A stretch of DNA of 64,000 nucleotides, taken from NCBI RefSeq assembly GCF_007747215.1, contig NZ_CP036273.1, forward strand, positions 5,688,322 through 5,752,321, read 5' to 3'. Each line of letters starts with the position of its first letter. The first letter of the stretch is position 1. The position numbers and the translations under genes are program-made. This DNA is from Urbifossiella limnaea (GTDB lineage: Bacteria > Planctomycetota > Planctomycetia > Gemmatales > Gemmataceae). A model generated the notes under the pieces. It was not told where the DNA came from and made no database searches. It worked only from the letters and a program-made list of their open reading frames with translations. Of the stretch, positions 1 to 64,000 are shown piece by piece.

Positions 1-652
1 CGCCGACGGCCACCACCGCTACGAGACGGGCCTGAAGTACGCCGAGGAGCAGGGCGCGACCGACCCCGAGGCGCCGGCGAACTACTGCCTGATGATGCTG
101 GTGAGCATGGGCGACCCCGGCCTCATCATCCTGCCGACGCACCGGCTCGTGAGCGGGCTTCCCGCGGTCACGGCGGCGCAGGTGGAGGCTGCGCTGGGCG
201 AGCACTTCGAGGTAGTCGGCCGGTTCGACAACGCCGAGGAGTGCTGGGAGCACCTGGAGATGGACGGCGGCCAGGACGTACTCGGGTTCGGGACCGTGGC
301 CGACGGGAAGTGGTTCGCCGCGAAGCTGCGCGACCCCGCGGTGATGGCCGGGCTGGCGCCGGAGCAGTCGGCCGAGTGGCAGGGGCTCGGCGTCAGCATC
401 CTGCACAAGCTGGTGCTGGAGAAGCAACTCGCGGCGCTCGGCACGCCGTCGCTGACGTTCGTCCACCTCGTGAAGGAGGTGACGGACGCGGTCGCGGCAA
501 AGGCGTGTCAGCTGGCCGTGCTGGTGCCGCCGGCGACCATGGAACACGTCGAGGAGATCGCCGGTAACCGCGAGAAGATGCCGCAGAAGTCGACGTACTT
601 CTACCCGAAGCTGCTGACGGGGCTCGTGTTCAATTCGCTGAAGAAGGACTGA
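1..652 (+). CDS. DUF1015 family protein, C-terminal part (start lies before the window)
   Basis: The reading frame is open from the first complete codon of the window to the TGA at 650-652, so the true start is upstream. The visible 216 residues begin with ADGHHRYETG, the conserved 'DGHHR' signature of the DUF1015 family, and end with the equally typical segment MPQKSTYFYPKLLTGLVFN near the C terminus. DUF1015 proteins are roughly 400-450 residues, so about half is visible. The family is widespread and uncharacterised; a hydrolase or phosphatase role has been guessed but I see no basis for it here. It faces the hpnC operon convergently, with a palindromic repeat in the 58-base gap. Confidence 0.85.
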   Translation, partial: ADGHHRYETGLKYAEEQGATDPEAPANYCLMMLVSMGDPGLIILPTHRLVSGLPAVTAAQVEAALGEHFEVVGRFDNAEECWEHLEMDGGQDVLGFGTVADGKWFAAKLRDPAVMAGLAPEQSAEWQGLGVSILHKLVLEKQLAALGTPSLTFVHLVKEVTDAVAAKACQLAVLVPPATMEHVEEIAGNREKMPQKSTYFYPKLLTGLVFNSLKKD

Positions 653-660
653 TAGGATTC

Positions 661-708
661 GCCGCTAGCGGCTTCGCGGCGTGGGCGCCGCCAAGCCGCA
701 AGCGGCGG
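661..708. repeat. Imperfect palindrome, CCGCTTGCGGCG family
   Basis: Between two convergent stops. The right half reads as the reverse complement of CCGCCGCTTGCGGCTT and pairs imperfectly with the left half GCCGCTAGCGGCTTCGCGG. The same core recurs at 14425, 20227, 43003 and 52663. It can form a hairpin, so it may end transcription from both sides. Confidence 0.55.
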
Positions 709-710
709 AA

Positions 711-1682
711 CTATGACACCCACCACCGCCACGCGGCGCCCAGTAACAACTTCACCTTCTCGCCCTTCCCCACCTCGGGCCGCCGCGCCCACACGTCGTA
801 CCCCTGCCGCTCGACGGCCCGCAGGATCGCCCGGCCGCCGGCGATGAACAGGTCGATGTCCACCCGCGCCTCGCGCGGCAGCAGCGGCAGCAGCTTCGCG
901 CCGCGGTCGAAGTAGCCGCGGGCGCGCTCGACCTCGAAGCGCATCAGATCGCGGAACGCCGGCGTACACCGCCTGGCATCCAACTCGTCGTCGGCGTACC
1001 CGAGGCGGGCGCGGTCCTCGGCCGGCAGGTAGACGCGACCGATGGCGAAGTCGCGGGCCACGTCCTGCCAGAAGTTGGCGAGCTGCAGGCCGGTACACAC
1101 CTCGTCGGACAGCGCCGCCCGCTCGGGACTGAAGCAGCCGAACAGGTACAGCACCAGCCGGCCGACGGGGTCGGCGGAGCGGCGGCAGTAGTCACGCAGT
1201 TGCGCGAAGGTGTCGTACCGCTTGATGATCTGGTCCTGCTCGAAGGCAGAGAGCAAATCCAGGAACGGCTCCGCGGGGATGTCGAAGCGGCGGATGGTTT
1301 CGCGGAGAGCGACCATCACGGGGTGCGTGGGCGTGCCACGATAGCAGGTGAGGAGTTCGCAGCGCCACCACGCGAGGAGGTCGAGCGCGACCTGGCCGCC
1401 GCTGGTTTCGTCGGCGAGATCGTCGGACCAGCGGCAGTAGGCGTAGACGGCGTGGAAGTGCCGCACGAGCCGCCGCGGCAGCAGCGCCGACACGACGGTG
1501 AAGTTCTCGTAGTGCGACCGGGCGACGTGAGCGCAGTAGGCGCGGGCCTGCGCCAAAGTCGGCGAGCGGCCCGCGCCAGCGGGCTGTTTCTGAGCGCCGC
1601 TGTCGCTCTCAGGAACAGCCCGCTGACGCGGGCCGCTCGCCGGCCCCCACCGCGCCAGCTCCCGCGCGAAGTCCCAGCTCAC
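711..1682 (-). CDS. hpnC: Squalene/phytoene synthase family protein, HpnC-like
   Basis: A 323-residue trans-isoprenyl diphosphate synthase. The first aspartate-rich motif DDLADE (residues 87-92) and the second, in NFWQDVARDF, bind the Mg-diphosphate of farnesyl-PP; HpnC acts with HpnD and HpnE in squalene formation for hopanoids. The N terminus VSWDFARELARWGP matches the usual HpnC opening. GTG at 1682 was chosen because it overlaps the upstream TGA as GTGA, implying translational coupling. Residues about 15-41 (ASGPRQRAVPES onward) are encoded by an 81-base inverted repeat and have no counterpart in the family; they sit between the N-terminal helix and the start of the catalytic domain. Carotenoid-type phytoene synthase is the alternative, but the N terminus favours HpnC. 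HpnD and HpnE are not in the window. Confidence 0.82.
   Translation of the reverse strand: MSWDFARELARWGPASGPRQRAVPESDSGAQKQPAGAGRSPTLAQARAYCAHVARSHYENFTVVSALLPRRLVRHFHAVYAYCRWSDDLADETSGGQVALDLLAWWRCELLTCYRGTPTHPVMVALRETIRRFDIPAEPFLDLLSAFEQDQIIKRYDTFAQLRDYCRRSADPVGRLVLYLFGCFSPERAALSDEVCTGLQLANFWQDVARDFAIGRVYLPAEDRARLGYADDELDARRCTPAFRDLMRFEVERARGYFDRGAKLLPLLPREARVDIDLFIAGGRAILRAVERQGYDVWARRPEVGKGEKVKLLLGAAWRWWVS
1561..1641. repeat. Translated 81-base inverted repeat inside hpnC
   Basis: The left arm GGCGAGCGGCCCGCGCCAGC (1561 on) and the reverse complement of the right arm (ending 1641) match over about 33 bases with two mismatches; the loop is short. The length, 81 bases, equals 27 codons, so the hpnC frame is kept. 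The encoded peptide is rich in G, P, A, S, Q and R and is probably disordered. Confidence 0.85.
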
Positions 1683-3037
1683 TTCTTCGGTTCCAGGATG
1701 CGGAGTTGCGTCGTCAGTGAGAACGGCTGCCCGTCCAACTCGTATTCGGCCTCGACGAACCCGGCCTTCAACGATCCCGACTCCGGGACCGCGAACGTCG
1801 CCTCGCCCTTGGTCCAGATCATGCCGGCGGGCGGAGCGGACTCCCAGCGGGCCTTGCGGAAGTCCCTGGTCGGGGCGGTCGCACCCCAGAGCCGCACGCC
1901 CTTCATCTTCGTGTCCGACTCGAACCCGACGGCGAGTGTGGTGGCGGCTGGCGCGACCTCCTTCCACGTCAGAGCCGGCATCGCCTTGCCAAACACCTTG
2001 GCCTTGGTGAACGCCGACAGCGCGTTCACCGCCCGCTGCGGCAGCAGCTCCTTCCTGCCGTCCTTGTCCGTCTCGCGCAGGTCGTGGCCGGCGTTCGGGA
2101 CGTACAGCAGGTACTTCTCGCCCTGCAGGTCGTCCCAGTAGGTATTGAGCGCGTCCAGCGGCCAGTACGGATCGTTCGTGCCGTTGATGATGAGCTTCGG
2201 CACCCGCACCCGGCTGCGGTACACCCACGGGTCCACCATCTGCCACAGCTGCGTCGCCTCCGGCGTGTTGGGGATCGGGATCAGGCCGCGGTTGGTGTAG
2301 TCCTTCACCATCTCGCTCGGTCGGCCGAACGCCGCAAGCTGGTTCCGCACCTGCACCGGGAAGTTCAGCGTGTCGATCACCAGCGGGGCGATCGCCTTCA
2401 CCCGCGGGTCGCCGGTCGCGGCCGTCAGCCAGCTCGTCCAGCCCCGCTTGCTCGCGCCGGTCACCACGAACCCGGTCAGCTCGACGCCCAGGTGCTCCCG
2501 CGCGAACGCCTGCAGCGCGTCCATCGCGCGGATCACCGACTTCACCATCGGGAACAGCAGCGGCCAGGTGGCGTCCTTCGTGTCGAGGTAGCGGACGAAC
2601 GTTTCGGCGATGAGCGCGTCCTCGGTCTTGCCCCCGAACAGCGGCTGGTTCGGCACGCCGAACAGGAACGCCACCGGCGCCCCGACGCGCTTCGCCATTT
2701 CCAGCCCGAGGAGCGCCGAGGTGGGGCCGGGGCGGCCGCCCTGGTTCCACAGCATCATCGACTTCTGCGGGTTCATCCCGGCCGGGACAATCACCTGCAG
2801 CTTGTGCTCCCACTTGATGTCGTGCCACGTCTGCGACACGAGGTCGATCGTGTACACGGTGCCGGCGTCGGTGACGGTCTTGTCGGCGAGCTTCCACGCG
2901 AACGACTTGTCCTCGCGGCTCACGTAGTCGGTGAGCGCCGCCGGCGGGGCGGGCGGCTCGGCCTTCGGCTGCGCCGGCGCCGGGGCCAGTGCGAGTGCCG
3001 CGAGGAGGAGCGCGATGAGGGCGCGGGTCACGTTCAC
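1679..3037 (-). CDS. PhoPQ-activated pathogenicity-related family protein (PqaA-type alpha/beta hydrolase), secreted
   Basis: A 452-residue protein with a signal peptide (RALIALLLAALALAPAPAQ) and then family-typical sequence: TWHDIKWEHKL, LWNQGGRPGP, GASKRGWTSWL (likely nucleophile elbow), INGTNDPYWPLDALNTYW and AGHDLRETD. This matches the PhoPQ_related family, common in planctomycetes; the substrate is unknown. GTG at 3037 overlaps the stop of the upstream hydrolase as GTGA, and its own stop overlaps the hpnC start in the same way. A second GTG two codons in (3031) is possible. Export suggests a periplasmic role; the link to isoprenoid synthesis is only operon context. Confidence 0.8.
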   Translation of the reverse strand: MNVTRALIALLLAALALAPAPAQPKAEPPAPPAALTDYVSREDKSFAWKLADKTVTDAGTVYTIDLVSQTWHDIKWEHKLQVIVPAGMNPQKSMMLWNQGGRPGPTSALLGLEMAKRVGAPVAFLFGVPNQPLFGGKTEDALIAETFVRYLDTKDATWPLLFPMVKSVIRAMDALQAFAREHLGVELTGFVVTGASKRGWTSWLTAATGDPRVKAIAPLVIDTLNFPVQVRNQLAAFGRPSEMVKDYTNRGLIPIPNTPEATQLWQMVDPWVYRSRVRVPKLIINGTNDPYWPLDALNTYWDDLQGEKYLLYVPNAGHDLRETDKDGRKELLPQRAVNALSAFTKAKVFGKAMPALTWKEVAPAATTLAVGFESDTKMKGVRLWGATAPTRDFRKARWESAPPAGMIWTKGEATFAVPESGSLKAGFVEAEYELDGQPFSLTTQLRILEPKK

Positions 3038-3837
3038 GTCGAGGCTCCGGGAGTAGGAGACAGCAGCCGGGTGAAGAACCGCCCGGCCTCGGCGGCGATC
3101 TCGTCCTTGTACGCGGTCAGGCGGTGGTCGCCGTCCTTGAACAGTCGCACCTCCACGGCCGAACCGGCCGCGTCGCGGAGGAAGTCGAGACTGCCAGCGT
3201 AGGGCACCGTGTCGTCGGCGACGCCGTGGAACACGAGCGCCGGCGCCCGCCACCGCCTGGCCAGGTCGGCGGGGCGGAAGCGGTCGCGCTCCTCGGCCAG
3301 GGCGTAGCCGATCTCGGTGTCGATCCACTTGTTCTTGATCCGCAGCCGGCCGGTCCGCTTCCAGTCGTCGCGTTCGGCCTTCGTCAGCCGGTCCCACCGG
3401 CTCGGGACGAAGCCGAACGCCGGCGCCAGCAGCACGCAGCCGACTACCGAGTTCGGGTTGTCGAGTGCCCACCACGCCGACGCGAACCCGCCCATGCTCG
3501 ACCCCACGAGGCCGAGCCGCGTGTGCCCCCTACCCGCGAGGAACTCCGCGGCCGCGTCCAGGTCGGCGAGCAGCCCGGTTGCCGTCAGTTCCAGTACGGC
3601 GCCGGACGAGGCGCCGTGGGCGCGGAAGTCGAAGGCGGCGAACGCCCAGCCGCGGCGGGCGCACTCGTCGCGCACGGCCGCGGCCTTCTCGCCGCCGCGG
3701 TGGCTGCCGAACCCGTGGACCCACAGCACGGCGAAGTCGGCGGGGCCGGCGTGGCACGGCAGGTAGTCGCCGACCAGCTCCCCGCCGCCGGGCAGTGGGA
3801 GGGTCACAGATTGCAGATTCGTGTTGGCGTCGCCCAT
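3034..3837 (-). CDS. Alpha/beta hydrolase (serine hydrolase)
   Basis: A 267-residue alpha/beta-hydrolase. It shows the oxyanion strand LWVHGFGSHRGG (residues 38-49), the nucleophile elbow VGSSMGGFAS (Ser114), the acid turn VFHGVADDTVPY (Asp208 or 209) and the catalytic His in KDGDHRLT (His238). There is no signal peptide, so it is probably cytoplasmic. It is the first gene of the three-gene overlapping reverse-strand unit. Substrate is not predictable; dienelactone hydrolase-like or peptidase-like esterases look like this. Confidence 0.8.
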   Translation of the reverse strand: MGDANTNLQSVTLPLPGGGELVGDYLPCHAGPADFAVLWVHGFGSHRGGEKAAAVRDECARRGWAFAAFDFRAHGASSGAVLELTATGLLADLDAAAEFLAGRGHTRLGLVGSSMGGFASAWWALDNPNSVVGCVLLAPAFGFVPSRWDRLTKAERDDWKRTGRLRIKNKWIDTEIGYALAEERDRFRPADLARRWRAPALVFHGVADDTVPYAGSLDFLRDAAGSAVEVRLFKDGDHRLTAYKDEIAAEAGRFFTRLLSPTPGAST

Positions 3838-4022
3838 TCCCGGAGTGTATACATGAGAAAAGAATGGGAGCGGGCGGTTTCATTTCACCCGTCCGCCACC
3901 CGCCGGGGCTCGCAACCCGGAAGCTCGCGGTCGCCCTGTCACGAGGATAAGCCTTACACCCGTTTCCGGGTAGTCGCCGCGTTCGTCGAAAGCCCTGTCC
4001 TTCTCTCCACGAAGGGGCTCGC

Positions 4023-5054
4023 ATGTCTCCACACGCACGGTCCGGCCCGCGCCGCGGGTTCACGCTCATCGAGTTGCTGGTCGTTATCGCCATCATCGCC
4101 ATCCTGATCGGCCTGCTGCTGCCGGCCGTGCAGAAGGTCCGTGAGGCCGCCGCCCGCGCCAAGTGCGCGAACAACCTGAAGCAGATCGGTATCGCCCTGC
4201 ACGCGCACCACGACACGAAGGGGACGTTCCCCCCGGGCGGGATGCAGACCGGCAACAACGGCACCGCCTGCTACACCAACTGGGCCATCGAGGCGCTGCC
4301 GTTCATGGAGCAGCAGGCACTCTACACCCGGTACAACCAACTCCGCGTCAACACCGACACCGCGAACTACAACGCGCTCGCCAACACCCGGGTGGCCACC
4401 TACGAGTGCCCGTCGGACCTGCTGGCCGGCCGGTCGGCCGCCCCGGCGAGCGGGCCGGACACGTCGCGGCAGTGGGCGCACGGGAGCTACCGCGCCGTGT
4501 CCGGGAAGGTGCAGTACGCGGTGTCGTGGGGGTGCTGGGACACGTTCGAGCCGAACAACTGGCCGGGCGCGAAGTTCGACCGGGCCTACGCCGGCGTCCT
4601 GCACGGCACCGGCGCCGCATACAACGGCGTGCCGGCGCAGAGCGGCGGCGCGGCGGGCGGCGTGGCCGCGCAGATGGGCGGCCCCGAGCGGATGGCGTCC
4701 GTCATCGACGGCACCAGCAACACGCTCCTGGTCGGCGAGTGCACCTTCGCCGACGTGCCCCGGCGGGCGACGTTCTGGGCGTACACCTACGCCTCGTACA
4801 ACCAGTCGAGCATCGGGCCGCAGAGCTTCCACCTGATGAACCGGTACGGGAACGGCACCGCCGGCAGCGGGTGCTACACGCCGACGACCATGTACGGCGA
4901 CCAGATGTGCAAGCGGAACTTCAGCAGCAACCACACCAACGTCATCAACTTCTGCATGGCCGACGGGTCGGTGCGGGTCATCAACACCAGCGTGGACATG
5001 ACGCTGCTCGGCAACGCCGCCACCTTCTCCGGCGGCGAGGTGGCCGTCCCGTGA
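4023..5054 (+). CDS. DUF1559 domain protein with type IV prepilin-like N terminus
   Basis: A 343-residue protein with the hallmark planctomycete opening: a short basic leader, the prepilin peptidase site [19 protein letters not shown] (residues 10-28) and then the DUF1559 body ([25 protein letters not shown]). It ends with the H-X9-DG segment ([12 protein letters not shown]). Prepilin peptidase would cleave between Gly12 and Phe13, leaving a membrane-anchored pseudopilin. Planctomycete genomes carry dozens of these; their role is unproven (surface or secretion structures). Its stop overlaps the next gene's GTG, so the two are coupled. Confidence 0.93.
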
Positions 5055-5557
5055 ACCACCCCCTCCTCTCCCGGACGGCCGTGCCGCTCGCCCTGGCCGC
5101 GCTCCTCGCCGCAGCCGGGTGCGGCGGCGACGGGCCGAAGTTGGCCCCCGTCTCCGGCTTCGTCAAAGTCGACGACCAGCCGTACCCGAACGCCGTCGTG
5201 TCGTTCCAGCCGGTCGGCACGAAGGAGAACCCGTCGCCGGGCCGCGGGTCGAGCGCCGTCACCGACTCGAACGGCCACTACACGCTATACGTGGACACCG
5301 GCGAGCGCGGGGCCGTGGTGGGCAAGCACAAGGTCCGCATCCAGACGAAGCGCGACGACCCCGCGGCCTTCTACGACCCGACCGTCGGCTCGGACGACCG
5401 CGGCGCCGCGCCGGTCCCGAAGAAGGGCGGCAAGGTGGACCCGATCCCGGCCGAGTGGTACTCGGACAAGGGCGGCAAGGACTACGACGTGCCCGCCGGC
5501 GGCACCGAGCAGGCCAACTTCGACATCACCTCGATCCACGCCGCGCAGAAGAAGTGA
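5051..5557 (+). CDS. Small lipoprotein with carboxypeptidase regulatory-like (CarboxypepD_reg) fold
   Basis: A 168-residue protein starting at GTG 5051, which overlaps the DUF1559 stop (GTGA). It has a lipoprotein signal peptide with lipobox LAAAGC, placing the mature N-terminal Cys near residue 23. The body [19 protein letters not shown] and [11 protein letters not shown] is the beta-sandwich typical of carboxypeptidase regulatory-like domains. This gene order, DUF1559 protein then such a lipoprotein, is a recurrent planctomycete pair. Its function is unknown; the partner suggests it decorates or anchors the pseudopilin-like product. Confidence 0.8.
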
Positions 5558-5568
5558 GACGGCACGAG

Positions 5569-5590
5569 GCCCGGGGCGACTGCCCCGGGC
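5569..5590 (+). terminator. Strong hairpin after the DUF1559-lipoprotein pair
   Basis: GCCCGGGGC (5569-5577) pairs perfectly with GCCCCGGGC (5582-5590) around a 4-base loop, 12 bases after the stop codon. Only two T residues follow, so it is a plausible but not textbook intrinsic terminator. Confidence 0.6.
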
Positions 5591-5893
5591 TTCCGCGCGC
5601 CCCGCGCGTGGACTTGAATTCGCCGCCGGCGCGGTTTATCGTTCAGGTGGCGACGGCAACGCGAACCGACCGATCCCGAAGCCAGGACCGGCCTCTTCCG
5701 ACCGCCCCTCCCGACAACCCGGCCCCACCCCCGCCCGGGGGCCACGACGACGACGACAACCGGAGACCGCGGCATCCGCTGGACCCCGCTGCTGCGCGAC
5801 CTGATCCGCAAGGCCCGGGAGCTGACCGCGGACCCGCCCGCACCGCCGACCCCGGCGGCCGCCGCCCCGACGACCTACGAGCCGCTGGCGAAG

Positions 5894-6718
5894 GTGGTGC
5901 TGACCGACGAGGTGAACCGCACCCTGTTCGGCGAGTACGCTGCCCACCGCGCCGGCGACCGCGGCGACGAGGAGATCGGCTGGGTGCTGCTGGGCGTGCG
6001 CGGCCCCGACACCGCCACCGTGCTCGCCACCCTGCCGGCCGGCACCGAGCGCGACGCCGGCGAGGCGCACGTAAAGTTCAACAGCGCGGCGCAGGCGGTC
6101 GCCAGCCGGGCGGTGCGGCAGAAGGACCGACGCCTGGCGCTGCTCGGCGTGGTTCACACGCACCCGGGCAGCCTGCGGCACCCGAGCCGCGGCGACTTCC
6201 AGGGCGACCGCGACTGGGTGCGGCAGTTACGCGGCGGTGAGGGCGTGTTCGCCATCGGCACGGCGGATGCAGACCAGAACGCGGACGGCACGACAGTGGG
6301 CTGTCACCCGACGCCGAACACGCAGTGCCTCGGCGGCCTCCGCTTCAGCTGGTACACCCTGGCGGCGGACGCGAAGAAGTACCAGGACGCGGCGCTGGAA
6401 CTGGTGATCGGCCCCGACCTGGCCCGCGACCTCCGCCCGGTGTGGCCGCAGTTCGAGGCACACGCCGCCCGGCTCGACCGACTGGCTCAACAGCAGAGCC
6501 GGGTGCGGTTCGAGGTGGTGGAAGGGAAGTACGGGCCGGCCCTCGCCGTGGTGGTGGGGCTGGCCGAGCCGGGGCACGGCGTCCGCGTGGTGCTGGACGG
6601 CCCCGAAGCGCGGTACGTGTACGAGGCCGGGGAGTCGGCCTTCCAGGTCGATCCCGAGGCGTCCGCCCCGGACGAGGGCGTGTACCGCATCCTGGCCGAG
6701 TTGGCCGCCCGCGGCTGA
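5894..6718 (+). CDS. JAMM/JAB (MPN+) metallopeptidase, prokaryotic deubiquitinase-like
   Basis: The protein has a complete JAMM zinc site: Glu27 in DEEIGWVLLG, then VVHTHPGSLRHPSRGDF giving His88, His90, Ser98 and Asp101 in the exact H-x-H-x7-S-x2-D spacing (numbered from GTG 5894). Such peptidases remove or mature ubiquitin-like modifiers. About 130 extra residues follow the JAB domain and form a second, unrecognised domain. GTG 5894 is the first usual start codon, but protein-like sequence (IRWTPLLRDLIRKARELTA) continues upstream to an ATC at 5774 that has a GGAG eight bases before it; the frame is open from 5618. The next four genes supply E2- and E1-like partners, so this is probably the isopeptidase of that system. 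Confidence 0.85.
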   Translation: MVLTDEVNRTLFGEYAAHRAGDRGDEEIGWVLLGVRGPDTATVLATLPAGTERDAGEAHVKFNSAAQAVASRAVRQKDRRLALLGVVHTHPGSLRHPSRGDFQGDRDWVRQLRGGEGVFAIGTADADQNADGTTVGCHPTPNTQCLGGLRFSWYTLAADAKKYQDAALELVIGPDLARDLRPVWPQFEAHAARLDRLAQQQSRVRFEVVEGKYGPALAVVVGLAEPGHGVRVVLDGPEARYVYEAGESAFQVDPEASAPDEGVYRILAELAARG

Positions 6719-6820
6719 CGCCGCAGCGAAACACGGCGCGACCTCTCCCGCGCCGCCCGCACGATGGTTCCACCCGAATCGTCGTTCCGTTCCCGTCGCC
6801 CGTGTCAGGAGGCCACTCTC

Positions 6821-7003
6821 ATGGACTTCCGTCCGCTGAACGAGGTCGAACGCCGTCAACTCGTCACCGCCCTGCGGGGCAACGCCGACCGCGGCCTGTC
6901 GCTGCTCATGGACCGCCGCGACACCAGCTTCATGGGCGCCGCCGACGAGGTGCCCGACGAGGAGGTCATTGCCGCGATCAAGTCCGTCCCGTGCCACTAC
7001 TAG
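6821..7003 (+). CDS. 60-residue protein of unknown function in the ubiquitin-like cluster
   Basis: An ATG at 6821 lies nine bases after a perfect AGGAGG (6806-6811), the best ribosome binding site in the cluster, so this small gene is very likely translated. The product is predicted largely helical (LNEVERRQLVTALRGNADRG) and ends IKSVPCHY. It has no di-glycine tail and is shorter than a beta-grasp ubiquitin fold, so it is not an obvious modifier. It might be an adaptor or a substrate of the neighbouring E1/E2. I do not recognise the family. Confidence 0.7.
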   Translation: MDFRPLNEVERRQLVTALRGNADRGLSLLMDRRDTSFMGAADEVPDEEVIAAIKSVPCHY

Positions 7004-7007
7004 CGCG

Positions 7008-7081
7008 TCCTTCGTCATCCGTCATTCGTCCTTCGGGTACGACCCAGGCCGAATGACGAATGACGAATGACGAATGACGAC
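7008..7081. repeat. Inverted repeat built from GAATGAC units, between the orphan gene and the E2 gene
   Basis: The right half is four tandem copies of GAATGAC (7051 on); the left half (CTTCGTCATCCGTCATTCGTCC) pairs with it as an imperfect inverted repeat. It fills the whole gap and supplies an alternative in-frame ATG (7067) to the E2-like gene. The composition is clearly lower in GC than its surroundings. Confidence 0.8.
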
Positions 7082-7507
7082 ATGGGCCTGTTGGATACCG
7101 AGTTCGGCAAGCGCCGCCTGCTGACGGTCGAGGTGCCGGCGGTGGAGGCGTACAACTGCGGCCGCGACGCCGGGTTCGGCATCGCGCTGAACCGCGTCGG
7201 CGGCGCGCTGGTGCTCGGCTACCAGCTGAAGCCGTGTCACAACGTGTACCGGCTGGAGACGCGGCTCCTCTCCAGCTACCCGACGGTGCCGCCCGAGACG
7301 CGGGTGTTGACGCCGCTGAAGCACTGCCCGCACCTGCTCGAAGGCCAGACGCTGTGCCTGTGGCGGCAGGGGAGCACGCGGGCGGCGAGCCGCTGGGATC
7401 CGGCGCAGTTCACGTGCGTGTTCGCGGTGCAGGCGGCGTGGCGGTGGCTGGCGTGCTACGAGGTGTGGCACGAGACCGGCGAGTGGCCGCTGCCGGAAGC
7501 CAAGTAG
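7082..7507 (+). CDS. Prokaryotic E2 (ubiquitin-conjugating enzyme-like) protein
   Basis: A 141-residue protein, the size of a minimal UBC domain. The order of motifs follows eukaryotic E2 enzymes: YPTVPPETRVLTP corresponds to the YPxxPPxVxFxT strand-loop, KHCPHLLEG to the HPN region, and TLCLW to the 'G-x-x-CL' active-site segment, making Cys92 the likely catalytic residue. The Asn of HPN is not obvious. An ATG at 7067 within the repeat would add five residues; 7082 was chosen because family-like sequence begins there. Neither has a clear Shine-Dalgarno, so translation may depend on the upstream genes. It should accept an activated modifier from the ThiF-like protein encoded 22 bases downstream. 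Confidence 0.75.
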   Translation: MGLLDTEFGKRRLLTVEVPAVEAYNCGRDAGFGIALNRVGGALVLGYQLKPCHNVYRLETRLLSSYPTVPPETRVLTPLKHCPHLLEGQTLCLWRQGSTRAASRWDPAQFTCVFAVQAAWRWLACYEVWHETGEWPLPEAK

Positions 7508-7529
7508 CAGACGGGCCACGGATCGACCC

Positions 7530-8339
7530 ATGCACGTCTTCCAGGTCGGCGCCGGCAGCGGCGGCATTGTCGTCCTCGACCTCGTGGCCCGCGACCCGCG
7601 AGTCACCCGCCTCACCCTCGTCGAGCCGGACACCTACAAGCCGCACAACGTCTACCGCCATGTGCTCCCGCCCGCGGCCGTCGGCCGGTTGAAGGCCGAG
7701 CTGGCCGCCGAGTGGGTCCGCGAGCGCCGGCCCGACGTGACGGTCGACGCCGTCGTCGCCGACCTGACCGACCCGACCCGCGCCGACGACTTCCACCGGT
7801 TCGCAGAGGCGTGTGACGTCGGCGTGTGCGCCGTGGACAACGAGCCGGCGAAGTTCGCGTTCGACGCCTTGATGCGCGCCGCCGGCAAGCCCTGGACGCT
7901 CGGGGAAGTCCTGAGCGGCGGCATCGGCGGCTGGGTTCACCGATTCGCGCCCGGCGGCGCCTGCTACGGCTGCGTCGCCGCCCACCTCCGGCGCAGCGTG
8001 ACGGAAGAAGCCCCGGCCCCCGCGCCCGACTACTCCGACCCCGGCGGCGCCGCTCAGGAAACGACCGTGCCCGCGAGCCGGGCGAGCATCGCAGTCATCG
8101 CGTCGCTGCACGCCACACTCACACTCGACGTGCTCGGCGGCACGCCGCCGCCCGACTTCACCAGCCTGCTGTTCACCCTGGCGGCGGTGCCGGGGGTGTT
8201 CGACGCGGCGTACCGGCCGTACCGGTTCGCCATCCAAAAGGCGGCCGCGTGCCTGGTGTGCGCGGCCCGACCCGCCCCGGCCGGGGAGGAGCTCGATGTG
8301 GCCCTGGATGAAGCGCTGGCTCGACTGGGTGACAACTGA
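7530..8339 (+). CDS. ThiF/MoeB/E1-like adenylyltransferase
   Basis: A 269-residue E1-like enzyme. The Rossmann loop GAGSGG is at residues 7-12, followed by VEPDTYKPHNVYRH (the D-x-V-x-x-SNLxRQ segment of E1/ThiF proteins) and CDVGVCAVDN (the substrate-binding DN motif). Two CxxC pairs, CYGC and CLVC, probably bind structural zinc as in MoeB and ThiF. It lacks the extra domains of eukaryotic E1. The expected reaction is ATP-dependent adenylation of a modifier's C-terminal glycine and transfer to a cysteine on itself or the E2. The protein starts directly at the first beta strand. Its 3' end overlaps the next gene by 44 bases. Confidence 0.85.
   Translation: MHVFQVGAGSGGIVVLDLVARDPRVTRLTLVEPDTYKPHNVYRHVLPPAAVGRLKAELAAEWVRERRPDVTVDAVVADLTDPTRADDFHRFAEACDVGVCAVDNEPAKFAFDALMRAAGKPWTLGEVLSGGIGGWVHRFAPGGACYGCVAAHLRRSVTEEAPAPAPDYSDPGGAAQETTVPASRASIAVIASLHATLTLDVLGGTPPPDFTSLLFTLAAVPGVFDAAYRPYRFAIQKAAACLVCAARPAPAGEELDVALDEALARLGDN
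8284..8290 (+). promoter_or_regulatory. Ribosome binding site fixing the start at 8296
   Basis: GGAGGAG inside the end of the E1-like gene, five bases before ATG 8296. It supports the long 44-base overlap rather than the later GTG codons at 8329 or 8341. Confidence 0.6.
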
Positions 8340-9519
8340 CGTGCTCCCCCTCTCCCGCTCCCGCCCGCACGGGCAGGCCGTCCACACCCGGTACGAAAAG
8401 GCCGGGCTGGCTCTCTACGACTTGCCGGTGCCGTGGAACGCGGACGCCGTCGTGGTCGAGGTGCTGCTGAAGCTGCCGCCCGCGGCGCGCAAGAAGGGTG
8501 ATTTCACTCTTCGTTTGCCAGGCCGCGAGCCCGTGCCGGCGGAGTCACTTCGCCCCGAGGCCGATAGCCGCCACCGCCTCCTGTTCCGCCTCCCCGTGCC
8601 GGCTTCCACCACCGACGGCGAACTGCTGTGGAAGTCGAAGCACCTGTCGCGGGTGAGCGTGCCGGTGCTCACGGTCGGGGAGTTCCTCACCGGGTTGCGG
8701 CTGACGCTGCCGACGGTCGCGGTACGCCTCGGCGCGCAGACCGTCGCGGCGCAGACGTTCGTGGCGTCGCAGTGCCGCGGGCTGACGGCCACGTGCGTGT
8801 TGCGGGGCGCGACGCCACTGGCACCCGTCGGCGACCTGGGGCTGACGGCCGTGTTCCGCAGCGAGCGCGCGGGCACCACTTACGAGGTGCCGGTGACGCT
8901 GAGCAGCAGCCAGCTGGCGGCGCGGGAGGCGTTGCTCACGGCGGCCTGTCCCAAGGTGCCGCGGCGGGTCGGGCGGTGGGCGGTGTCGTGGGTGATCGGC
9001 GGGCGCGAGATGTGCGTGCAGCGGGTGGAGGCGATTCCGGCGCGGCGGTTCGAGGCGTCGCTGCGGGTGGCCGACACGCGGTTCGTGGCCGCCGACAAGG
9101 CCGGCGCGGTGCGTGTGCTGCGGCAGCCGCCGGCGACGGGCGAGGCGGCGCGCGTGGGGCCGTGCTTCCTGGTGGCGAGTTCCGAGCCGGGGATGGCAGG
9201 AGTGTGCCGGCTCCAAATTCACGCGGCGACGCCGGGGGAGCGCCGGCCGCCGCTGCTGATGGAGCAAGACGTGCTCGTCACCGACGGCCCGACCGTGTTC
9301 GCCCCGGGCCTCCTCGACGCGGCCGAGACGCCGACCGTCGGCGGGTTCGAGTTGCGGCACAAGGGGCGGGTGCTGGGGTCGGCGTCGCTGCGGCCGGTGC
9401 CGAGCGCGGCGCTGACGGCCGAGGGCGGGTTCAAGCCGCCGCCCGACTTCGCGTGGACGCCGACCGCCGACGACGAATTGGCCGAGCGGCTGAGCCGATT
9501 GATGGGCGGCGGCTCCTGA
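8296..9519 (+). CDS. 407-residue protein of unknown function, last gene of the ubiquitin-like cluster
   Basis: I do not recognise this family. The sequence is rich in short hydrophobic beta-like strands alternating with turns (VVVEVLLKLP, FTLRLPGREP, RLLFRLPVP, TAVFRSERAG), suggesting several beta-sandwich domains and no membrane segment. The N terminus (MWPWMKRWLDW) is tryptophan-rich and possibly amphipathic. The protein ends RLSRLMGGGS, a glycine run one residue from the C terminus, a position reminiscent of unprocessed ubiquitin-like modifiers, but this could be chance in GC-rich DNA. Overlap with the E1-like gene shows it belongs to the unit. It could be the modified target, the modifier carrier or a partner that guides the E1/E2. 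Confidence 0.75.
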   Translation: MWPWMKRWLDWVTTDVLPLSRSRPHGQAVHTRYEKAGLALYDLPVPWNADAVVVEVLLKLPPAARKKGDFTLRLPGREPVPAESLRPEADSRHRLLFRLPVPASTTDGELLWKSKHLSRVSVPVLTVGEFLTGLRLTLPTVAVRLGAQTVAAQTFVASQCRGLTATCVLRGATPLAPVGDLGLTAVFRSERAGTTYEVPVTLSSSQLAAREALLTAACPKVPRRVGRWAVSWVIGGREMCVQRVEAIPARRFEASLRVADTRFVAADKAGAVRVLRQPPATGEAARVGPCFLVASSEPGMAGVCRLQIHAATPGERRPPLLMEQDVLVTDGPTVFAPGLLDAAETPTVGGFELRHKGRVLGSASLRPVPSAALTAEGGFKPPPDFAWTPTADDELAERLSRLMGGGS

Positions 9520-9535
9520 TCCGCTGCTTGCGGCG

Positions 9536-9700
9536 TCACTTGTTGCTGGTGGCCCGCGTCGGGTTGTGGAACCGCTCCGCGGCCGGCGTCAGCCGAAGTG
9601 CCAGCACCAGCATAAAAATGAAGAACGCCACCCCGAACACGCTCAGGCCGATCACCACGGCCTTGCCCGACACCCGATTCGGCGCCTGATTCTCGGTCAC
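9536..9700 (-). CDS. Small single-pass membrane protein
   Basis: A 54-residue protein: a short polar N terminus, one long membrane helix (VVIGLSVFGVAFFIFMLVLAL, residues about 15-35) and a basic tail. GTG at 9700 overlaps the TGA of the aminotransferase gene (GTGA), the coupling pattern seen throughout this window, which supports it as real. Function unknown. Confidence 0.6.
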   Translation of the reverse strand: MTENQAPNRVSGKAVVIGLSVFGVAFFIFMLVLALRLTPAAERFHNPTRATSNK

Positions 9701-11070
9701 GCGAACCCCTCCGCCCGCAGGTCTTCGACCGCCGCCTCGAACGCCGCGAGGGTGTGGTCGGTCACGTCCTCGGTGTGGGCGCTGCTCGTCATCGCGGCGG
9801 TGCCCCACCAGTCCACGCCGTTCAGCAGCATCGCCTGCCGCAGGGCGTTCGACTGCTTCGCGTTCTTCGGCCCGTCCAGCTTCTCCAGGTCGCCGTCGTA
9901 GGGGATCAGGCCGTCGTTCACGCCCGCGTCGGTGGCCGGGCGCGGGCCGTGGTAGTCGAACACGACGCGGACCATCGAGAAGTCGCCGTAGGCGACCATC
10001 GGCCAGCCGTGCGACTCGAACAGCTCGTTCAACCCGTTCCGCAACCGGACCGCGGCCGCGTTCGCCAGCCGGCCGGGCTCGCCGGTGGCGACGCGGGTGA
10101 GCATGGCGACCCCGGCCGCGGCCGACAGCGGGTTCGCGTTGTACGTGCCGGGGTGCTTCATCTTCGGCTTGCCGGGCCGCGGCTCGATGTAGGCCAGGAT
10201 GTCGGCACGGCCCGCGAGGCAGCCGCCGGGGAGGCCGCCCGCCAGGATCTTCGCCATCGACGTGAGGTCGGGCGTGACGCCGTAGAAGCCCTGCGCCCCC
10301 CCGGGGGCCACGCGGAAGCCGGTAATCACCTCGTCGAAGATGAGCACGCGGCCGAGGCGGGTGCAGATGTCGCGCAGCCCCTTCAGGAAATCGCCGCGGA
10401 TCGGCACGGCGCCCCAGTGGCCGCCGGTCGGTTCCAGGATCACGGCGCCGATGCCGTCGTCGGCCTTCAGCGCCGCCTCGACGCGGTTCAGGTCGTTCGG
10501 CGGGACGGCTACGCAGAGCGCGGCCACGCCTTCGGGCACGCCCGGCGCCGCGGCGCCGTCGTAGGGCGGGTCGGAGCCGACGGTCACAGTGTCGTGCCAG
10601 CCGTGGAAGTGGCCGAGGAATTTGAGGAACTTCGGCCGCCCGGTGAACAGCCGCGAGAGCCGCAGGGCCATGAGCGTGGCCTCGGTGCCGCTGCCGGTGA
10701 ACCGCACCCGCTCCGCCGACGGCACCAGCTGCTGCACGAGCCGGCCCCACGCGATTTCCAGGTCGTGACACGAGCCGTGGTGCGTCCCCTTCGCCATCTG
10801 TGTTTGCACGGCCGCGACCACGTCCGGCGGCGAGTGGCCGAGCAACAACGACCCGTGGCCGACGAAGTAGTCGGTGAGCTTGTGGCCGTCCACGTCCCAC
10901 TTGTGCGCCCCCGCGGCGTGGGTGACGTAGACGGGGAACGGGTCCATCATCCGCGTGTCGTGGGTGACGCCGCAGGGGAAGATGCCCTTCGCCTGCTCGA
11001 AACGGGCCTTCGAGCCGGGGAACTCGGCGGTGTACCGGTCGACGAGCGGGCGGACGGCCGCGGCGGGCAT
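9697..11070 (-). CDS. Class III PLP-dependent aminotransferase, glutamate-1-semialdehyde aminomutase-like
   Basis: A 457-residue fold-type I enzyme. Visible motifs are HKWDVDGHKLTDYFVGHGSL, FTGSGTEATLMALRLSR (PLP phosphate loop), LKFLGHFHGWHD, VILEPTGGHWG, LIFDEVITGFR (Asp to the pyridine nitrogen) and SMAKILAGGLPGG (Schiff-base Lys). The order is that of HemL, but the N-terminal region (GIFPCGVTHDTR) differs from the usual 'PGGVNSP' of true HemL, so it may be a paralogue acting on another amino donor rather than the tetrapyrrole enzyme. Start ATG at 11070. Confidence 0.8.
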   Translation of the reverse strand: MPAAAVRPLVDRYTAEFPGSKARFEQAKGIFPCGVTHDTRMMDPFPVYVTHAAGAHKWDVDGHKLTDYFVGHGSLLLGHSPPDVVAAVQTQMAKGTHHGSCHDLEIAWGRLVQQLVPSAERVRFTGSGTEATLMALRLSRLFTGRPKFLKFLGHFHGWHDTVTVGSDPPYDGAAAPGVPEGVAALCVAVPPNDLNRVEAALKADDGIGAVILEPTGGHWGAVPIRGDFLKGLRDICTRLGRVLIFDEVITGFRVAPGGAQGFYGVTPDLTSMAKILAGGLPGGCLAGRADILAYIEPRPGKPKMKHPGTYNANPLSAAAGVAMLTRVATGEPGRLANAAAVRLRNGLNELFESHGWPMVAYGDFSMVRVVFDYHGPRPATDAGVNDGLIPYDGDLEKLDGPKNAKQSNALRQAMLLNGVDWWGTAAMTSSAHTEDVTDHTLAAFEAAVEDLRAEGFA

Positions 11071-11169
11071 CGGTGGAACTCCGGGTGGGTGCGGTTGGTG
11101 TACGGATTCCCCTTTCCGGTGCCGCTCCCGATGGGGTATCACGGAGCGTCGCCCCGCCAGGAACAGCCC

Positions 11170-12330
11170 ATGCGCGGAACCCGAGCCGCCGCCCTCGCCC
11201 TGCTGCTGATCGCCGCCGAGCCCGCCGCCGCGTGTACGTTCTGCGACGGCGGCTTCCGCGGCCGCCAGACGCTCCGCCTCCACCACGCCGGCGCCAAGGC
11301 CGTACTCGCCGGCCAGCTGCGGAACCCGCGCGTCGATGCCAACGCCCCCGGCGGCGGCACCACCGAGTTCCACGTTACCGTGGTACTGAAGGACGACCCC
11401 GCCCGCGGCGGCCGCGCCGTGCTGACGCTCCCGAAGTACCTGCCGGTCATCGGCGACACCCCGCCCGACTACCTGATCTACTGCGACGTGGTGAACGGCA
11501 CGCTCGACCCGACGTTCGGCCTGTCGGCGCCAGCTGCGGTGGTCGAGTACGCCCGCGCGGCCGCCGCCGCGACCGACGCCGACCCGGCGAAGCAGCTCGG
11601 CTTCTTCTTCCGCCGCCTGGACCACGCTCAGCCCGTGGTCGCGGCCGACGCCTTCCTCGAATTCGCCAAGGCGGCCGACGCCGACATCCTGAAGGCCGCC
11701 CCCGCCTTCGACCGCGCCAAGCTGCGAACGCTGATCGCGGCACCCGCAACGCCGACGGAGCGGCTTGGCGTGTTCGCCTTCCTCCTCGGCAGCTGCGGCG
11801 CCGCCGACGACGCGGCGTTCCTCGCCGCTCTGCTGACCGCGAACCCGCCGGCGGAGCGCACGTCGGCCGCGTTCGGCGGGCTGCTCGCGGGGTACATCCT
11901 GCTGAAACCGCAGGACGGCTGGGCCTTCGCCGCGACGGTGCTCGCCGACGAGCGCCGCGGCTACGGCGACCGCCTCTCGGCGGTGAACACCGTCCGCTTC
12001 TTCCAGGCCACCCGCCCTGCGGAGAGCAAGCCGAACGTCCTCCGCTGCTGCGCCGCACTGCTGCCCTGCGGCGACCTCGCGGACCAGGCCGTCGAAGACC
12101 TGCGCCGCTGGGGCTACTGGGAGCTCACCGCCGACGTGCTGGCCCAGTTCCCGAAGCCGACGCACGCCGCGCCGATCGTCCGCCGGGCCATCGTCCGCTA
12201 TGCTCTCACGTGTCCGAACGACGACGCCCGCCGGTTCGTCGCGGCCCTGCGGCAGAGTGACCCGCGGCTCGTCGCCGACGTGGAAGAAATGCTCCGCCGG
12301 TTCGACCGCGTCCCCGTCCCAAAGAACTGA
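11170..12330 (+). CDS. Exported hypothetical protein with Cys-rich N terminus
   Basis: A 386-residue protein with a signal peptide (AAALALLLIAAEPAAA) followed by CTFCDGG, a CxxC-type start to the mature chain. The N-terminal 100 residues look like a beta domain (TEFHVTVVLKDDP), the rest is helical with repeat-like character. Planctomycete proteins of this type are common but uncharacterised. The TGA abuts the ATG of pepA directly, so the two are probably co-transcribed. Confidence 0.7.
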   Translation: MRGTRAAALALLLIAAEPAAACTFCDGGFRGRQTLRLHHAGAKAVLAGQLRNPRVDANAPGGGTTEFHVTVVLKDDPARGGRAVLTLPKYLPVIGDTPPDYLIYCDVVNGTLDPTFGLSAPAAVVEYARAAAAATDADPAKQLGFFFRRLDHAQPVVAADAFLEFAKAADADILKAAPAFDRAKLRTLIAAPATPTERLGVFAFLLGSCGAADDAAFLAALLTANPPAERTSAAFGGLLAGYILLKPQDGWAFAATVLADERRGYGDRLSAVNTVRFFQATRPAESKPNVLRCCAALLPCGDLADQAVEDLRRWGYWELTADVLAQFPKPTHAAPIVRRAIVRYALTCPNDDARRFVAALRQSDPRLVADVEEMLRRFDRVPVPKN

Positions 12331-13821
12331 ATGATCCCCACCACGCCGATCGAACGGGTTCCCGCCACGCCGACGGGCGTCGTCGCCGACTGGCTCGTCG
12401 CCGGCGTCTGGGAGGGTGAGAAGCCGCCTACCGACCTCGACGCCGCGACCGGCAGCCTGCTGTCGTGGCTCACCACCGCCGGCGACCTGACCGGGAAGCC
12501 GCTCGAACTCGTGCCGCTGCTGAAGCCCGCCGGGCTGACGGCGCAACGGCTCATGCTCGTCGGCCTGGGCAAGCGTGCGGACGCGACGCGCCTCCGCTTC
12601 CACGAGGCGGGTGCCGCCGCGGCGCGGGCCATCACCGGGAAGCCGGTGGCGACGCTCGCCGCGGCCGCGCCCGGTCACGGCGGCGGCCTGAGCGACGCCG
12701 ACGCGCTGCACGCCTTCGCCGTGGGCATCACTCAAGGCTTCGTCGGCCCCGGCCTCCGCAAGGCAACACCGACGCGGCACGCGCCCAACCACTTCGTCCT
12801 CGCCCTGCCCGCCGACTGCGGCTTCAACCCCACGCCGGTCGTGGCCCGCGTCGCCGCCGAGGCCCGCGGGCTGTGGCTGGCCCGGGAACTGGTGAACTCG
12901 CCGCCGTCGGAGCTGTTCCCCGAGTCGTTCGCCGCCGTCGCCGCCGAGCACGCCACGGCCGTGGGTGTGGAAGCCGAAATCTGGGACGAATCGCGGCTCG
13001 AAGCGGAGCGGATGGGCGCCCTGCTCGCCGTCGCGCGCGGCTCCGACAAGCCGCCGCGGCTCGTGATCCTGCGCTACGCCGGCAACCCCGGCGGGCCGAC
13101 GCTCGCTCTCGTCGGCAAGGGCGTGACGTTCGACAGCGGCGGGCTGTCGCTGAAGGCGACGGACCAGATGGTGGACATGAAGTGCGACATGGCCGGCGCC
13201 GCGGCCGTGGTCGGCGGCGTGTGCGCGGCGGCGGAACTCAAACTGCCGGTGAACCTGCTCGGCGTGCTGGCGCTGGTCGAGAACATGCCGTCGGGCAAGG
13301 CGATGAAGCTCGGCGACGTGCTGACGACGCGGCTCGGCAAGACCATCGAGGTGCTGAACACCGACGCCGAGGGGCGGCTCATCCTCGCCGACGCGCTCGC
13401 CTTCGCGGCCGAGCAGAAGCCCGCGGCGATGGTCGACTTCGCCACGCTGACCGGGGCGTGCATGATCGCCCTGGGGCCGCACGTGTCCGGGCTGATGACG
13501 AACAACGACCCGTGGGGCGACCGCGTGCTCGCGGCCGCCGGCCGCGCCGGCGAGCGGGCGTGGAAGCTGCCGATGGACGCGCACTACGACGACATGATCC
13601 GCAGCAAGGTCGCCGACATGCGGAACACCGGCGGCAGCCGCTACGGCGGCGCGATCACCGCGGCGAAGCTGCTGCAACAGTTCGTCGGCGACGTGCCGTG
13701 GGCTCACCTCGACATCGCCGGCCCGGCGTGGTCCGAGGGGGAGTCGGCTGCCGCGGACGCCGGCGGCACGGGGTGCATGGTGCGGACGATCGTGGAGTTG
13801 GCGCGCGGCGGTGTGTCGTAG
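12331..13821 (+). CDS. pepA: Leucyl aminopeptidase (M17 cytosol aminopeptidase)
   Basis: A 496-residue M17 metallopeptidase. The dizinc active site is seen in VGKGVTFDSGGLSLK (about residues 260-274) with KCDMAGAAAVVG following, and in the family signature NTDAEGRLILADAL (about 342-355). The N-terminal domain is the usual divergent one. It removes N-terminal residues from peptides in the cytoplasm, usually as a hexamer. The ATG directly follows the upstream TGA with no gap. Confidence 0.95.
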   Translation: MIPTTPIERVPATPTGVVADWLVAGVWEGEKPPTDLDAATGSLLSWLTTAGDLTGKPLELVPLLKPAGLTAQRLMLVGLGKRADATRLRFHEAGAAAARAITGKPVATLAAAAPGHGGGLSDADALHAFAVGITQGFVGPGLRKATPTRHAPNHFVLALPADCGFNPTPVVARVAAEARGLWLARELVNSPPSELFPESFAAVAAEHATAVGVEAEIWDESRLEAERMGALLAVARGSDKPPRLVILRYAGNPGGPTLALVGKGVTFDSGGLSLKATDQMVDMKCDMAGAAAVVGGVCAAAELKLPVNLLGVLALVENMPSGKAMKLGDVLTTRLGKTIEVLNTDAEGRLILADALAFAAEQKPAAMVDFATLTGACMIALGPHVSGLMTNNDPWGDRVLAAAGRAGERAWKLPMDAHYDDMIRSKVADMRNTGGSRYGGAITAAKLLQQFVGDVPWAHLDIAGPAWSEGESAAADAGGTGCMVRTIVELARGGVS

Positions 13822-13831
13822 ACTGACCGCG

Positions 13832-14416
13832 ATGGCGCACACGTCTCCCACGCTGCTCGCCCGCCTCCGCGACCCGGCCGACGCCGACGCCTGGGCCACG
13901 CTCCTCGGCGTCTACGGGCCGCTCCTCCGCGGCTGGGCCGAGCGCCTCGGCGCCCGCGGGCCCGATGCCGACGACCTCGTTCAAGACGTGCTCGCCGTCG
14001 TCGTGCGGCGCTTCCCCGAGTTCGTGCACCCGGAGCGGCCCGGCGCCTTCCGCGGCTGGCTCCGGGCCATCGTTGCCAACTGCGCCCGCGACTTCTGGCG
14101 CGCCCGCCGCCGCGCCCCCGTTGCGGCGGGCGGCACCGACTTCGGCGAGTACCTGAAGCGCCTCGAAGACCCCGCCGACCCGCTGGCAAGCGATTGGGAC
14201 CGCGAGCACGACCGCGCCGTCACGCGGCACCTGCTCGACCGCATCCGCGGCGACTTCGCCCCAGAGACGTGGGAGCTGTTCCGCCGCGTCGTGATCGACG
14301 GGCAGAGCGCGGACGAGGCCGCGGGCGCCGCGGGGACGACGCCGAACGCGGTGTACATCGCCAAGAGCCGGGTGCTGGCGCGGCTGCGCGCGGAGGCGGC
14401 GGGAATCGTGGGGTGA
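13832..14416 (+). CDS. ECF-type RNA polymerase sigma factor
   Basis: A 194-residue sigma-70 family protein. Region 2 is seen in DADDLVQDVLAVVVRRFPEF and region 2.4-like FRGWLRAIVANCARDFWRARR; region 4 is the helix-turn-helix GQSADEAAGAAGTTPNAVY followed by KSRVLARLR. This is the layout of planctomycete ECF factors. No anti-sigma gene is next to it. An upstream in-frame GTG (13811) would add seven residues and overlap pepA; ATG 13832 is preferred. A palindrome separates it from groEL. Confidence 0.85.
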   Translation: MAHTSPTLLARLRDPADADAWATLLGVYGPLLRGWAERLGARGPDADDLVQDVLAVVVRRFPEFVHPERPGAFRGWLRAIVANCARDFWRARRRAPVAAGGTDFGEYLKRLEDPADPLASDWDREHDRAVTRHLLDRIRGDFAPETWELFRRVVIDGQSADEAAGAAGTTPNAVYIAKSRVLARLRAEAAGIVG

Positions 14417-14424
14417 AATGAGCA

Positions 14425-14477
14425 CCGCCGCTTGCGGCGTAGCGAGGGGGTCAGCCTCGCTGCGTCGCAAGCGGCGG
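14425..14477. repeat. Inverted repeat, CCGCCGCTTGCGGCG family, between convergent genes
   Basis: CCGCCGCTTGCGGCGTAGCGAG (about 14425-14446) pairs with its near reverse complement ending at 14477, with two mismatches and an 8-base loop. It lies between the ends of the sigma factor gene and groEL and may terminate both. Confidence 0.75.
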
Positions 14478-14496
14478 ATCAAACCTGCCGCTCAAC

Positions 14497-16140
<1,644 letters not shown>

Positions 16141-16192
16141 GGTTCGTTTACCTTCGGGGTGGGGTGTCAGGTGTTTTGGGGTGCGGAGCCGC

Positions 16193-16489
16193 TCAGCCTT
16201 CGATGACGCACAGGACGTCGCCCTCGTGCATCACGAGGATCTCGCCGTCGCGGCCGCGGTCCTTGAACTCGTCGCCGGCCCAGGACGTGAACAGCACCTT
16301 GTCGCCGGCCTTCAGCTGCATCGGGGCGCGGGTGCCGTCCGGTTTCACCCGGCCGGGGCCCACGGCGACCACCTCGCCCTTCTGCGGCTTGTTCTGGGCG
16401 GTGTCCGGCAGGATGATCCCGCCGCTGGTCTTGGCCTCGGCCGCCTCGCGGCGGACGATGATACGGTCACCGATCGGCTTGAGCCCCAT
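16193..16489 (-). CDS. groES: Co-chaperonin GroES (Hsp10)
   Basis: A 98-residue co-chaperonin: [16 protein letters not shown] at the start, the mobile loop [10 protein letters not shown] (residues about 20-29) and the roof and body strands [11 protein letters not shown] and [14 protein letters not shown]. The ATG at 16489 has CGGAG about 9 bases upstream. An upstream extension in the same frame exists but is not family-like. It caps the GroEL ring. Confidence 0.95.
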
Positions 16490-16745
16490 CGCGGTCGTCT
16501 CCGGGAGCGGCGTCAGTCTGCGTGCCCCGCCCCCACAGCAAAGGCCGTGCCCGGCCGATGACGACGACGAAAGTTGTTCATCCGAAGGGATTTGCGATGC
16601 GGCCGGCGTGCCGAGGGGAAGTGCATTCTGCCAAGATTGCGCGGCGAGCGAAGGAGCCGCCTGCCGGAATGACACCGGTGTCGCGGGGCCGGTTTCCAAC
16701 TGGCCGCGCGGGTACGGCCGGTTCGTGACCGGCCCCGCGACGACC

Positions 16746-19073
16746 TCAGCCCCCGAACACGCGGCGGAGCCACCCGCCGCGACCGCCCGCCGCGGCGGGG
16801 TCGAGCAGGCGGGTAATCGCCTCCAGCGACTCGGGGCTGTCGAGCACCCGCCGCCCGCCCCACGCCTCGACCAGCCGCGGGTAGTCGGCGGCGAACCGGT
16901 CCGTCGTCTCGGCCACCCACCGCGCCTGCCGCACGCGGACCGCCGCCATCCACCGCCACACGAGGGCGAACACGGCGACCCCGACCGCGACCGCGACCGC
17001 GCCGGCGAAGCCGTGGTTCAGGTGCCACATCTCGCCCAGTAGCCCGTAGGCGGCCGCCCCGCTCGGGCCGACGGTGAACATCCACAGAAACACCTGGGCG
17101 ACCCACGTCCCGTCGTGGTTGTCCTTCGCCGACTTGCGAGTATTCCGCACCTCGGCCAGTCGGCCGAGCAGCAGCGTCTTGGAGGTCGCGTCCGCGGCCA
17201 CGTCGGCGGCGGACAGGCCGGCCGTCGTGGAGGGCGGCGGCGCGGGCGGCGGGTCGAGTTCGGCGCGGAGGCGGCGGACGGTCGGCGCGTGCCGCAGCGC
17301 CGCCTTCCCGCCCCAGTCGGCGACCTCGGCGGGGAAGTCGGTCGCCACCTCGTCCACCAGTGCCTCGGCCTTCTTCCGAAGGTCGTCGGCCACGCCACGG
17401 ACCCCCGACCGGATGACGTACACGTAGCCGGCCCACACGACCACCGCCAAGAGGCCGAAGAGGACGCTGAACCAGGTCAGCACTGGCATGTCGATGACGA
17501 CCGGGATGACGGCGATCGGGGCGGCGAACAGCAGGCCCCAGCGGGCGGTGGACCCGAACGTCCACTTCGCCATGTCGTTCAATTCTTCGTAGGCGGCCGT
17601 CAGCCGGGCGAGCGCCGCGGACAACCCGCGGCGGCGGCCGTCGGTCAGCGGCGACGGCGTGACCTGCGCGGCGTTCGTGATCGTAGGAACGGTGGATTGG
17701 ACCGCCACGAGCGGCGGCGGCTCGACGGGAGTGGAGGCGTTCCCGGCCGCCCCGCGCAGCAGAGGCAGCAGCTCGCCGGCGTCCTTCGGCCGCTCGTCCA
17801 TCCAGCCCACGCAGCGCTCGATGAGCGCGACGTGCTCCGCCGGCACGCCGTATCGCACCGTCAGTTCTTTCGCCCAGCCGTGCGGCAGCTCGCGGGACAC
17901 GTCGCCGACAAGGAGTTGGAACCACATCACGCCGAGGGCGTACAGGTCGTGCCGCGGGTCGGGCGCGGCGCCGCGGCGCTGCTCCGGCGACATGTACAAC
18001 GGCGTGCCGGCCCCGCGGAACAAGCTCGCCTGGTCGGCGAGGCTGAGGAAGTCGATGGTGCTGGCCCCGATCCGGCTACGCACCGCCGCCGCGGCCGCCG
18101 CGATACCACCGATGCCGAAGTCGCCGAGCCGGAGTTGGGCGTCCGCGGTGACTAACACGTTGGCCGGCTTCATGTCGCGGTGAACGAGCCCGGCCGCGTG
18201 CGCGAACGCCAGCCCTTCCGTAATCTGCGTCACCCAGCCGAACACCTCCGCGGCCCCCGGCGCCCGGCCGAGCGCCGCCACCCGCGCGGCCAGCAACTTC
18301 GTCAGGTCGCCGCCGTCGACGAACTCGTAGACGAGGTACGGGGTCGCGTGGTCGAGGTCGTAGCCGTATAGCCGCACGACGTGAGCCGAGCCGCGGCCGC
18401 CGGCGCGCATTAGGCGTTCGAGGTTGCTCCGCTCCCGGTGCAGCGCCGGCAGCAGCGTCTTGTCCAGGCAGAACTTGATCGCCAGCGGCAGGTGCTGGAG
18501 CGACGGCGACTCCGCCCGATACACCGCCCCGAAGCCGCCGGCACCCAGGAGCTCGCGGAGGCGGTACGGGGTGCCGCTCAGTGGCGCGTCGGCCGGGTAC
18601 GGCGGCACGTCTTCGGGCAGCAGTTGCAACAGCGAACGCGGGTCGTCCCACAGCACAGTCGGCGGCACGGAGCGGGTGCCGGCCGCGTCCGGCACGAGCG
18701 CCCGATCCACGGCCGGCGGGATCGCGGTCAGGAACTCGACGGCCCGCTCCACGTCCTCGGGGGCGGCATCGGGGGCGAGTTCCAGGAAGATGCTCTTGGC
18801 TTCCGCCCGGACCTCCGTCGGCGAGGCCGCCGCGAGTTCGGCCACGGCCGCCTTCGCCTGCTCCGGGTGTTCGGCGAACCACGCCTGCCAGCGGGCGACG
18901 ATGCCGCGGCCGAACAGGTTAATGGCCCGCTCCACGGCGTGCCCGACGGCGACTCCGGCCATACCCCCGACCGGCCCCGCGGCGGCGACTCCGGCGCAGC
19001 CGGCGAGCACCGGCAGCACGCCCTCGGCGGCCAACACCAGCAGGACGGGCGGCTTGCGGTCGAGCTCGGACAC
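16746..19073 (-). CDS. Serine/threonine protein kinase with N-terminal accessory domain and C-terminal membrane helices
   Basis: A 775-residue Hanks-type kinase. The glycine loop GAGGFGAVY is at residues 177-185, the ATP lysine in LAIKF (Lys200), catalytic loop HRDMKPAN (298-305), DFG at 318-320 and the SPEQRRG activation-segment end. Before it is an unrecognised domain of about 160 residues with a hydrophobic Gly/Ala-rich start and helical stretches (AVERAINLFGRGIVARWQAW). After it come four likely membrane helices in pairs (ARWGLLFAAPIAVIPVVI, LTWFSVLFGLLAVVVWAGYV, and two more near residues 650-720), so both ends may touch the membrane. GTG 19073 was chosen from a GGAGG seven bases upstream. 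Ligand and targets unknown. Confidence 0.88.
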   Translation of the reverse strand: MSELDRKPPVLLVLAAEGVLPVLAGCAGVAAAGPVGGMAGVAVGHAVERAINLFGRGIVARWQAWFAEHPEQAKAAVAELAAASPTEVRAEAKSIFLELAPDAAPEDVERAVEFLTAIPPAVDRALVPDAAGTRSVPPTVLWDDPRSLLQLLPEDVPPYPADAPLSGTPYRLRELLGAGGFGAVYRAESPSLQHLPLAIKFCLDKTLLPALHRERSNLERLMRAGGRGSAHVVRLYGYDLDHATPYLVYEFVDGGDLTKLLAARVAALGRAPGAAEVFGWVTQITEGLAFAHAAGLVHRDMKPANVLVTADAQLRLGDFGIGGIAAAAAAVRSRIGASTIDFLSLADQASLFRGAGTPLYMSPEQRRGAAPDPRHDLYALGVMWFQLLVGDVSRELPHGWAKELTVRYGVPAEHVALIERCVGWMDERPKDAGELLPLLRGAAGNASTPVEPPPLVAVQSTVPTITNAAQVTPSPLTDGRRRGLSAALARLTAAYEELNDMAKWTFGSTARWGLLFAAPIAVIPVVIDMPVLTWFSVLFGLLAVVVWAGYVYVIRSGVRGVADDLRKKAEALVDEVATDFPAEVADWGGKAALRHAPTVRRLRAELDPPPAPPPSTTAGLSAADVAADATSKTLLLGRLAEVRNTRKSAKDNHDGTWVAQVFLWMFTVGPSGAAAYGLLGEMWHLNHGFAGAVAVAVGVAVFALVWRWMAAVRVRQARWVAETTDRFAADYPRLVEAWGGRRVLDSPESLEAITRLLDPAAAGGRGGWLRRVFGG

Positions 19074-19080
19074 GGGTCGG

Positions 19081-19085
19081 CCTCC
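19081..19085 (-). promoter_or_regulatory. Ribosome binding site for the kinase GTG start
   Basis: GGAGG on the reverse strand, seven bases before GTG 19073. It excludes the longer in-frame extension to 19244. Confidence 0.55.
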
Positions 19086-19344
19086 CGGGCGGACGGGATA
19101 CCGGGGATTCGCCCGCGGCGGCAGAAGATTGGGCGGAAACGACACCGCCCGGGGTGCGGGGACACCACCGGGCGGCCGGGAGACCGCCCCACGCGGGTGG
19201 TTGCGATCTGTTAACACTTTAGACCACGATTGTGATCGGAGCAATAATCGGCGTCCAGAATTCGTGTCAGGATCGTAACAACTACGGCCCGCCGGGCGGC
19301 ACGCGGTAGAATGGCGGGGTCACCTCCCGAACCCGGAGCGTTTC

Positions 19345-20220
19345 ATGCGGTTCCGTCTCGCACTCCCCGCCGCCGCGGTCGCCGTCCTGTTCGCCGGGCC
19401 GGCGCTGGCCCGGCTCGTGGTCGCGTTCAGCCCGCCGGCGCAGCGCGCGGTCGCGGCCCAGGTCGTCGTCGTCGGCACGGTCACGTCGATCGACAAGGCG
19501 CCGGTCGAGGTGTCGCCCGGCCGGGGGGCACCGGGGAAGGTGCCGTACAAGCTGGCGGTCGTGAAGGTGGACGAGGCGCTGGCCGGCGCCACCGGGCTGA
19601 CTCACCTCAAGGTCGGGTTCGTGTCGGTGGGGGCGCCGGCGCCCCAGCCGGGCCGGCCGATCCTCCCGCGCCGCGGTGGCGTCGAGTTGAAGGAGGGCGA
19701 CCAGTACGTGCTATTCCTGACCCGGCACCACGAGGGGAACTTCTACGTCATGCCCTTCAGCAGCCCGCCGCTGGACCCCAAGTCGGAGAACGGCAAGACG
19801 GAACTGGCCGAGGTGAAGAGGTCGCTGGCGGTGGTCGCCGAGCCGACGAAGGCGCTCACGGCGGCGAAGGCCGAGGACCGGGCGTTCGCGGCGACGATGC
19901 TGGTGGCGAAGTACCGGGCGTACCCGGAGGGCGGCGGCGAGCCGAAGGAGGAGCCGGTGGCGGCCGACGAGAGCCGGCTGATCCTGAAGGGGCTAGCCGA
20001 GGGCGACTGGAAGCTCGGCAACCGGTTCAACTCGCCGAGCCCGTTCACGGCGTTCAACCAACTCGGGCTGACGCCGCAAGACGGGTGGGTGCAGCCGCAG
20101 GTGCGGCCGCAACCGGGGCAGCCGGTGGACTTCGCGGCGGTGACGAAGGAGGCGTTCGTGAAGTGGCTCGCCGGCCCCGGCAAGGACTATCGCGTCAAGC
20201 GGCTGGTCGCGGGGAAGTAG
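19345..20220 (+). CDS. Exported hypothetical protein
   Basis: A 291-residue protein with a signal peptide ending near GPALA (residue about 22). The mature part has a beta-rich N-terminal half (QVVVVGTVTSIDKAPVEV, YKLAVVKVDEAL, QYVLFLTRHH) resembling planctomycete proteins of unknown role, and a charged helical C-terminal half. No catalytic motif is visible. It is divergent from the kinase gene, with about 270 bases of comparatively AT-rich spacer between them that probably holds both promoters. Confidence 0.7.
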   Translation: MRFRLALPAAAVAVLFAGPALARLVVAFSPPAQRAVAAQVVVVGTVTSIDKAPVEVSPGRGAPGKVPYKLAVVKVDEALAGATGLTHLKVGFVSVGAPAPQPGRPILPRRGGVELKEGDQYVLFLTRHHEGNFYVMPFSSPPLDPKSENGKTELAEVKRSLAVVAEPTKALTAAKAEDRAFAATMLVAKYRAYPEGGGEPKEEPVAADESRLILKGLAEGDWKLGNRFNSPSPFTAFNQLGLTPQDGWVQPQVRPQPGQPVDFAAVTKEAFVKWLAGPGKDYRVKRLVAGK

Positions 20221-20226
20221 TTCGGC

Positions 20227-20270
20227 CGCCGCTCGCGGCGTAGCATCCCATCGCTACGCCGCGAGCGGCG
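20227..20270. repeat. Perfect inverted repeat between convergent genes
   Basis: CGCCGCTCGCGGCGTAGC (20227-20244) and its exact reverse complement (20253-20270) flank an 8-base loop. It separates two convergent stop codons, so a bidirectional terminator role is plausible. Same core family as the copies at 14425 and 52663. Confidence 0.8.
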
Positions 20271-20813
20271 TCACTTCCCCACCTTCACGCCGCGTTTGGT
20301 CAACGCCTCCTCCAGCTTCGCCCGGTCCGTCCGCGCCGTGTCGATCAGCGCCGTGATACGGCCGTCCTTGAAGCTAGCTGTCGCCTGCTCGACGCCATCG
20401 ACCGCGGCGACGATCTCGTAGGCGGCCAGGCAGCACGCCTTGCAGTCGAGCCCGGCCGCTGGGATGACCACCCGTTGCAGCTTCTCCCGTGGCACCGTCC
20501 GCCGCGGCTTCAGCCCGAACGTGTGGCCGCTGGCCTGCCGTACGCGGTCGTTCACCAGTTCCGCGACGCGCTCCGCCTTCTGGCCGGGGAACAGCTTCGC
20601 CGGCGCGAACTCGATCGTCACCTCGGCGTCGTCGAAGTCCACCTTGGTGAGCTTGAACTCGGGCAGCTCCGCGAACGCGGCGCGGAGGTCGGCCTCGCGC
20701 TCTTTCGAGAACAGGCCGACGACGCGGTACGTGTACGGCCCCGCCGGCAGCGGCGGGGTTTGCGCGGCGACGACACCGGCGGCGAACAGGATCACGCAAA
20801 GAGCGGTTCGCAT
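20271..20813 (-). CDS. Exported protein with C-terminal heavy-metal-associated-like domain
   Basis: A 180-residue protein with a signal peptide (ALCVILFAAGVVAAQ). The C-terminal 70 residues look like an HMA fold: VVIPAAGLDCKACCLAAYEIVAAV, then VEQATASFKDG and a final RGVKVG strand, with CKACC in place of the usual CxxC loop. The middle has a beta-alpha-beta pattern as well. A role in metal binding outside the cytoplasm is possible. It precedes the DUF1592 gene on the complementary map by only 11 bases, so they may be one unit. Confidence 0.65.
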   Translation of the reverse strand: MRTALCVILFAAGVVAAQTPPLPAGPYTYRVVGLFSKEREADLRAAFAELPEFKLTKVDFDDAEVTIEFAPAKLFPGQKAERVAELVNDRVRQASGHTFGLKPRRTVPREKLQRVVIPAAGLDCKACCLAAYEIVAAVDGVEQATASFKDGRITALIDTARTDRAKLEEALTKRGVKVGK

Positions 20814-20824
20814 ACGTGCGGGCC

Positions 20825-23398
20825 TCAGCGGGCGCGGAACAGCTTCGACTCCACCAGCTCGTTCAGCAGCGTCCGCACGCCGCCGCCCTGGCGGGTCGTC
20901 GCGGCCACGAGCGCCGCCACGTCCGCCCGGTCGCCGAACGACGTGCCGCGGCCCGTGCCGTACACAGCGAACTGCCGCGCCAGGTTCGCCAGCAGCACGT
21001 CGCGGTCCGCGGCCAGCAGCGCCTGGAACTCGCCGACCCCCTTGAAGCCCCGGCCGTCCGGAAGGACGCTGCTCGGATCGACCTTCGGGCCGAGCTTGAA
21101 GCCGATGCCGATGAACGGGTCGATGGTGCCGCGCGGGGCCGGGTCGCCGGCGCCGAGCGACCGGTAGCGCGACCGCTGCCCGCCGATCACGTCGAACTCC
21201 TCGAGTGCGAACCCGGGCGGGTCGATGCGGGCGTGGCAGCCGGCGCACGCCGCGTTCGCCCGATGCTTCTCCAACTGCTCGCGGATCGTTACCGCGCCGC
21301 GCACGTCCGGCTCGACCGCCGGCACGTTCAGCGGCGGCGGTTCGGGCGGGCGACCCAACAGGCGGTCGAGCACGAACGCCCCGCGCGGCACCGGCGACGT
21401 CGTGGTGCCGTTTGCCGTGACCTTCAGCACCGCGGCCTGCGTCAGGAACGGGCCGCGCGGGCTATCCGCTGGTAGGGCCACGCGCCGCACCCCCGACCCG
21501 CTGACGCCCGGGATGCCGTAATGGACCGCGAGCCGCTCGTTGAGCATGGCGAAGTCGGAGCGCACGAGGTAGTCGGCCGGCAGGTCCTTCGCCAGCAACT
21601 CGCGGAAGTACGCCACCGACTCCAACATCATCGAGTCTTGCAGGTACTTGCTGAACTCCGGGTACAACTTGCGGTCGGGGTCGTTGGCGGCGATCAGCCG
21701 CAGCTTCAGCCACTGGCCGAGGAAGTCATCGGCGAAGCGCTGCGCCTTCGGGTCGGTGAGCATCCGCGCGGCTTCGGCCTTCACCGCGCCGGGCTTGCGC
21801 AACTCGCCGGCCTTCGCCTTCGCGGTCAGGGCGTCGTCGGGAAGCGAATTCCACAGGAAGTACGAGAGCCGGTTGGCGAGCGCGAAGTCGTCCAGTTCCC
21901 CGGCCGGCTCGACGTGGTAGAGGAAGTCCGGCGAGCAGAGCGCGGCGCGATACGCCCAACGCATTGCCACCTCGAACGAGTCGTTCGCCTTGAGCCGGTC
22001 GGCGACGCGGTCCACGTAGCTCTTGCGGGTGTCGGCACTCACCAGCCGGCGGAACGCCCGTGGCAGGAAGTCGGCGAGCAGCTTGTCGGCGTCCACGAGC
22101 GGTTGCGTCGAACTGACGGTCCACAGCCCTTCGACGGGGTCGGCCTTGTTCTTCCCCATGACCAGCTGCTGCCGGTCTGGCTGCCGCGACGGCGGACGCA
22201 CGCTGCTCTTGGCGTCGAATCGCGTGATCGGCAGGTCTCCGAACAGTCGCTTGTAGCCGAGCGGCGGCCAACTGTCGTGAATCGGGCCTTCCACGTCGAG
22301 GAAATCGCAGGCGATGCCGGGGCCGGTGAAACCCATTGCCCGCAACGGCCCGCGGGTGTGGGCGTGTGCCAGCGAAGCGGCGTTGAACCCGACCGTTTCG
22401 CGCGGGTTCAGCCACGTCGGCACTTCGTGAAGCTGCTCCTTCAGCGAGGGGGCGTCGTAGTAGCCGAGGACGGTGCTCGGGTGTCCGCCGCCGCGGCCGT
22501 CGCCGACCAACTGCACGATCGACAGCCGCGCCGCCTCCGTGCCACGGGCGGGGAGCACCTTCCCCTTGTCCCAGCCGAACGCCCACAGGCTCGTGGTGAG
22601 GCGGTAGCGGCCCGGGTAGACGGCGACGAACTCGTTGAAGTACGGGTGAAACGACTCGTCTTCGGGGCGGAACAGGCCGACGCTGGCCCCGTTGCGGAAC
22701 GAGCCCATGCGCTCGTGCGCCCCCTGGTCGATGTGCTCGTGCGCGCCGGCCGGCGGGAAGTCCGGGTCGGGCTGCTTGTTCTTCAGCAGCACCCCGTCGC
22801 CGTGCAGGAGGACGTGCGCGACGAACCCATGTGGGTTGGCCAGGGAGACGCGCTGCTTCACGACCGCCGGCGGCCGCGGCCGGGTGGCGACGGCCGTGTC
22901 GAGAGCGCGGTCGGCAGCTTCGAGGTAGCGGGCGAGGGTGACGTGCGACACGTCGAGGGCGTCGGCGTTGCGGTCGAACCCGTGGGCCTGGCCGTCCGGC
23001 GGCAGGTCGGCTTGCAGGAGGATGCCGGGGAGGTCGAGCAGGTCGCGGACGGTGTTCTCGTACTCGGCGCGGGTGAGGCGGCGCAGCCGGGTGCGGCCGT
23101 CTTTCGCGGCGCCGGACTTTTCGGCAGCGATGAGGTCGTCGTGGACGGCGGCGACGGCCGCGGCCAGGTCCGCGGCAGGCGGGCGGGGGCGTGTTTTCGG
23201 CGGCATCTCGCCGGCGGCCATGCGGTCGTGGACCTTGACCCAGCCGGCGGCGTCGAGCGGGGCGGTGAGGTCGAGGCCGCCCTTCTTCGTGGCGGCGTCG
23301 TGGCACGAGACGCAGTGCGCGTCGAGGAACGCGGCCGGCGGGGCAGCGCGCGCCGCGGCCGGTAGGGCGAGCAGCGCGAGGACGGCGAGCCGGTTCAT
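20825..23398 (-). CDS. DUF1587/1592/1588/1585/1595 protein with c-type haem-like motifs (planctomycete exported protein)
   Basis: An 857-residue exported protein with a signal peptide (AVLALLALPAAARA) and an N-terminal CVSCH motif (residues 29-33) of the cytochrome c-like PSD1 type. It then shows LTRAEYENTVRDLL (DUF1587), LPRAFRRLVSADTRKSYVDR (DUF1595), FLYHVEPAG and LSYFLWNSLPDDAL (DUF1592), CAGCHARIDPPGFALEEFD (DUF1588) and a C-terminal DUF1585 end (LLANLARQFAVYGTGR). Planctomycetes carry many copies, nearly always paired with a DUF1552 gene as here, 44 bases upstream. A role in extracellular degradation is suspected, not shown. GTG at 23410 would add four residues. Confidence 0.92.
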   Translation of the reverse strand: MNRLAVLALLALPAAARAAPPAAFLDAHCVSCHDAATKKGGLDLTAPLDAAGWVKVHDRMAAGEMPPKTRPRPPAADLAAAVAAVHDDLIAAEKSGAAKDGRTRLRRLTRAEYENTVRDLLDLPGILLQADLPPDGQAHGFDRNADALDVSHVTLARYLEAADRALDTAVATRPRPPAVVKQRVSLANPHGFVAHVLLHGDGVLLKNKQPDPDFPPAGAHEHIDQGAHERMGSFRNGASVGLFRPEDESFHPYFNEFVAVYPGRYRLTTSLWAFGWDKGKVLPARGTEAARLSIVQLVGDGRGGGHPSTVLGYYDAPSLKEQLHEVPTWLNPRETVGFNAASLAHAHTRGPLRAMGFTGPGIACDFLDVEGPIHDSWPPLGYKRLFGDLPITRFDAKSSVRPPSRQPDRQQLVMGKNKADPVEGLWTVSSTQPLVDADKLLADFLPRAFRRLVSADTRKSYVDRVADRLKANDSFEVAMRWAYRAALCSPDFLYHVEPAGELDDFALANRLSYFLWNSLPDDALTAKAKAGELRKPGAVKAEAARMLTDPKAQRFADDFLGQWLKLRLIAANDPDRKLYPEFSKYLQDSMMLESVAYFRELLAKDLPADYLVRSDFAMLNERLAVHYGIPGVSGSGVRRVALPADSPRGPFLTQAAVLKVTANGTTTSPVPRGAFVLDRLLGRPPEPPPLNVPAVEPDVRGAVTIREQLEKHRANAACAGCHARIDPPGFALEEFDVIGGQRSRYRSLGAGDPAPRGTIDPFIGIGFKLGPKVDPSSVLPDGRGFKGVGEFQALLAADRDVLLANLARQFAVYGTGRGTSFGDRADVAALVAATTRQGGGVRTLLNELVESKLFRAR

Positions 23399-23442
23399 GC
23401 GATGTTTCACGGGGGCGAGTGTGTTGTCGGTCGGGCTTGTCC

Positions 23443-24690
23443 TTACCCCATCGTCTCCAACCCGCGCATCGTCCCCTGCCCCGACGAGAACTCCCGCGCC
23501 TCCACCCCCAGCCGCTGCAGCATCGACACGTACAGGTTCGCCAGCGGGTAGTTGTTCTGCTTGTCGAACGCCAGGTGCTTCCCGTGCCGGAAGCCGCCGC
23601 CGGCCAGCAGCACCGGCAGGTTCGTGTTCGAGTGGCTGTTCGCGCTCCCCATGCACGTGCCGTACAGCACCATCGTCCGCCCCAGCAGCGTGTCGCCCTG
23701 CTCGGCCGCGCCCGCCAGCGACGACAGGAATCCGCCGAGGGCGTCGAACTGCGCCTCCTCCTTCGCCCGCAGTTCGGCCAGCACGTCCGGCCGGTTGCCG
23801 TGGTGCGTGATGTTGTGGATCACCGTGGTGTCGATGAACACGCTCACCAGCCGCGACGAGTCCGTCTCCAGCGCCAGCTTCACCACGTCGAACATGATCG
23901 CCGTCTGCCGGGCGAACTCCTTCGCGTCGGTCACGTCCACCGGCGGCGTCGCCGACACCACCGGCTTCGGCCGGTGCTCCCAGTCCTCCGCACTCGCCAG
24001 CCGCCGCTCCAGCTCGCGGACCGACGTGAGGTACTGGTCGAGCCGCTGCCGGTCGGCCGGGCCGAGCGTGCCGTTCAGCCGCCGGGCCTGGTCGCCCACG
24101 AAATCCAGCGTGCTGCGGCCCTGCCGAATCTCCTCGACGCGGGCGGCCACCTCGCCCGGCTTCCCCTGCACGAACAGCTTCTCGAACAGCCGTTTCGGGC
24201 TCTTCTCGATCGGGATGGGGGCGCCGCTTCGGGTGTAGCTGAGCGTCTGCCCCTCCTGGCCCACGCCGAGCACCAGCGACGGATAGCGGGTGCGGTTGCC
24301 GACCTGTTCGGCGGCGAACTGGTCGAGCGACACGCCGTTGCGGAACCCGCCGCGCTCCGGGTGCGGGGTGCCGGTGAGGAAGCACTTCTCGGCCGCGTGG
24401 CCGCCGGTCACGCCGGGGTGGCTGACGCCGCTGAACACGGTCAGCTGGTTCTTCACCGCGACGAGGCGTTGCAGGTACGGGGTGGGGACGTAGTCGGCGC
24501 CGTCCTTCTAGGGGAAGAAGAACTGCGGCAGGATGCCCATGTTCGTCTCGACGCAAACCATCCGCCGCGGCACCTCGCGGCGCTCCCGGGCGCGGGCCGG
24601 TTGCATGGCGTCGAGGTACGGCAGGGCGAGGGCGACGCCGGCGCCGCGGAGGAACGTGCGGCGAGACAGCGGCCGGGGGGTCGGGTGCAT
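23443..24690 (-). pseudogene. DUF1552 family exported protein interrupted by an in-frame TAG
   Basis: Translated through, this would be a 415-codon DUF1552 gene with a twin-arginine signal ([20 protein letters not shown]). Codon 61 is TAG (24508-24510): the first 60 residues end [10 protein letters not shown] and the same frame continues KDGADYVPTPYLQRL after it, exactly the contiguous 'FFP...G-DY...PYL' region expected of the family. There is no frameshift, so one base change explains it. The downstream part (from ATG 24456) keeps FSGVSHPG, GKPGEVAARVEEI and the C-terminal NNYPLANLYVSMLQRLGV. Either the gene is dead, the stop is read through, or the base is an error. Its DUF1592 partner downstream is intact. 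Confidence 0.85.
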
Positions 24691-24755
24691 GGGGGGGTCG
24701 CGGGGAAAGCGGGGACCGGCGGGTGAATGTAGAGTCGCACGCGCACCGGGCCGCG

Positions 24756-26051
24756 TCAACCGATCTCCTCCAGCACCAGCGGCTGCGCGGCCGGCGGCGT
24801 GTCGCCGAGCGCGAGCGACTCCGTCAGCAGCGGCAGCGCGGCGGCGAGCGTGGCGGCGTCGCGGTAGTGGACCTCGAACACCGTATCGCCCGCCTTCACC
24901 TGTTCGCCCACGGCCGCCCGCACGATCACGCCGACGGCGTGGTCCACGGCGTCCTCCGCGCGGCGGCGGCCGGCGCCGAGCACCATCGTCGCCACGCCCA
25001 CCTTCTCGGCGTCCATGGCCACGACGTACCCGCGGCGCGGCGCCCGCACCTGCGTCGTGTGCGGCGCCGTCGGCAGGCGCGAATAATCGTCGGTCACGCG
25101 CGGGTCGCCGCCCTGCTGCTCGATACACCGGCGGAAGACGTCCACGCCCGCGCCGGACGCCAGCGCCGCCCGCACCTTCGCCTCCGCGTCGGCGATGCCG
25201 GCCAACTCCACCATCCGGGCCGCGAGCAGCACCGACAGCTCTGTCAGGTCGGCGGGGCCGTTCCCCTTCAGCGTCTCTACCGACTCGGCCACCTCCAGCG
25301 AGTTGCCGACGTACCGGCCGAGTGGGGCGTCCATCGCCGTCAGCACCGCCCGCACCTTCAACCCGTTCGCCGTGCCCACCCGCACCAGCGACTCGGCCAG
25401 CACCTTCGCGTCCACGTGCGTCTTCATGAACGCCCCGCGGCCGGCCTTCACGTCCATCACCAGCCCGGAGATACCTTCTGCCAGCTTCTTGCTCAGGATC
25501 GACGCCGTGATGAGCGGCACGCTCTCGACCGTTCCGGTCACGTCGCGGAGTGCGTAGAGCTTCTTGTCGGCGGGTGCCACGTCCGCGGTCTGGCCGATCA
25601 TGCCGAGGCCGACGGCCTTCAGCGCCGCGCGGAACTCGTCCTCGCGGAGGTTGACGCGGAAGCCGGGGATGCTTTCGAGCTTGTCGAGGGTGCCGCCGGT
25701 GTGGCCGAGCCCGCGGCCGGACATCATCGGCACCACCACGCCGCACGCCGCCGCGAGCGGGCCGAGAATCAGCGAGGTCTTGTCGCCGACGCCGCCGGTG
25801 CTGTGCTTGTCCACCTTCGGGCCGGGCAGGTCGGACAGGTCGTAGCGGCGGCCCGAGTTCGTCATCGCCGACGTGAGGTGGGCCGCCTCGGCGGGCGACA
25901 TGCCGCGGAAGAACACGGCCATGAGCAGCGCCGACAGCTGGTAGTCGGACCAACCGTGGCCGCGGGTGGCGCCGGCGACGAAGCTGTCGATCTGGGCGGG
26001 GGTGAGTTCGCCGCCGTCGCGCTTGGCGCGGATGATGTCCACGGCCCGCAT
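24756..26051 (-). CDS. Thymidine/pyrimidine-nucleoside phosphorylase
   Basis: A 431-residue enzyme of the class II nucleoside phosphorylase family. It has [13 protein letters not shown] (phosphate-binding loop, near residue 80), the family signature [31 protein letters not shown] and a C-terminal domain with APRRGYV. It splits thymidine or uridine with phosphate into base and (deoxy)ribose-1-phosphate. ATG 26051 follows GAGGTGA by six bases; a GTG at 26060 overlaps the CobW stop as GTGA and is the alternative start. It cannot be told from sequence whether it is DeoA or Pdp; the family name is certain. Confidence 0.9.
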
Positions 26052-26056
26052 GGGGG

Positions 26057-27013
26057 TCACCTCGGCGGCAGGATGGCGGCGCGCAGCTCGCGCTCGAACG
26101 CGGCCCAGTCGGGGGCGTCGGCGAACGCCTCGACGCGGCTGTCGCGGCGGTAGGCGGTCGGCGTCACGGTCGGGGCCGACGTGCGGGCGCGGTTGACGGC
26201 GTACCACTCGTACGGGGTGCGGAACACACCCTTGGCGCGGACCAGGCCCGGCGCCGCGAGCAGCGCGACGACGCGGTCGCGGTCGAAGACGACGTCGGGC
26301 GGGAAGGTCCACCCGCGGGCGTGCGGCACGCCCGAGCCGGCCCCGTCAGGGGTCGGAGCCGTCCGCGCCGCTTGAGGCTCCGACCCCTGACGGGGCCGGC
26401 TCGGTGGGGCGCGGTCCGCTTCCAGGTCGAGCCACGCCTCGTCGATCCGCCCGCGCTCCGTCGCCGCGACCAGCAGCTTCGGCGGGTCCAAGTCGTTCGC
26501 CCACGCCTGGAACTCGGCCACCAGCGCAGGCCCGGCCGCGTCGAGCTTGTTCAGCACCAGAACGTCCGCCAGTTCCACCTGCTCGCGGAAGATGGGGTTG
26601 GCCCGCATCGCCGGCTGCGCGAAGTCGGCGGGGTCGATCAGCCCCAGCGTCGCGCGCACGTCGAGCCGACCGCGGTAGCTCGCGCGCAGGGTGTCGATCA
26701 GCCGCGCGGGGTGGCCGAGACCGGTCGTCTCGATCAGCAAGCGGTCGGGCTTCGCGTCGATCAGCAGGAAGTGGAGCGCGACGCCGAGGTACGGGGCCGA
26801 CGCACAGCAGACGCAGCCGCCGCCGACCTCGCGCACCGTCACGCCGGCGGGGGCGGCGCCGTCGATGAGTGCGCCGTCGACGCCGACCTCGCCGTACTCG
26901 TTGACGAGCACCGCCCACCGCGACCCGGCCGCCTTGCGGGCGAGCAGGTCGAGCACCGCGGTCGTCTTCCCGACCCCGAGGAACCCGGTGATCAGGTTGG
27001 TCGGAACGGTCAT
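26057..27013 (-). CDS. CobW/COG0523 family GTP-binding metallochaperone, with a repeat-encoded linker
   Basis: A 318-residue G3E GTPase. It has Walker [10 protein letters not shown] near the N terminus, NEYGEVGVD, the metal-binding GGGCVCC motif, [13 protein letters not shown] (Walker B region) and NKLD for guanine recognition. Members deliver zinc, cobalt or other metals to client enzymes; the client is unknown. Residues about 205-227, in the linker before the small C-terminal domain ([14 protein letters not shown]), are encoded by a 69-base perfect inverted repeat (23 codons, in frame). The next gene, the nucleoside phosphorylase, starts 5 bases downstream. Confidence 0.87.
26334..26402. 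repeat. Translated 69-base perfect inverted repeat in the CobW-family gene
   Basis: Arms of 27 bases (GAGCCGGCCCCGTCAGGGGT...) at 26334-26360 and 26376-26402 are exact reverse complements around a 15-base loop. The total is 23 codons, so the frame is preserved. The same element with nearly identical arms occurs between genes at 50494-50565. Confidence 0.92.
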
Positions 27014-27033
27014 GGGGGTGGATCGGAAGGAGG

Positions 27034-27169
27034 ATTAACCACAGAGGCACAGAGGGCACAGAGAGGAAGACAGAAGGTCGAGAGAAGTCAGAAGATTGAT
27101 TGATTTCAAACTCTGCCCCGCCTCGGTCTTCTGTCTTCCCTCTGTGCCCTCTGTGCCTCTGTGGTTAAT
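27034..27169. repeat. 136-base inverted repeat (TTAACCACAGAGGCACAGAG family)
   Basis: The arm beginning ATTAACCACAGAGGCACAGA (27034 on) recurs as its reverse complement ending at 27169; the first 30 bases match exactly and the pairing continues imperfectly for about 15 more. The centre is AT-rich (GATTGATTGATTTC). Purine-rich arms and lower GC make it stand out. It sits between the CobW gene and the PpiD-like gene, both on the reverse strand, downstream of the PpiD-like gene's neighbour start. Confidence 0.9.
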
Positions 27170-27187
27170 TCACGCCGGCACCCGACA

Positions 27188-29926
27188 CTACTCCTCGCCC
27201 TTCTTGTCGCGCTCGTCGAGCTTGGCCTTCTGGGCGTCCGTCTCCTCGTACTTGAACTCCGTGCGGAGCATCGCCATCACCGAGTCGCGGGCGCGGATCA
27301 CGGCGTCGCGGGCGTGGCCGGCCAGCACCAGCTCGCGGACCGGGCCGCGGCCCATCGGCGAGTACAGGTGCGCCCGGAACTCCTCTACCCCGCGCTCCTG
27401 CCGGCCGGTCAGCACGAACACGTAGTAGGTGTCCTTCGCCGCGTCCGGGATCACCAGCACCGTCTTCACCGGGTCCAGCCGGTGGTCGACCAGCTGCTTG
27501 GCCATGTCGGCCGTCGGGAACGGCAGGTCCGGGATGCCGGCCAGGCTGAACATCCGGGCCATGCCGTTCACGTCGTTCAGAATCTGGATCGGCGAGACGT
27601 TGTCGAGCTTGAACAGCTTCACCGCCTGCTTGGCCTTCGGGTCGGCGAACTTGCCCTGCAGCTCGCCCTGCAGGTCGGCCAGCAGGAGCGCGAACTGCGC
27701 CGGGGCGTTGCCCGGCACGGCGCGGATGCGGGCGGCGTAGTCCTCGGCCACCTTCTTGGCGTCCTCGCGGCCCTTCGACCGCCGCCACGCCTCCACGACC
27801 CGCGGCTTCGCGGTCTGCAGCGGGATGCTCCGCGCCGCCTGGTCGTCGGTCCGCCAGGCCATGTACAGAGGGTCCTTCCCGGTCAGCATCCGCGGGTCGA
27901 TCTGCTCGGGGTAGAACTCCGGCAGGTATAGCCCGCTGGCCGTCACCGGCACGCCGCGCTTCGGGTCGATGCTCGTGAAGAACCGCTGACCGAAGTTGAC
28001 GTTCATCCCGCCGTGCGGGTCGAACCCGGGCGGCGCCTTCTGCGAGTCCCGCAGCGGGGCCAGCGCCGGCTCGTCGCGGACGGTCCAGGTGCTGACACCC
28101 TCGGGCGTGGCGCCAGTCTTCAGGCCGCGCTCCTTGATGAACTCGGCGACGTAGGCGCGGGCGGCGGCGCCCTTGTCCGCCGGCCGGCCGTTGTTGCCGA
28201 GCTTCACCAGCTCCGTCTGCAACTTCCGCAGATCGGTCACCGCCAGCTCGCGGGCCTTGCGGTCGGTCAGGTCGGTCAGCAACTCGGCCCGCAGCGCCTC
28301 GACCGGCGGCGGCGGCGGCAGCGTCTGCCGGTACGCGGCCTCGGTGACGACGACGCGGCCCAGCAGCCCCGGGCCGGGGACGCCGGCGAGGAACAGGAGG
28401 CCGCCGGAGATGCCGCGGTCGCGCGACTCGTGGGCGACGGCTTGCGCGTGGAACGCCGCCGGCTGGACGATGGAATTTCCGCCGATGGCCGTGGTGCCCA
28501 GGCCGGTGATCATCGCGGCCAGTTCCGGGCCGGCGGCGTAGTAGGGGAGCTTCTTGAGGTTGTTCTCGTGCGTCCGCTCGGCCCGGTTGGTCCACATCGT
28601 GTAGCTGCTGTCGAGCAGGTACACCGGGCTGACGCGGTCGGCCTCCGTCCACTTGAAGGACAGCGACTGCTTGTGCGCCGTCACCTTCCCCTGGTACAGC
28701 GACTGCACCAGCGGCTCGGTCAGCGACATCGGGGCGGTCGCGGCCGCGGCCCACCCCGCGGGGCCGACGCCCGGCGTCGGCACGGTCAGGGTGGCGACGC
28801 CGCCCTTGGCGAACAGCTCGGTGCGGGAGATCCAGTCGGCCGCGGCCTTCTTGTAGTACGGCTCGTCGCCGCTGGCCGCGACCCACTCGATCTTGACCTT
28901 CCGCGGCTCCTTGAACCCGAACTCCTCCTTGGAGGGGTCGGGCTCGTAGTCCTTCCGGTCGTTGAACAGCCGCTGCACGTCGCCGTCCGACGGCTCGCCG
29001 GTGACCTGCGAGGCGAAGCTGGACGCGGGGACGGCGAGCGCCCGGTACTCGGTCGGGCTGGCCTTGTCCTTGTAGTAGCTGAACAGGTCGAACGGGGTGG
29101 TGAAGATCGGGGCCGCGGTGGCGGTCCGCTCGCTGCTCTCGGACACCGGCCCGAGCAGCGCCGTTTGGGCGGCGCGGACCTTGAACTCGGCCGCCAGCGC
29201 CCGCCAGATCGCGTTCGGGGTGAAGCGGCCGGCGTACTCCCGGGTCATGTACTCGCGGACGGCGATGTCGTTGCGGAACTGCTCGAAGAACTCGCGGCGG
29301 ACGAGCTTCTTCACGTCGTCGTCGGTGAACTCGATCCCCATCGCGGTCGCCTTCCGCTCCCACAACATGAAGTCGATGGCGTCGCGCACGGTCCTGTTCG
29401 GGGCGTTCAGGAAGTAGGTGCCGCCGGCCTGCTCGGAGAAGGCCTTGTGCCGCTCCACCGTCAGCCACGCGTCGATGACGGCGACGAGGCTCTTGTCCGC
29501 CTGGCGGGCGTTCGGGGCGTTGGCCATCATCCCCGACAGCATCTGGAACATGCCCATGGCCTGCGGGTCCTTCCCCTCGAGGACGGCGCGGGCGGGGTTG
29601 GCGAGCGTGGGGGTGGCGTCGAGGAGCTTCTCCTGCGCGTCGCGGCGGAGGGATCCCGACACGTCGGTGGCCGCCAGCAGCATGTAGCGGTTGGCCATGA
29701 CGCGGTTTAGCCGCAGTTCGCGGACGTCGCGGTCGTTGACGCGGTCGCCGTCGATGGTGCAGAGGCGGTCGCCGCCGCCGCCGAACTGGCGGGGGAACCA
29801 GTCGAAGAAGTCGGCCCCGCCGCCGAGGCCGCTGGAGAGCACGAAGGTGAACATGATGAACACGGTCACCACCGCGAAGATCGCCCGCTGGTTCCGGCGG
29901 AAAACGTTAAACGGGCTGAAAGCCAT
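27188..29926 (-). CDS. SurA/PpiD-like membrane-anchored protein, probable peptidyl-prolyl isomerase family chaperone
   Basis: A 912-residue protein. It opens with a short cytoplasmic segment and one membrane helix (AIFAVVTVFIMFTFVLSSG, residues about 15-33), the layout of PpiD. Then come SurA_N-like helices (IDGDRVNDRDVRELRLNRVM and WLTVERHKAFSEQAGG) and long linker regions. I do not see a clean parvulin domain, so isomerase activity is uncertain. Such proteins act as periplasmic folding chaperones held in the membrane. ATG 29926 was chosen because the membrane segment begins just after it; the frame is open further upstream but that part is not protein-like. Confidence 0.65.
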   Translation of the reverse strand: MAFSPFNVFRRNQRAIFAVVTVFIMFTFVLSSGLGGGADFFDWFPRQFGGGGDRLCTIDGDRVNDRDVRELRLNRVMANRYMLLAATDVSGSLRRDAQEKLLDATPTLANPARAVLEGKDPQAMGMFQMLSGMMANAPNARQADKSLVAVIDAWLTVERHKAFSEQAGGTYFLNAPNRTVRDAIDFMLWERKATAMGIEFTDDDVKKLVRREFFEQFRNDIAVREYMTREYAGRFTPNAIWRALAAEFKVRAAQTALLGPVSESSERTATAAPIFTTPFDLFSYYKDKASPTEYRALAVPASSFASQVTGEPSDGDVQRLFNDRKDYEPDPSKEEFGFKEPRKVKIEWVAASGDEPYYKKAAADWISRTELFAKGGVATLTVPTPGVGPAGWAAAATAPMSLTEPLVQSLYQGKVTAHKQSLSFKWTEADRVSPVYLLDSSYTMWTNRAERTHENNLKKLPYYAAGPELAAMITGLGTTAIGGNSIVQPAAFHAQAVAHESRDRGISGGLLFLAGVPGPGLLGRVVVTEAAYRQTLPPPPPVEALRAELLTDLTDRKARELAVTDLRKLQTELVKLGNNGRPADKGAAARAYVAEFIKERGLKTGATPEGVSTWTVRDEPALAPLRDSQKAPPGFDPHGGMNVNFGQRFFTSIDPKRGVPVTASGLYLPEFYPEQIDPRMLTGKDPLYMAWRTDDQAARSIPLQTAKPRVVEAWRRSKGREDAKKVAEDYAARIRAVPGNAPAQFALLLADLQGELQGKFADPKAKQAVKLFKLDNVSPIQILNDVNGMARMFSLAGIPDLPFPTADMAKQLVDHRLDPVKTVLVIPDAAKDTYYVFVLTGRQERGVEEFRAHLYSPMGRGPVRELVLAGHARDAVIRARDSVMAMLRTEFKYEETDAQKAKLDERDKKGEE

Positions 29927-30085
29927 TGCCAGTCCTCGACTTGCGGCGACCGGTACCACGTCCCAACCCCGCCGGGGGGGTTGACACCCGGCGAGATGCT
30001 GTACTAGTGGTGATGGGCGTTTCCCGCCCCCGGCTTCCCGATTGTAGTGATTCTGACGCCGCGGGTGGAGGGGAAGCGTCGGGCC

Positions 30086-30113
30086 AAGCCCACCCGCTGC
30101 AGCGGGTGGGCTT
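30086..30113. repeat. Perfect 28-base palindrome upstream of topA
   Basis: AAGCCCACCCGCTG is followed immediately by its exact reverse complement. An outer, weaker pairing (AGCGTCGGG with CCCGACGC about 40 bases later) extends it. It lies in the 296-base gap between two divergent genes, topA and the PpiD-like gene. The rest of that gap shows no further feature I can support. Confidence 0.75.
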
Positions 30114-30222
30114 TCGTGCCGGAACCACCCTCCCCCGACGCCCATCTAACTTCACCCCCCGTTGCCGGGGTGACTAGAATCGGGTTCATTCGACGCCCTA
30201 GCTCTGTTTGGAGTGACCGCTG

Positions 30223-33204
30223 GTGCCAACGCCACGGAAGAAGTCGGCGACCACCCCCAAAGCCCCTTCTAAGAGGAAGGCTGCGCCGAAGGCCAAGCCG
30301 ACGGCGGTCGTGCAGGACGCCCCGCGCCGCCCGTGGGCCGTGGTGCCGGGCGACGGCCCGCCGCCCGGCGGCCGCACGTTCGACCTGGTGATCGTGGAGT
30401 CGCCGGCGAAGGCGAAGACGATCAACAAGTACCTCGGCGGCGCGTACAAGGTGCTGGCCAGCTACGGCCACGTCCGCGACCTGTCGAGCCGCAAGCAGAA
30501 GGGCGAAGAAGTCGCCGGCATCCGCATCGCCGACGGGTGGAAACTCCGCTACGCCGTGGACGAGAAGCAGGACGACGGCGACCGCCGCCGCCGCACGTCC
30601 GGCGACATCCTCTCCGAGCTGGGGCGCGAGGCGTCGAAGGCGAACCGGGTGCTGCTGGCGAGCGACCCCGACCGCGAGGGGGAGGCCATCGCCCGCGACA
30701 TCGCCGACGAGCTGAGCCTCGACCCGAAGCGGACGTTCCGCATCCGCTTCAACGAGATCACGAAGAACGCCATCCAGCAGGCGATGGCGCAGCCGGACCA
30801 GATCAACACCGCCCGCGTCGAGGCCCAGGAGGCGCGCCGGGCGATGGACCGCGTCGTCGGCTTCCCGCTGTCGAACCTCCTCGGCAAGAAGGTGGCCGGC
30901 GGGCTGAGCGCGGGCCGCGTGCAGTCGGTCGCGGTGAAGCTGATCGTGGACCGCGAGCGCGAGATCGAGGCGTTCAAGACGGACGAGTTCTGGAAGGTCA
31001 CGGCGCTGCTCGCGCCGCAGGGGAGCGGCATCGCCTGGAGCGCGGACGCGAAGCTGTCCAAAATCTTCGCCAAGAAGAAGCCGGGCGACGAGAAGGCCAA
31101 GGCGGCCCCGAGCGACGAGCCCGAGGAACCGGTCGAGGACACCGAGGACGCGGAGCCCGAGACGGACGGCGAGACGGCACAGGCTGCGGGCGCTGACGCC
31201 CCCGGCGCGCCGGCCCGTAGCGGGGGCGGGCTGCCGAAGCCGCCCGCCGGCGCCTTCATGGCCGAACTCGTGCGCTGGAGCGGCGCCGACCCGAAGCTCG
31301 GCAACGAGAGCGCGGCCGACGCCGTGGTCGCGGCGCTGCAGAACGTGCCGTTCGTGGTGTCGCGCGTCGAGCAGAAGGACCGCCAGGACCGGCCGCACGC
31401 GCCGTTCACCACCAGCACCCTCCAGCAGCAGGCGTTCCTGCGGCTGCGGATGAGCACGAGCCGCACCATGAGCGCCGCCCAGGCGCTGTACCAGGGCGTC
31501 GAGCTGTCCGGCCTCGGGCAGACGGCGCTCATCACGTACATGCGAACCGACAGCACGCGCATCTCGCCCGACGCGCTGAACACGGTCCGCACGTTCATCC
31601 ACGACAGCCCGAACCTCGGGCCGAGCTACCTGCCGGCGAAGCCGAACGTGTACGCCAGCGGCAAGAGCGCCCAGGAGGCCCACGAGGCGATCCGCCCGAC
31701 CGACGTGACCGTCACCCCGAAGCGGGCACAAGACCTCGGTCTCGCCGGCGACCAGTACCGCCTCTACGAGCTGATCTGGCGCCGGTTCGTGGCCTGCCAG
31801 TGCGCCCCCGCGGTCGTCGGCGTCACCACTTACGACATCACCGCCGGCCAGGGGCTGTTCCGCGCCCGCGGCCAGGTCGTGAAGTTCGCCGGCTACCGCA
31901 AGGTGCTGTCGCCGGTGAGCAAGACCGACGACAGCGAGCTGCCGCTGGTGAAGGAGCGCGACCCGCTCGACCGCCTCGACCTGTTCGAGACCCAGCACTT
32001 CACCCAGCCGCCGCCGCGGTACAACCAGGCGTCGCTGGTGAAGGCGCTGGAGAAGGAGGGGATCGGCCGCCCGAGCACTTACAACACGATCATTTCGACC
32101 ATCCAGAAGCGCGGCTACGTGGTCGAGGAGAAGGGGCGGTTTAGCGCCACGCCGATCGCCAAGGTCGTGACAGACCTGCTGGTGCAGTCGTTCCCGCGGG
32201 TGATGGACCTGAAGTTCACGAGCCACTTCGAGGAGGAGCTGGACGAGATCGAGACTGGCAAGTGCCAGTACCGGGAGGTGCTGGACGAGTTCTGGGGCCC
32301 GTTCTCGGAGGCGCTAACGGCCGCGGGGAACGACCTGGCGCCGGTCCGCGAGATCATCCAGGGCGAGGTGTGCCCGAAGTGCGGCGGGAACCTGGAGCGC
32401 CGCTACACGGCGAAGACCGGCACCTACTTCATCGGCTGCGTGAACTGGAAGGACAAGGAGAACCCCTGCCGGTACAAGCGGGACGCGGAGGGGAAGGAGA
32501 TCCTCGGCCCCGAGGTGACGGACATCCCGTGCCCGGCGTGCGGCAAGTTCATGGTGCGGAAGGAGGGCCGGTTCGGCGTCTTCTTCACCTGCGAGGGCGC
32601 CCCCGACTGCCCGACGACGATGAACCTCCGCCCCGACGGCAGCCGCGTCGTGACGGCGCTGCCGACGCAGGTGACCTGCCCGAAGTGCGAGAAGCACAAG
32701 CTGCTGCTGAAGGAGAGCAAGGCGGGGAAGAAGTACGTGCAGTGCCCCGACACGAAGTGCAAGTTCATCTCCGACTCGGACGACCAGGGCAACCCGGTGG
32801 TGCCGCCGGACACGGGGATCGCGTGCGAGAAGTGCGGCAGCCCGATGGTGGTGAAGGTGGCGTGGCGCGGCCCGTTCCTGTCGTGCAGCGGCTACCCGAA
32901 GTGCCGCAACGCCAAGTCGATCAACGCCGAGCTGCGCGAGCAGTTGAAGGCGAAGGGGATCGAGCTGCCGGCGGCGCCGCCGAAGTCGGAGAAGGGCGCC
33001 GGCCCGGCGGTACCGCAGGTGGCGATCACCGAGCAGTGCCCGCAGTGCGACGGCCCGATGATGCTGAAGCCGTCGCGGTTCGGCGGCGGCTACTTCCTGA
33101 GCTGCAAGAAGTACCCCAAGTGCAAGGGTACTTCGAAGATGACACCCGAGTTGCAGGAGCGCATCAACGCGGCGGCGAAGGACGCGGGAGCGGCGGCGGG
33201 GTGA
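30223..33204 (+). CDS. topA: DNA topoisomerase I (type IA)
   Basis: A 993-residue type IA topoisomerase. The TOPRIM domain begins FDLVIVESPAKAKTINKYLG (about residue 50) and includes SDPDREGEAIARD; the catalytic tyrosine is in ITYMRTDSTRIS (Tyr439). It relaxes negative supercoils by cutting one strand. An acidic, low-complexity insertion of about 60 residues (about 286-345) interrupts the core. The C terminus carries five zinc-ribbon modules starting at CPKCGGN, CPACGKF, CPKCEKH, CEKCGSP and CPQCDGP, more than many orthologues. The N-terminal 45 residues are Lys/Ala/Pro-rich. GTG 30223 has GGAG about 12 bases before it. Confidence 0.96.
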   Translation: MPTPRKKSATTPKAPSKRKAAPKAKPTAVVQDAPRRPWAVVPGDGPPPGGRTFDLVIVESPAKAKTINKYLGGAYKVLASYGHVRDLSSRKQKGEEVAGIRIADGWKLRYAVDEKQDDGDRRRRTSGDILSELGREASKANRVLLASDPDREGEAIARDIADELSLDPKRTFRIRFNEITKNAIQQAMAQPDQINTARVEAQEARRAMDRVVGFPLSNLLGKKVAGGLSAGRVQSVAVKLIVDREREIEAFKTDEFWKVTALLAPQGSGIAWSADAKLSKIFAKKKPGDEKAKAAPSDEPEEPVEDTEDAEPETDGETAQAAGADAPGAPARSGGGLPKPPAGAFMAELVRWSGADPKLGNESAADAVVAALQNVPFVVSRVEQKDRQDRPHAPFTTSTLQQQAFLRLRMSTSRTMSAAQALYQGVELSGLGQTALITYMRTDSTRISPDALNTVRTFIHDSPNLGPSYLPAKPNVYASGKSAQEAHEAIRPTDVTVTPKRAQDLGLAGDQYRLYELIWRRFVACQCAPAVVGVTTYDITAGQGLFRARGQVVKFAGYRKVLSPVSKTDDSELPLVKERDPLDRLDLFETQHFTQPPPRYNQASLVKALEKEGIGRPSTYNTIISTIQKRGYVVEEKGRFSATPIAKVVTDLLVQSFPRVMDLKFTSHFEEELDEIETGKCQYREVLDEFWGPFSEALTAAGNDLAPVREIIQGEVCPKCGGNLERRYTAKTGTYFIGCVNWKDKENPCRYKRDAEGKEILGPEVTDIPCPACGKFMVRKEGRFGVFFTCEGAPDCPTTMNLRPDGSRVVTALPTQVTCPKCEKHKLLLKESKAGKKYVQCPDTKCKFISDSDDQGNPVVPPDTGIACEKCGSPMVVKVAWRGPFLSCSGYPKCRNAKSINAELREQLKAKGIELPAAPPKSEKGAGPAVPQVAITEQCPQCDGPMMLKPSRFGGGYFLSCKKYPKCKGTSKMTPELQERINAAAKDAGAAAG

Positions 33205-33232
33205 CAGCCGGGCCGGGCGTCCGCGTCGGTGT

Positions 33233-34558
33233 TCACCCGCCGCGGGCCTCGACCTGCGCCTCCTGTACCTTCTGGCGGCGGACCTTGCGAACCAACACTC
33301 GCACGCCGTCGGCGTCCACCACTTCACCGCCGCGGACCACACCCCCGAGGCGGGCCAACACCCATTCGCTGAGGTGCCGCGGCGGCTCGCCGCCGGGTCC
33401 GGGCGGCAGGTCGATCCCCGTCGTCGCCTTCAGCCGGTCCGGCGTCACCCCGCCGCCGACGACCCACCCGGCCCCCGCCTTCGCCAGAGAGCCCGGCAGG
33501 CGGTCGAACTCGTCCTCGATGTCGCCGACCAGTTCCTCGATGATGTCCTCCAGCGTCACCATGCCGACCACCGCTCCCGCCGCGTCCCGCACGAGCGCGA
33601 TGTGCGTCGACTCGCGAGTGAGTCGGGCAAGCACGTCGGACACCAGCATGTCCGCCGGGACCGACGGGATCGACCGGACGACACCGCGGAGCGTGGGATC
33701 GTTCGGCGCCAGCCGGGCGTGGGCCACGATGTCCTTGAAGTTGACGTAGCCGACAATCTGGTTCGGGTCGCCGGGCGCCTCGGTCACCGGGAAGCGGGTG
33801 TGCATGTCGAGGTGGGCGGCGACCAGGGCGTCGGCGATGCCGGCGGTCGCGTCGAGCGTGCTAATTGCCGCGGCGGGGAGCATCACGTCGCGGATCGGCC
33901 GGTGCGACAGGGCGGCCGCGCCGAGGATGATCCGCTCCTCCTGCACGCCGATCAGCCGCGACGTGCGGGCCAGGGCCACGCTCGCCCGCAGTTCCTGCAA
34001 CTCCGCAGCCTCGGACTTCGACGCCGGCCCGCCCGGCGCCTTCAGCCGTCGCTCGACCAGGCTCATCAGGCCGGTCGTCGCGTTCTCCAGCACCCACACG
34101 ACCGGCCACACCCCGGTCACGAACAGCTTCATCGGCGGCGACAGGCGTAGGCAGACCAGTTCCTTGTTCCGCAGCGCGAACACCTTCGGGATGAGCTCCC
34201 CGAAGATGATGGTGACGACGGTGAGCGGGGCGACGACCAGGGCGATCGACATCACCTCGGCCGTGCCCGATGAGATGCCGAGCGACCCCTCCAGGGTGGG
34301 GGCGAGTTGTTCCTCGGCCCCGGCCCCGCCGACGGCCGCCGCGATCGCGCCGACGAGCGTGATCCCGAGTTGCACCCCTGCGAGGCTCCCCTCCAGGTTC
34401 TCCTTCATGTAGCGGGCCGCGGTCGCCCCCGCCCGCTTCGCCGCCTCCAGGGAGTGCAGGCGGGCGTTCGAGATGGACGCCAGCGCGATCTCGAACGCCG
34501 CGAACACGCTGTTGAAGGCGATCATCCCGGCCATCACCAGCAGTTCGACACCCCACAC
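33233..34558 (-). CDS. CNNM/CorC-HlyC family membrane protein with CBS pair
   Basis: A 441-residue protein. The N-terminal CNNM domain has membrane helices (ELLVMAGMIAFNSVFAAFEIALAS, LAGVQLGITLVGAIAAAVGG, MSIALVVAPLTVVTIIFGELIPK) and the typical ELIPK end. Two CBS domains follow (IRDVMLPAAAISTLDA; LVSDVLARLTRESTHIALVRD) with VGMVTLEDIIEELVGDI, then a CorC-type C-terminal domain (DRLPGSLAKAG). Family members are linked to magnesium or cobalt efflux and to haemolysin-type export; the exact role is uncertain. GTG 34558 was chosen since the membrane helix starts there and a G-rich run precedes it. Confidence 0.85.
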   Translation of the reverse strand: MWGVELLVMAGMIAFNSVFAAFEIALASISNARLHSLEAAKRAGATAARYMKENLEGSLAGVQLGITLVGAIAAAVGGAGAEEQLAPTLEGSLGISSGTAEVMSIALVVAPLTVVTIIFGELIPKVFALRNKELVCLRLSPPMKLFVTGVWPVVWVLENATTGLMSLVERRLKAPGGPASKSEAAELQELRASVALARTSRLIGVQEERIILGAAALSHRPIRDVMLPAAAISTLDATAGIADALVAAHLDMHTRFPVTEAPGDPNQIVGYVNFKDIVAHARLAPNDPTLRGVVRSIPSVPADMLVSDVLARLTRESTHIALVRDAAGAVVGMVTLEDIIEELVGDIEDEFDRLPGSLAKAGAGWVVGGGVTPDRLKATTGIDLPPGPGGEPPRHLSEWVLARLGGVVRGGEVVDADGVRVLVRKVRRQKVQEAQVEARGG

Positions 34559-34643
34559 GCCACACCCCCCGATTGGTAACCCAGGCAGCCTACGCCGCCC
34601 GGCGGAGCCGTACAACAGCGACACCTACCCCGGAGCCCCGCCC

Positions 34644-35531
34644 ATGCAGCTGCGCGGCATCATCCCGCCGGTCGTCACGCCGATGACCGCCGACCAGGAA
34701 CTCGACCTCCCCGGCCTCCGCGCCGGCATCGACTACCAGCTCTCCCACGGCGTCCACGGCATCTTCGTCCTCGGCACCACCGGCGAGTTCTACGCCCTCG
34801 ACGAGCGCGAGAAGCAGACCGTCGTCGCCGCCGCGGTCGCGCACTGCGGCGGCACGTCGCCGGTGTTCGTCGGCACCGGGGCCGAGACCACCCGCGAGGT
34901 GGTGCGACTCACCAAGATGGCCGAACAGGAAGGGGCGAGCGGCGTGTCCGTCATCACTCCGTACTTCCTCAAGCCGACTCAGGCCGAACTCGTCGATCAC
35001 TTCCGCCGCGTCGCCGAGAGCACAACGCTGCCGGTAGTGCTGTACAACAACCCGGCTACATGCGGCGGCGTCAGCATCGACCCGGACTCGTGCGCGAGGC
35101 TGGCCGCGGTGCCGAACATCGTCGGCATCAAGGACTCCTCTGGCGACCTGCAAAACACCATCGAGATCCTGCGGCAGACGCCGCGCGAGACGTTCGCGGT
35201 GCTGAACGGCCGCGACACGCTGATCTTCTCGGCACTGCAGATGGGGTGCGCGGGGGCCATCCCGGCGTCGTGCAACATCGCCCCGAGCCTGTGCGTGAGC
35301 CTGTACGAGGCGTTCGTCCGCGGCGATTTGCCGGCGGCGAAGGAGTATCAGTCCCGCCTCCACGGCGTGCGGATGGCGATGACGCTCGGCACCGGCAACG
35401 GCGCGGTGAAGGAGGCGATGGCGCTGCTGGGCCGCCCCGCCGGCCCGAACCGCTGGCCGATCGCGCCGCTGTCCGACGAAAAGCGCCAGAAGCTCCGCGC
35501 CATCCTCACCGCGGCGGGGCTGATGGACTGA
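34644..35531 (+). CDS. Dihydrodipicolinate synthase/N-acetylneuraminate lyase family aldolase
   Basis: A 295-residue class I aldolase of the DapA family. It shows GTTGEFYAL (about residues 41-49), the catalytic tyrosine in YNNPATCGG (about 131), and the Schiff-base lysine in VGIKDSSGD (about 161). The family joins or cleaves pyruvate with an aldehyde. The family includes true DapA, sugar-acid lyases and others; neighbours give no clue, so no symbol is assigned. Start ATG 34644. Confidence 0.87.
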   Translation: MQLRGIIPPVVTPMTADQELDLPGLRAGIDYQLSHGVHGIFVLGTTGEFYALDEREKQTVVAAAVAHCGGTSPVFVGTGAETTREVVRLTKMAEQEGASGVSVITPYFLKPTQAELVDHFRRVAESTTLPVVLYNNPATCGGVSIDPDSCARLAAVPNIVGIKDSSGDLQNTIEILRQTPRETFAVLNGRDTLIFSALQMGCAGAIPASCNIAPSLCVSLYEAFVRGDLPAAKEYQSRLHGVRMAMTLGTGNGAVKEAMALLGRPAGPNRWPIAPLSDEKRQKLRAILTAAGLMD

Positions 35532-35573
35532 CCGCCGGCCAGTTATACTGGAAGCAACACCTGGAGCCGCCGC

Positions 35574-35738
35574 ATGACCGCCCTGTTCGCCGACGTGGCC
35601 GTGTGGCCGGTCTACGTCGTTCTCGGCGGCATGGTCGTGGCCGGCGTGTTCGGCGCGGCCGGCATCGCGTGGCTCGGCTACTGGCTGGTCCGCCGCTCCC
35701 GAACGACATTCACCCGCGTTGAGGAGGACGGCCCGTGA
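35574..35738 (+). CDS. Small single-pass membrane protein
   Basis: A 54-residue protein with GGAG nine bases before the ATG (35561-35564). One membrane helix (VYVVLGGMVVAGVFGAAGIAWLGYWLV) is followed by RRSR and an acidic end. Its stop overlaps the GTG of the next gene (GTGA), which supports translation. Function unknown; it starts a four-gene overlapping run of membrane and exported proteins. Confidence 0.65.
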   Translation: MTALFADVAVWPVYVVLGGMVVAGVFGAAGIAWLGYWLVRRSRTTFTRVEEDGP

Positions 35739-35941
35739 AGATCGCCTCCCTCGCGCTGCTGGTCGTCACTCTCACTGCGGCCGCGGCCCGGGCGGACGTC
35801 CGCCTGCCGCCCCCGCCGCCTCCGCCGCCGCCATCCACTACTTCGATGGAGACGGTCGTGATCGGGTCGGCCCTCGGGCTGGCCGTCATGGGCCTAGGGC
35901 TGTGGCTGGCCCGCCGAAACCGGAAGGTCGCCGCCGCATGA
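35735..35941 (+). CDS. Small exported, proline-rich, membrane-anchored protein
   Basis: A 68-residue protein from GTG 35735. It has a signal sequence (KIASLALLVVTLTAAAARA), nine consecutive prolines, and a C-terminal membrane helix (VVIGSALGLAVMGLGLWLA) ending RRNRK. Both ends overlap neighbours by four bases (GTGA upstream, ATGA downstream). Function unknown. Confidence 0.6.
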   Translation: MKIASLALLVVTLTAAAARADVRLPPPPPPPPPSTTSMETVVIGSALGLAVMGLGLWLARRNRKVAAA

Positions 35942-36954
35942 GCGCCGCCGCGCCGCTCACGGCTCCGCCCGTACCTGCGATGCGGGTGCCGGGGCTGTCG
36001 TTCGCCGTCGCGTTCGTGGCGCTCGTCGTCGGCGCGGGGGTGCTCGCGGGGGCGGTGCCGGTCGCGTTCTCGATCGCCACCGTGTTCCTGTTCGCCGGGC
36101 CGCACAACTGGCTCGAAGCCCGCTACGTCCTCGGCCGGCTCCCCGCCCGCGTCGGCAAGCTGTGGCCGTTCTTCCTTCTGTCCGCCGTCGGGATGGTCGG
36201 CCTCACCGCCGGGTTCGCCGCGCTGCCGTGGCTGTTCGACGTGTTCGACACCGCCGCGGGCCAGGGCGCCGTGCTGGCGACGTGGAACACCGCGTTCGTG
36301 TTCTGGGTCGCGGCGCTGACGGGGATGCGCTCGCGCACCAACCCCCGCTTCGACGGCGGCTGGGTGTGGCCGGTCGCGTTCCTGCTCACCGCCGGGGTGT
36401 GGCTCAACCCGGTGGCGCTGAACGTCGTGATGGTCTACCTCCACCCGCTGATGGCGCTGCTCCTCCTCGACCGCGAACTCGGCCGCTCACGGAAGGCGTG
36501 GCGGCCGGCGTACCGCGTCGCGCTGCTGGCTGTGCCGCTGGGGCTGGCGCTGCTGTACGGCCGGCTCCACGACACCCCGGACCTGCCCGGCACCGACGCG
36601 CTCACGGCCGCGATCACGAACCACGCCGGCGCCGGCTACCTGGAGAACGTGTCCACGCACTTCCTCGTCGCGGCGCACACGTTTCTCGAAATGGTGCATT
36701 ACGGCGCGTGGGTGGTACTCATCCCACTCGTCGGCCTGCGGGCGTGGCCGTGGCAGCTCGGCGCCATCCCCGCCGCCCGCCGCAGCCCGGCGTGGGGCCG
36801 CGGCGTGGCGGCGTTCTTCGCCTGCGGCCTGCTCGTCGTGCTGACGCTGTGGGCGTGCTTCCTACTCGACTATCCGACCACCCGCAGCGTGTACTTCACC
36901 GTCGCGCTGCTGCACGTCCTCGCCGAAATCCCGTTCCTCCTCCGAATGGTCTGA
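35938..36954 (+). CDS. Multi-pass membrane protein of unknown function
   Basis: A 338-residue protein with at least seven hydrophobic helices (LSFAVAFVALVVGAGVLAGA, PFFLLSAVGMVGLTAGFAALP, WPVAFLLTAGVWLNPVAL and others). A conserved-looking motif FAGPHNWLEARYVLGRLP lies after the second helix and a further HFLVAAHTFLEMVHYGAW near residue 240 puts three histidines in the membrane region, hinting at metal or pigment handling. I do not know the family. It is coupled to the upstream gene by ATGA. Confidence 0.65.
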   Translation: MSAAAPLTAPPVPAMRVPGLSFAVAFVALVVGAGVLAGAVPVAFSIATVFLFAGPHNWLEARYVLGRLPARVGKLWPFFLLSAVGMVGLTAGFAALPWLFDVFDTAAGQGAVLATWNTAFVFWVAALTGMRSRTNPRFDGGWVWPVAFLLTAGVWLNPVALNVVMVYLHPLMALLLLDRELGRSRKAWRPAYRVALLAVPLGLALLYGRLHDTPDLPGTDALTAAITNHAGAGYLENVSTHFLVAAHTFLEMVHYGAWVVLIPLVGLRAWPWQLGAIPAARRSPAWGRGVAAFFACGLLVVLTLWACFLLDYPTTRSVYFTVALLHVLAEIPFLLRMV

Positions 36955-36960
36955 CTCACC

Positions 36961-38376
36961 ATGCGCCGGCTGCTGCTCCCCTTCGCCGTCCTCGTCGCGG
37001 CCGTGTCGCTGGCCCCCGCCCAGCCGCCGGCCGCGCCCCTCACGCGCATCGCCTTCGGCAGCTGCGGCGACCAGGACCAGCCGCTCCCCATCCTCGACAG
37101 CATCGTCGCCGCGAAGCCCGAGCTGTTCCTGTTCCTCGGCGACAACATCTATGCCGACATCGACGAGAAGACGAACAAGCTCATCCCCGCGGCGAAGATC
37201 ACGGCCGAGCGGATCGCCGCGAAGTACGACATCCTCCGCGGCCTCCCGGGCTTCCAGAAGCTGAAGGCGACGTGCCCGTTCATGGCCACCTGGGACGACC
37301 ACGACCTCGGCGCCAACGACGCCGGCGGCGACTTCGCCCTCAAGGACGCCTCGCAGAAGCTGTTCCTCGACTTCTTCGGCGCCGCCGCCAACGACCCGCG
37401 CCGCACGCAGAAAGGCGTCTACACCGCCGCCGTGTTCGGCCCGCCGGGCAAGCGCGTGCAGGTCATCATGCTCGACACGCGTTACCACCGCACGAAGCTC
37501 ACCCGCGCCAAGTCGCCGCTCCCCGGCGAGAAGGTGCCGCCCTACGCCCCCAACGCCGACCCCGGCGCCACCGTCCTCGGTGAAGCCCAGTGGGCGTGGC
37601 TCGAAGCGCAGCTGAAGCAGCCCGCGGAGGTGCGGCTCATCGGCTCCAGCATCCAGCTCGTCGCCGACGAGCACCGCTTCGAGAAGTGGAGCAACTTCCC
37701 CAAGGAACGCGAGCGCTTCTACGAGCTGGTGCGCAAGACGAACGCCACCGGCGTCGTGGTCCTCAGCGGCGACCGGCACCTCGGCGAAATCTCACTCGAC
37801 AGCAGCACCGCCGGCTACCCGCTGTACGACGTGACGAGCAGCGGCCTGAACCAGGGGGCGAAGGCGTGGCGTGAGCCGGAGCCGAACAAGCACCGCGTCG
37901 CGGCGATGCCCTACGGCGACAACTTCGGCATGGTCCTCATCGACTGGTCGACCGACAACCCGCGGCTGACGCTGCAACTGCGCGACGAGGACGGCGACGT
38001 GATGAGCGCCGTGAAGGTGCGGCTCTCGACGCTGAAGCCGACGGGCGTGGCGGCGGGTCCGCGGCCGAAACTGCCGGACGGCGTGCTGACCCCGGCCGAG
38101 GCGGCGGCAAAGGTCGGCCAGAAGGTGACGGTGCAGTTCCCGGTGGCGTCCACGGGCGGGCAGACGAACCTGTACCTGAACTCGGCCCGCGACTTCCGGG
38201 CGAAGGACAACTTCGCGGTTGCGTTGACGGCGGCCGCGAAGGCCGGCCCGTGGGCCGACGCCACCGGGGCGACGTTCCTGAACAAGACGATCCGCGCCAG
38301 CGGCACCGTGCAGGTGGTCAGCGGCAGCGCCCGCATCGAGGTCACGGCACCGGCGCAACTCGTGCTGGTGGAGTGA
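36961..38376 (+). CDS. PhoD-like alkaline phosphatase/phosphodiesterase, exported
   Basis: A 471-residue metallophosphoesterase of the PhoD type. After a signal peptide (LLPFAVLVAAVSLAPA) it shows IAFGSCGDQ, FLFLGDNIYAD (metal site), TWDDHDLGANDAG, IMLDTRYHR and LSGDRHLGEIS, all in family order. These enzymes release phosphate from esters outside the cell using Ca and Fe. A C-terminal region of about 120 residues after the catalytic domain (TVQFPVASTGGQTNLYLN) forms an extra beta domain of unknown role. The start is six bases after the upstream stop. Confidence 0.9.
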   Translation: MRRLLLPFAVLVAAVSLAPAQPPAAPLTRIAFGSCGDQDQPLPILDSIVAAKPELFLFLGDNIYADIDEKTNKLIPAAKITAERIAAKYDILRGLPGFQKLKATCPFMATWDDHDLGANDAGGDFALKDASQKLFLDFFGAAANDPRRTQKGVYTAAVFGPPGKRVQVIMLDTRYHRTKLTRAKSPLPGEKVPPYAPNADPGATVLGEAQWAWLEAQLKQPAEVRLIGSSIQLVADEHRFEKWSNFPKERERFYELVRKTNATGVVVLSGDRHLGEISLDSSTAGYPLYDVTSSGLNQGAKAWREPEPNKHRVAAMPYGDNFGMVLIDWSTDNPRLTLQLRDEDGDVMSAVKVRLSTLKPTGVAAGPRPKLPDGVLTPAEAAAKVGQKVTVQFPVASTGGQTNLYLNSARDFRAKDNFAVALTAAAKAGPWADATGATFLNKTIRASGTVQVVSGSARIEVTAPAQLVLVE

Positions 38377-38434
38377 TACCCGAGCGCCCCGCGCCGCGCG
38401 CGACGGCCCGTTCGCCGACGCCTCTACACCCGCT

Positions 38435-39139
38435 TCAGTCCGCCGTCTCCTCGACGACGCCGTGGCGCTGGAGGTAGCGCGCCGCCAGCCAGCACCCCAC
38501 CGCCCACGCCAACCCCGCCGACCAGCCGGCCAGCACGTCCGTCGGGTAGTGGACGCCCAGGTACACCCGGCTCGCCCCCACCAGCCCTGCCAGCACCGCC
38601 GCCACAGCCACGAAATACAGCTTCGCCCAGCCCGACCTCACCAGGCGCGCCAACAGCGACCCCAGCGTCAGGTACGTCACCGCGGCCAGCATCGAGTGAC
38701 CGCTCGGGAAGCTCGACGTGAGCGAGTACGACAGGTGCGGCACCAGCTGCGGCCTCGGGCGGGAGAAGAACTCTTTCAGCACCAGGCTCACCACCGCGCC
38801 GCCGGCCGTCGCCGCGAACACCAGCAGCGCCGCCGGGTAGTGCCGGCCCGCCACGAGGTAGCCGAGCACCGACGCCACCAGCAGCGTCAGAACGGCGTAC
38901 CCGCCGAGGGCGGTCAGGTCGCGGGCGCCCTCCTCGACCCACGCCGGCCCGACCGGGTCGGCCGGGTCGACCGGCTCGCGCAGGGCCAGCATCAGCCGCT
39001 CGTCGAACGGCAGAGTGTCCCCCGCGGCCACGTTGTGGGCCACGGCCAGGAAGACCCACACCCCCGCCGCGGCCAGTACGACCGCCGCCAGGACGTAGGC
39101 GTCGGCCCGCCGCACCCATGCCCACAGTGCACGCGCCAT
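38435..39139 (-). CDS. PAP2-family membrane phosphatase
   Basis: A 234-residue protein with about six membrane helices and the three PAP2 motifs: KEFFSRPRP (residues 122-130), PSGH (145-148) and SRVYLGVHYPTD (190-201) with the catalytic His197. Family members remove phosphate from phosphatidic acid, undecaprenyl-PP or similar lipids at the outer face of the inner membrane. A GTG two codons earlier (39145) is possible. It is convergent with the phoD-like gene. Confidence 0.88.
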   Translation of the reverse strand: MARALWAWVRRADAYVLAAVVLAAAGVWVFLAVAHNVAAGDTLPFDERLMLALREPVDPADPVGPAWVEEGARDLTALGGYAVLTLLVASVLGYLVAGRHYPAALLVFAATAGGAVVSLVLKEFFSRPRPQLVPHLSYSLTSSFPSGHSMLAAVTYLTLGSLLARLVRSGWAKLYFVAVAAVLAGLVGASRVYLGVHYPTDVLAGWSAGLAWAVGCWLAARYLQRHGVVEETAD

Positions 39140-39320
39140 AACCACCCCACGAGAGCATGTACGTGGAATCCCACGGGGCCGCGGGCGTTACTGAGGCAGG
39201 AGCCCCGACCCGCACCCGTCGTCCTCAGAATCTTCTCAGACGCCGTTCACTACCGCCTCACGGGTCGGGTGTTAGAGATAGGGTGCCGTAGCGTCTTCGG
39301 AAGGGTGCCCCGCCGCGGGG

Positions 39321-40262
39321 ATGACCGACATGCACAGTAACGACTTCGCCCAGCCCGACTTCACCGTGCTCGTCACCGTCTTTGCTGCCGGTCTCGGGAT
39401 GCTCCTCGGCGGCGCCGCCAACCTCGTCTTCGGCCGGTTCGGCATCACGGCTCGCGTCGCCGCGGCGGCCGGGACGTGTGTCGTCACCGGGGTCGGGGCA
39501 TGGGTCGTCGCCGGGACGGACAGCTCCGGGTGGCTGGCGGCCGGCGCCGCAGCTACCGGCATGGTGATCGCGGGCGTCGGACCGACCCTCGCCTTCGTCA
39601 TCGCCCGACGGCCGGGCACCCGCTGGGGGGCGCTCGCCGGCACCGGGTTCCTCGTCGCGGTCGGGTCGGTGGCGTGCTTCGAGTACCACTACGAGGCCGC
39701 CGCCGACCGGGCACTGGAAAGTTTGTCGGCGCTAACGGAGAAGCCGGCGACGCGCCCGATCGCCACGCGCGTGGCGACCGACCGCGGCACCGTCGTTCAG
39801 GTGCTGGAGGCGACCGACCCGCGTGCCCGGGCCGAGATGGCCGCCATCGAGGACCGCTTCCTGGACAGCGACTCGGTCCGCAACCGGGTGATCCGCCGGC
39901 AACCGGCCGACGACCGGTCGAACTGCCACGGCTGGGTCTTCACCGGCGGCCGGTACTGGGTCAGCGGGGTCGAGGTGGATCAGATTCTCGACGACAACGG
40001 TTACGCCCAGGTAACCGTGCCGCAGCCGGGCGACCTGGTCGTGTACCGCACGGCGGGCGTGGTCACGCACACCGGCGTGGTCCGCTACGTCACCTCCGGA
40101 ATGCCGGTGCTGGTGGAGGGGAAGTGGGGCACCACCGGCGTCTACCTTCACGAGGTCGGCGCGTCGGTGTACGGGGCCGAGTTCGACTACTACCGGGCCG
40201 ACCGCGCCACCCACGTCCTCGCCGGCCTGGACACGACCCCGGCCACCGCCGGCGGGCAGTAA
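39321..40262 (+). CDS. Membrane-anchored papain-fold (NlpC/P60- or CHAP-like) protein
   Basis: A 313-residue protein. Three or four N-terminal membrane helices (VLVTVFAAGLGMLLGGAANL, CVVTGVGAWVVAG, AAATGMVIAGVGPTLAFVIA, GFLVAVGSVACFEY) precede a linker and a C-terminal domain with NCHGWVFTGG (Cys202), PQPGDLVVYR and THTGVVRYV (His250). That Cys ... PGD ... His order is the pattern of NlpC/P60 and CHAP peptidases, so a cell-wall or amide hydrolase role is an inference. Its TAA stop (40260-40262) is the left copy of the insertion-sequence target duplication, so the protein is not truncated. Confidence 0.65.
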   Translation: MTDMHSNDFAQPDFTVLVTVFAAGLGMLLGGAANLVFGRFGITARVAAAAGTCVVTGVGAWVVAGTDSSGWLAAGAAATGMVIAGVGPTLAFVIARRPGTRWGALAGTGFLVAVGSVACFEYHYEAAADRALESLSALTEKPATRPIATRVATDRGTVVQVLEATDPRARAEMAAIEDRFLDSDSVRNRVIRRQPADDRSNCHGWVFTGGRYWVSGVEVDQILDDNGYAQVTVPQPGDLVVYRTAGVVTHTGVVRYVTSGMPVLVEGKWGTTGVYLHEVGASVYGAEFDYYRADRATHVLAGLDTTPATAGGQ

Positions 40263-41605
40263 GGCGTCCGGCAGGTGAAACGCTACCTACCCCTCGGCTT
40301 CCGGGGGCGGATGGTGATGTCGTACTTGGGTAGCGTCTTCGACCGCTCCAGCCGGGCTTCGACCGGCCGCATCTCGGCCTTCGTCAGCGTCACACCGCTG
40401 GGGTACCCGCCCGACAGGGTGTCCACCGCCGGCGCCTCCCCCTGCCAGGTCATTCGCCGGGCGTACCCGAGGATGACCGCCAGGCTCGTCAGCAGCCCGC
40501 CCCGCCACTTCCGCTCCAGCGCCGACCAGCACCGCTCGACCGGGTTGTACTTGCTGTGGTACGGCGGGTAGTAGACGAGCCGGACGACCAGCCCGGAGGC
40601 GTCGGCGAACGCCACCATCCGCTTGAGGAACTGGGTCCGGGAGCCCGAGCAGTTCGGCCCGTTGTCGAGGTACACGACCAGCCGGCGGACGTGCCCGAGC
40701 CCGCCCTTCACCCGGTCCCACCACCGCCCCAGCCCGTCCGCCCACAGGTCGCTCGTCTCCCGCGGGCCGAAGAACAAGGACAGCGCCCCGGTCGCGACCA
40801 TCAGGATGCCCAGCGGGGTCCACTTCCGGGCCGGCGGCGGGTCGTGGTCCAACCCCTTGGCGGACGACCCGTCACCGGCCGTCCGGGTTTTTCCCCCCGC
40901 GGACGTATGCACCCTCGGCCACCTTCGCCTTGGTATCGACCGAGATTTCCAGACTCCCCGGGTCGGCCGCGGCCGCCGCCCGGGCGGCCACGACGTTGGC
41001 GAAGATGAGGTCGGTGTCGGCCGTCTTCTTCAGCGGCCGCCCCTTCCGCACCCGGGCCAGCCGGTACCCCATCCGGTTGAGGATGTCCCGCATCGTCCGC
41101 TCGGCCGGCAGGTCGGCGTCCGCGTACCCGCTGGCGCGGAGCCGGGCGAGGACCTCCCGGGCGGCCAGGTCGGTGTACCGGCGGTCGGTCTTGAGTTCCG
41201 GGTCGGCGTGGGTCCGGGGCTCGACCAGGTCCCGGATGTCGGCGGCGAGGGACGTGTCGGCGTCCTCCGTCCGCACCCGCCCCCGGGCCGGGAAGTTGTC
41301 GACGCACCGGATGCCGGACGCCAGCTCGTGAAGGCCGGTGCGCACGGCGTCCCGGCCCCACCCGAACCGCCGCTCGGCCCGGCGGGCGCTGCCGCCGCAC
41401 AGGGCGACGGCGACCTCGGCCTGGAACAGCCGCTTGGGGTGCCCGGTCAGGCGGTCGGCGGCCCGTTGCAGGAGGCGGTCGGTCGGGTCGGTGGAGTCGT
41501 CCATGACTCGGGGCTCGGGGGGAATGGCGGGTGGCCGCTATCATCCCCAACCCGACTCGCCGGCGGAAGCTGAACCGATGGGTAGGATTCGACTCGCCGG
41601 ACGCC
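40263..41605 (-). mobile_element. Insertion sequence, ISAzo13-type, complete with terminal inverted repeats
   Basis: The ends read GGCGTCCGGC at 40263-40272 and its exact reverse complement at 41596-41605; pairing continues imperfectly inwards (CTACC, TCGG, CTTCC blocks) for about 40 bases. The element is 1343 bases and is flanked by TAA on both sides (40260-40262, 41606-41608), a likely 3-base target duplication. It encodes one transposase on the reverse strand, split by a frameshift. It landed in an 11-base gap between two convergent genes and damaged neither. Confidence 0.88.
40283..41504 (-). pseudogene. ISAzo13 family transposase (Rhodopirellula transposase DDE domain), frameshifted
   Basis: The N-terminal part (ATG 41504, to a TGA at 40872) has the DNA-binding region and EISVDTKAKVAEGAYVRGGK, including the first catalytic Asp. 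The C-terminal part (to TAG 40283) is in another frame and continues with GLDHDPPPARKWTPLGIL, VVYLDNGPNCSGSRTQFL (second Asp) and YPPYHSKYNPVERCWSALE (catalytic Glu). The frames meet at a G6A5 run near 40890; removing one base restores the expected RGGKTR reading. It may be a simple indel, or the run may allow slippage that makes the full protein from two frames. Confidence 0.85.
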
Positions 41606-41613
41606 TAACCAGT

Positions 41614-42081
41614 TCACGCCAGGTAGCGCCGCAGCGCCGAGGCGCTGCCCGTGAGCGCGTCCCGGGCGTCCGTCAGGAAGGCCTCCACGTCGAACTTGTC
41701 GGCCGGTTTGATCCGCGGGCGGATCAGCTCGAGCGCCGCCGACACCGTCCCCGCCAGCACCGCCGTCTCGGCCCGCGTCAGGTGACCGTCGCCGCAGATG
41801 CGCCGCACCCCGACGCCGCGGCAGAGGACGCGCACGTCGATCCGCCGCTGCTCTCTCCGGAACGTGACACGCGGGCAGCTTGCCGCCAGCCGGTAGATTT
41901 CCGTCTCGAAGCGCGACGTGCCAGCCGGCTTGCCCCGCGACGGGTAGACGAGTTCGACGCACACGTCCTTCACCGCCGAGCCGTAGTTACTGAGGCGGGC
42001 GTTGACGTGGTCGTTGACCAGCATGGTGGTGGCGTGCTGCCCGTGCATCAGCTTCGCGGCGTTGACGATGCAGAAGTCCAT
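41614..42081 (-). CDS. Hypothetical protein
   Basis: A 155-residue soluble protein (MDFCIVNAAKLMHGQH to ALRRYLA). It is mixed alpha/beta with several basic stretches and no motif I recognise. GTG 42090 would add three residues. The stop lies five bases beyond the right target duplication of the insertion sequence, so the gene end is unaffected. It is divergent from the downstream esterase gene with a 57-base gap. Confidence 0.55.
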   Translation of the reverse strand: MDFCIVNAAKLMHGQHATTMLVNDHVNARLSNYGSAVKDVCVELVYPSRGKPAGTSRFETEIYRLAASCPRVTFRREQRRIDVRVLCRGVGVRRICGDGHLTRAETAVLAGTVSAALELIRPRIKPADKFDVEAFLTDARDALTGSASALRRYLA

Positions 42082-42138
42082 GACGGCCACCCCGCCGGTG
42101 ACGTAGAATACCCGAGCCCCCGCTCCCGGAGCCGCCGG

Positions 42139-42987
42139 ATGCTTTCCCGTGCCGCGCTGGCCCTCGCCGCCGCCGTCGCGCTCGCCGCCGTCCCGGCGGC
42201 CGCGCGGCCCGACCCCGCGGTGAAGGTAACCCGCGCCGTCACCTACGCCACTGCCGGCGGGGAGACGTTACAGTTAGACGTCGCCACGCCGGCGACCGTC
42301 GGGCCACACCCGGCGGTCGTGCTATTCCACGGCGGGGCGTGGCGGTTCGGCACGCGGGCGCAGCTCAGCTGGGTCATCGAGGCGCTCGCCGCCAAGGGGT
42401 ACGTCGCGGCGTCGGCCAGTTACCGGCTGGCGCCGAAGCACCTGCTGCCCGACCAACTCCACGACGTGCGGTCGGCCGTGCGGTTCGTCCGCGCCAACGC
42501 CAAGACGTACGGCGCGGACCCCGACAAGTTCGCCGTCGGCGGCTTCTCCGCCGGCGCCCACCTGGCGATGCTGGCGGCCTTCGACCCGCCGGCGGGTCAG
42601 CCGCTGGGCGCGAGGTGCGTCGTCGATTTCTTCGGCCCCACGGACCTGACGCTGTACTCGAAAGACCCCGACCTCGAAGACGCCTTCATGGTGCCCTTCT
42701 TGGGGAAGGCGTGCAAGACCGACCCGGAGGTGTACAGGCGGGCGTCGCCGGTCGCCTTCGCCGCGAAGGGCGTGCCGCCGGTGCTGCTCGTCCACGGGAC
42801 GGCCGACCTGATCGTGCCGATCGTCCACTCCGAGAAATTGCACGAGAAGTTGGTCGCGGCGGGGGCCGAGGCGGAGTTGGTGCGGGTGCCGGGGAACGGG
42901 CACGGCCCGTGGCGGGCGGAGCAGGCGGCCGCCGGGATGACGGCGACAGTGCGCTTCCTCGACCGGCACCTGAAGGGGATGCGATGA
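42139..42987 (+). CDS. Secreted alpha/beta hydrolase (BD-FAE/esterase-lipase type)
   Basis: A 282-residue protein with a signal peptide (ALALAAAVALAAVPAAA). It has the oxyanion motif VVLFHGGAWRFG (HGG), YRLAPKH, the nucleophile elbow GGFSAGAHLAML, DLIVPI for the acid and GNGHGPW with the catalytic His. It belongs to the esterase/acetyl-hydrolase group often annotated as carboxylesterase or acyl-sugar esterase. Start ATG 42139. Its TGA overlaps the ATG of a small downstream frame. Confidence 0.87.
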   Translation: MLSRAALALAAAVALAAVPAAARPDPAVKVTRAVTYATAGGETLQLDVATPATVGPHPAVVLFHGGAWRFGTRAQLSWVIEALAAKGYVAASASYRLAPKHLLPDQLHDVRSAVRFVRANAKTYGADPDKFAVGGFSAGAHLAMLAAFDPPAGQPLGARCVVDFFGPTDLTLYSKDPDLEDAFMVPFLGKACKTDPEVYRRASPVAFAAKGVPPVLLVHGTADLIVPIVHSEKLHEKLVAAGAEAELVRVPGNGHGPWRAEQAAAGMTATVRFLDRHLKGMR

Positions 42988-43220
42988 GGGGCGGTTATGC
43001 CGCCGCTTGCGGCGTGGCACCGCGGTGCCACGCCGCAAGCGGTCGGGCTACTTCCTGGTTCCCCGCCTTCACCCTGTTGTGGGTTCTGACGCTGCCCCTG
43101 GTCGGCCACGGCTGCCACGGCGACGACGTGGACCACGAACCCTCGGCCGCGCCACCCGCCCACGTTCACGACACGGACGCGAAAACTTCTCGCGAACCCT
43201 CTTGCACCCGGGGCGGCTAG
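42984..43220 (+). CDS. Possible small membrane protein, partly encoded by a palindrome
   Basis: A 78-residue frame whose ATG overlaps the esterase stop (ATGA). Residues about 7-20 come from the 40-base palindrome at 43003-43042. After it the frame has one hydrophobic segment (WFPAFTLLWVLTLPLVGHGC) and a His/Asp-rich tail (HGDDVDHEP, AHVHD) that resembles a metal-binding exported peptide. I doubt the first 20 residues; a shorter product from a later start is also possible. Confidence 0.35.
   Translation: MRGGYAAACGVAPRCHAASGRATSWFPAFTLLWVLTLPLVGHGCHGDDVDHEPSAAPPAHVHDTDAKTSREPSCTRGG
43003..43042. repeat. Perfect 40-base palindrome, CCGCTTGCGGCG family
   Basis: CCGCTTGCGGCGTGGCACCG is followed at once by its exact reverse complement, with no loop. 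It sits 16 bases after the esterase stop. Confidence 0.85.
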
Positions 43221-43258
43221 CGCCAACAATACCCGTGTCACCTGCGGCCCCACGGACG

Positions 43259-43278
43259 CACCGGCCCTTCGGCCGGTG
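43259..43278 (+). promoter_or_regulatory. Hairpin in the nusA leader
   Basis: CACCGGCC and GGCCGGTG pair perfectly around CTTC in the 218-base gap before nusA; two related GGCCCTTCGG elements follow within 100 bases. A structured leader, for autoregulation or partial termination, would fit nusA, but this is only a visible stem-loop. Confidence 0.35.
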
Positions 43279-43438
43279 TTCGCGTATCCGGGCCGCGGCG
43301 GACGGCGACCACTCCGGAGGTCGGCCGCGGCCCTTCGGGCACTGCGGCCGGTCTCGCGCTCTGACCACCCGGTCGGTGCGGCCCCTCCGGCCCGCCGCGC
43401 CGGGTGTTTGTGTTTCTGCCACCAGAGAGGACGCCGAC

Positions 43439-44935
43439 ATGACCACCAAGAAGGACCCCGGCAAGGCCGTCCTCGAACTCGTCGAGAAGATGCACGAGGA
43501 GAAGAAGATCGCCCGCGAGACGATCTTCGTCGGCATCGAACAGGCCATCAAGCTGGCCGCCGAGCGCCACTTCCAGGTGGAAGAGGGCGTGCTCGTCAGC
43601 ATCGACCAGGCCACCGGGCACATCACCGCCCGGTACGGCGAGCAGGAACTCGACCCCGAGACGCTCGGCCGCATCGCGGCCCAGTCCGCCAAGCAGGTGA
43701 TGATCCAGAAGATCCGCGAGGCCGAGAGCGACACCGTCTACAACGAGTTCACCGGCAAGAAGGGCGAACTCCTCATCGGCACCGTCACCCGCGTGGACGC
43801 CGGCACCGCCATCGTCTCGCTCGGCAAGAGCGAGGCGCTGCTGCCCCGCAGCGAGCAGATCCCCGGCGAGACGCACCACGTCGGCGAGCGCGTCAAGGCC
43901 GTGATCCTCGAAGTGCGGCGGCAGGGGCACCGGGTCAAGATCGTGCTCAGCCGCTGCCACCCGGACTTCGTCCGCACGCTGTTCGAGGAAGAAATCCCCG
44001 AGATCGACGAGCGGATCATCGACATCCGCGCCGTGGCCCGCGAGGCGGGGTACCGCTCGAAGGTGGCCGTCACCAGCATCGACCTGAAGGTGGACGCCGT
44101 GGGCGCGTGCGTCGGCGTGCGCGGCAGCCGCATCAAGAACGTGATCGAGGAGCTGAACGGCGAGCGCATCGACATCGTGCGGTGGAACGACTCGCTTCAA
44201 GTGCTCATCCCGAACGCGCTGCAGCCGGCGCAGATTTCGGAAGTATTCACCTACCAGCGGCTCGGCCGGGCGATCGTGCTGGTGACGGACGACCAGCTGT
44301 CGCTGGCGATCGGCCGGCGCGGGCAGAACGTCCGGCTGGCGTCGAAGCTGGTGGGCTGGGACATCGAGATCATGACGCACGACGAGCTGGCCGAGTCGCT
44401 GGAGCGGGCCGAGCGCTGGTTCGGGCAGCTACCGCACGCCAGCCCGGACCTGACGAACGCGATGATCGACCAGGGCTTCCTCAGTTACAACGACCTGAGC
44501 ATGATCGACGGCGCCGAGTTGGCCGAAATCTCGGGCCTGCCGGAGGAGCAGGCTGACGAGATCGTGATGTACGCGGAGGAGTACACGGACGTCATGGAGC
44601 GGTCGGTCGAGGAAGAGCGGCGCGCGGCCGAAGAGCAGGCGCAGTTGGAGGCGCGCGAGGCGGCCGAGGCGCAGCGGCTCGCCGACGAGCAGGCCGAGGC
44701 GGAAGCGGCCGCAGCCGAAGCCGCGGCCGCGGAAGCCGCCGCCGCGGCGGCCCCGGCCGAGGGCGAGGCGCCGCCAGAGGGCGCCGAGGCGGGCGAGACG
44801 GCGGAGGTGCCGGCCGAGGGCGAGGCTACGACCGAGGTCGCGGAGGCGCCGGCCGAGGCGAGCGAAGAAGCCCCGGCGGAGGAGCCGACCACTGAGGAGC
44901 CGGCGAAGGAAGCGGAACCACAGCCGACGGCCTGA
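43439..44935 (+). CDS. nusA: Transcription termination/antitermination factor NusA
   Basis: A 498-residue NusA. The N-terminal domain contacts RNA polymerase (AVLELVEKMHEEKKIARETIF), then S1 (GELLIGTVTRVDAGTAIVSLGK), KH1 (AVTSIDLKVDAVGACVGVRGSRIKN) and KH2 (VTDDQLSLAIGRRGQNVRLASKL). A helix-hairpin-helix-like segment (SMIDGAELAEISGLPEEQADE) follows and then a long Ala/Glu/Pro-rich acidic tail from about residue 400, in place of typical C-terminal AR domains. It modulates pausing, termination and ribosomal RNA antitermination. AGAGAGG lies before ATG 43439. The nusA-infB-rbfA order is conserved but here two reverse genes interrupt it. Confidence 0.96.
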   Translation: MTTKKDPGKAVLELVEKMHEEKKIARETIFVGIEQAIKLAAERHFQVEEGVLVSIDQATGHITARYGEQELDPETLGRIAAQSAKQVMIQKIREAESDTVYNEFTGKKGELLIGTVTRVDAGTAIVSLGKSEALLPRSEQIPGETHHVGERVKAVILEVRRQGHRVKIVLSRCHPDFVRTLFEEEIPEIDERIIDIRAVAREAGYRSKVAVTSIDLKVDAVGACVGVRGSRIKNVIEELNGERIDIVRWNDSLQVLIPNALQPAQISEVFTYQRLGRAIVLVTDDQLSLAIGRRGQNVRLASKLVGWDIEIMTHDELAESLERAERWFGQLPHASPDLTNAMIDQGFLSYNDLSMIDGAELAEISGLPEEQADEIVMYAEEYTDVMERSVEEERRAAEEQAQLEAREAAEAQRLADEQAEAEAAAAEAAAAEAAAAAAPAEGEAPPEGAEAGETAEVPAEGEATTEVAEAPAEASEEAPAEEPTTEEPAKEAEPQPTA

Positions 44936-44948
44936 GGTCTGTCGGGCC

Positions 44949-44981
44949 GTGAGCGACGAGTCGGCGTGACCCGTCGCTCAC
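44949..44981. terminator. Bidirectional hairpin between nusA and the zinc-ribbon gene
   Basis: GTGAGCGACG (44949-44958) and its exact reverse complement (44972-44981) flank a 13-base loop, 13 bases after the nusA stop. The right arm overlaps the stop of the convergent gene. No T-run follows. Confidence 0.55.
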
Positions 44982-45283
44982 TTCGCCGGCGGCTCGGTTC
45001 GGTCGCGGTCGGCCCAGGGCGGCCGGCCGACCCGGCTCAGGAGCAAGCCGACCAGCCCGAGCGCGGTTACGACCGCCCCGAGGAACACACGCCGCCCGGG
45101 GGTCAGTTCGAAGAAGCCGACGGACCCGTCGCGCGGCGGACGGTCCGGCCGCGTTGTCGGGACGACCGGCCATCCGCGTCCGGTCCCGCCGCACCGCCGA
45201 CACGCCTCCTCGATCACCCCTCCGCCGGCCAGGAAGACGGTCGCCCGCCCCGTACCGCCGCACACTGCGCATCGCTCTGGCAT
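44978..45283 (-). CDS. Small protein with DnaJ-type CxxCxGxG zinc motif and a membrane helix
   Basis: A 101-residue protein. Two CxxCGGTG repeats (CAVCGGTGRA and CRRCGGTGRG, residues about 5-40) form a zinc-binding unit of the DnaJ cysteine-rich type. One membrane helix follows (VFLGAVVTALGLVGLLLS). The DnaJ-like fold suggests protein or redox handling at the membrane, but no partner is evident. ATG 45283. Confidence 0.65.
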   Translation of the reverse strand: MPERCAVCGGTGRATVFLAGGGVIEEACRRCGGTGRGWPVVPTTRPDRPPRDGSVGFFELTPGRRVFLGAVVTALGLVGLLLSRVGRPPWADRDRTEPPAK

Positions 45284-45324
45284 GATCCCCCCGGCCGCAG
45301 GTGCGGCCTGCGGTCGCCCGGCCG

Positions 45325-46410
45325 TCACCGCTTCGGCGTCTCGCCCTTCTCCAGCCGCGCCAGCTCGGTCACCGCGAGCGTGTACGGCACCCGCGCCTTC
45401 TCGCCCTCATCCTTCACCCAGCGGAAGTGTGCCCGAGCCGCGTCCCGATTCCCGCGAATCAGGTGGTCGAGCCCCAGGTAGGCCCGTGCCTCGGTTTCCT
45501 TGCCCTTGTCGGTGGCGAGCTTCAGCAGCCCTGGCTCGTCCAGGTCGCCGCGGAGGAACCGGACGACGGGTTGCTGCCACCCGGCCTTGAGCTTGTCGGC
45601 GCCGGCCAGGAACCACTTCGCCGCCGCGTCGTCCTTCTCCCGCCGGGCCGCGAGGTTGCCGATGATGACGGCTGTTGGCCGAACAGCCTGGGATTACCCG
45701 TCCAGGTCGAAAGCCCGTCGGAATTCTCCGGCCGCTCCGGCGCGGCGGGCCAGAAGTAGCGCGACGGCACGCCCCAACACCGCATCTCCGCTCCGCGGGT
45801 CGAGGCGAACGGCCTCGTCGTAGTCCTTCAACGCCCGATCCAGTTCTCCCGTCACGCGCAGAACGAACGCACGGTTGTTGAGTACCACGGCACCTGCCGG
45901 GGCGAGTCGGATCGCCTCGTCGAAGTCCGCGAGCGCCCGGTCCCAGTCCTCCTTGAGGCGCCAGCACACGCCGCGGGCGTTGAACAGGTCCGCCCGTCGC
46001 GGGTCGAGCCGGATGACCTCGTCGAAGTCTTTAATCGCGTGGTCGTACTCTCCGCGGTCCACCCAGCCAATCCCCCGCCGCCAGAGCGCGAACGTGTCCT
46101 TCGGGTCCGCCCGGATGCGGTCGGTGAAGTAGGCCGGGGCGTCCTTCGACAGCACGAACTCGTCTTTCTTGGCCCACGCCTCGCGATGGCCGTCGAAGAC
46201 GCGGATCCAGCCGTTTTTGTCCTCCCGTACCTGAATCAGGTACATGCCCCGGAACGTGTACTGCTCGTACTTGTCGTTGACCCACTTGCCGAAGGTGATG
46301 TCCTTGGCGTATTTCTTCCCGACGACCAGCTCGCCTTCCCAGTCGGCCGGCCGATCCTGGGCCGCGGCCACGCCGCCGATCAGCACCAGAACCGCAATCG
46401 CTCCCCGCAT
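45325..46410 (-). pseudogene. Exported tetratricopeptide-repeat protein interrupted by an in-frame TAA
   Basis: The first part (ATG 46410 to TAA 45694-45696, 238 residues) has a signal peptide (GAIAVLVLIGGVAAA), an SH3-like beta region (GKKYAKDITFGKWVND) and TPR units (YDHAIKDFDEVIRLDPRR, WDRALADFDEAIRLAP, LDRALKDYDEAVRLDPR). After the TAA the same frame continues for 122 codons with convincing protein: AARREKDDAAAKWFLAGADKL and ARAYLGLDHLIRGNRDAARA, the expected C-terminal extension of such proteins, ending at TGA 45325. So the gene looks truncated by a point change. A 238-residue product may still be made. Confidence 0.7.
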
Positions 46411-46741
46411 GTGCGTCCCTCCCCACCCTCCCCGGCAGTGTCGCGCCCGGCCGGCCGCCCGTCTGCGGAAGCCCACACAATCCGCCGGCACTACGGGTAT
46501 AATCCCCCGTCCCGACCACCGCCCGCCCGGGGTGACAGGACAGCCCTCCCGAACCTCCCGACCGCGCTTCCCTCTCTCACGAGGGTCGCCCCGTTCTTGT
46601 CGGTCCCGCCGATTGCCCTTTTCGCGCGGGCCTCCCGGCTTAGAATAAGCCTATTCGGGTCGGACCGACCGTTCCGTCGGGCTCGCGGGGACGTCCGCGG
46701 ACGGGCACGGGGTGTACAGGGCATCCCTCCAGGAGCATCGC
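46411..46741. other. Gap before infB with no gene
   Basis: These 331 bases separate the divergent TPR gene and infB and must hold both promoters. I see no ORF with protein-like character, no strong repeat and no riboswitch-like core. A TAGAAT at 46641-46646 is the only -10-like hexamer, without a convincing -35. Confidence 0.5.
46731..46735 (+). promoter_or_regulatory. Ribosome binding site supporting a TTG start for infB
   Basis: AGGAG six bases before TTG 46742. The family-like sequence begins at the in-frame GTG 46757, which has no such site. Confidence 0.55.
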
Positions 46742-49700
46742 TTGCAGCCGAATCCGGTGGCGAAGGACAAAAAAGTTCGCGTGTTCGAGCTGGCCAAGGA
46801 CCTCAGCGTCCCCAGCAAGGACCTGATCGCGATGGCGCAGGAGCTCGGGTACGGCGGGTTGAAAAACCAGCTGAACACCCTGGAGCCCGAGCAGATCGAC
46901 GCACTGAAGGAGCGCGCCAAGAAAGGCCCGCCGAAGGCCGCCGGCGCCGCCCCCGCCCCGACCAAGCCCGCCATCCCGCCGGCCGCCAAGCTCGACACGT
47001 CCGTCAAGACGCTGCCCAAGGCCGTCGCCCCGAAGCCCGCCCCGCCCGTCGCCAAGCCGAAGCCCGCACCCGTCGCGGAGGCGGCGCCGGCCCCCGTCGT
47101 CGAGGCGCCCGCTCCCGAGCCGACCCCCGAGGCCGAACCCGCGCCGGCCCCGGAACCCGAAGTTCCCGACGTTGTCGCCGAAACTCCCGCGTCCGTAGCG
47201 CCGCAATCGTCCCCGACCCCGCCGGCGAACATCATCCCGACCGTCACGGGCGGCGGCGTCCGCAACCTCGGCGGCGGCGTCCGCAACCTGAACGCCCCGC
47301 CGCGCCCGGCCGCCACCGCCCCGCCCCGCCCCGTCAGCCCGCCCGCGGCGCCGGTCACGCCGCCGACTGACGTCGCGCCGGCGGCCCGCCCGACGCCGCC
47401 GGTGTCGCCGCCGCCGGCCCCGGCTCAGCCCGCGCCGCCGATCGCCGCCGGCCCGCGCCCCGGCACCCCGCCGGCCGGCGGTCAGCCGCCACGGCCCGGC
47501 ACGTTTCCGCCGGCCGGCGGCCCACCGCGCCCGGTCGGCCCGGTTCCGCCGCGCCCGTCCGGCCCGGTCCCCTCGGTCGGCGGCCCGTCCGGCGCACCGA
47601 AGCCCGGCTTCCTCAAGCCGCCGGTCGTGCCGCCGCCGCGGCAGGGGATCATCGCCGGCCCCCGGACTAGCGCCAACCAGTCGCTGCCGCCCGGCGCCAC
47701 CCAGCGGACCAGCGGCCCCGGCGGCGGCAGCCCCGTGTACCGCCCCGGCCAGCCGCCCGCCGGCGGCCCGCCGCGCCCGCCGGGCGTCGGCGGCCCCCCG
47801 GGCGGCCCCGGCCCCCGCCCGCCGGGGGGCCCCGGCGCCAACTCCGTGCGCCTCACGCCCGAGATGCTGGACCGGCTCCGGAAGGCCGCCCAGCGCGGGC
47901 AGAAGATCGAGGTGCGCGAGCTCCAGCGCACCCCGCCCGGCGCCGTGCCGCCCCGCCCCGGAGAGGTCCCGCCCCGCCCCGGCAGCCCGCGCGTCGGCCA
48001 CCAGGGCCCGGCCCGCGAGGGTGACGGCGAAGACGAGGACAAGAAGAAGGGCCCCGGCGGTCTCCCCGCCCGCGGCAACACCCGCCAGCCCGGGCGCCCC
48101 GGCGCCGGCCGCGACCGCGGCCCCGGCGGCGGTCAGCCGGCGGTCGTCGTCGGCCCGAACGGGCAAGTCGAGATCGTCGAGCAGCAGTGGGGCTCGCGCC
48201 GCGGGCCGCGCGCCGCGCTGTTCCGCAAGAGTCGCCGCACGCAGCAGAAGACGGAGATCACCGGGCCGGTCACCATCAGCCCGCCGATCACCGTCCGCTC
48301 GCTGTCCGAGGCCATCGGCATGAAGGCCGGCGAGCTGTCGAAGCGGCTCCTGAAGGAGACCGGCCAGCTGTACGGCGTCAACTCGGCCATCGAGTTCGAC
48401 ACCGCCGCCCTGATCGCCGTCGAGAAGAACATCGAGCTGATCCTCAAGAAGCAGGAGACGGCCGAAGAAAAGCTGCTCCGCGAGTTCGAGGAGGCCGCCG
48501 ACGCGGTGGACCCCGAGAAGCTCCGCCCGCGGCCGCCGATCGTCACCATCATGGGCCACGTCGACCACGGCAAGACGTCGCTCCTCGACAAGATTCGCGT
48601 GTCGAAGGTGGTCGACACCGAGGTCGGCGGCATCACGCAGGTGATCCGCGCGTGGTCCGTGAAGCACAAGGTCGAAGACCCCGAGACCGGCGAGAAGGTG
48701 ATCGAGCGGCCGATCACGTTCCTCGACACCCCCGGCCACGAGGCGTTCACCAAGATGCGCGCCCGCGGGGCGAACGTCACCGACATCGCCGTCATCGTCG
48801 TTGCCGCCACCGACGGCGTCCGCCAGCAGACGGAAGAGGCCATCAACCACGCCCGCGCGGCCGACGTGCGGATCATCGTGGCGATTAACAAGATCGACAT
48901 GCCGAACGCCGACATCGAGAAGACGCGCCGGCAGCTCTACAGCCTCAACCTGCTGCCCGACGACATGGGCGGCGACACCCAGTTCGTCGAGACCAGCGCC
49001 GCCACCGGCCAGGGCATCGACGACCTGCTGACGGCCATCCTGCTGGAAGCCGAACTCAACCTCGCCGACGAGCTGCAGGCCGACCCGGACCGCCCGGCCA
49101 CCGGCACCTGCCTGGAAGCGTACATGAGCGCCGACGAGGGCGTCATGGCCACGTTCCTGGTGCAGCAGGGGACGCTGAAGCGCGGCGACATCGTGCTGTG
49201 CGGCAGCACCTTCGGCCGCATCCGGGCCATGTACTCGGACATGGGCCGGGCCATCAAGGACGCCGGCCCCAGCACCCCCGTCCGCATCACCGGCCTGAGC
49301 GAGGTGCCGAACGCCGACGACCCGTTCTTCGTCGTCGACGAGCTGACCAAGGCCCAGGAGATCGCCGACCTGCGGCGGGTGAAGGACCGCGAGAGCGCCC
49401 TCAACCGGTTCGCCCCGGTGTCGCTCGCCACCCTCACCGAGGCCAAGTCGAAGATCAAGATCAGCGAGCTGAAGGTGATTCTGAAGGCCGAGGCCCGCGG
49501 CTCGGTCGAGGCCATCCGCAAGGAGCTGGAGAAGCTGGTCCACGAAGAGGTGCGGACGCGCGTGCTGCACGCCGGCATCGGGGCCATCACCGAGAGCGAC
49601 GTGCAGCTGGCCCTGACCAGCCCCGAGGACACGCTGATCGTCGGGTTCAACGTCACGTCCGACGACGCGGCGATGAAGCTGGCCGAGGCCCGCGGGGTGA

Positions 49701-50095
49701 AGGTCCGCGAGTACCAGATCATCTACAACCTCGTGGACGACGTGAAGGCGGCGCTCGAGGGCCGGCTGAAGCCGATCGAGGAGGTGGTCCACCTGGGCCG
49801 CGCCGTGATCCGCGACACGTTCCGCATCACGAAGGTGGGGACGATCGCCGGGTGCTACGTGACCAGCGGCGTCATCGAGCGGAACGCCCGGGTCCGCGTG
49901 ATCCGCGAGGGCGTGGTGGTGTTCCCGCCGGCCGACAAGGTGGTGGGGCTGGACAGCCTGAAGCGGTTCAAGGACGACGCCAAGGAGGTCCGCGAGGGCT
50001 TCGAGTGCGGCATGCGGATCACCGGCTTCGACGACGTGAAGGCCGGCGACGTGATCGAGGCGTTCAAGATCGAGATCAAGCAGCGGACCCTGTGA
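46742..50095 (+). CDS. infB: Translation initiation factor IF-2
   Basis: A 1117-residue IF-2. An IF2_N domain ([21 protein letters not shown]) starts the protein, then a Pro/Ala-rich disordered stretch to about residue 500, a second IF2_N-like segment ([21 protein letters not shown]), and the G domain: [12 protein letters not shown] (G1), GGITQ (G2), DTPGHEAF (G3), NKIDM (G4) and SAATGQG (G5). Domains II-IV follow to the end (IEIKQRTL). It places initiator tRNA on the small subunit and promotes subunit joining with GTP. TTG 46742 is chosen from the ribosome binding site; GTG 46757 ([10 protein letters not shown]) is the alternative. DUF503 and rbfA follow in the usual order. Confidence 0.97.
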
Positions 50096-50098
50096 CGC

Positions 50099-50190
50099 TT
50101 GATGATCGGGGATTTATGATTGATGAATGACCAAACCAGAAGCCGCCGCGCGTCGTCGGGCGTCATCAATCATTAATCGCCGATCATCAA
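50099..50190. repeat. Inverted repeat spanning the infB-DUF503 gap
   Basis: TTGATGATCGGGGATTTATG (50099 on) pairs with the reverse complement of 50163-50190 over 28 bases with two mismatches. It is much more AT-rich than its surroundings. Its right end runs into the A of the DUF503 start codon (50190), so the element forms the entire upstream region of that gene. Confidence 0.85.
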
Positions 50191-50483
50191 TGGTTATTGG
50201 CTCCCTCACCGCCCGCCTGCTGGTCCGCGACAGCCGGACGCTCAAGGACAAGCGGCAGGTGGTGCGGTCGATCCTGGACAAGGCGCGTGCCGGGTTCGAC
50301 GTGGCCGCGGCCGAGGTCGGCAGCCTCGACGATGTGAAGGTGGCGGAACTAGCGTTCGCGGCGGTCGGCCCCGAGGCGGCGATGGTGCGCGGGGTGTTGC
50401 AGAAGCTGGCCGAGGCGCTGCGCCGCCACCCGGTCGCCGAGTACCTCGGCGGCGACCTGACCGTCGGCCACGAGGTGGTGTGA
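50190..50483 (+). CDS. DUF503 family protein (YlxP-like)
   Basis: A 97-residue protein of the DUF503 family: VIGSLTARLLVRDSRTLKDKRQVVRSILDKAR at the start and VAELAFAAVG in the middle fit the known single ferredoxin-like fold. The gene sits between infB and rbfA, the place it takes in many bacteria, where the family is linked with ribosome or RNA function. The ATG adjoins the inverted repeat and has no Shine-Dalgarno, so its translation may depend on ribosomes leaving infB, 94 bases upstream. Confidence 0.85.
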   Translation: MVIGSLTARLLVRDSRTLKDKRQVVRSILDKARAGFDVAAAEVGSLDDVKVAELAFAAVGPEAAMVRGVLQKLAEALRRHPVAEYLGGDLTVGHEVV

Positions 50484-50493
50484 GTCGTCCCTC

Positions 50494-50565
50494 GGAGCCG
50501 GCCCCGGTCAGGGGTCGGAGCCTACCGCGCGTCGGATGCTCCGACCCCTGACCGGGGCCGGCTCC
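50494..50565. repeat. Perfect inverted repeat, same family as the translated copy in the CobW gene
   Basis: Arms of 28 bases (GGAGCCGGCCCCGGTCAGGG...) at 50494-50521 and 50538-50565 are exact reverse complements around a 16-base loop. Arms differ from the copy at 26334-26402 by a single extra G plus the outermost base. It separates DUF503 and rbfA and could weaken read-through. Confidence 0.92.
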
Positions 50566-50606
50566 TGTTCGACCCACCGTCGCCCGCCACACACGAACGA
50601 CAACGA

Positions 50607-51080
50607 ATGAAGTCCCACCGCCTGGCCCGCGTGAACGAAGTGATCCGGGAGACGGCCGCCAACGCGGTCCTCTTCCAGCTCAAGGACCCCCGCGTTAAAG
50701 GGGTGACGGTCACGCGCGCCGAGGTGTCCGCCGACCTGCAGCACGCCAAAGTGTACGTGTCCGTCATGGGCTCCGAGAAGGAGCAGAAGCTCACCATGTA
50801 CGGCCTCGCCAGCGCCGCCGGGTTCGTCCAGACCAAGATCGCCGAGCGACTCACCACCCGCCACGTCCCGCACGTCACCTTCGTGTTCGACGAGGGGATC
50901 AAGAAGAGCCTCGCCATCGCCCAGATCCTCGCCGCCGAGAAGGCGCTGATGGCGCCCGCCGAGCCGCCCCCGGCGGACGACGACGCGGACGACGCGGACG
51001 ACGCGGACGAGACCGACACCGAAGACGACGCCGACCAGCCCCCGCCCCCCGCCGACGGACCGACGGACCGGGCCGGCTGA
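50607..51080 (+). CDS. rbfA: Ribosome-binding factor A
   Basis: A 157-residue RbfA. The core RLARVNEVIRETAANAVLFQLKDPR, VTVTRAEVSADLQHAKVYVS and VPHVTFVFDEGIKK match the KH-like fold that binds 16S rRNA during small-subunit maturation. The C-terminal 40 residues are an acidic, Asp/Glu/Pro-rich tail (DADDADDADETD) not needed by the core. It follows infB and DUF503. Confidence 0.93.
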   Translation: MKSHRLARVNEVIRETAANAVLFQLKDPRVKGVTVTRAEVSADLQHAKVYVSVMGSEKEQKLTMYGLASAAGFVQTKIAERLTTRHVPHVTFVFDEGIKKSLAIAQILAAEKALMAPAEPPPADDDADDADDADETDTEDDADQPPPPADGPTDRAG

Positions 51081-51106
51081 CCACGACCGGAAAGCGAGCG
51101 CCCGCC

Positions 51107-51901
51107 ATGCCGGCGATCACCAACAAGCAGCAGCTCCTCAGCGCAGCCCACGCCGCACTGAAAAAGCGCTACCCGCTGCCGTCCGCCGCCCCCGACGAGC
51201 CGCGGCCGGTGCTGGAGGAACTCGTTTACGCCGTCTGCCGCGAGGGCACCACCCCCGCCGACGCCGACCGCGCCTACGACGCCCTGCGGAAAACCTTCGT
51301 CGACTGGAACGAAGTCCGCGTCAGCACCGTCCAAGAGGTCGCGGACAGCCTCCGGCCCCTCCCCTCGGCCGGGCTCAAGGCCGGGTGGATCATCGCGCTG
51401 TTGCAGGCCGTCTTCGAGATGACCTACTCCTACGACCTGGACGAGTTGGAGAAGAAGGGGCTGAAGCAGGCCGCGAAGCAGCTGGCCCGGTACTTCGACC
51501 CGAAGGACCTGGAGAAGCTCGGCCTGCGGCAGGCCGCCAAGCAGGCGGCGCGGCTGGAAACCATGCACGACTACGCCGTCGCGTGGGTGGTGCAGCGCCG
51601 GCTCGGCGGCCACGCCATCCCGCTGGACAACCCGACGCTTCGGGTGCTGCGCCGGCTCGGCGTGGTGGAGCCGGGCGAGCCGGAAAGCCTGGAGGCCTTG
51701 CGCGGCAGCGTCGAGCACGTGATCCCGAAGGCGAAAGGGCCGGAGTTCACCGACCTGATGAGCGTCCACGCCAAGGAGTTGTGCGTGGACGGCACCCCCG
51801 ACTGCCCGCACTGCCCGCTGAAGGCCGACTGCCCGACCGCCCCCCAGGTGCTCGCCGCCGGCAAGAAGCCCGGCGAGGGGAAGCCGAAGAAGTCGCGCTG
51901 A
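51107..51901 (+). CDS. Endonuclease III-like HhH-GPD protein with [4Fe-4S] loop
   Basis: A 264-residue HhH-GPD protein. The C-terminal cluster loop is C-x6-C-x2-C-x5-C (CVDGTPDCPHCPLKADC), exact for endonuclease III and MutY. A helix-hairpin-helix is weak and the segment about residues 120-150 (LDELEKKGLKQAAKQLARYF...) repeats a short 'L-xx-A-KQ' helix. It is a likely DNA glycosylase or AP lyase, but the divergent middle makes the substrate uncertain; typical endonuclease III is about 210 residues. Confidence 0.75.
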   Translation: MPAITNKQQLLSAAHAALKKRYPLPSAAPDEPRPVLEELVYAVCREGTTPADADRAYDALRKTFVDWNEVRVSTVQEVADSLRPLPSAGLKAGWIIALLQAVFEMTYSYDLDELEKKGLKQAAKQLARYFDPKDLEKLGLRQAAKQAARLETMHDYAVAWVVQRRLGGHAIPLDNPTLRVLRRLGVVEPGEPESLEALRGSVEHVIPKAKGPEFTDLMSVHAKELCVDGTPDCPHCPLKADCPTAPQVLAAGKKPGEGKPKKSR

Positions 51902-51942
51902 CAGCGGGCGCCCTCACACCGATCCTTCCACAGGGTTCATCC

Positions 51943-52653
51943 ATGTTTCGACGGGCGTTCGGGCTGGCGGTGGCGGCGGCGCTACTGGTCGCCCTCGGCG
52001 GGGCGGCCCAGCCGCCGAAGCTCACCCCCGAGCAGACCAAGGCCAAGAACGAGCTGAAGAAGCTCGAAGAGTTCCTCGGCGTGTGGAACCTCGAAGGCTC
52101 GCAGAAGGTCGCCGGCAAGGAGACCATCTGGAAAGAGCAGGTGGACTGGAGCTGGAAGTTTCGCACCACCGACCCGACGATCAAGCTCGTGTTCGGCGAG
52201 GGGAAGGGTAAATTCTTCACCAGTGGTGAGCTGACCTACGACGTGGCCACGAAGAAGTACAAGCTGGCCGTCACCGGCGCGGACAAGAAGGTGAGCGAGT
52301 TCGTCGGCGACCTGAAGGTCGGCGTGCTCAAGGTGGAGCGGAAGGACGCCAACGGCGACGCGTACCGCATCTCGGTGAACACGCTGGCCGACGGCGTGCG
52401 GATGCAACTGAAGGTGGAGAAGCAGGAGGGCGGCAAGGGGCTGTTCCTGTCGTCGTTCGGCATGTCCGGCAACCGCAGCGGCGAGTCGCTGGCCGGCGCC
52501 GCGAAGAAGGCCGAGTGCATCGTCACCGGCGGGGCCGCGTCGATCCCGGTGGCGTTCGGCGGCAAGCAGTACTTCGTGTGCTGCTCGGGCTGCCGCGACG
52601 CCTTCAACGAGACGCCCGAGAAGTACATCGCCGAGGCGGCGAAGAAGAAGTGA
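51943..52653 (+). CDS. Exported protein with C-terminal YHS/TRASH-like domain
   Basis: A 236-residue protein with a signal peptide (AFGLAVAAALLVALGGAAQ). A middle beta domain (FLGVWNLEGSQKVAGKETIW...) resembles planctomycete lipocalin-like TIGR03067-type domains. The C terminus has ECIVTGGAAS and YFVCCSGCRDAFNETPEKY, a metal-binding YHS/TRASH pattern. It may sense or carry metal outside the cytoplasm. ATG 51943. Confidence 0.65.
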   Translation: MFRRAFGLAVAAALLVALGGAAQPPKLTPEQTKAKNELKKLEEFLGVWNLEGSQKVAGKETIWKEQVDWSWKFRTTDPTIKLVFGEGKGKFFTSGELTYDVATKKYKLAVTGADKKVSEFVGDLKVGVLKVERKDANGDAYRISVNTLADGVRMQLKVEKQEGGKGLFLSSFGMSGNRSGESLAGAAKKAECIVTGGAASIPVAFGGKQYFVCCSGCRDAFNETPEKYIAEAAKKK

Positions 52654-52662
52654 CTTGTTTTC

Positions 52663-52709
52663 GCCGCCTGCGGCGTAGCGGCGTTCACGCGCGCTTCGCC
52701 GCAAGCGGC
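52663..52709. repeat. Inverted repeat, CCGCTTGCGGCG family
   Basis: GCCGCCTGCGGCGTAGCG (52663-52680) and its reverse complement with two mismatches (52692-52709) flank an 11-base loop, just after the YHS-like gene. Confidence 0.75.
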
Positions 52710-52757
52710 AACTCAACTTGTTCAGCCACATCGATCGGTGCTACCCTCCGTACCCCC

Positions 52758-52762
52758 GGAGG
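52758..52762 (+). promoter_or_regulatory. Ribosome binding site for the flippase TTG start
   Basis: GGAGG eight bases before TTG 52771. It favours TTG over the GTG at 52738. Confidence 0.5.
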
Positions 52763-52770
52763 CCGCACAC

Positions 52771-54318
52771 TTGCCCGCGTCCCGCTCCCTGGCCGTCGCC
52801 GCCGCCACCAACTGGGCGGCGTTCGCCTGCGCGATGGCCGTCTCGTTCTTGATGGCCCCGTACCTCATCCGCGGTCTCGGCGACGCCCGCTACGGCGTGT
52901 GGTGCGTCGTCGAGAACGTCCTGGCGTACTTCACGCTCCTCGACCTGGGCGTGGCCGCGTGCCTGGTGCGGTTCGTCGCCCGTCACCACGCCGCCGGCGA
53001 GCGCGACGAGCTGAACCGCCTCGTGTCCGCCTGCCTGGCCGTCTTCGTGGCCGCGGCGGGCGTGGTGCTCGTGGCCGGGGCGGCACTCGTGCCGTTCGTC
53101 GGCCCCGGGCTCGAACGACGACTCGGCGAGCCGGGTGACGTTTCACTGTTCATGCTGCTGATGCTCCTGAACGTCGCCGCGACGTTGCCTCTGAGTGTCT
53201 TCCCCACCATTCTCGACGGCCTGCAACGCTTCGGCGCCAAGAGCGCGGTCCGGCTGATCTTCTTGGCCCTGCGCGTCGGCGGCATCGTGGTCGTGATGGA
53301 GACGCGGCCCGGCCTGCTCGCGCTCGGAGTGGTCTTTACCGTAACGAACCTGCTGGAGCACGCCGCGACCGCGTGGCTGGCTTACCGGTACCTGCCGGGC
53401 CTGCGCATCAGCCGCCGGCTCATCGACCGCGCGACACTGCACCGCGTGAAGGGTTACAGCCTCGACTCGTTCCTCGCCATGCTCGCCGGCCGCGTCACGG
53501 TACAGACCGGGGCGATCGTCGTCGGCGGGTTCGCCGGCGTCGTTGCGGCGGCGCACTACGCCGTGGCGGCGCGCCTCGTCGAGACGGCGAAGGGGCTGCT
53601 GCGCTCGGTAACGACCACGCTCACGCCGGCCGTCAGCGAGCGCGAGGCGACCGGCGACCTGGCCGGCGTGCGCGCGGTGTTCCTCGTCGGCACGCGGTGG
53701 GTGTTGTACCTGGTGCTGCCGGTCCACCTGGGCGTCCTGGCGTTCGGCCGGCCGTTCCTGGAGCGGTGGGTCGGAGCCGACTACGCCGTCAACTGCTTCC
53801 CCGCGGCCGCGATCCTGTCCGCGACACTGACGATCGGCGTGGCTCAGTCGGCGGCGTCTCGCATCCTGTACGGCATGGGGAAGCTGCGGCTGTTCGCCCG
53901 GCTGGCGCTCGTGGAGGCGGCGCTGAACCTGGGCATGAGCCTGGTACTCGTGGGTCCTTACGGGTTGGAAGGCGTGGCCGTCGCGGTGGCGGCTCCGAAC
54001 CTGTTGTTCTGCGCGGCGACGATTGGCACCGCGGCGTGGGTGCTACAGGTGAGTGCGGTGGCGTACCTGCGTGGGGCGTGGTTGCGGCCGCTGCTGGCGG
54101 CGCTGCTGCCGACGGCAGTGTGGGCGGTGACGCCACCCGCGGATGCGACGTGGGGCGCGATCGCCTTCGGCATCGCCTGTGGGCTGGGGCCGTACGCGCT
54201 GGCGGTGGCCGCGCTGGAGTGGGTGGGACGATCCTCACGCGCCGCGGCGGGCGTGGTTACGGCCCGAGCTTCGACGCCAGTAGCGTCGCCAGCTCCTCGG
54301 GCGACCGCCCGCGGATAA
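52771..54318 (+). CDS. Oligosaccharide/polysaccharide flippase (MATE-like, Wzx type)
   Basis: A 515-residue membrane protein with about 12-14 helices, beginning NWAAFACAMAVSFLMAPYLIRGLGDARYGVWCVVENVLAYFTLLDLGV, the characteristic opening of polysaccharide-biosynthesis flippases. It probably moves a lipid-linked sugar across the inner membrane. No glycosyltransferase genes are nearby. The 3' end overlaps the convergent DUF167 gene by 62 bases. Confidence 0.8.
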   Translation: MPASRSLAVAAATNWAAFACAMAVSFLMAPYLIRGLGDARYGVWCVVENVLAYFTLLDLGVAACLVRFVARHHAAGERDELNRLVSACLAVFVAAAGVVLVAGAALVPFVGPGLERRLGEPGDVSLFMLLMLLNVAATLPLSVFPTILDGLQRFGAKSAVRLIFLALRVGGIVVVMETRPGLLALGVVFTVTNLLEHAATAWLAYRYLPGLRISRRLIDRATLHRVKGYSLDSFLAMLAGRVTVQTGAIVVGGFAGVVAAAHYAVAARLVETAKGLLRSVTTTLTPAVSEREATGDLAGVRAVFLVGTRWVLYLVLPVHLGVLAFGRPFLERWVGADYAVNCFPAAAILSATLTIGVAQSAASRILYGMGKLRLFARLALVEAALNLGMSLVLVGPYGLEGVAVAVAAPNLLFCAATIGTAAWVLQVSAVAYLRGAWLRPLLAALLPTAVWAVTPPADATWGAIAFGIACGLGPYALAVAALEWVGRSSRAAAGVVTARASTPVASPAPRATARG

Positions 54319-54556
54319 GCACCTGCTTGTTCCGGTTTGTCGGCCCGGTCGCCAGCTCGATTTCCGAGCGCTTCAGCCCAATCCAGTCACGGAGCAGTTC
54401 CACGATGGCGGCGTTGGCGCGGCCGTCCTCGGGCGGCGCCGTCACGGCCACCTTGAGCGCGCCGCCGTGCTCGCCGACGACGGCGTTCTTGCGCGCCCCG
54501 GGCTGGGCGCGGATGCTCATCAGAACGCCGTCCAGGTGTGGCGTGAGCGTCACCAT
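54257..54556 (-). CDS. DUF167/YggU family protein
   Basis: A 99-residue DUF167 protein: VLMSIRAQPGARKNAVVGEH, LKVAVTAPPEDGRANAAIVELL and IELATGPTNRNKQVLIRG, matching the family's beta-alpha fold. Function unknown. Its last 62 bases lie antisense to the end of the flippase gene. Confidence 0.85.
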   Translation of the reverse strand: MVTLTPHLDGVLMSIRAQPGARKNAVVGEHGGALKVAVTAPPEDGRANAAIVELLRDWIGLKRSEIELATGPTNRNKQVLIRGRSPEELATLLASKLGP

Positions 54557-54574
54557 GCGGGTAGCATACCGGCC

Positions 54575-55765
54575 ATGACGCCGACCCGCCGCCAACTCCT
54601 CGCCGCCGGGGCCGCCGCGCTCGCGCCGGTGCCCGTCGCCGCGCTGCCGACCGCCGCCCCCGCCGACCTCGGCATCGACCCGCGCCGCCTCCAGCACGCC
54701 TACGACCGCCTCGACGAGTGGACCCGCGGCCCCACCGCCCCCGTCCCCGGCGGCGCGATCCTCGTCGGCCGGCACGGGAAGACGCTCGCCCCGCGCGTCT
54801 TCGGCCGACAAGGGCCAGAGCCCGACGCCGGACCGATCCGCGCCGACGGCCTGTTCCTGATGGCGTCGATCACCAAGCCCGTCGTCTACATGGCGGCGAT
54901 GATCCTGGTCGAGCGCGGCAAGCTGAACCTCACCGACCCGGTGACGCGTTACGTCCCCGAGTTCGCGGCGCACGGCAAGGGGGCGGTGCTGGTGTCGCAC
55001 CTGTTCACGCACACGTCCGGGCTGCCGGACATGCCGCCGGGGAACGCCGAGCTGCGGCGGAAGCACGCCGACCTGAAAGCCTTTTACGCTGCGGCCGCGA
55101 AGGAGACGGCACTCCTGTTCCCACCCGGCACGAACGTCAGCTACCAGAGCTGCGGCACCATCGTCGTCGCGGACATCGTCGAGCGGCTAAGCGGGATGCC
55201 GGTCGCGGAGTTCGTGAAGCGCGAAATCTTCGACCCGCTCGGGATGGCGAGCACGCGGCTCGGACTCGGCGGGCTCGACCGCGACCGCGTGGTGCGCGTT
55301 CAGCTTCAAGACTACATGGTGGGGAGCGACTTCCACTGGAACACCCCGTACTGGCAGAACCTGGGGGCGCCGTGGGGCGGCATGTTCAGCACGCCGGCCG
55401 ACTTCGCGGTGGTGCTGCACCTGTTGCTGAGCGGTGGTGCGGTCGGCGGCGTGCGCCTGCTGTCGCCGGCGTCGGTGCGGATGTTGACGACGAACCGCCT
55501 GGACGACTACCCCGACTTGCCGGAGCCGTTGCGGCGGACGCAGCCGTGGGGCCTCGGCTGGCGGCTGAACCACCCGGGCACGCCGGGGAGCTGGAGCGAT
55601 TTGCTGGGGCGCGACGTGTTCGGCCACACCGGCGCGACAGGCACGATGACGTGGGCCGACCCGCGGACCGGCGGGTTCGCGGTGCTGCTGACGAACGCGC
55701 TGCGCGAGAAGCAGCCGTGGCGGCTGGTGCATCTGTCGAACGCGGTGGCGGCGGCGTTCGTGTGA
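54575..55765 (+). CDS. Beta-lactamase-family serine hydrolase, Tat-exported
   Basis: A 396-residue class C-type serine hydrolase. A twin-arginine-like signal (TPTRRQLLAAGAAALAP) is followed by the nucleophile motif ASITKPV (S-x-x-K), a tyrosine site in NVSYQSCG and the C-terminal HTGATG (the KTG position). Planctomycetes often have such esterase/peptidase enzymes, and real lactam hydrolysis is not implied. ATG 54575. It ends six bases before a long palindrome. Confidence 0.85.
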   Translation: MTPTRRQLLAAGAAALAPVPVAALPTAAPADLGIDPRRLQHAYDRLDEWTRGPTAPVPGGAILVGRHGKTLAPRVFGRQGPEPDAGPIRADGLFLMASITKPVVYMAAMILVERGKLNLTDPVTRYVPEFAAHGKGAVLVSHLFTHTSGLPDMPPGNAELRRKHADLKAFYAAAAKETALLFPPGTNVSYQSCGTIVVADIVERLSGMPVAEFVKREIFDPLGMASTRLGLGGLDRDRVVRVQLQDYMVGSDFHWNTPYWQNLGAPWGGMFSTPADFAVVLHLLLSGGAVGGVRLLSPASVRMLTTNRLDDYPDLPEPLRRTQPWGLGWRLNHPGTPGSWSDLLGRDVFGHTGATGTMTWADPRTGGFAVLLTNALREKQPWRLVHLSNAVAAAFV

Positions 55766-55770
55766 ACTCA

Positions 55771-55873
55771 CTGGCGAACCGGCAGCGTCAGCCGCCGGGT
55801 GGAGATTGCAGACGACTGCCGTGGAAAGCGGTCTACTCCCGCCACCCGGCGGCTGACGCCGCCGGTTCGCCAG
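55771..55873. repeat. 103-base inverted repeat between convergent genes
   Basis: CTGGCGAACCGGCAGCGTCA... (55771-55802) and the reverse complement of 55842-55873 match over 32 bases with one mismatch around a 39-base centre. It fills the gap between two stop codons. The arms share the 'GGCG...CGTCAGCCG' style of the hpnC element but I cannot prove a common origin. Confidence 0.85.
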
Positions 55874-55880
55874 GACGCGG

Positions 55881-58800
55881 CTACTTCTTCTCGCCCGCGT
55901 CCGGGTAGCGCAGCTTCCGGTCCGGGTCCGCGAAGCGCGCGTACACCGCGCCGCCGCCCGCCCGCGCCGCGATCGTCACCGTGTGCTCGCCGGGCGCCAG
56001 CGTCACCTCGATCGCCACCTCGTCCGGCCGCACCCGCTCGCCGCTCCCCTTTCCGACGCCGGCGGCCTTGCCGTCGATGCGCACCTCGAAGTCGGAACTC
56101 GCGCCGACCAGCAACGTCAGCTTCAGGTTCTCGGGTGCTGTCACGCGGGCCTCCACGACGGCGGGCGCACCCTTCGTGTCCGGCAGTGGAATGCGGCCGT
56201 CCACGCCCACGCGCGCCGCGGTGCCGTTCACCGTCGCGCTCGTCAGGAACGGATTCGCCATCAGGTAGCGGACGAGGTCGCGGAAGTCCTGCGGGGTCAT
56301 GTTGTACCCCAGCCCCTCCGGCATCAGCGACCGCTCCACCGTCTGCAACGGGCCGTCCAGGTCCGCCTTGGCGATGGTCTTCAGCACGCCCTGTTCGAGC
56401 TTCAGCGTCACCGACTTCTCGTCCTCGGCGTGCAGCACGCCCTGGGACACGGTGCCGTCGAGTAGCCGGGCCGTGCGCAGGAAGTACGGGGCGCCGATGA
56501 CGCGGTTGGGGTCGATCACGTTCGTGAGGATGTACTCGATGTCGCGGGCGGCGCCCTCCAGCGGCGGCCCCACCTCGGCACCCTTGCCGTCGAACTTGTG
56601 GCACTTCGCGCAGTTGGCCTCGAACACCGCCCGGCCGCGGGCGAACGACGCCTGTTCGTCGACGAACGACGCGCGCGTCTTGTCGATGGTGGCGTTCAGC
56701 TCGACGGGCGTCGGCCGGGTGCGGCCCCACGCCTTCTCGATGAGGGCGTTCAGCTCGCGGTCGTTGAACGCCTGGATGCGGAGGATGGTGTTGTCGGTCA
56801 CGGCAGCGCGGTCCACCTTCCCGCCGGACATGCCCCCGAGCAGCGCCTTCGCCCCCTCCTTGCGGCTCGCCAGCGTCGTCACCACGTCGGCCCGCACCTC
56901 TCGCGGGTACCCCTTCCAGCCGGCGAGCAGGTCGTCGGGGAGCTTGGGGTTGTCGAAGCCGGCGAGCGCCCGCGCGGCCTCGGCGCGGAGCGGCACGGGT
57001 TCGGCGCCCTTCACCAGCTCCAGCAGCAGCGGCGCGGCCTCGGGCGGCCGCAGCGTACCGAGCTGGCGGACGGCCTCGGCGCGGGTGGCAACGTCCTTCG
57101 CGGCGTCCTTGGCGGTGTCGAGCGCGCGGCGGATCGCGGCAGGGTCGCGAAAGCTGACGGCCAGCTTGTTCACCAGCGGGACGTGCCTCGGGTTGTTGTC
57201 GAGAGCGATTTCGGCGAGCAGCCTGGCCCACGACGGCGGGGGGACCGCAGTTCGGCCGGCGAGCCCGACGGCGAGCCCGTCGAGCGCCTTCTCGCGGCTG
57301 TTCACGTCGCGCAGCGACGCGACGAAGCGGACGCAGCGATCCAGGTCGTCGGGATGCCCGGTGGCGACGAGGCGGCGCATGACGCGCGGGACGATCTGGT
57401 CGCGCACGAGGATGTTGGTCGGCGCCTGCTCGGCGAGCCACGCCAACTCGGCGTCGGCCGGCGACGCGGCCCCCTCGCGCTTGCCAATGGTCTTCTCGTA
57501 GGCGAGCCACAGTAGGTGCGGAATCTGCGGGTCGTTCGCGTCCTCGGCTCGCTTCATCAGGTTGCGAATGATCGCAAGCCCGTCCTCCTTGTTGGCGTCC
57601 ATCCGCCGGGCCGCGAACGACGCCCACTCCCGCCGAACGACCGGATTCGCCTCCTGGCCGGCGCGGTCGGCGAAGCGAACCGCCCCCGTCCCGTCGTGGA
57701 GCCGGATCGACCAGCTACGGACAACAGGGTTCGGGTGGTTGAAATGGTCTGGTGCGTTACGTGTCGCGTCGGAGAGCCACGCGGCCCTGACAGCAGCCCC
57801 GTCTCCCGGCAGTACCCTCATCCGCAAGGTGTCCTGGGCAGCCGTCACCTCCTTCGCGTCGGGCCTTTCTTGGAGCAGCCGAAGTGCGGTTCGATACTCC
57901 CAAGGGTTCGTACTTGCGAGCACCGACTTCGCGAGTTCCGCGCTCGACTTGCTCCCCAGATCGTCGGCCTTCTTCGTCTGCGTCCCCCTGAGCTGGATGC
58001 GGTAGACACGGCCGCGCTCGTAGTCCCAGTCCTCGGCCTTCGCCTGGTGACACGGGTTCTGGTCGTGCCAGTCGATCACATAGATGTCGCCGTTCGGACC
58101 CCACCGCATGTTAATCGGCCGGAAGTTCTTGTCGCCGCTCACCAGGAAGTCGTCGCCCTCCGACGCCACGAAGCTGCTGCCGTTCGCCTTCAACACGTTC
58201 TGCTTGAAACTGCACCCGTGGATGCTGCCGAACACGACGCTGTTGCGGTACTTTTCCGGCATGTGCGGCACGTCCAGCGAGATGAGGCCGGCGTGCGCCC
58301 AGCCGCTCTTCTTGTGGAACGTGTGGTCCGAGATCTCATTGATCTGGCCGAAGGCGTGCGGGTTGAAGCTCGCCCCCGCCTGCCGCTTGTACGTGCCGCC
58401 CGGCACCATGTGGTACAGGTGCGGGATCACGCAGCACGCCAGGATAAACTGCCCGTCGGTGTTGCGCCAGTCCATGCCCCACGGGTTTGACGTGCCCTCG
58501 CTGAAGATTTCGAACGTCTTGCGCGTCGGGTGGTAACGCCAGACGGCGGCGTTCATCCGCACCTCGGGGCCGTCGGCGGCCTTCACGTTGCTCTGGGTGA
58601 AGACGCCGTGCAGGCCGTACAGCCAGCCGTCCGGCCCCCACTGGAAGGTGTTCAGCGTCTCGTGCGTGTCCTGGCTGCCGAAGCCGCTCAGCAGCACGTC
58701 GAACTTGCCGGGCTTGTCGTTCTTGTTCTCGATGAACCACAGGTACGGCGGTGCCCCGACGAACACGCCGCCGTGGCCGACCTCGATGCCGCTCGCCATG

Positions 58801-59210
58801 TCGAACGCGCCGAGCCCGGCCTTCTTCCGCTCGTCGGTCACGGGGAAGTCCTTGCCTTCGCAGAAGACGGTGCGCTTGTCGGCGCGGCCGTCGCCGTCGG
58901 TGTCTTCGAGGATGACGATGCGGTCGCGCGGGGTGCGCTTGCCGGCCTTCGACGGGTACTCGAAGCACTCGACGCACCAGACGCGGCCCTTCTCGTCGAT
59001 GGTGAAGGCGATGGGGTTGGCGAGTTGCGGCTCGCCGGCGAACAGCTTGGCCTCGAACTCGGGGAGCACCTTCATCCGCGCGGCCGTCTCGTCGGGCGAG
59101 AGGTACGGCTGGCCGGACGCCTTGCGGTTGTCGAACCCGAACTCCTTCTGGGCGGAGGCGGGCGCGGCCGCGGTGAGGAGCACGACGACGGCGGGGAGGA
59201 ACCGGCGCAT
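55881..59210 (-). CDS. PVC-type haem-binding membrane-bound dehydrogenase-like protein
   Basis: An 1109-residue exported protein with a signal peptide (FLPAVVVLLTAAAPASA). The N-terminal half is a beta-propeller of the PVC dehydrogenase type (EAKLFAGEPQLANPIAFTIDEKGRVWCVECFEYP, DTDGDGRADKRTVF, WGPDGWLYGLHGVFTQS). Next comes an Armadillo/HEAT-like region (EAVRQLGTLRPPEAAPLLLELV), then a c-type haem motif NCAKCHKFDGKG (about residue 866) and a C-terminal beta domain. It probably oxidises sugars or alcohols outside the cytoplasm, passing electrons to the haem. Planctomycete genomes hold many paralogues. Confidence 0.87.
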   Translation of the reverse strand: MRRFLPAVVVLLTAAAPASAQKEFGFDNRKASGQPYLSPDETAARMKVLPEFEAKLFAGEPQLANPIAFTIDEKGRVWCVECFEYPSKAGKRTPRDRIVILEDTDGDGRADKRTVFCEGKDFPVTDERKKAGLGAFDMASGIEVGHGGVFVGAPPYLWFIENKNDKPGKFDVLLSGFGSQDTHETLNTFQWGPDGWLYGLHGVFTQSNVKAADGPEVRMNAAVWRYHPTRKTFEIFSEGTSNPWGMDWRNTDGQFILACCVIPHLYHMVPGGTYKRQAGASFNPHAFGQINEISDHTFHKKSGWAHAGLISLDVPHMPEKYRNSVVFGSIHGCSFKQNVLKANGSSFVASEGDDFLVSGDKNFRPINMRWGPNGDIYVIDWHDQNPCHQAKAEDWDYERGRVYRIQLRGTQTKKADDLGSKSSAELAKSVLASTNPWEYRTALRLLQERPDAKEVTAAQDTLRMRVLPGDGAAVRAAWLSDATRNAPDHFNHPNPVVRSWSIRLHDGTGAVRFADRAGQEANPVVRREWASFAARRMDANKEDGLAIIRNLMKRAEDANDPQIPHLLWLAYEKTIGKREGAASPADAELAWLAEQAPTNILVRDQIVPRVMRRLVATGHPDDLDRCVRFVASLRDVNSREKALDGLAVGLAGRTAVPPPSWARLLAEIALDNNPRHVPLVNKLAVSFRDPAAIRRALDTAKDAAKDVATRAEAVRQLGTLRPPEAAPLLLELVKGAEPVPLRAEAARALAGFDNPKLPDDLLAGWKGYPREVRADVVTTLASRKEGAKALLGGMSGGKVDRAAVTDNTILRIQAFNDRELNALIEKAWGRTRPTPVELNATIDKTRASFVDEQASFARGRAVFEANCAKCHKFDGKGAEVGPPLEGAARDIEYILTNVIDPNRVIGAPYFLRTARLLDGTVSQGVLHAEDEKSVTLKLEQGVLKTIAKADLDGPLQTVERSLMPEGLGYNMTPQDFRDLVRYLMANPFLTSATVNGTAARVGVDGRIPLPDTKGAPAVVEARVTAPENLKLTLLVGASSDFEVRIDGKAAGVGKGSGERVRPDEVAIEVTLAPGEHTVTIAARAGGGAVYARFADPDRKLRYPDAGEKK

Positions 59211-59242
59211 GGAAAGGTGCCTCGTGGGTGGTTCAGAAAGAC

Positions 59243-59334
59243 AGTTTAGACAGGATAACAGGATGAAGCAGGATGCCGAGCAAAGCAATGTTTTGGATCG
59301 GCATCCTGCTTCATCCTGTTATCCTGTCTAAACT
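59243..59334. repeat. 92-base inverted repeat with perfect 37-base arms
   Basis: AGTTTAGACAGGATAACAGG... (59243-59279) and its exact reverse complement (59298-59334) flank an 18-base loop. It is AT-richer than the region and sits in the divergent gap between the PVC haem gene and the amidase gene, ending 23 bases before the amidase ATG. Confidence 0.93.
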
Positions 59335-59357
59335 CTTTCCTGATTCGGAGCGCCGCG

Positions 59358-60227
59358 ATGGCCGACACCTGGACCGTGGCCGGCGTGCAGATGGACTGCC
59401 GCCTGGCCGACCCCGCCGAGAACGTCGCCGCCATCGTCGCGCGCCTGAACAGAGCCGCCGACCGCAGCGCCCGGCTCGTCGTGTTCCCCGAGTGCGTCGT
59501 CACCGGCTACGGCTTCGACTCGCGCGACGCCGTGCGGGCCGCGGCGCAAACCATCCCCGGCCCCGCGACGGATGAGGTTGCGAAGGCGTGCGCCCGCCGC
59601 GGCGTCTGGGCGGTGTTCGGCCTGATCGAGCACGACCACGCCACCGGCAAGCTGTTCAACGCCTGCGCCCTGGTCGGCCCCGACGGGCTTGTCGCGAGCT
59701 ACCGCAAGCTCCACCTGCCGTGCCTCGGCGCCGACCGGTTCACCGACCCCGGCGACCGGCCGTTCGCCGTTCACGACCTCGGCGGCCTCAAGCTCGGCAT
59801 GAACATCTGCTTCGACGGCAGCTTCCCCGAGTCGGCGCGCGTCCTGACGCTGCTCGGCGCCGACCTGATCGTGCTGCCGACGAACTGGGCCACGAACGCC
59901 CGCATGATGGCGGAGTTGGTGTCGCCGGCGCGCGGCTGGGAGAACCACGTCTACTACCTGGCGGTGAACCGCGTCGGCGACGAGGCGGGGTTCACGTACC
60001 TCGGCTACAGCTCGGCGGCGGACTACTTCGGAAACGTGCTGCACCGCTCGCCGGTGGGGGCGGAGGACGTGTTCACGATCGAGGTGGACCCGGCCGCGGC
60101 GCGGCAGAAGCGGCAGGTCCACTGCCACGGCGTGTACGAGATCGACCGGGTGAACTGGCGGCGGCCGGAGATGTACGGGCCGCTCGTGGAAGGGACGACG
60201 TTCACCGGGCACATGAATCGCGAATAA
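59358..60227 (+). CDS. Carbon-nitrogen hydrolase (nitrilase superfamily)
   Basis: A 289-residue amidase of the nitrilase superfamily with the full Glu-Lys-Cys triad: Glu45 in VFPECVVTG, Lys117 in YRKLHLP and Cys151 in GMNICFDGSFPE. It hydrolyses an amide or nitrile C-N bond, substrate unknown. ATG 59358. It is followed by a palindrome and a convergent gene. Confidence 0.9.
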   Translation: MADTWTVAGVQMDCRLADPAENVAAIVARLNRAADRSARLVVFPECVVTGYGFDSRDAVRAAAQTIPGPATDEVAKACARRGVWAVFGLIEHDHATGKLFNACALVGPDGLVASYRKLHLPCLGADRFTDPGDRPFAVHDLGGLKLGMNICFDGSFPESARVLTLLGADLIVLPTNWATNARMMAELVSPARGWENHVYYLAVNRVGDEAGFTYLGYSSAADYFGNVLHRSPVGAEDVFTIEVDPAAARQKRQVHCHGVYEIDRVNWRRPEMYGPLVEGTTFTGHMNRE

Positions 60228-60229
60228 CG

Positions 60230-60275
60230 GAGCCGGTTGCGGCTCGCGCCGCGCAGCGCGACGCCGCAACCGGCA
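60230..60275. repeat. Imperfect inverted repeat between convergent genes
   Basis: GCCGGTTGCGGCTCGCGC pairs with GCGCGACGCCGCAACCGGC with one extra base, just after the amidase stop. A probable bidirectional terminator. Confidence 0.6.
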
Positions 60276-60281
60276 ACCGAG

Positions 60282-60920
60282 CTACACGTGCTTCCGCCGC
60301 GCCAGCCGCAACCCCGCGAACGCCATCGCCAGCGCCGCCGCCAGCCCGGCGACCACGCTGCCGCCGCGCGGCGAGTCGCCGACGGCGGTCTCGTCGTCCG
60401 ACGGCGACTCGCCGCGCGGCGGGGGCGCGTTCCCGGACTCGTTCTTCTTCAGCGCCTTCAGCACGATGCCGGCCTTGGCGTCGATTTTCTCCACGGCCAG
60501 CGTCTCGGTGATGACCGTGCGGGTGTCCTTGGCGTCGATCGTGGTCGAGCTCGGGAAGGCGTGCTTAGCAGTGGCCTGGCCGGGGACCGTGCCCTTTCGG
60601 AGAGCGGCGCCGAATTCCTTCATGCCGGCGAACTTCTCACCCGCGCCCTTCGGCACGGCAGCGAACGTCACCTGGCCGTACGGCCCCTTGCGGCGTGCGC
60701 CGTCGATCTTCACCGGCGTGTCGGGCCCGAACGGCACCAGCTTCGCGTCACCCATGAAGCCGGTCACGAGGTAGAACTCGTGCTCGGGGTACGTCTTGTC
60801 GGTGGTGACGACGTGGTCGACGGTGACGAACTTCTTGCCGGCCGGCGGCGGCACGGCCAGGTCGGCACGGGCGGCGCACACGGCGACGAGGGCCACGAGA
60901 AAGGCGGCGGCGTGCTTCAC
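60282..60920 (-). CDS. Exported hypothetical protein with C-terminal membrane anchor
   Basis: A 212-residue protein from GTG 60920, with a signal peptide (HAAAFLVALVAVCAARA), a beta-rich middle (VTVDHVVTTDKTYPEHEFYLV; VKIDGARRKGPYGQVTF), a low-complexity Pro/Ser/Asp linker and a C-terminal hydrophobic helix (VVAGLAAALAMAFAGLRLA) with RRKHV, an LPXTG-free sorting-like tail. Function unknown. It lies 56 bases downstream of nuoD. Confidence 0.6.
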   Translation of the reverse strand: MKHAAAFLVALVAVCAARADLAVPPPAGKKFVTVDHVVTTDKTYPEHEFYLVTGFMGDAKLVPFGPDTPVKIDGARRKGPYGQVTFAAVPKGAGEKFAGMKEFGAALRKGTVPGQATAKHAFPSSTTIDAKDTRTVITETLAVEKIDAKAGIVLKALKKNESGNAPPPRGESPSDDETAVGDSPRGGSVVAGLAAALAMAFAGLRLARRKHV

Positions 60921-60976
60921 GGTTCGGCTCCGCGGGGGAATGGGCTCACCAGAATACTGGCCGGGAGAGGCCCGCG

Positions 60977-62263
60977 TCAGCGGTCGATCTCGCCCATGAC
61001 CACGTCGACACTGCCGATGATAGCCGGGATGTCGGCGACGAGGCAGCCCCGGCACAGCTCGCCCGTGACACTCAGGTTACAGAAGCTGCTCGACCGCGCC
61101 CGCACCCGCAGCGGCACGTTCTCCTTCGCCGGCCGGCCGGCCACGCCGAACCCCATCTGCCCGCGCGGGCACTCCGTCTCCACGTACACCTCGCCCGAGG
61201 GGAGGTGCTTCGGCGGCTCCACCCGGTGGCTGTACTTCGTCCGCTGCAACTCCGCCAGCTTAGCGTCGTCCGCCTTCGCCTCCTCGGGCGTGAGCGTGGC
61301 CCGGCGGGCGGCGAACTCGGCCTTCACCTTCTCGGCCTCGGCGTGGAGGGCGTCGTACCTGTCGAGCGCCTGGCGGGTGATCTTCACCGCCTCGGCCACC
61401 TCGCGCATCCGCACGTAGAAGCGGTGCCAGCAGTCGCCCACGACCGCGCCGGGCGGCGCCTCCTTGAACGGCGGCACGATCACGTCGAAGGTGTAGCCCT
61501 CGTAACCGCTGTAGGGTTCGGTCTTGCGCAGGTCCCAGTCGGGGTCGCCCTTCGCGCGGTCGAGCGACGCCCGCAGCATCGGGCCGGTGCAGCCGTAGGT
61601 CAGCGCCATCTCTTTCGACAGCACGCCGATGCCCGCGGTGCGCTTGACGAAGATGTGGTTGTCGGTCAGCAGCGCGTGGTACTCGGGGATGCGCGGCTCG
61701 AAGTAGTCGAGGAAGCGGCGGCAGCGGTCGGTCCAGCCGGCCGGCAGGTCGTCGTGGGCGCCGCCGACGGTCAGGTAGCTGTACGTCAGCCGGGCGCCGC
61801 ACACGTCCTCGAACAGGTCGAGGATGTGCTCGCGCTCGCGGAAGGCGTACAGGAACGGGCTGAAGCTGCCGAGGTCGAGGCCGTACGCGCCCATGCCGAC
61901 GAGGTGCGACGCGACGCGGTTCAGCTCGCCGATCAGCACGCGGATGACTTGCGCCTTCTCGGGTATCTTCAGGCCGGCGAGCTTCTCGACGGCGAGGCTG
62001 AACCCCAGGTTCATGTTCATCGCGGCGAGGTAGTCCATCCGGTCCGTGTACGGGATGAACTGGATCGGCGTGACGTTCTCGCCGATCTTCTCGGCGCAGC
62101 GGTGGAGGTAGCCGAGGTGCGGGGTGACTTCGGAGACGATCTCGCCGTCGGTCCGCAGGACGAGCCGCAGCACGCCGTGCGTGCTGGGGTGCTGCGGCCC
62201 CATGTTGACGAGCATCTCGTCGGTGCGGACGTCGAACTCGACGACGGTTTGGTCGGTGGGCAT
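60977..62263 (-). CDS. nuoD: NADH-quinone oxidoreductase subunit D (49-kDa subunit)
   Basis: A 428-residue NuoD: LVNMGPQHPSTHGVLRLVL, LGYLHRCAEKIGENV, MDYLAAMNMNLGFSLAVEKL and the quinone-site region ending RGCLVADIPAIIGSVDVVMGEIDR. The subunit binds quinone and is a homologue of the hydrogenase large subunit. About 50 residues (about 285-335, EAEKVKAEFAARRATLTPEEAK) form an extra charged coiled-coil-like insertion. No other nuo genes flank it, unlike the usual operon. ATG 62263. Confidence 0.95.
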   Translation of the reverse strand: MPTDQTVVEFDVRTDEMLVNMGPQHPSTHGVLRLVLRTDGEIVSEVTPHLGYLHRCAEKIGENVTPIQFIPYTDRMDYLAAMNMNLGFSLAVEKLAGLKIPEKAQVIRVLIGELNRVASHLVGMGAYGLDLGSFSPFLYAFREREHILDLFEDVCGARLTYSYLTVGGAHDDLPAGWTDRCRRFLDYFEPRIPEYHALLTDNHIFVKRTAGIGVLSKEMALTYGCTGPMLRASLDRAKGDPDWDLRKTEPYSGYEGYTFDVIVPPFKEAPPGAVVGDCWHRFYVRMREVAEAVKITRQALDRYDALHAEAEKVKAEFAARRATLTPEEAKADDAKLAELQRTKYSHRVEPPKHLPSGEVYVETECPRGQMGFGVAGRPAKENVPLRVRARSSSFCNLSVTGELCRGCLVADIPAIIGSVDVVMGEIDR

Positions 62264-62305
62264 GGTGGGGGTAGCCTACCGAACCGCCGTGCGAAGTGCA
62301 AAGGG

Positions 62306-62325
62306 CTCCGCCGCGAGCGGCGGAG
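62306..62325. promoter_or_regulatory. Short GC-rich hairpin downstream of the sigma-54 activator
   Basis: CTCCGCCGC and its reverse complement separated by two bases, between the sigma-54 activator stop and nuoD. It can end transcription of the activator. Confidence 0.4.
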
Positions 62326-62330
62326 GGGAA

Positions 62331-64000
62331 TCACCGCATCGCCCCCGTGGGCGTCCAGTCGGACTCCGCCGCCGCCGGCAGCACCGGCGGCTCGGGGCTC
62401 TCCACCACCACCACGCGCTCGATTCCCTTCTTCTTGATCTTCGTGTGGAGGGTGTCGCGGCTCATGCCCAGCACCTTCGCCGCGTGGCTCACGTTGCCGC
62501 CGGTCTGCTTCAAGGCCCGGCGGATGGCCCACGTCTCGATCTCGTCCATGTCCAGGCTCGGCGGCAGGTCCGCGGCCGCCACCGCCGCCGCCGACGCAAG
62601 CTCCGACACCCCGCCCAGCGGCAGCGACTCGGCGTCCAACAGGTCGGCCTCGCTCATCACCGCGGCGCTCTCCAGGACGGCCCGCAACTGGCGGACGTTG
62701 CCGGGCCAGGTGTACGCCTGCAACTTCCGCATCGCCGCCGGCGTGAGGCGGAAGCTGCGCCGGCACTCGCCCGACACCCGCGCCAGGAAGAACGCCGCCA
62801 ACTCCGGAATGTCCTCCGGGTGCTCCCGCAGCGCCGGCACGCGAATCTGGATGACCTTCAGCCGGTAGCACAGGTCCTGCCGGAACCGGCCGGACTTCAC
62901 TTCCTGGTCCAGGTTCCGGTGCGTCGCCGCCACGATCCGCACGTCGACCTTGATGTCGGACGTCGCACCCACAGGGCGGAACGCCTTCCCCTCGATGACG
63001 CGCAGCAGCCGGGCCTGGCAGTCCAGCGACAGTTCGCCGATCTCGTCCAGGAAGAGCGTGCCTTCGTCCGCCTGCTGGAACAGGCCGGGGTGGTCGCGGT
63101 CGGCCCCGCTGAACGCCCCCTTCTTGTAGCCGAACAGCTCGGCCTCGAGCAGCGTCGGGGCGATGGCCGCGCAGTTGACCACGACCAGCGGGCCGCCGAC
63201 GCGCTTGCTGTTGCGGTGAATGGCCAGTGCCACGAGTTCCTTGCCGCTGCCGCTCTCGCCCTGCACCAGCACCGTGTACGCCTGCGGGGCCGCGCGAAAG
63301 ATCTGCTGCCGCAGCGCGATGACCGCGGAACTCTCGCCGATGATGTCGTCGGCGGTCGGCGTGTGCGTCCGCAGGCGGCTGTTCTCGGCCTCGAGCCGGC
63401 GGCGCTGGCGGTGGATCTCCAGCCCGTGCGCCAGGTACCCGGCCACGGCCTCGATGAACCGCACGTCGCGCTCGTCGAACGCCCGGCCGGAGCGGTACAC
63501 GTGCAGGGCCGCGAACGAGTCGCCGCTGCTCGTTTTCAGCGGGATGCAGATGGCGTCGGCGAACGACGAGAGGCTGTCGGTCGGCGGGTGGGCGGCAGTC
63601 AGTTCGGGGAATAGCCAGACGGTGCGGCCGGTCTGGTGAGCCTGCTGAGTCAGGCGGCGGGAGAGCGGCATGTCCACCGCCGCAGTCTCGGGCAGCACGA
63701 CCTTCGGGGCCGGGTCGTCGGCGTCGACGCTGAGGTAGCCGGCGAGCTTGGCGGTGGTTTGGTGGAGTATCGAACGCAGGGCCATCACGATGAGTTCGTG
63801 CGGCGTGCGGGCCTCGACGGCGGACGTCATGAACTTGCACAGCGCGGTCAGTTCGTCCATGCGGAGGCGGTTCGCGGACTCTTCGGGCGGCGGGTCGCCC
63901 GGGAGGGTGCGCTCGGCGGGCAACTCGTGGACCTTCGTGGAGCCGTGGTAGCTGCCGACGGTCGCCCGGCCGATCGGGAGCGTGACCGGGGCGGCAGGCT
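62331..64000 (-). CDS. Sigma-54-dependent response activator with FHA-like, GAF and Fis domains (start lies beyond the window)
   Basis: The frame is open to the window edge and the extra upstream residues (APVTLPIGRATVGS) look like the end of an FHA domain, so TTG 63923 is internal. A GAF domain follows (about residues 25-180 of the visible part), then the AAA+ core with GESGSGKELVA (Walker A), GTLFLDEIGELS (Walker B) and GAFSGAD in place of the usual GAFTGA loop that contacts sigma-54. A Fis-type helix-turn-helix ends it (GGNVSHAAKVLGMSRDTLHTKIK). It activates sigma-54 promoters on a phosphothreonine or small-molecule signal. It faces nuoD. Confidence 0.88.
   Translation of the reverse strand, partial: PAAPVTLPIGRATVGSYHGSTKVHELPAERTLPGDPPPEESANRLRMDELTALCKFMTSAVEARTPHELIVMALRSILHQTTAKLAGYLSVDADDPAPKVVLPETAAVDMPLSRRLTQQAHQTGRTVWLFPELTAAHPPTDSLSSFADAICIPLKTSSGDSFAALHVYRSGRAFDERDVRFIEAVAGYLAHGLEIHRQRRRLEAENSRLRTHTPTADDIIGESSAVIALRQQIFRAAPQAYTVLVQGESGSGKELVALAIHRNSKRVGGPLVVVNCAAIAPTLLEAELFGYKKGAFSGADRDHPGLFQQADEGTLFLDEIGELSLDCQARLLRVIEGKAFRPVGATSDIKVDVRIVAATHRNLDQEVKSGRFRQDLCYRLKVIQIRVPALREHPEDIPELAAFFLARVSGECRRSFRLTPAAMRKLQAYTWPGNVRQLRAVLESAAVMSEADLLDAESLPLGGVSELASAAAVAAADLPPSLDMDEIETWAIRRALKQTGGNVSHAAKVLGMSRDTLHTKIKKKGIERVVVVESPEPPVLPAAAESDWTPTGAMR

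Follow-up and report, generated by a model that had tools for sequence, protein, structure and literature searches.

A vertically inherited E1-E2-JAMM gene set in Gemmatales with a candidate tag outside the ubiquitin fold

We analysed a cluster of five collinear genes in a window of 64,000 nucleotides (the whole stretch of DNA under analysis) from the planctomycete Urbifossiella limnaea. The cluster is not a mobile element or a defence island but an old, vertically inherited part of the chromosome. It encodes a JAMM/JAB metallopeptidase (JAB), a small protein without a known family (SM), an E2, an E1 and a large protein (G5) (Table 1). Judged from their sequences, the five genes quite possibly make up all of an E1-E2-JAMM conjugation pathway that is inherited with the chromosome and uses a tag without the ubiquitin fold. 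Somewhat more tentatively, we propose that the tag is a 60-residue protein outside the beta-grasp fold, that it ends in His-Tyr and would pass from the E1 adenylate to the cysteine of the E2 with no thioester on the E1 in between, and that the pathway would serve an ordinary cell function and not phage defence. We found no description of the five-gene set in the literature available without subscription, and an earlier mention is possible.

Table 1. Positions of the five genes and of selected sites, counted from the first letter of the window.
Feature	Position	Strand	Basis or remark
Five collinear genes	5774-9519	+	JAB, SM, E2, E1, G5 in this order
JAB, JAMM/JAB metallopeptidase	5774..6718	+	Pfam Prok-JAB 8.1e-9; metal-site residues; start codon uncertain
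JAB metal site	E67, 5972-5974; H128/H130/S138/D141, 6155-6196	+	
AGGAGG ribosome-binding site of SM	6807..6812	+	read from the sequence
SM, 60 aa, without known family; candidate modifier or E2 partner	6821..7003	+	
Codons of the SM C-terminus S-V-P-C-H-Y	6983..7000	+	SVPxHY in 72/72 readable genomes
Stand-alone E2 (UBC family), 141 aa	7082..7507	+	PADLOC E2 4.9e-11; UBE2L3 2.6e-5
E2 catalytic Cys92	7355-7357	+	invariant column
E1/ThiF adenylating enzyme, 269 aa	7530..8339	+	Pfam ThiF 2.1e-21
E1 crossover loop without cysteine	about 7977-8084	+	
G5, 407 aa	8296..9519	+	AlphaFold, fold searches, linkage to E1

A sequence-only reading of this DNA had described five plus-strand genes, and all of them were found at that place and on that strand; the reading frames of E1 and G5 overlap by 44 bases. 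The same reading had assigned three enzymes from their motifs, and these assignments hold. The Pfam match of JAB is above the family cut-off, and among the five key JAMM residues, E67, H128, H130 and D141 are invariant and S138 is nearly so in 22 relatives. The start of this gene needs correction, as the codon at 5774 is ATC and not ATG, GTG or TTG. Since three relatives (L051, L052 and L032) have the same codon at this position, ATC might serve as a rare start; among the usual start codons, the first is a GTG at 5894, from which the whole JAB domain is still encoded. The E2 assignment of the 141-residue protein is confirmed by profile: it matches the E2 models of PADLOC, its family profile aligns with UBE2L3 at the catalytic cysteine, and Cys92, YP66-67 and PH83-84 are invariant. 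The UBC identity for which a check had been suggested is thus borne out at the level of sequence profiles, which match through the catalytic cysteine; the protein carries CPH where the classical motif is HPN.

The ThiF match of the E1 is also above the family cut-off. Its GxGSGG motif and the four cysteines of the paired CxxC, both noticed before, are invariant or nearly so, and the adenylation residues N40, R43, K55 and D103 are conserved. The enzyme is a single domain encoded separately from the E2. It starts at the Rossmann strand, has no N-terminal arginine-finger helix, and its crossover loop contains no cysteine, whereas both the helix and the loop cysteine are present in the MoeB/ThiF-type E1 that the genome also encodes. 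With an E1, an E2 and a JAMM protein, the cluster would belong to the broad class of bacterial ubiquitin-like conjugation systems.

When comparing Gemmatales genomes, we find that SM, E2 and E1 share the same 73 of 102 genomes and are jointly absent from the others, and this co-occurrence holds even where E1 and G5 are on a different contig or megabases distant. The gene order, whose conservation had been proposed as a check, is kept across Gemmatales and is found again in a second planctomycete class (G176). Purifying selection acts on SM, E2 and E1 (dN/dS 0.03-0.26). Together with this selection, a gene order shared by dozens of genomes places the set far beyond chance. Of the 73 genomes with the remaining genes, 21 have no JAB. 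In three cases (G001, G093 and G095), JAB is relocated within the genome; for genera g7 and g33, it was sought elsewhere in the genome and not found. In two samples of the whole phylum, E2 was detected in three genomes (G176, G159 and G149), and searches of the same two samples returned no SM. One genome scan for members outside Gemmatales returned only Gemmatales-type contigs.

The divergence of E2 is similar to that of GroEL, and genera group together in the gene trees. The genes flanking the set vary, with no further conserved neighbour, and PADLOC matched none of the eight neighbouring genes. These observations do not support the antiphage framing of the sequence-only reading. The cluster could be taken for an ordinary antiphage island of E1, E2 and JAB, as its E2 matches E2 models of a defence collection; we regard this as very improbable given the vertical inheritance, the count of defence genes among the neighbours (0/8) and a conserved set without a cyclase or effector.

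The earlier reading had also noted that no ubiquitin-like modifier is visible in the cluster, and this stands: SM is predicted to be alpha-beta-beta-alpha, G5 is Ig-like and no other neighbour is conserved. The AlphaFold model of SM has low to modest confidence (pLDDT 77, pTM 0.42), and its secondary structure excludes a ubiquitin fold only with the caution that these values demand. SM matched none of the families in Pfam, NCBIfam, PADLOC or PHROGs, and a fold search with its model gave no match with E under 1. The suggestion of a divergent modifier can be narrowed to SM, whose invariant C-terminus fits it and whose fold, predicted with modest confidence to be other than beta-grasp, does not. 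SM has 60 residues in nearly all relatives. Its C-terminal SVPxHY is invariant, and no other protein of the set has a C-terminus of this kind. It ends exactly at HY in all 21 genomes without JAB, whereas a short tail follows HY in 11 of 51 genomes with JAB (0/21 without); this association is weak (Fisher p 0.027, uncorrected for phylogeny). In the second planctomycete class, a full-length SM homologue ending in HYAGR lies between JAB and E2 (score 28.8 compared to a shuffled maximum of 13.2). We rejected two further candidate homologues, a 60-residue open reading frame (L072) and the N-terminus of an E2 (L073), as neither has detectable homology, although the former lies at the same place.

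As a conserved, family-less neighbour of E2, SM may itself be the tag. In favour of this reading are the joint distribution of SM, E2 and E1, the uniform length and invariant end of SM, the tails seen only in genomes with JAB, the SM homologue in G176, the variable end of G5, and an E1 that has neither the arginine-finger helix nor the loop cysteine and whose profile matches UBA5 and MccB. The E1 would then bind SM and adenylate the carboxylate of its C-terminal tyrosine. As the crossover loop of the E1 contains no cysteine, we propose that Cys92 of the E2 would directly attack the adenylate and form an E2~SM thioester, from which SM could be transferred to a target amine. The JAMM protein would trim tailed SM precursors after HY and strip SM from conjugates, and it might be dispensable where SM is made with its end ready. 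G5 could be a target adaptor coupled to the E1 or a scaffold on the membrane side.

Several observations on SM count against its being the tag. Tyrosine would be an uncommon C-terminal residue for a tag; CBASS conjugation was lost when Ser, Val, Arg or Trp replaced the terminal Gly (PMC10097602). Furthermore, 21 genomes retain SM without JAB. The N-terminus (MDFR) is conserved as strongly as the C-terminus, with conservation spanning the whole length, which would be expected of a folded partner too. SM also adjoins E2 in every genome examined while E1 relocates together with G5, which fits an E2 cofactor equally. SM could therefore be a dedicated E2 subunit, or supply a part missing from the E1, with the tag encoded elsewhere in the genome. 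The two conserved ends of a protein predicted to be folded agree with a subunit, and since the E1 has no N-terminal helix, a partner could complete it. We hold this possibility to be somewhat less likely than SM as the tag: an end that is invariant up to its final residue would sooner be expected of a protein activated at its C-terminus, the set has no further conserved neighbour, and a search confined to ThiS/MoaD proteins found no orphan. The three ThiS/MoaD proteins of the genome, none of which adjoins the cluster E1, were rejected as hidden modifiers as each lies in its own locus with its own partners (one with ThiG, one with its own E1 and a PLP enzyme, and one with MoaE).

Among known systems, type II CBASS with Cap2 (E1-E2) and Cap3 (JAB) likewise combines E1 and E2 activities with a JAB and has no ubiquitin-like protein, and it supplies the closest family models for the cluster E2. 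As CBASS does not require such a modifier, the missing beta-grasp protein lowers the similarity of the cluster to known systems but not its membership in the broad class. Cap2 attaches a cGAS-like enzyme through the C-terminal residue of that enzyme, which is a precedent for a tag outside the beta-grasp fold (PMC10097602). Unlike in CBASS, however, the E2 and the E1 are here separate genes, the E1 has no loop cysteine, a CD-NTase and effector are absent among the five genes and their conserved surroundings, and the cluster is part of the inherited core chromosome and has SM and G5.

By a CBASS-like logic, the larger protein G5 could be conjugated via its C-terminus. Its AlphaFold model (pLDDT 85.7) has three tandem Ig/FN3-like beta-sandwiches, an aromatic helix at the N-terminus, and a C-terminal helix with a short flexible tail. 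Foldseek matched filamin repeats (2.4e-6 over 348 columns), and VIA-align gave Z up to 9.9 over several domains with high rmsd; for the middle domain, Z was 8.7 at an rmsd of 2.6 across 101 residues. By this predicted fold, G5 is an Ig/FN3-like beta-sandwich protein. Conjugation of G5 would suit its flexible tail, the terminal Gly of several G5 proteins and its inseparability from the E1, beside which it is always encoded. We consider it unlikely, as the C-terminus varies in residue and length, also without JAB (...RLQ, ...LGGQ, ...NKHPGT, ...EDKQF), which makes G5 a poor tag; as a candidate tag it was ruled out on this ground. A rule of a C-terminal glycine for G5 in genomes without JAB held in the first rows and failed on the full table.

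The cluster also resembles BilABCD, or Iyer type 6d, in its stand-alone E2, stand-alone JAB, E1 and one small protein (PMC1779556, PMC11354881). The small protein of these systems is a beta-grasp with a C-terminal glycine, whereas SM ends in HY and appears to be neither. Furthermore, the E1 BilD has two domains and includes a Cys domain (PMC11354881), whereas the cluster E1 is a single module without one; BilB has a CEHH motif, unlike the cluster, and the cluster has G5 as an extra Ig-like protein. Iyer types 6a-6c and 6e have an E2-E1 fusion, a JAB-E1 fusion or a polyubiquitin-like gene (PMC1779556), none of which is found here.

The UFM1 pathway has a single-domain E1, UBA5, which is the best PDB match of the cluster E1 (3e-9), and its UFC1 comes first, though weakly, among the matches of the E2 profile (0.064). 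In UBA5, the loop holds a catalytic cysteine, whereas the corresponding loop of the cluster E1 has none; moreover, UFM1 is a beta-grasp protein and the broader E2 profile favours UBE2L3. Pup and UBact are tags of about 60 residues outside the beta-grasp fold and thus an analogy for SM; they are ligated by PafA-type ligases without E1, E2 or JAMM, and no sequence relation to SM was found in the family libraries. MccB of microcin C7 is an E1-like enzyme whose substrate is not a ubiquitin fold but a short peptide, which it activates at the C-terminus; its pathway has no E2 or JAMM and yields an antibiotic. Besides UBA5, MccB is matched by the cluster E1 (8.9e-8), which has no thioester cysteine, so that SM could be read as a peptide precursor. 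This is improbable, however, as E2 Cys92 and the full JAMM site are conserved here; SM is conserved throughout, whereas a peptide precursor has a variable core, and no conserved tailoring or export genes lie nearby.

Among bacterial E1-E2-JAB systems, those characterised best are mobile modules for defence, whereas the present set looks like inherited cell biology: it spans a whole planctomycete order with a gene divergence like that of GroEL and is lost only as a unit. With SM, it offers a conserved protein without a known family as a candidate tag. Its E1 without a thioester cysteine bears on a possible origin of E1-to-E2 transfer before the eukaryotic ubiquitin system.

The genome under study is a single contig of 7.8 Mb from the order Gemmatales, and its named relatives include Limnoglobus roseus, Zavarzinella formosa and Gemmata species. 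Five genes in the same direction encode a JAMM peptidase (JAB), a 60-aa protein (SM), a stand-alone E2, a ThiF-type E1 and a 407-aa protein (G5), whose gene overlaps that of E1 by 44 bases. Upstream lies a prepilin-like/lipoprotein pair (read from ORFs); downstream follow a hemL-type aminotransferase, a leucyl aminopeptidase, an ECF sigma factor and GroEL (the latter read from sequence). Eight neighbouring genes had no match in the defence library. The order JAB-SM-E2-E1-G5 is repeated in the fetched loci of relatives, in some of which JAB or the E1-G5 pair is missing from the spot, and no neighbour beyond the five genes is conserved across genera. Because G5 still adjoins E1 where E1 has been relocated (eight loci), we consider the set as two modules, SM-E2 and E1-G5, plus JAB. 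The Gemmatales gene set was also found on three contigs from metagenome bins titled Bacteroidales or Candidatus Kuenenia stuttgartiensis (L115, L164, L168); these record titles are probably misassigned.

The set is inherited vertically and lost as a unit, unlike the operon types that Iyer et al. describe, which are distributed sporadically (PMC1779556). Strong matches to E2, SM and E1 occur in the same 73 of 102 Gemmatales genomes (32 of 44 genera), and the remaining 29, some of them nearly complete, are without all three; one genome has an additional weak E2 match, a distant paralogue. JAB is present in 52 genomes and is absent mainly from the genera g7 and g33. Across 62 genomes, the mean identity to the window protein is 77% for E2 and 81% for GroEL, and both identities are correlated (Spearman 0.78). 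Each multi-row genus forms one group in the gene tree of E1 (9/9) and, with one exception, in that of E2 (8/9). Among close relatives, dN/dS is 0.03-0.19 for SM, 0.05-0.16 for E2, 0.16-0.26 for E1, 0.25-0.33 for G5 and 0.34-0.43 for JAB.

We find that the five genes quite probably form a conjugation pathway, as the catalytic residues of E1, E2 and the JAMM peptidase are conserved. JAB matches Pfam Prok-JAB (8.1e-9). Its frame contains no ATG, GTG or TTG before window position 5894; an ATC codon further upstream has the same alignment position in three relatives (L051, L052, L032) and is preceded by unconserved sequence, which suggests that JAB may start at this rare codon. The single E2 sequence stays below the Pfam cut-off for UQ_con (0.21) and matches defence-type E2 models at 4.9e-11, as do 24/24 aligned relatives. 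With a broadened E2 profile, UBE2L3 is recovered at 2.6e-5; the alignment matches YP, PP and the catalytic cysteine, as well as the W-P-A that comes after it.

E1 matches ThiF in Pfam (2.1e-21); in the PDB it matches UBA5 (3e-9) and MccB (8.9e-8) best. We place its start two or three residues ahead of the Rossmann strand, because relatives have a stop close upstream. In the MoeB/ThiF-type E1 of the same genome, the N-terminus has an RYSRQ helix and the loop carries VGTCETAG; the cluster E1 has neither, and its adenylation-site N, R, K and D are aligned. The E1s of G176 and G159, genomes from outside the order, keep a short N-terminal helix and do not have the loop cysteine. The only invariant cysteines of Gemmatales E1s are C100, which is not a cysteine in G176, and the four of the CxxC pairs. 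With the adenylation residues kept and no loop cysteine, we expect that the cluster E1 would adenylate and would not form the usual thioester. In G010 and G009, an insertion or frameshift near profile positions 204-208 splits E1 into two frames, the first of which retains the adenylation site.

Neither SM nor G5 has a significant match in Pfam, NCBIfam, PADLOC or PHROGs. Counted up to HY, SM is 60 residues long in almost every genome and 65 in two; M1-D2-F3-R4 and S-V-P-x-H-Y are invariant. The latter motif is present in 72/72 readable SMs and is the exact end of 61; the tails after HY are A, AG, AGI, AGV, GR, KL and AVVSGQ. Tails occur in 11/51 genomes with JAB versus 0/21 without (p 0.027 without phylogenetic correction), as a trimming peptidase would predict; the numbers are weak because tails are shared among related genomes. 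AlphaFold predicts a helix (8-23), two strands (27-30, 37-41), a helix (46-55) and a free tail; as far as a model of pLDDT 77 and pTM 0.42 tells, the fold is not beta-grasp.

For G5, the AlphaFold model (pLDDT 85.7, pTM 0.72) has three successive beta-sandwich domains between an aromatic N-terminal helix of low confidence and a C-terminal helix; the C-terminal tail is not conserved. Foldseek and VIA-align matches to filamin, FN3 and Ig arrays indicate the type of this predicted fold and no function. Short basic helices rich in Trp and Phe (e.g. MFKWLSRLFGW, MWPWIKRWLDW) open the JAB and G5 proteins of many relatives and might position the two proteins at the surface of the membrane.

Coordinates of the features discussed
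Feature	Sequence	Position
Suggested ATC start of JAB	window	5774
N-terminal region of JAB	window	5774-5830
N-terminal region of G5	window	8296-8345
Split E1 of G010	L033	7173-8196
Split E1 of G009	L078	5689-6724
Distinct E1-E2-JAB island	L072	4539-7442
E2 and JAB-E1 fusion	L073	1207-7926
MoaD/ThiS, E1 and PLP enzyme (L174)	G000:C1	627101-630358

A sample of 392 genomes of the phylum contained only three E2 matches and no SM match outside Gemmatales. One E2 belongs to G176, from a second planctomycete class, where JAB, a 65-aa protein, E2, E1 and a 474-aa protein follow each other as in Gemmatales. The 65-aa protein, which ends in RHYAGR, aligns with SM over its full length (score 28.8; the highest of 60 shuffles reached 13.2), and the 474-aa protein resembles G5 in position and size only. 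In G159 and G149, E2 is found in other gene contexts and SM is not recognisable there. A distinct E1-E2-JAB island in another planctomycete class (L072) has in one row a 60-aa ORF, E2, another E2-like protein whose N-terminus resembles Phd/YefM (PF02604, 4.5e-5), E1 and JAB, adjoining a large ATPase-like gene. On L073, E2 and a JAB-E1 fusion (542 aa) lie beside a Cas2-like 91-aa ORF and a large RAMP-like gene; by eye, this looks like a ubiquitin-like module within a type III CRISPR neighbourhood.

The search for an unlinked modifier covered the ThiS/MoaD family. Three such proteins are encoded in the genome: the first is fused to ThiG, the second adjoins a PLP enzyme and an E1 of its own, and the third adjoins MoaE (partners read from sequence). 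None is an orphan (0/3), and the family was rejected as a source. L174 combines a MoaD/ThiS-family protein, a MoeB/ThiF-type E1 and a threonine/cysteine-synthase-like PLP enzyme, like type 4c of Iyer et al.

Among the five products, SM is the strongest candidate for the tag: no other is small, it was never found apart from E2, and its invariance extends to the final residue. We tentatively propose that E1 would adenylate SM, E2 Cys92 would take it over, JAB would trim or remove it and G5 would act as adaptor. CBASS offers the nearest published logic: its Cap2 conjugates a cGAS-like enzyme without a ubiquitin fold (PMC10097602). From the same study comes a caution for SM as tag: in CBASS, conjugation was lost when any of several other residues replaced the terminal glycine. 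The main alternative, that SM is a subunit of E2 or E1 and the tag is encoded unlinked, is somewhat less likely in our view. On the features tested, the set belongs to neither CBASS, Bil nor types 6a-6e of Iyer et al.; we therefore class it as a new variant among bacterial E1-E2-JAB systems.
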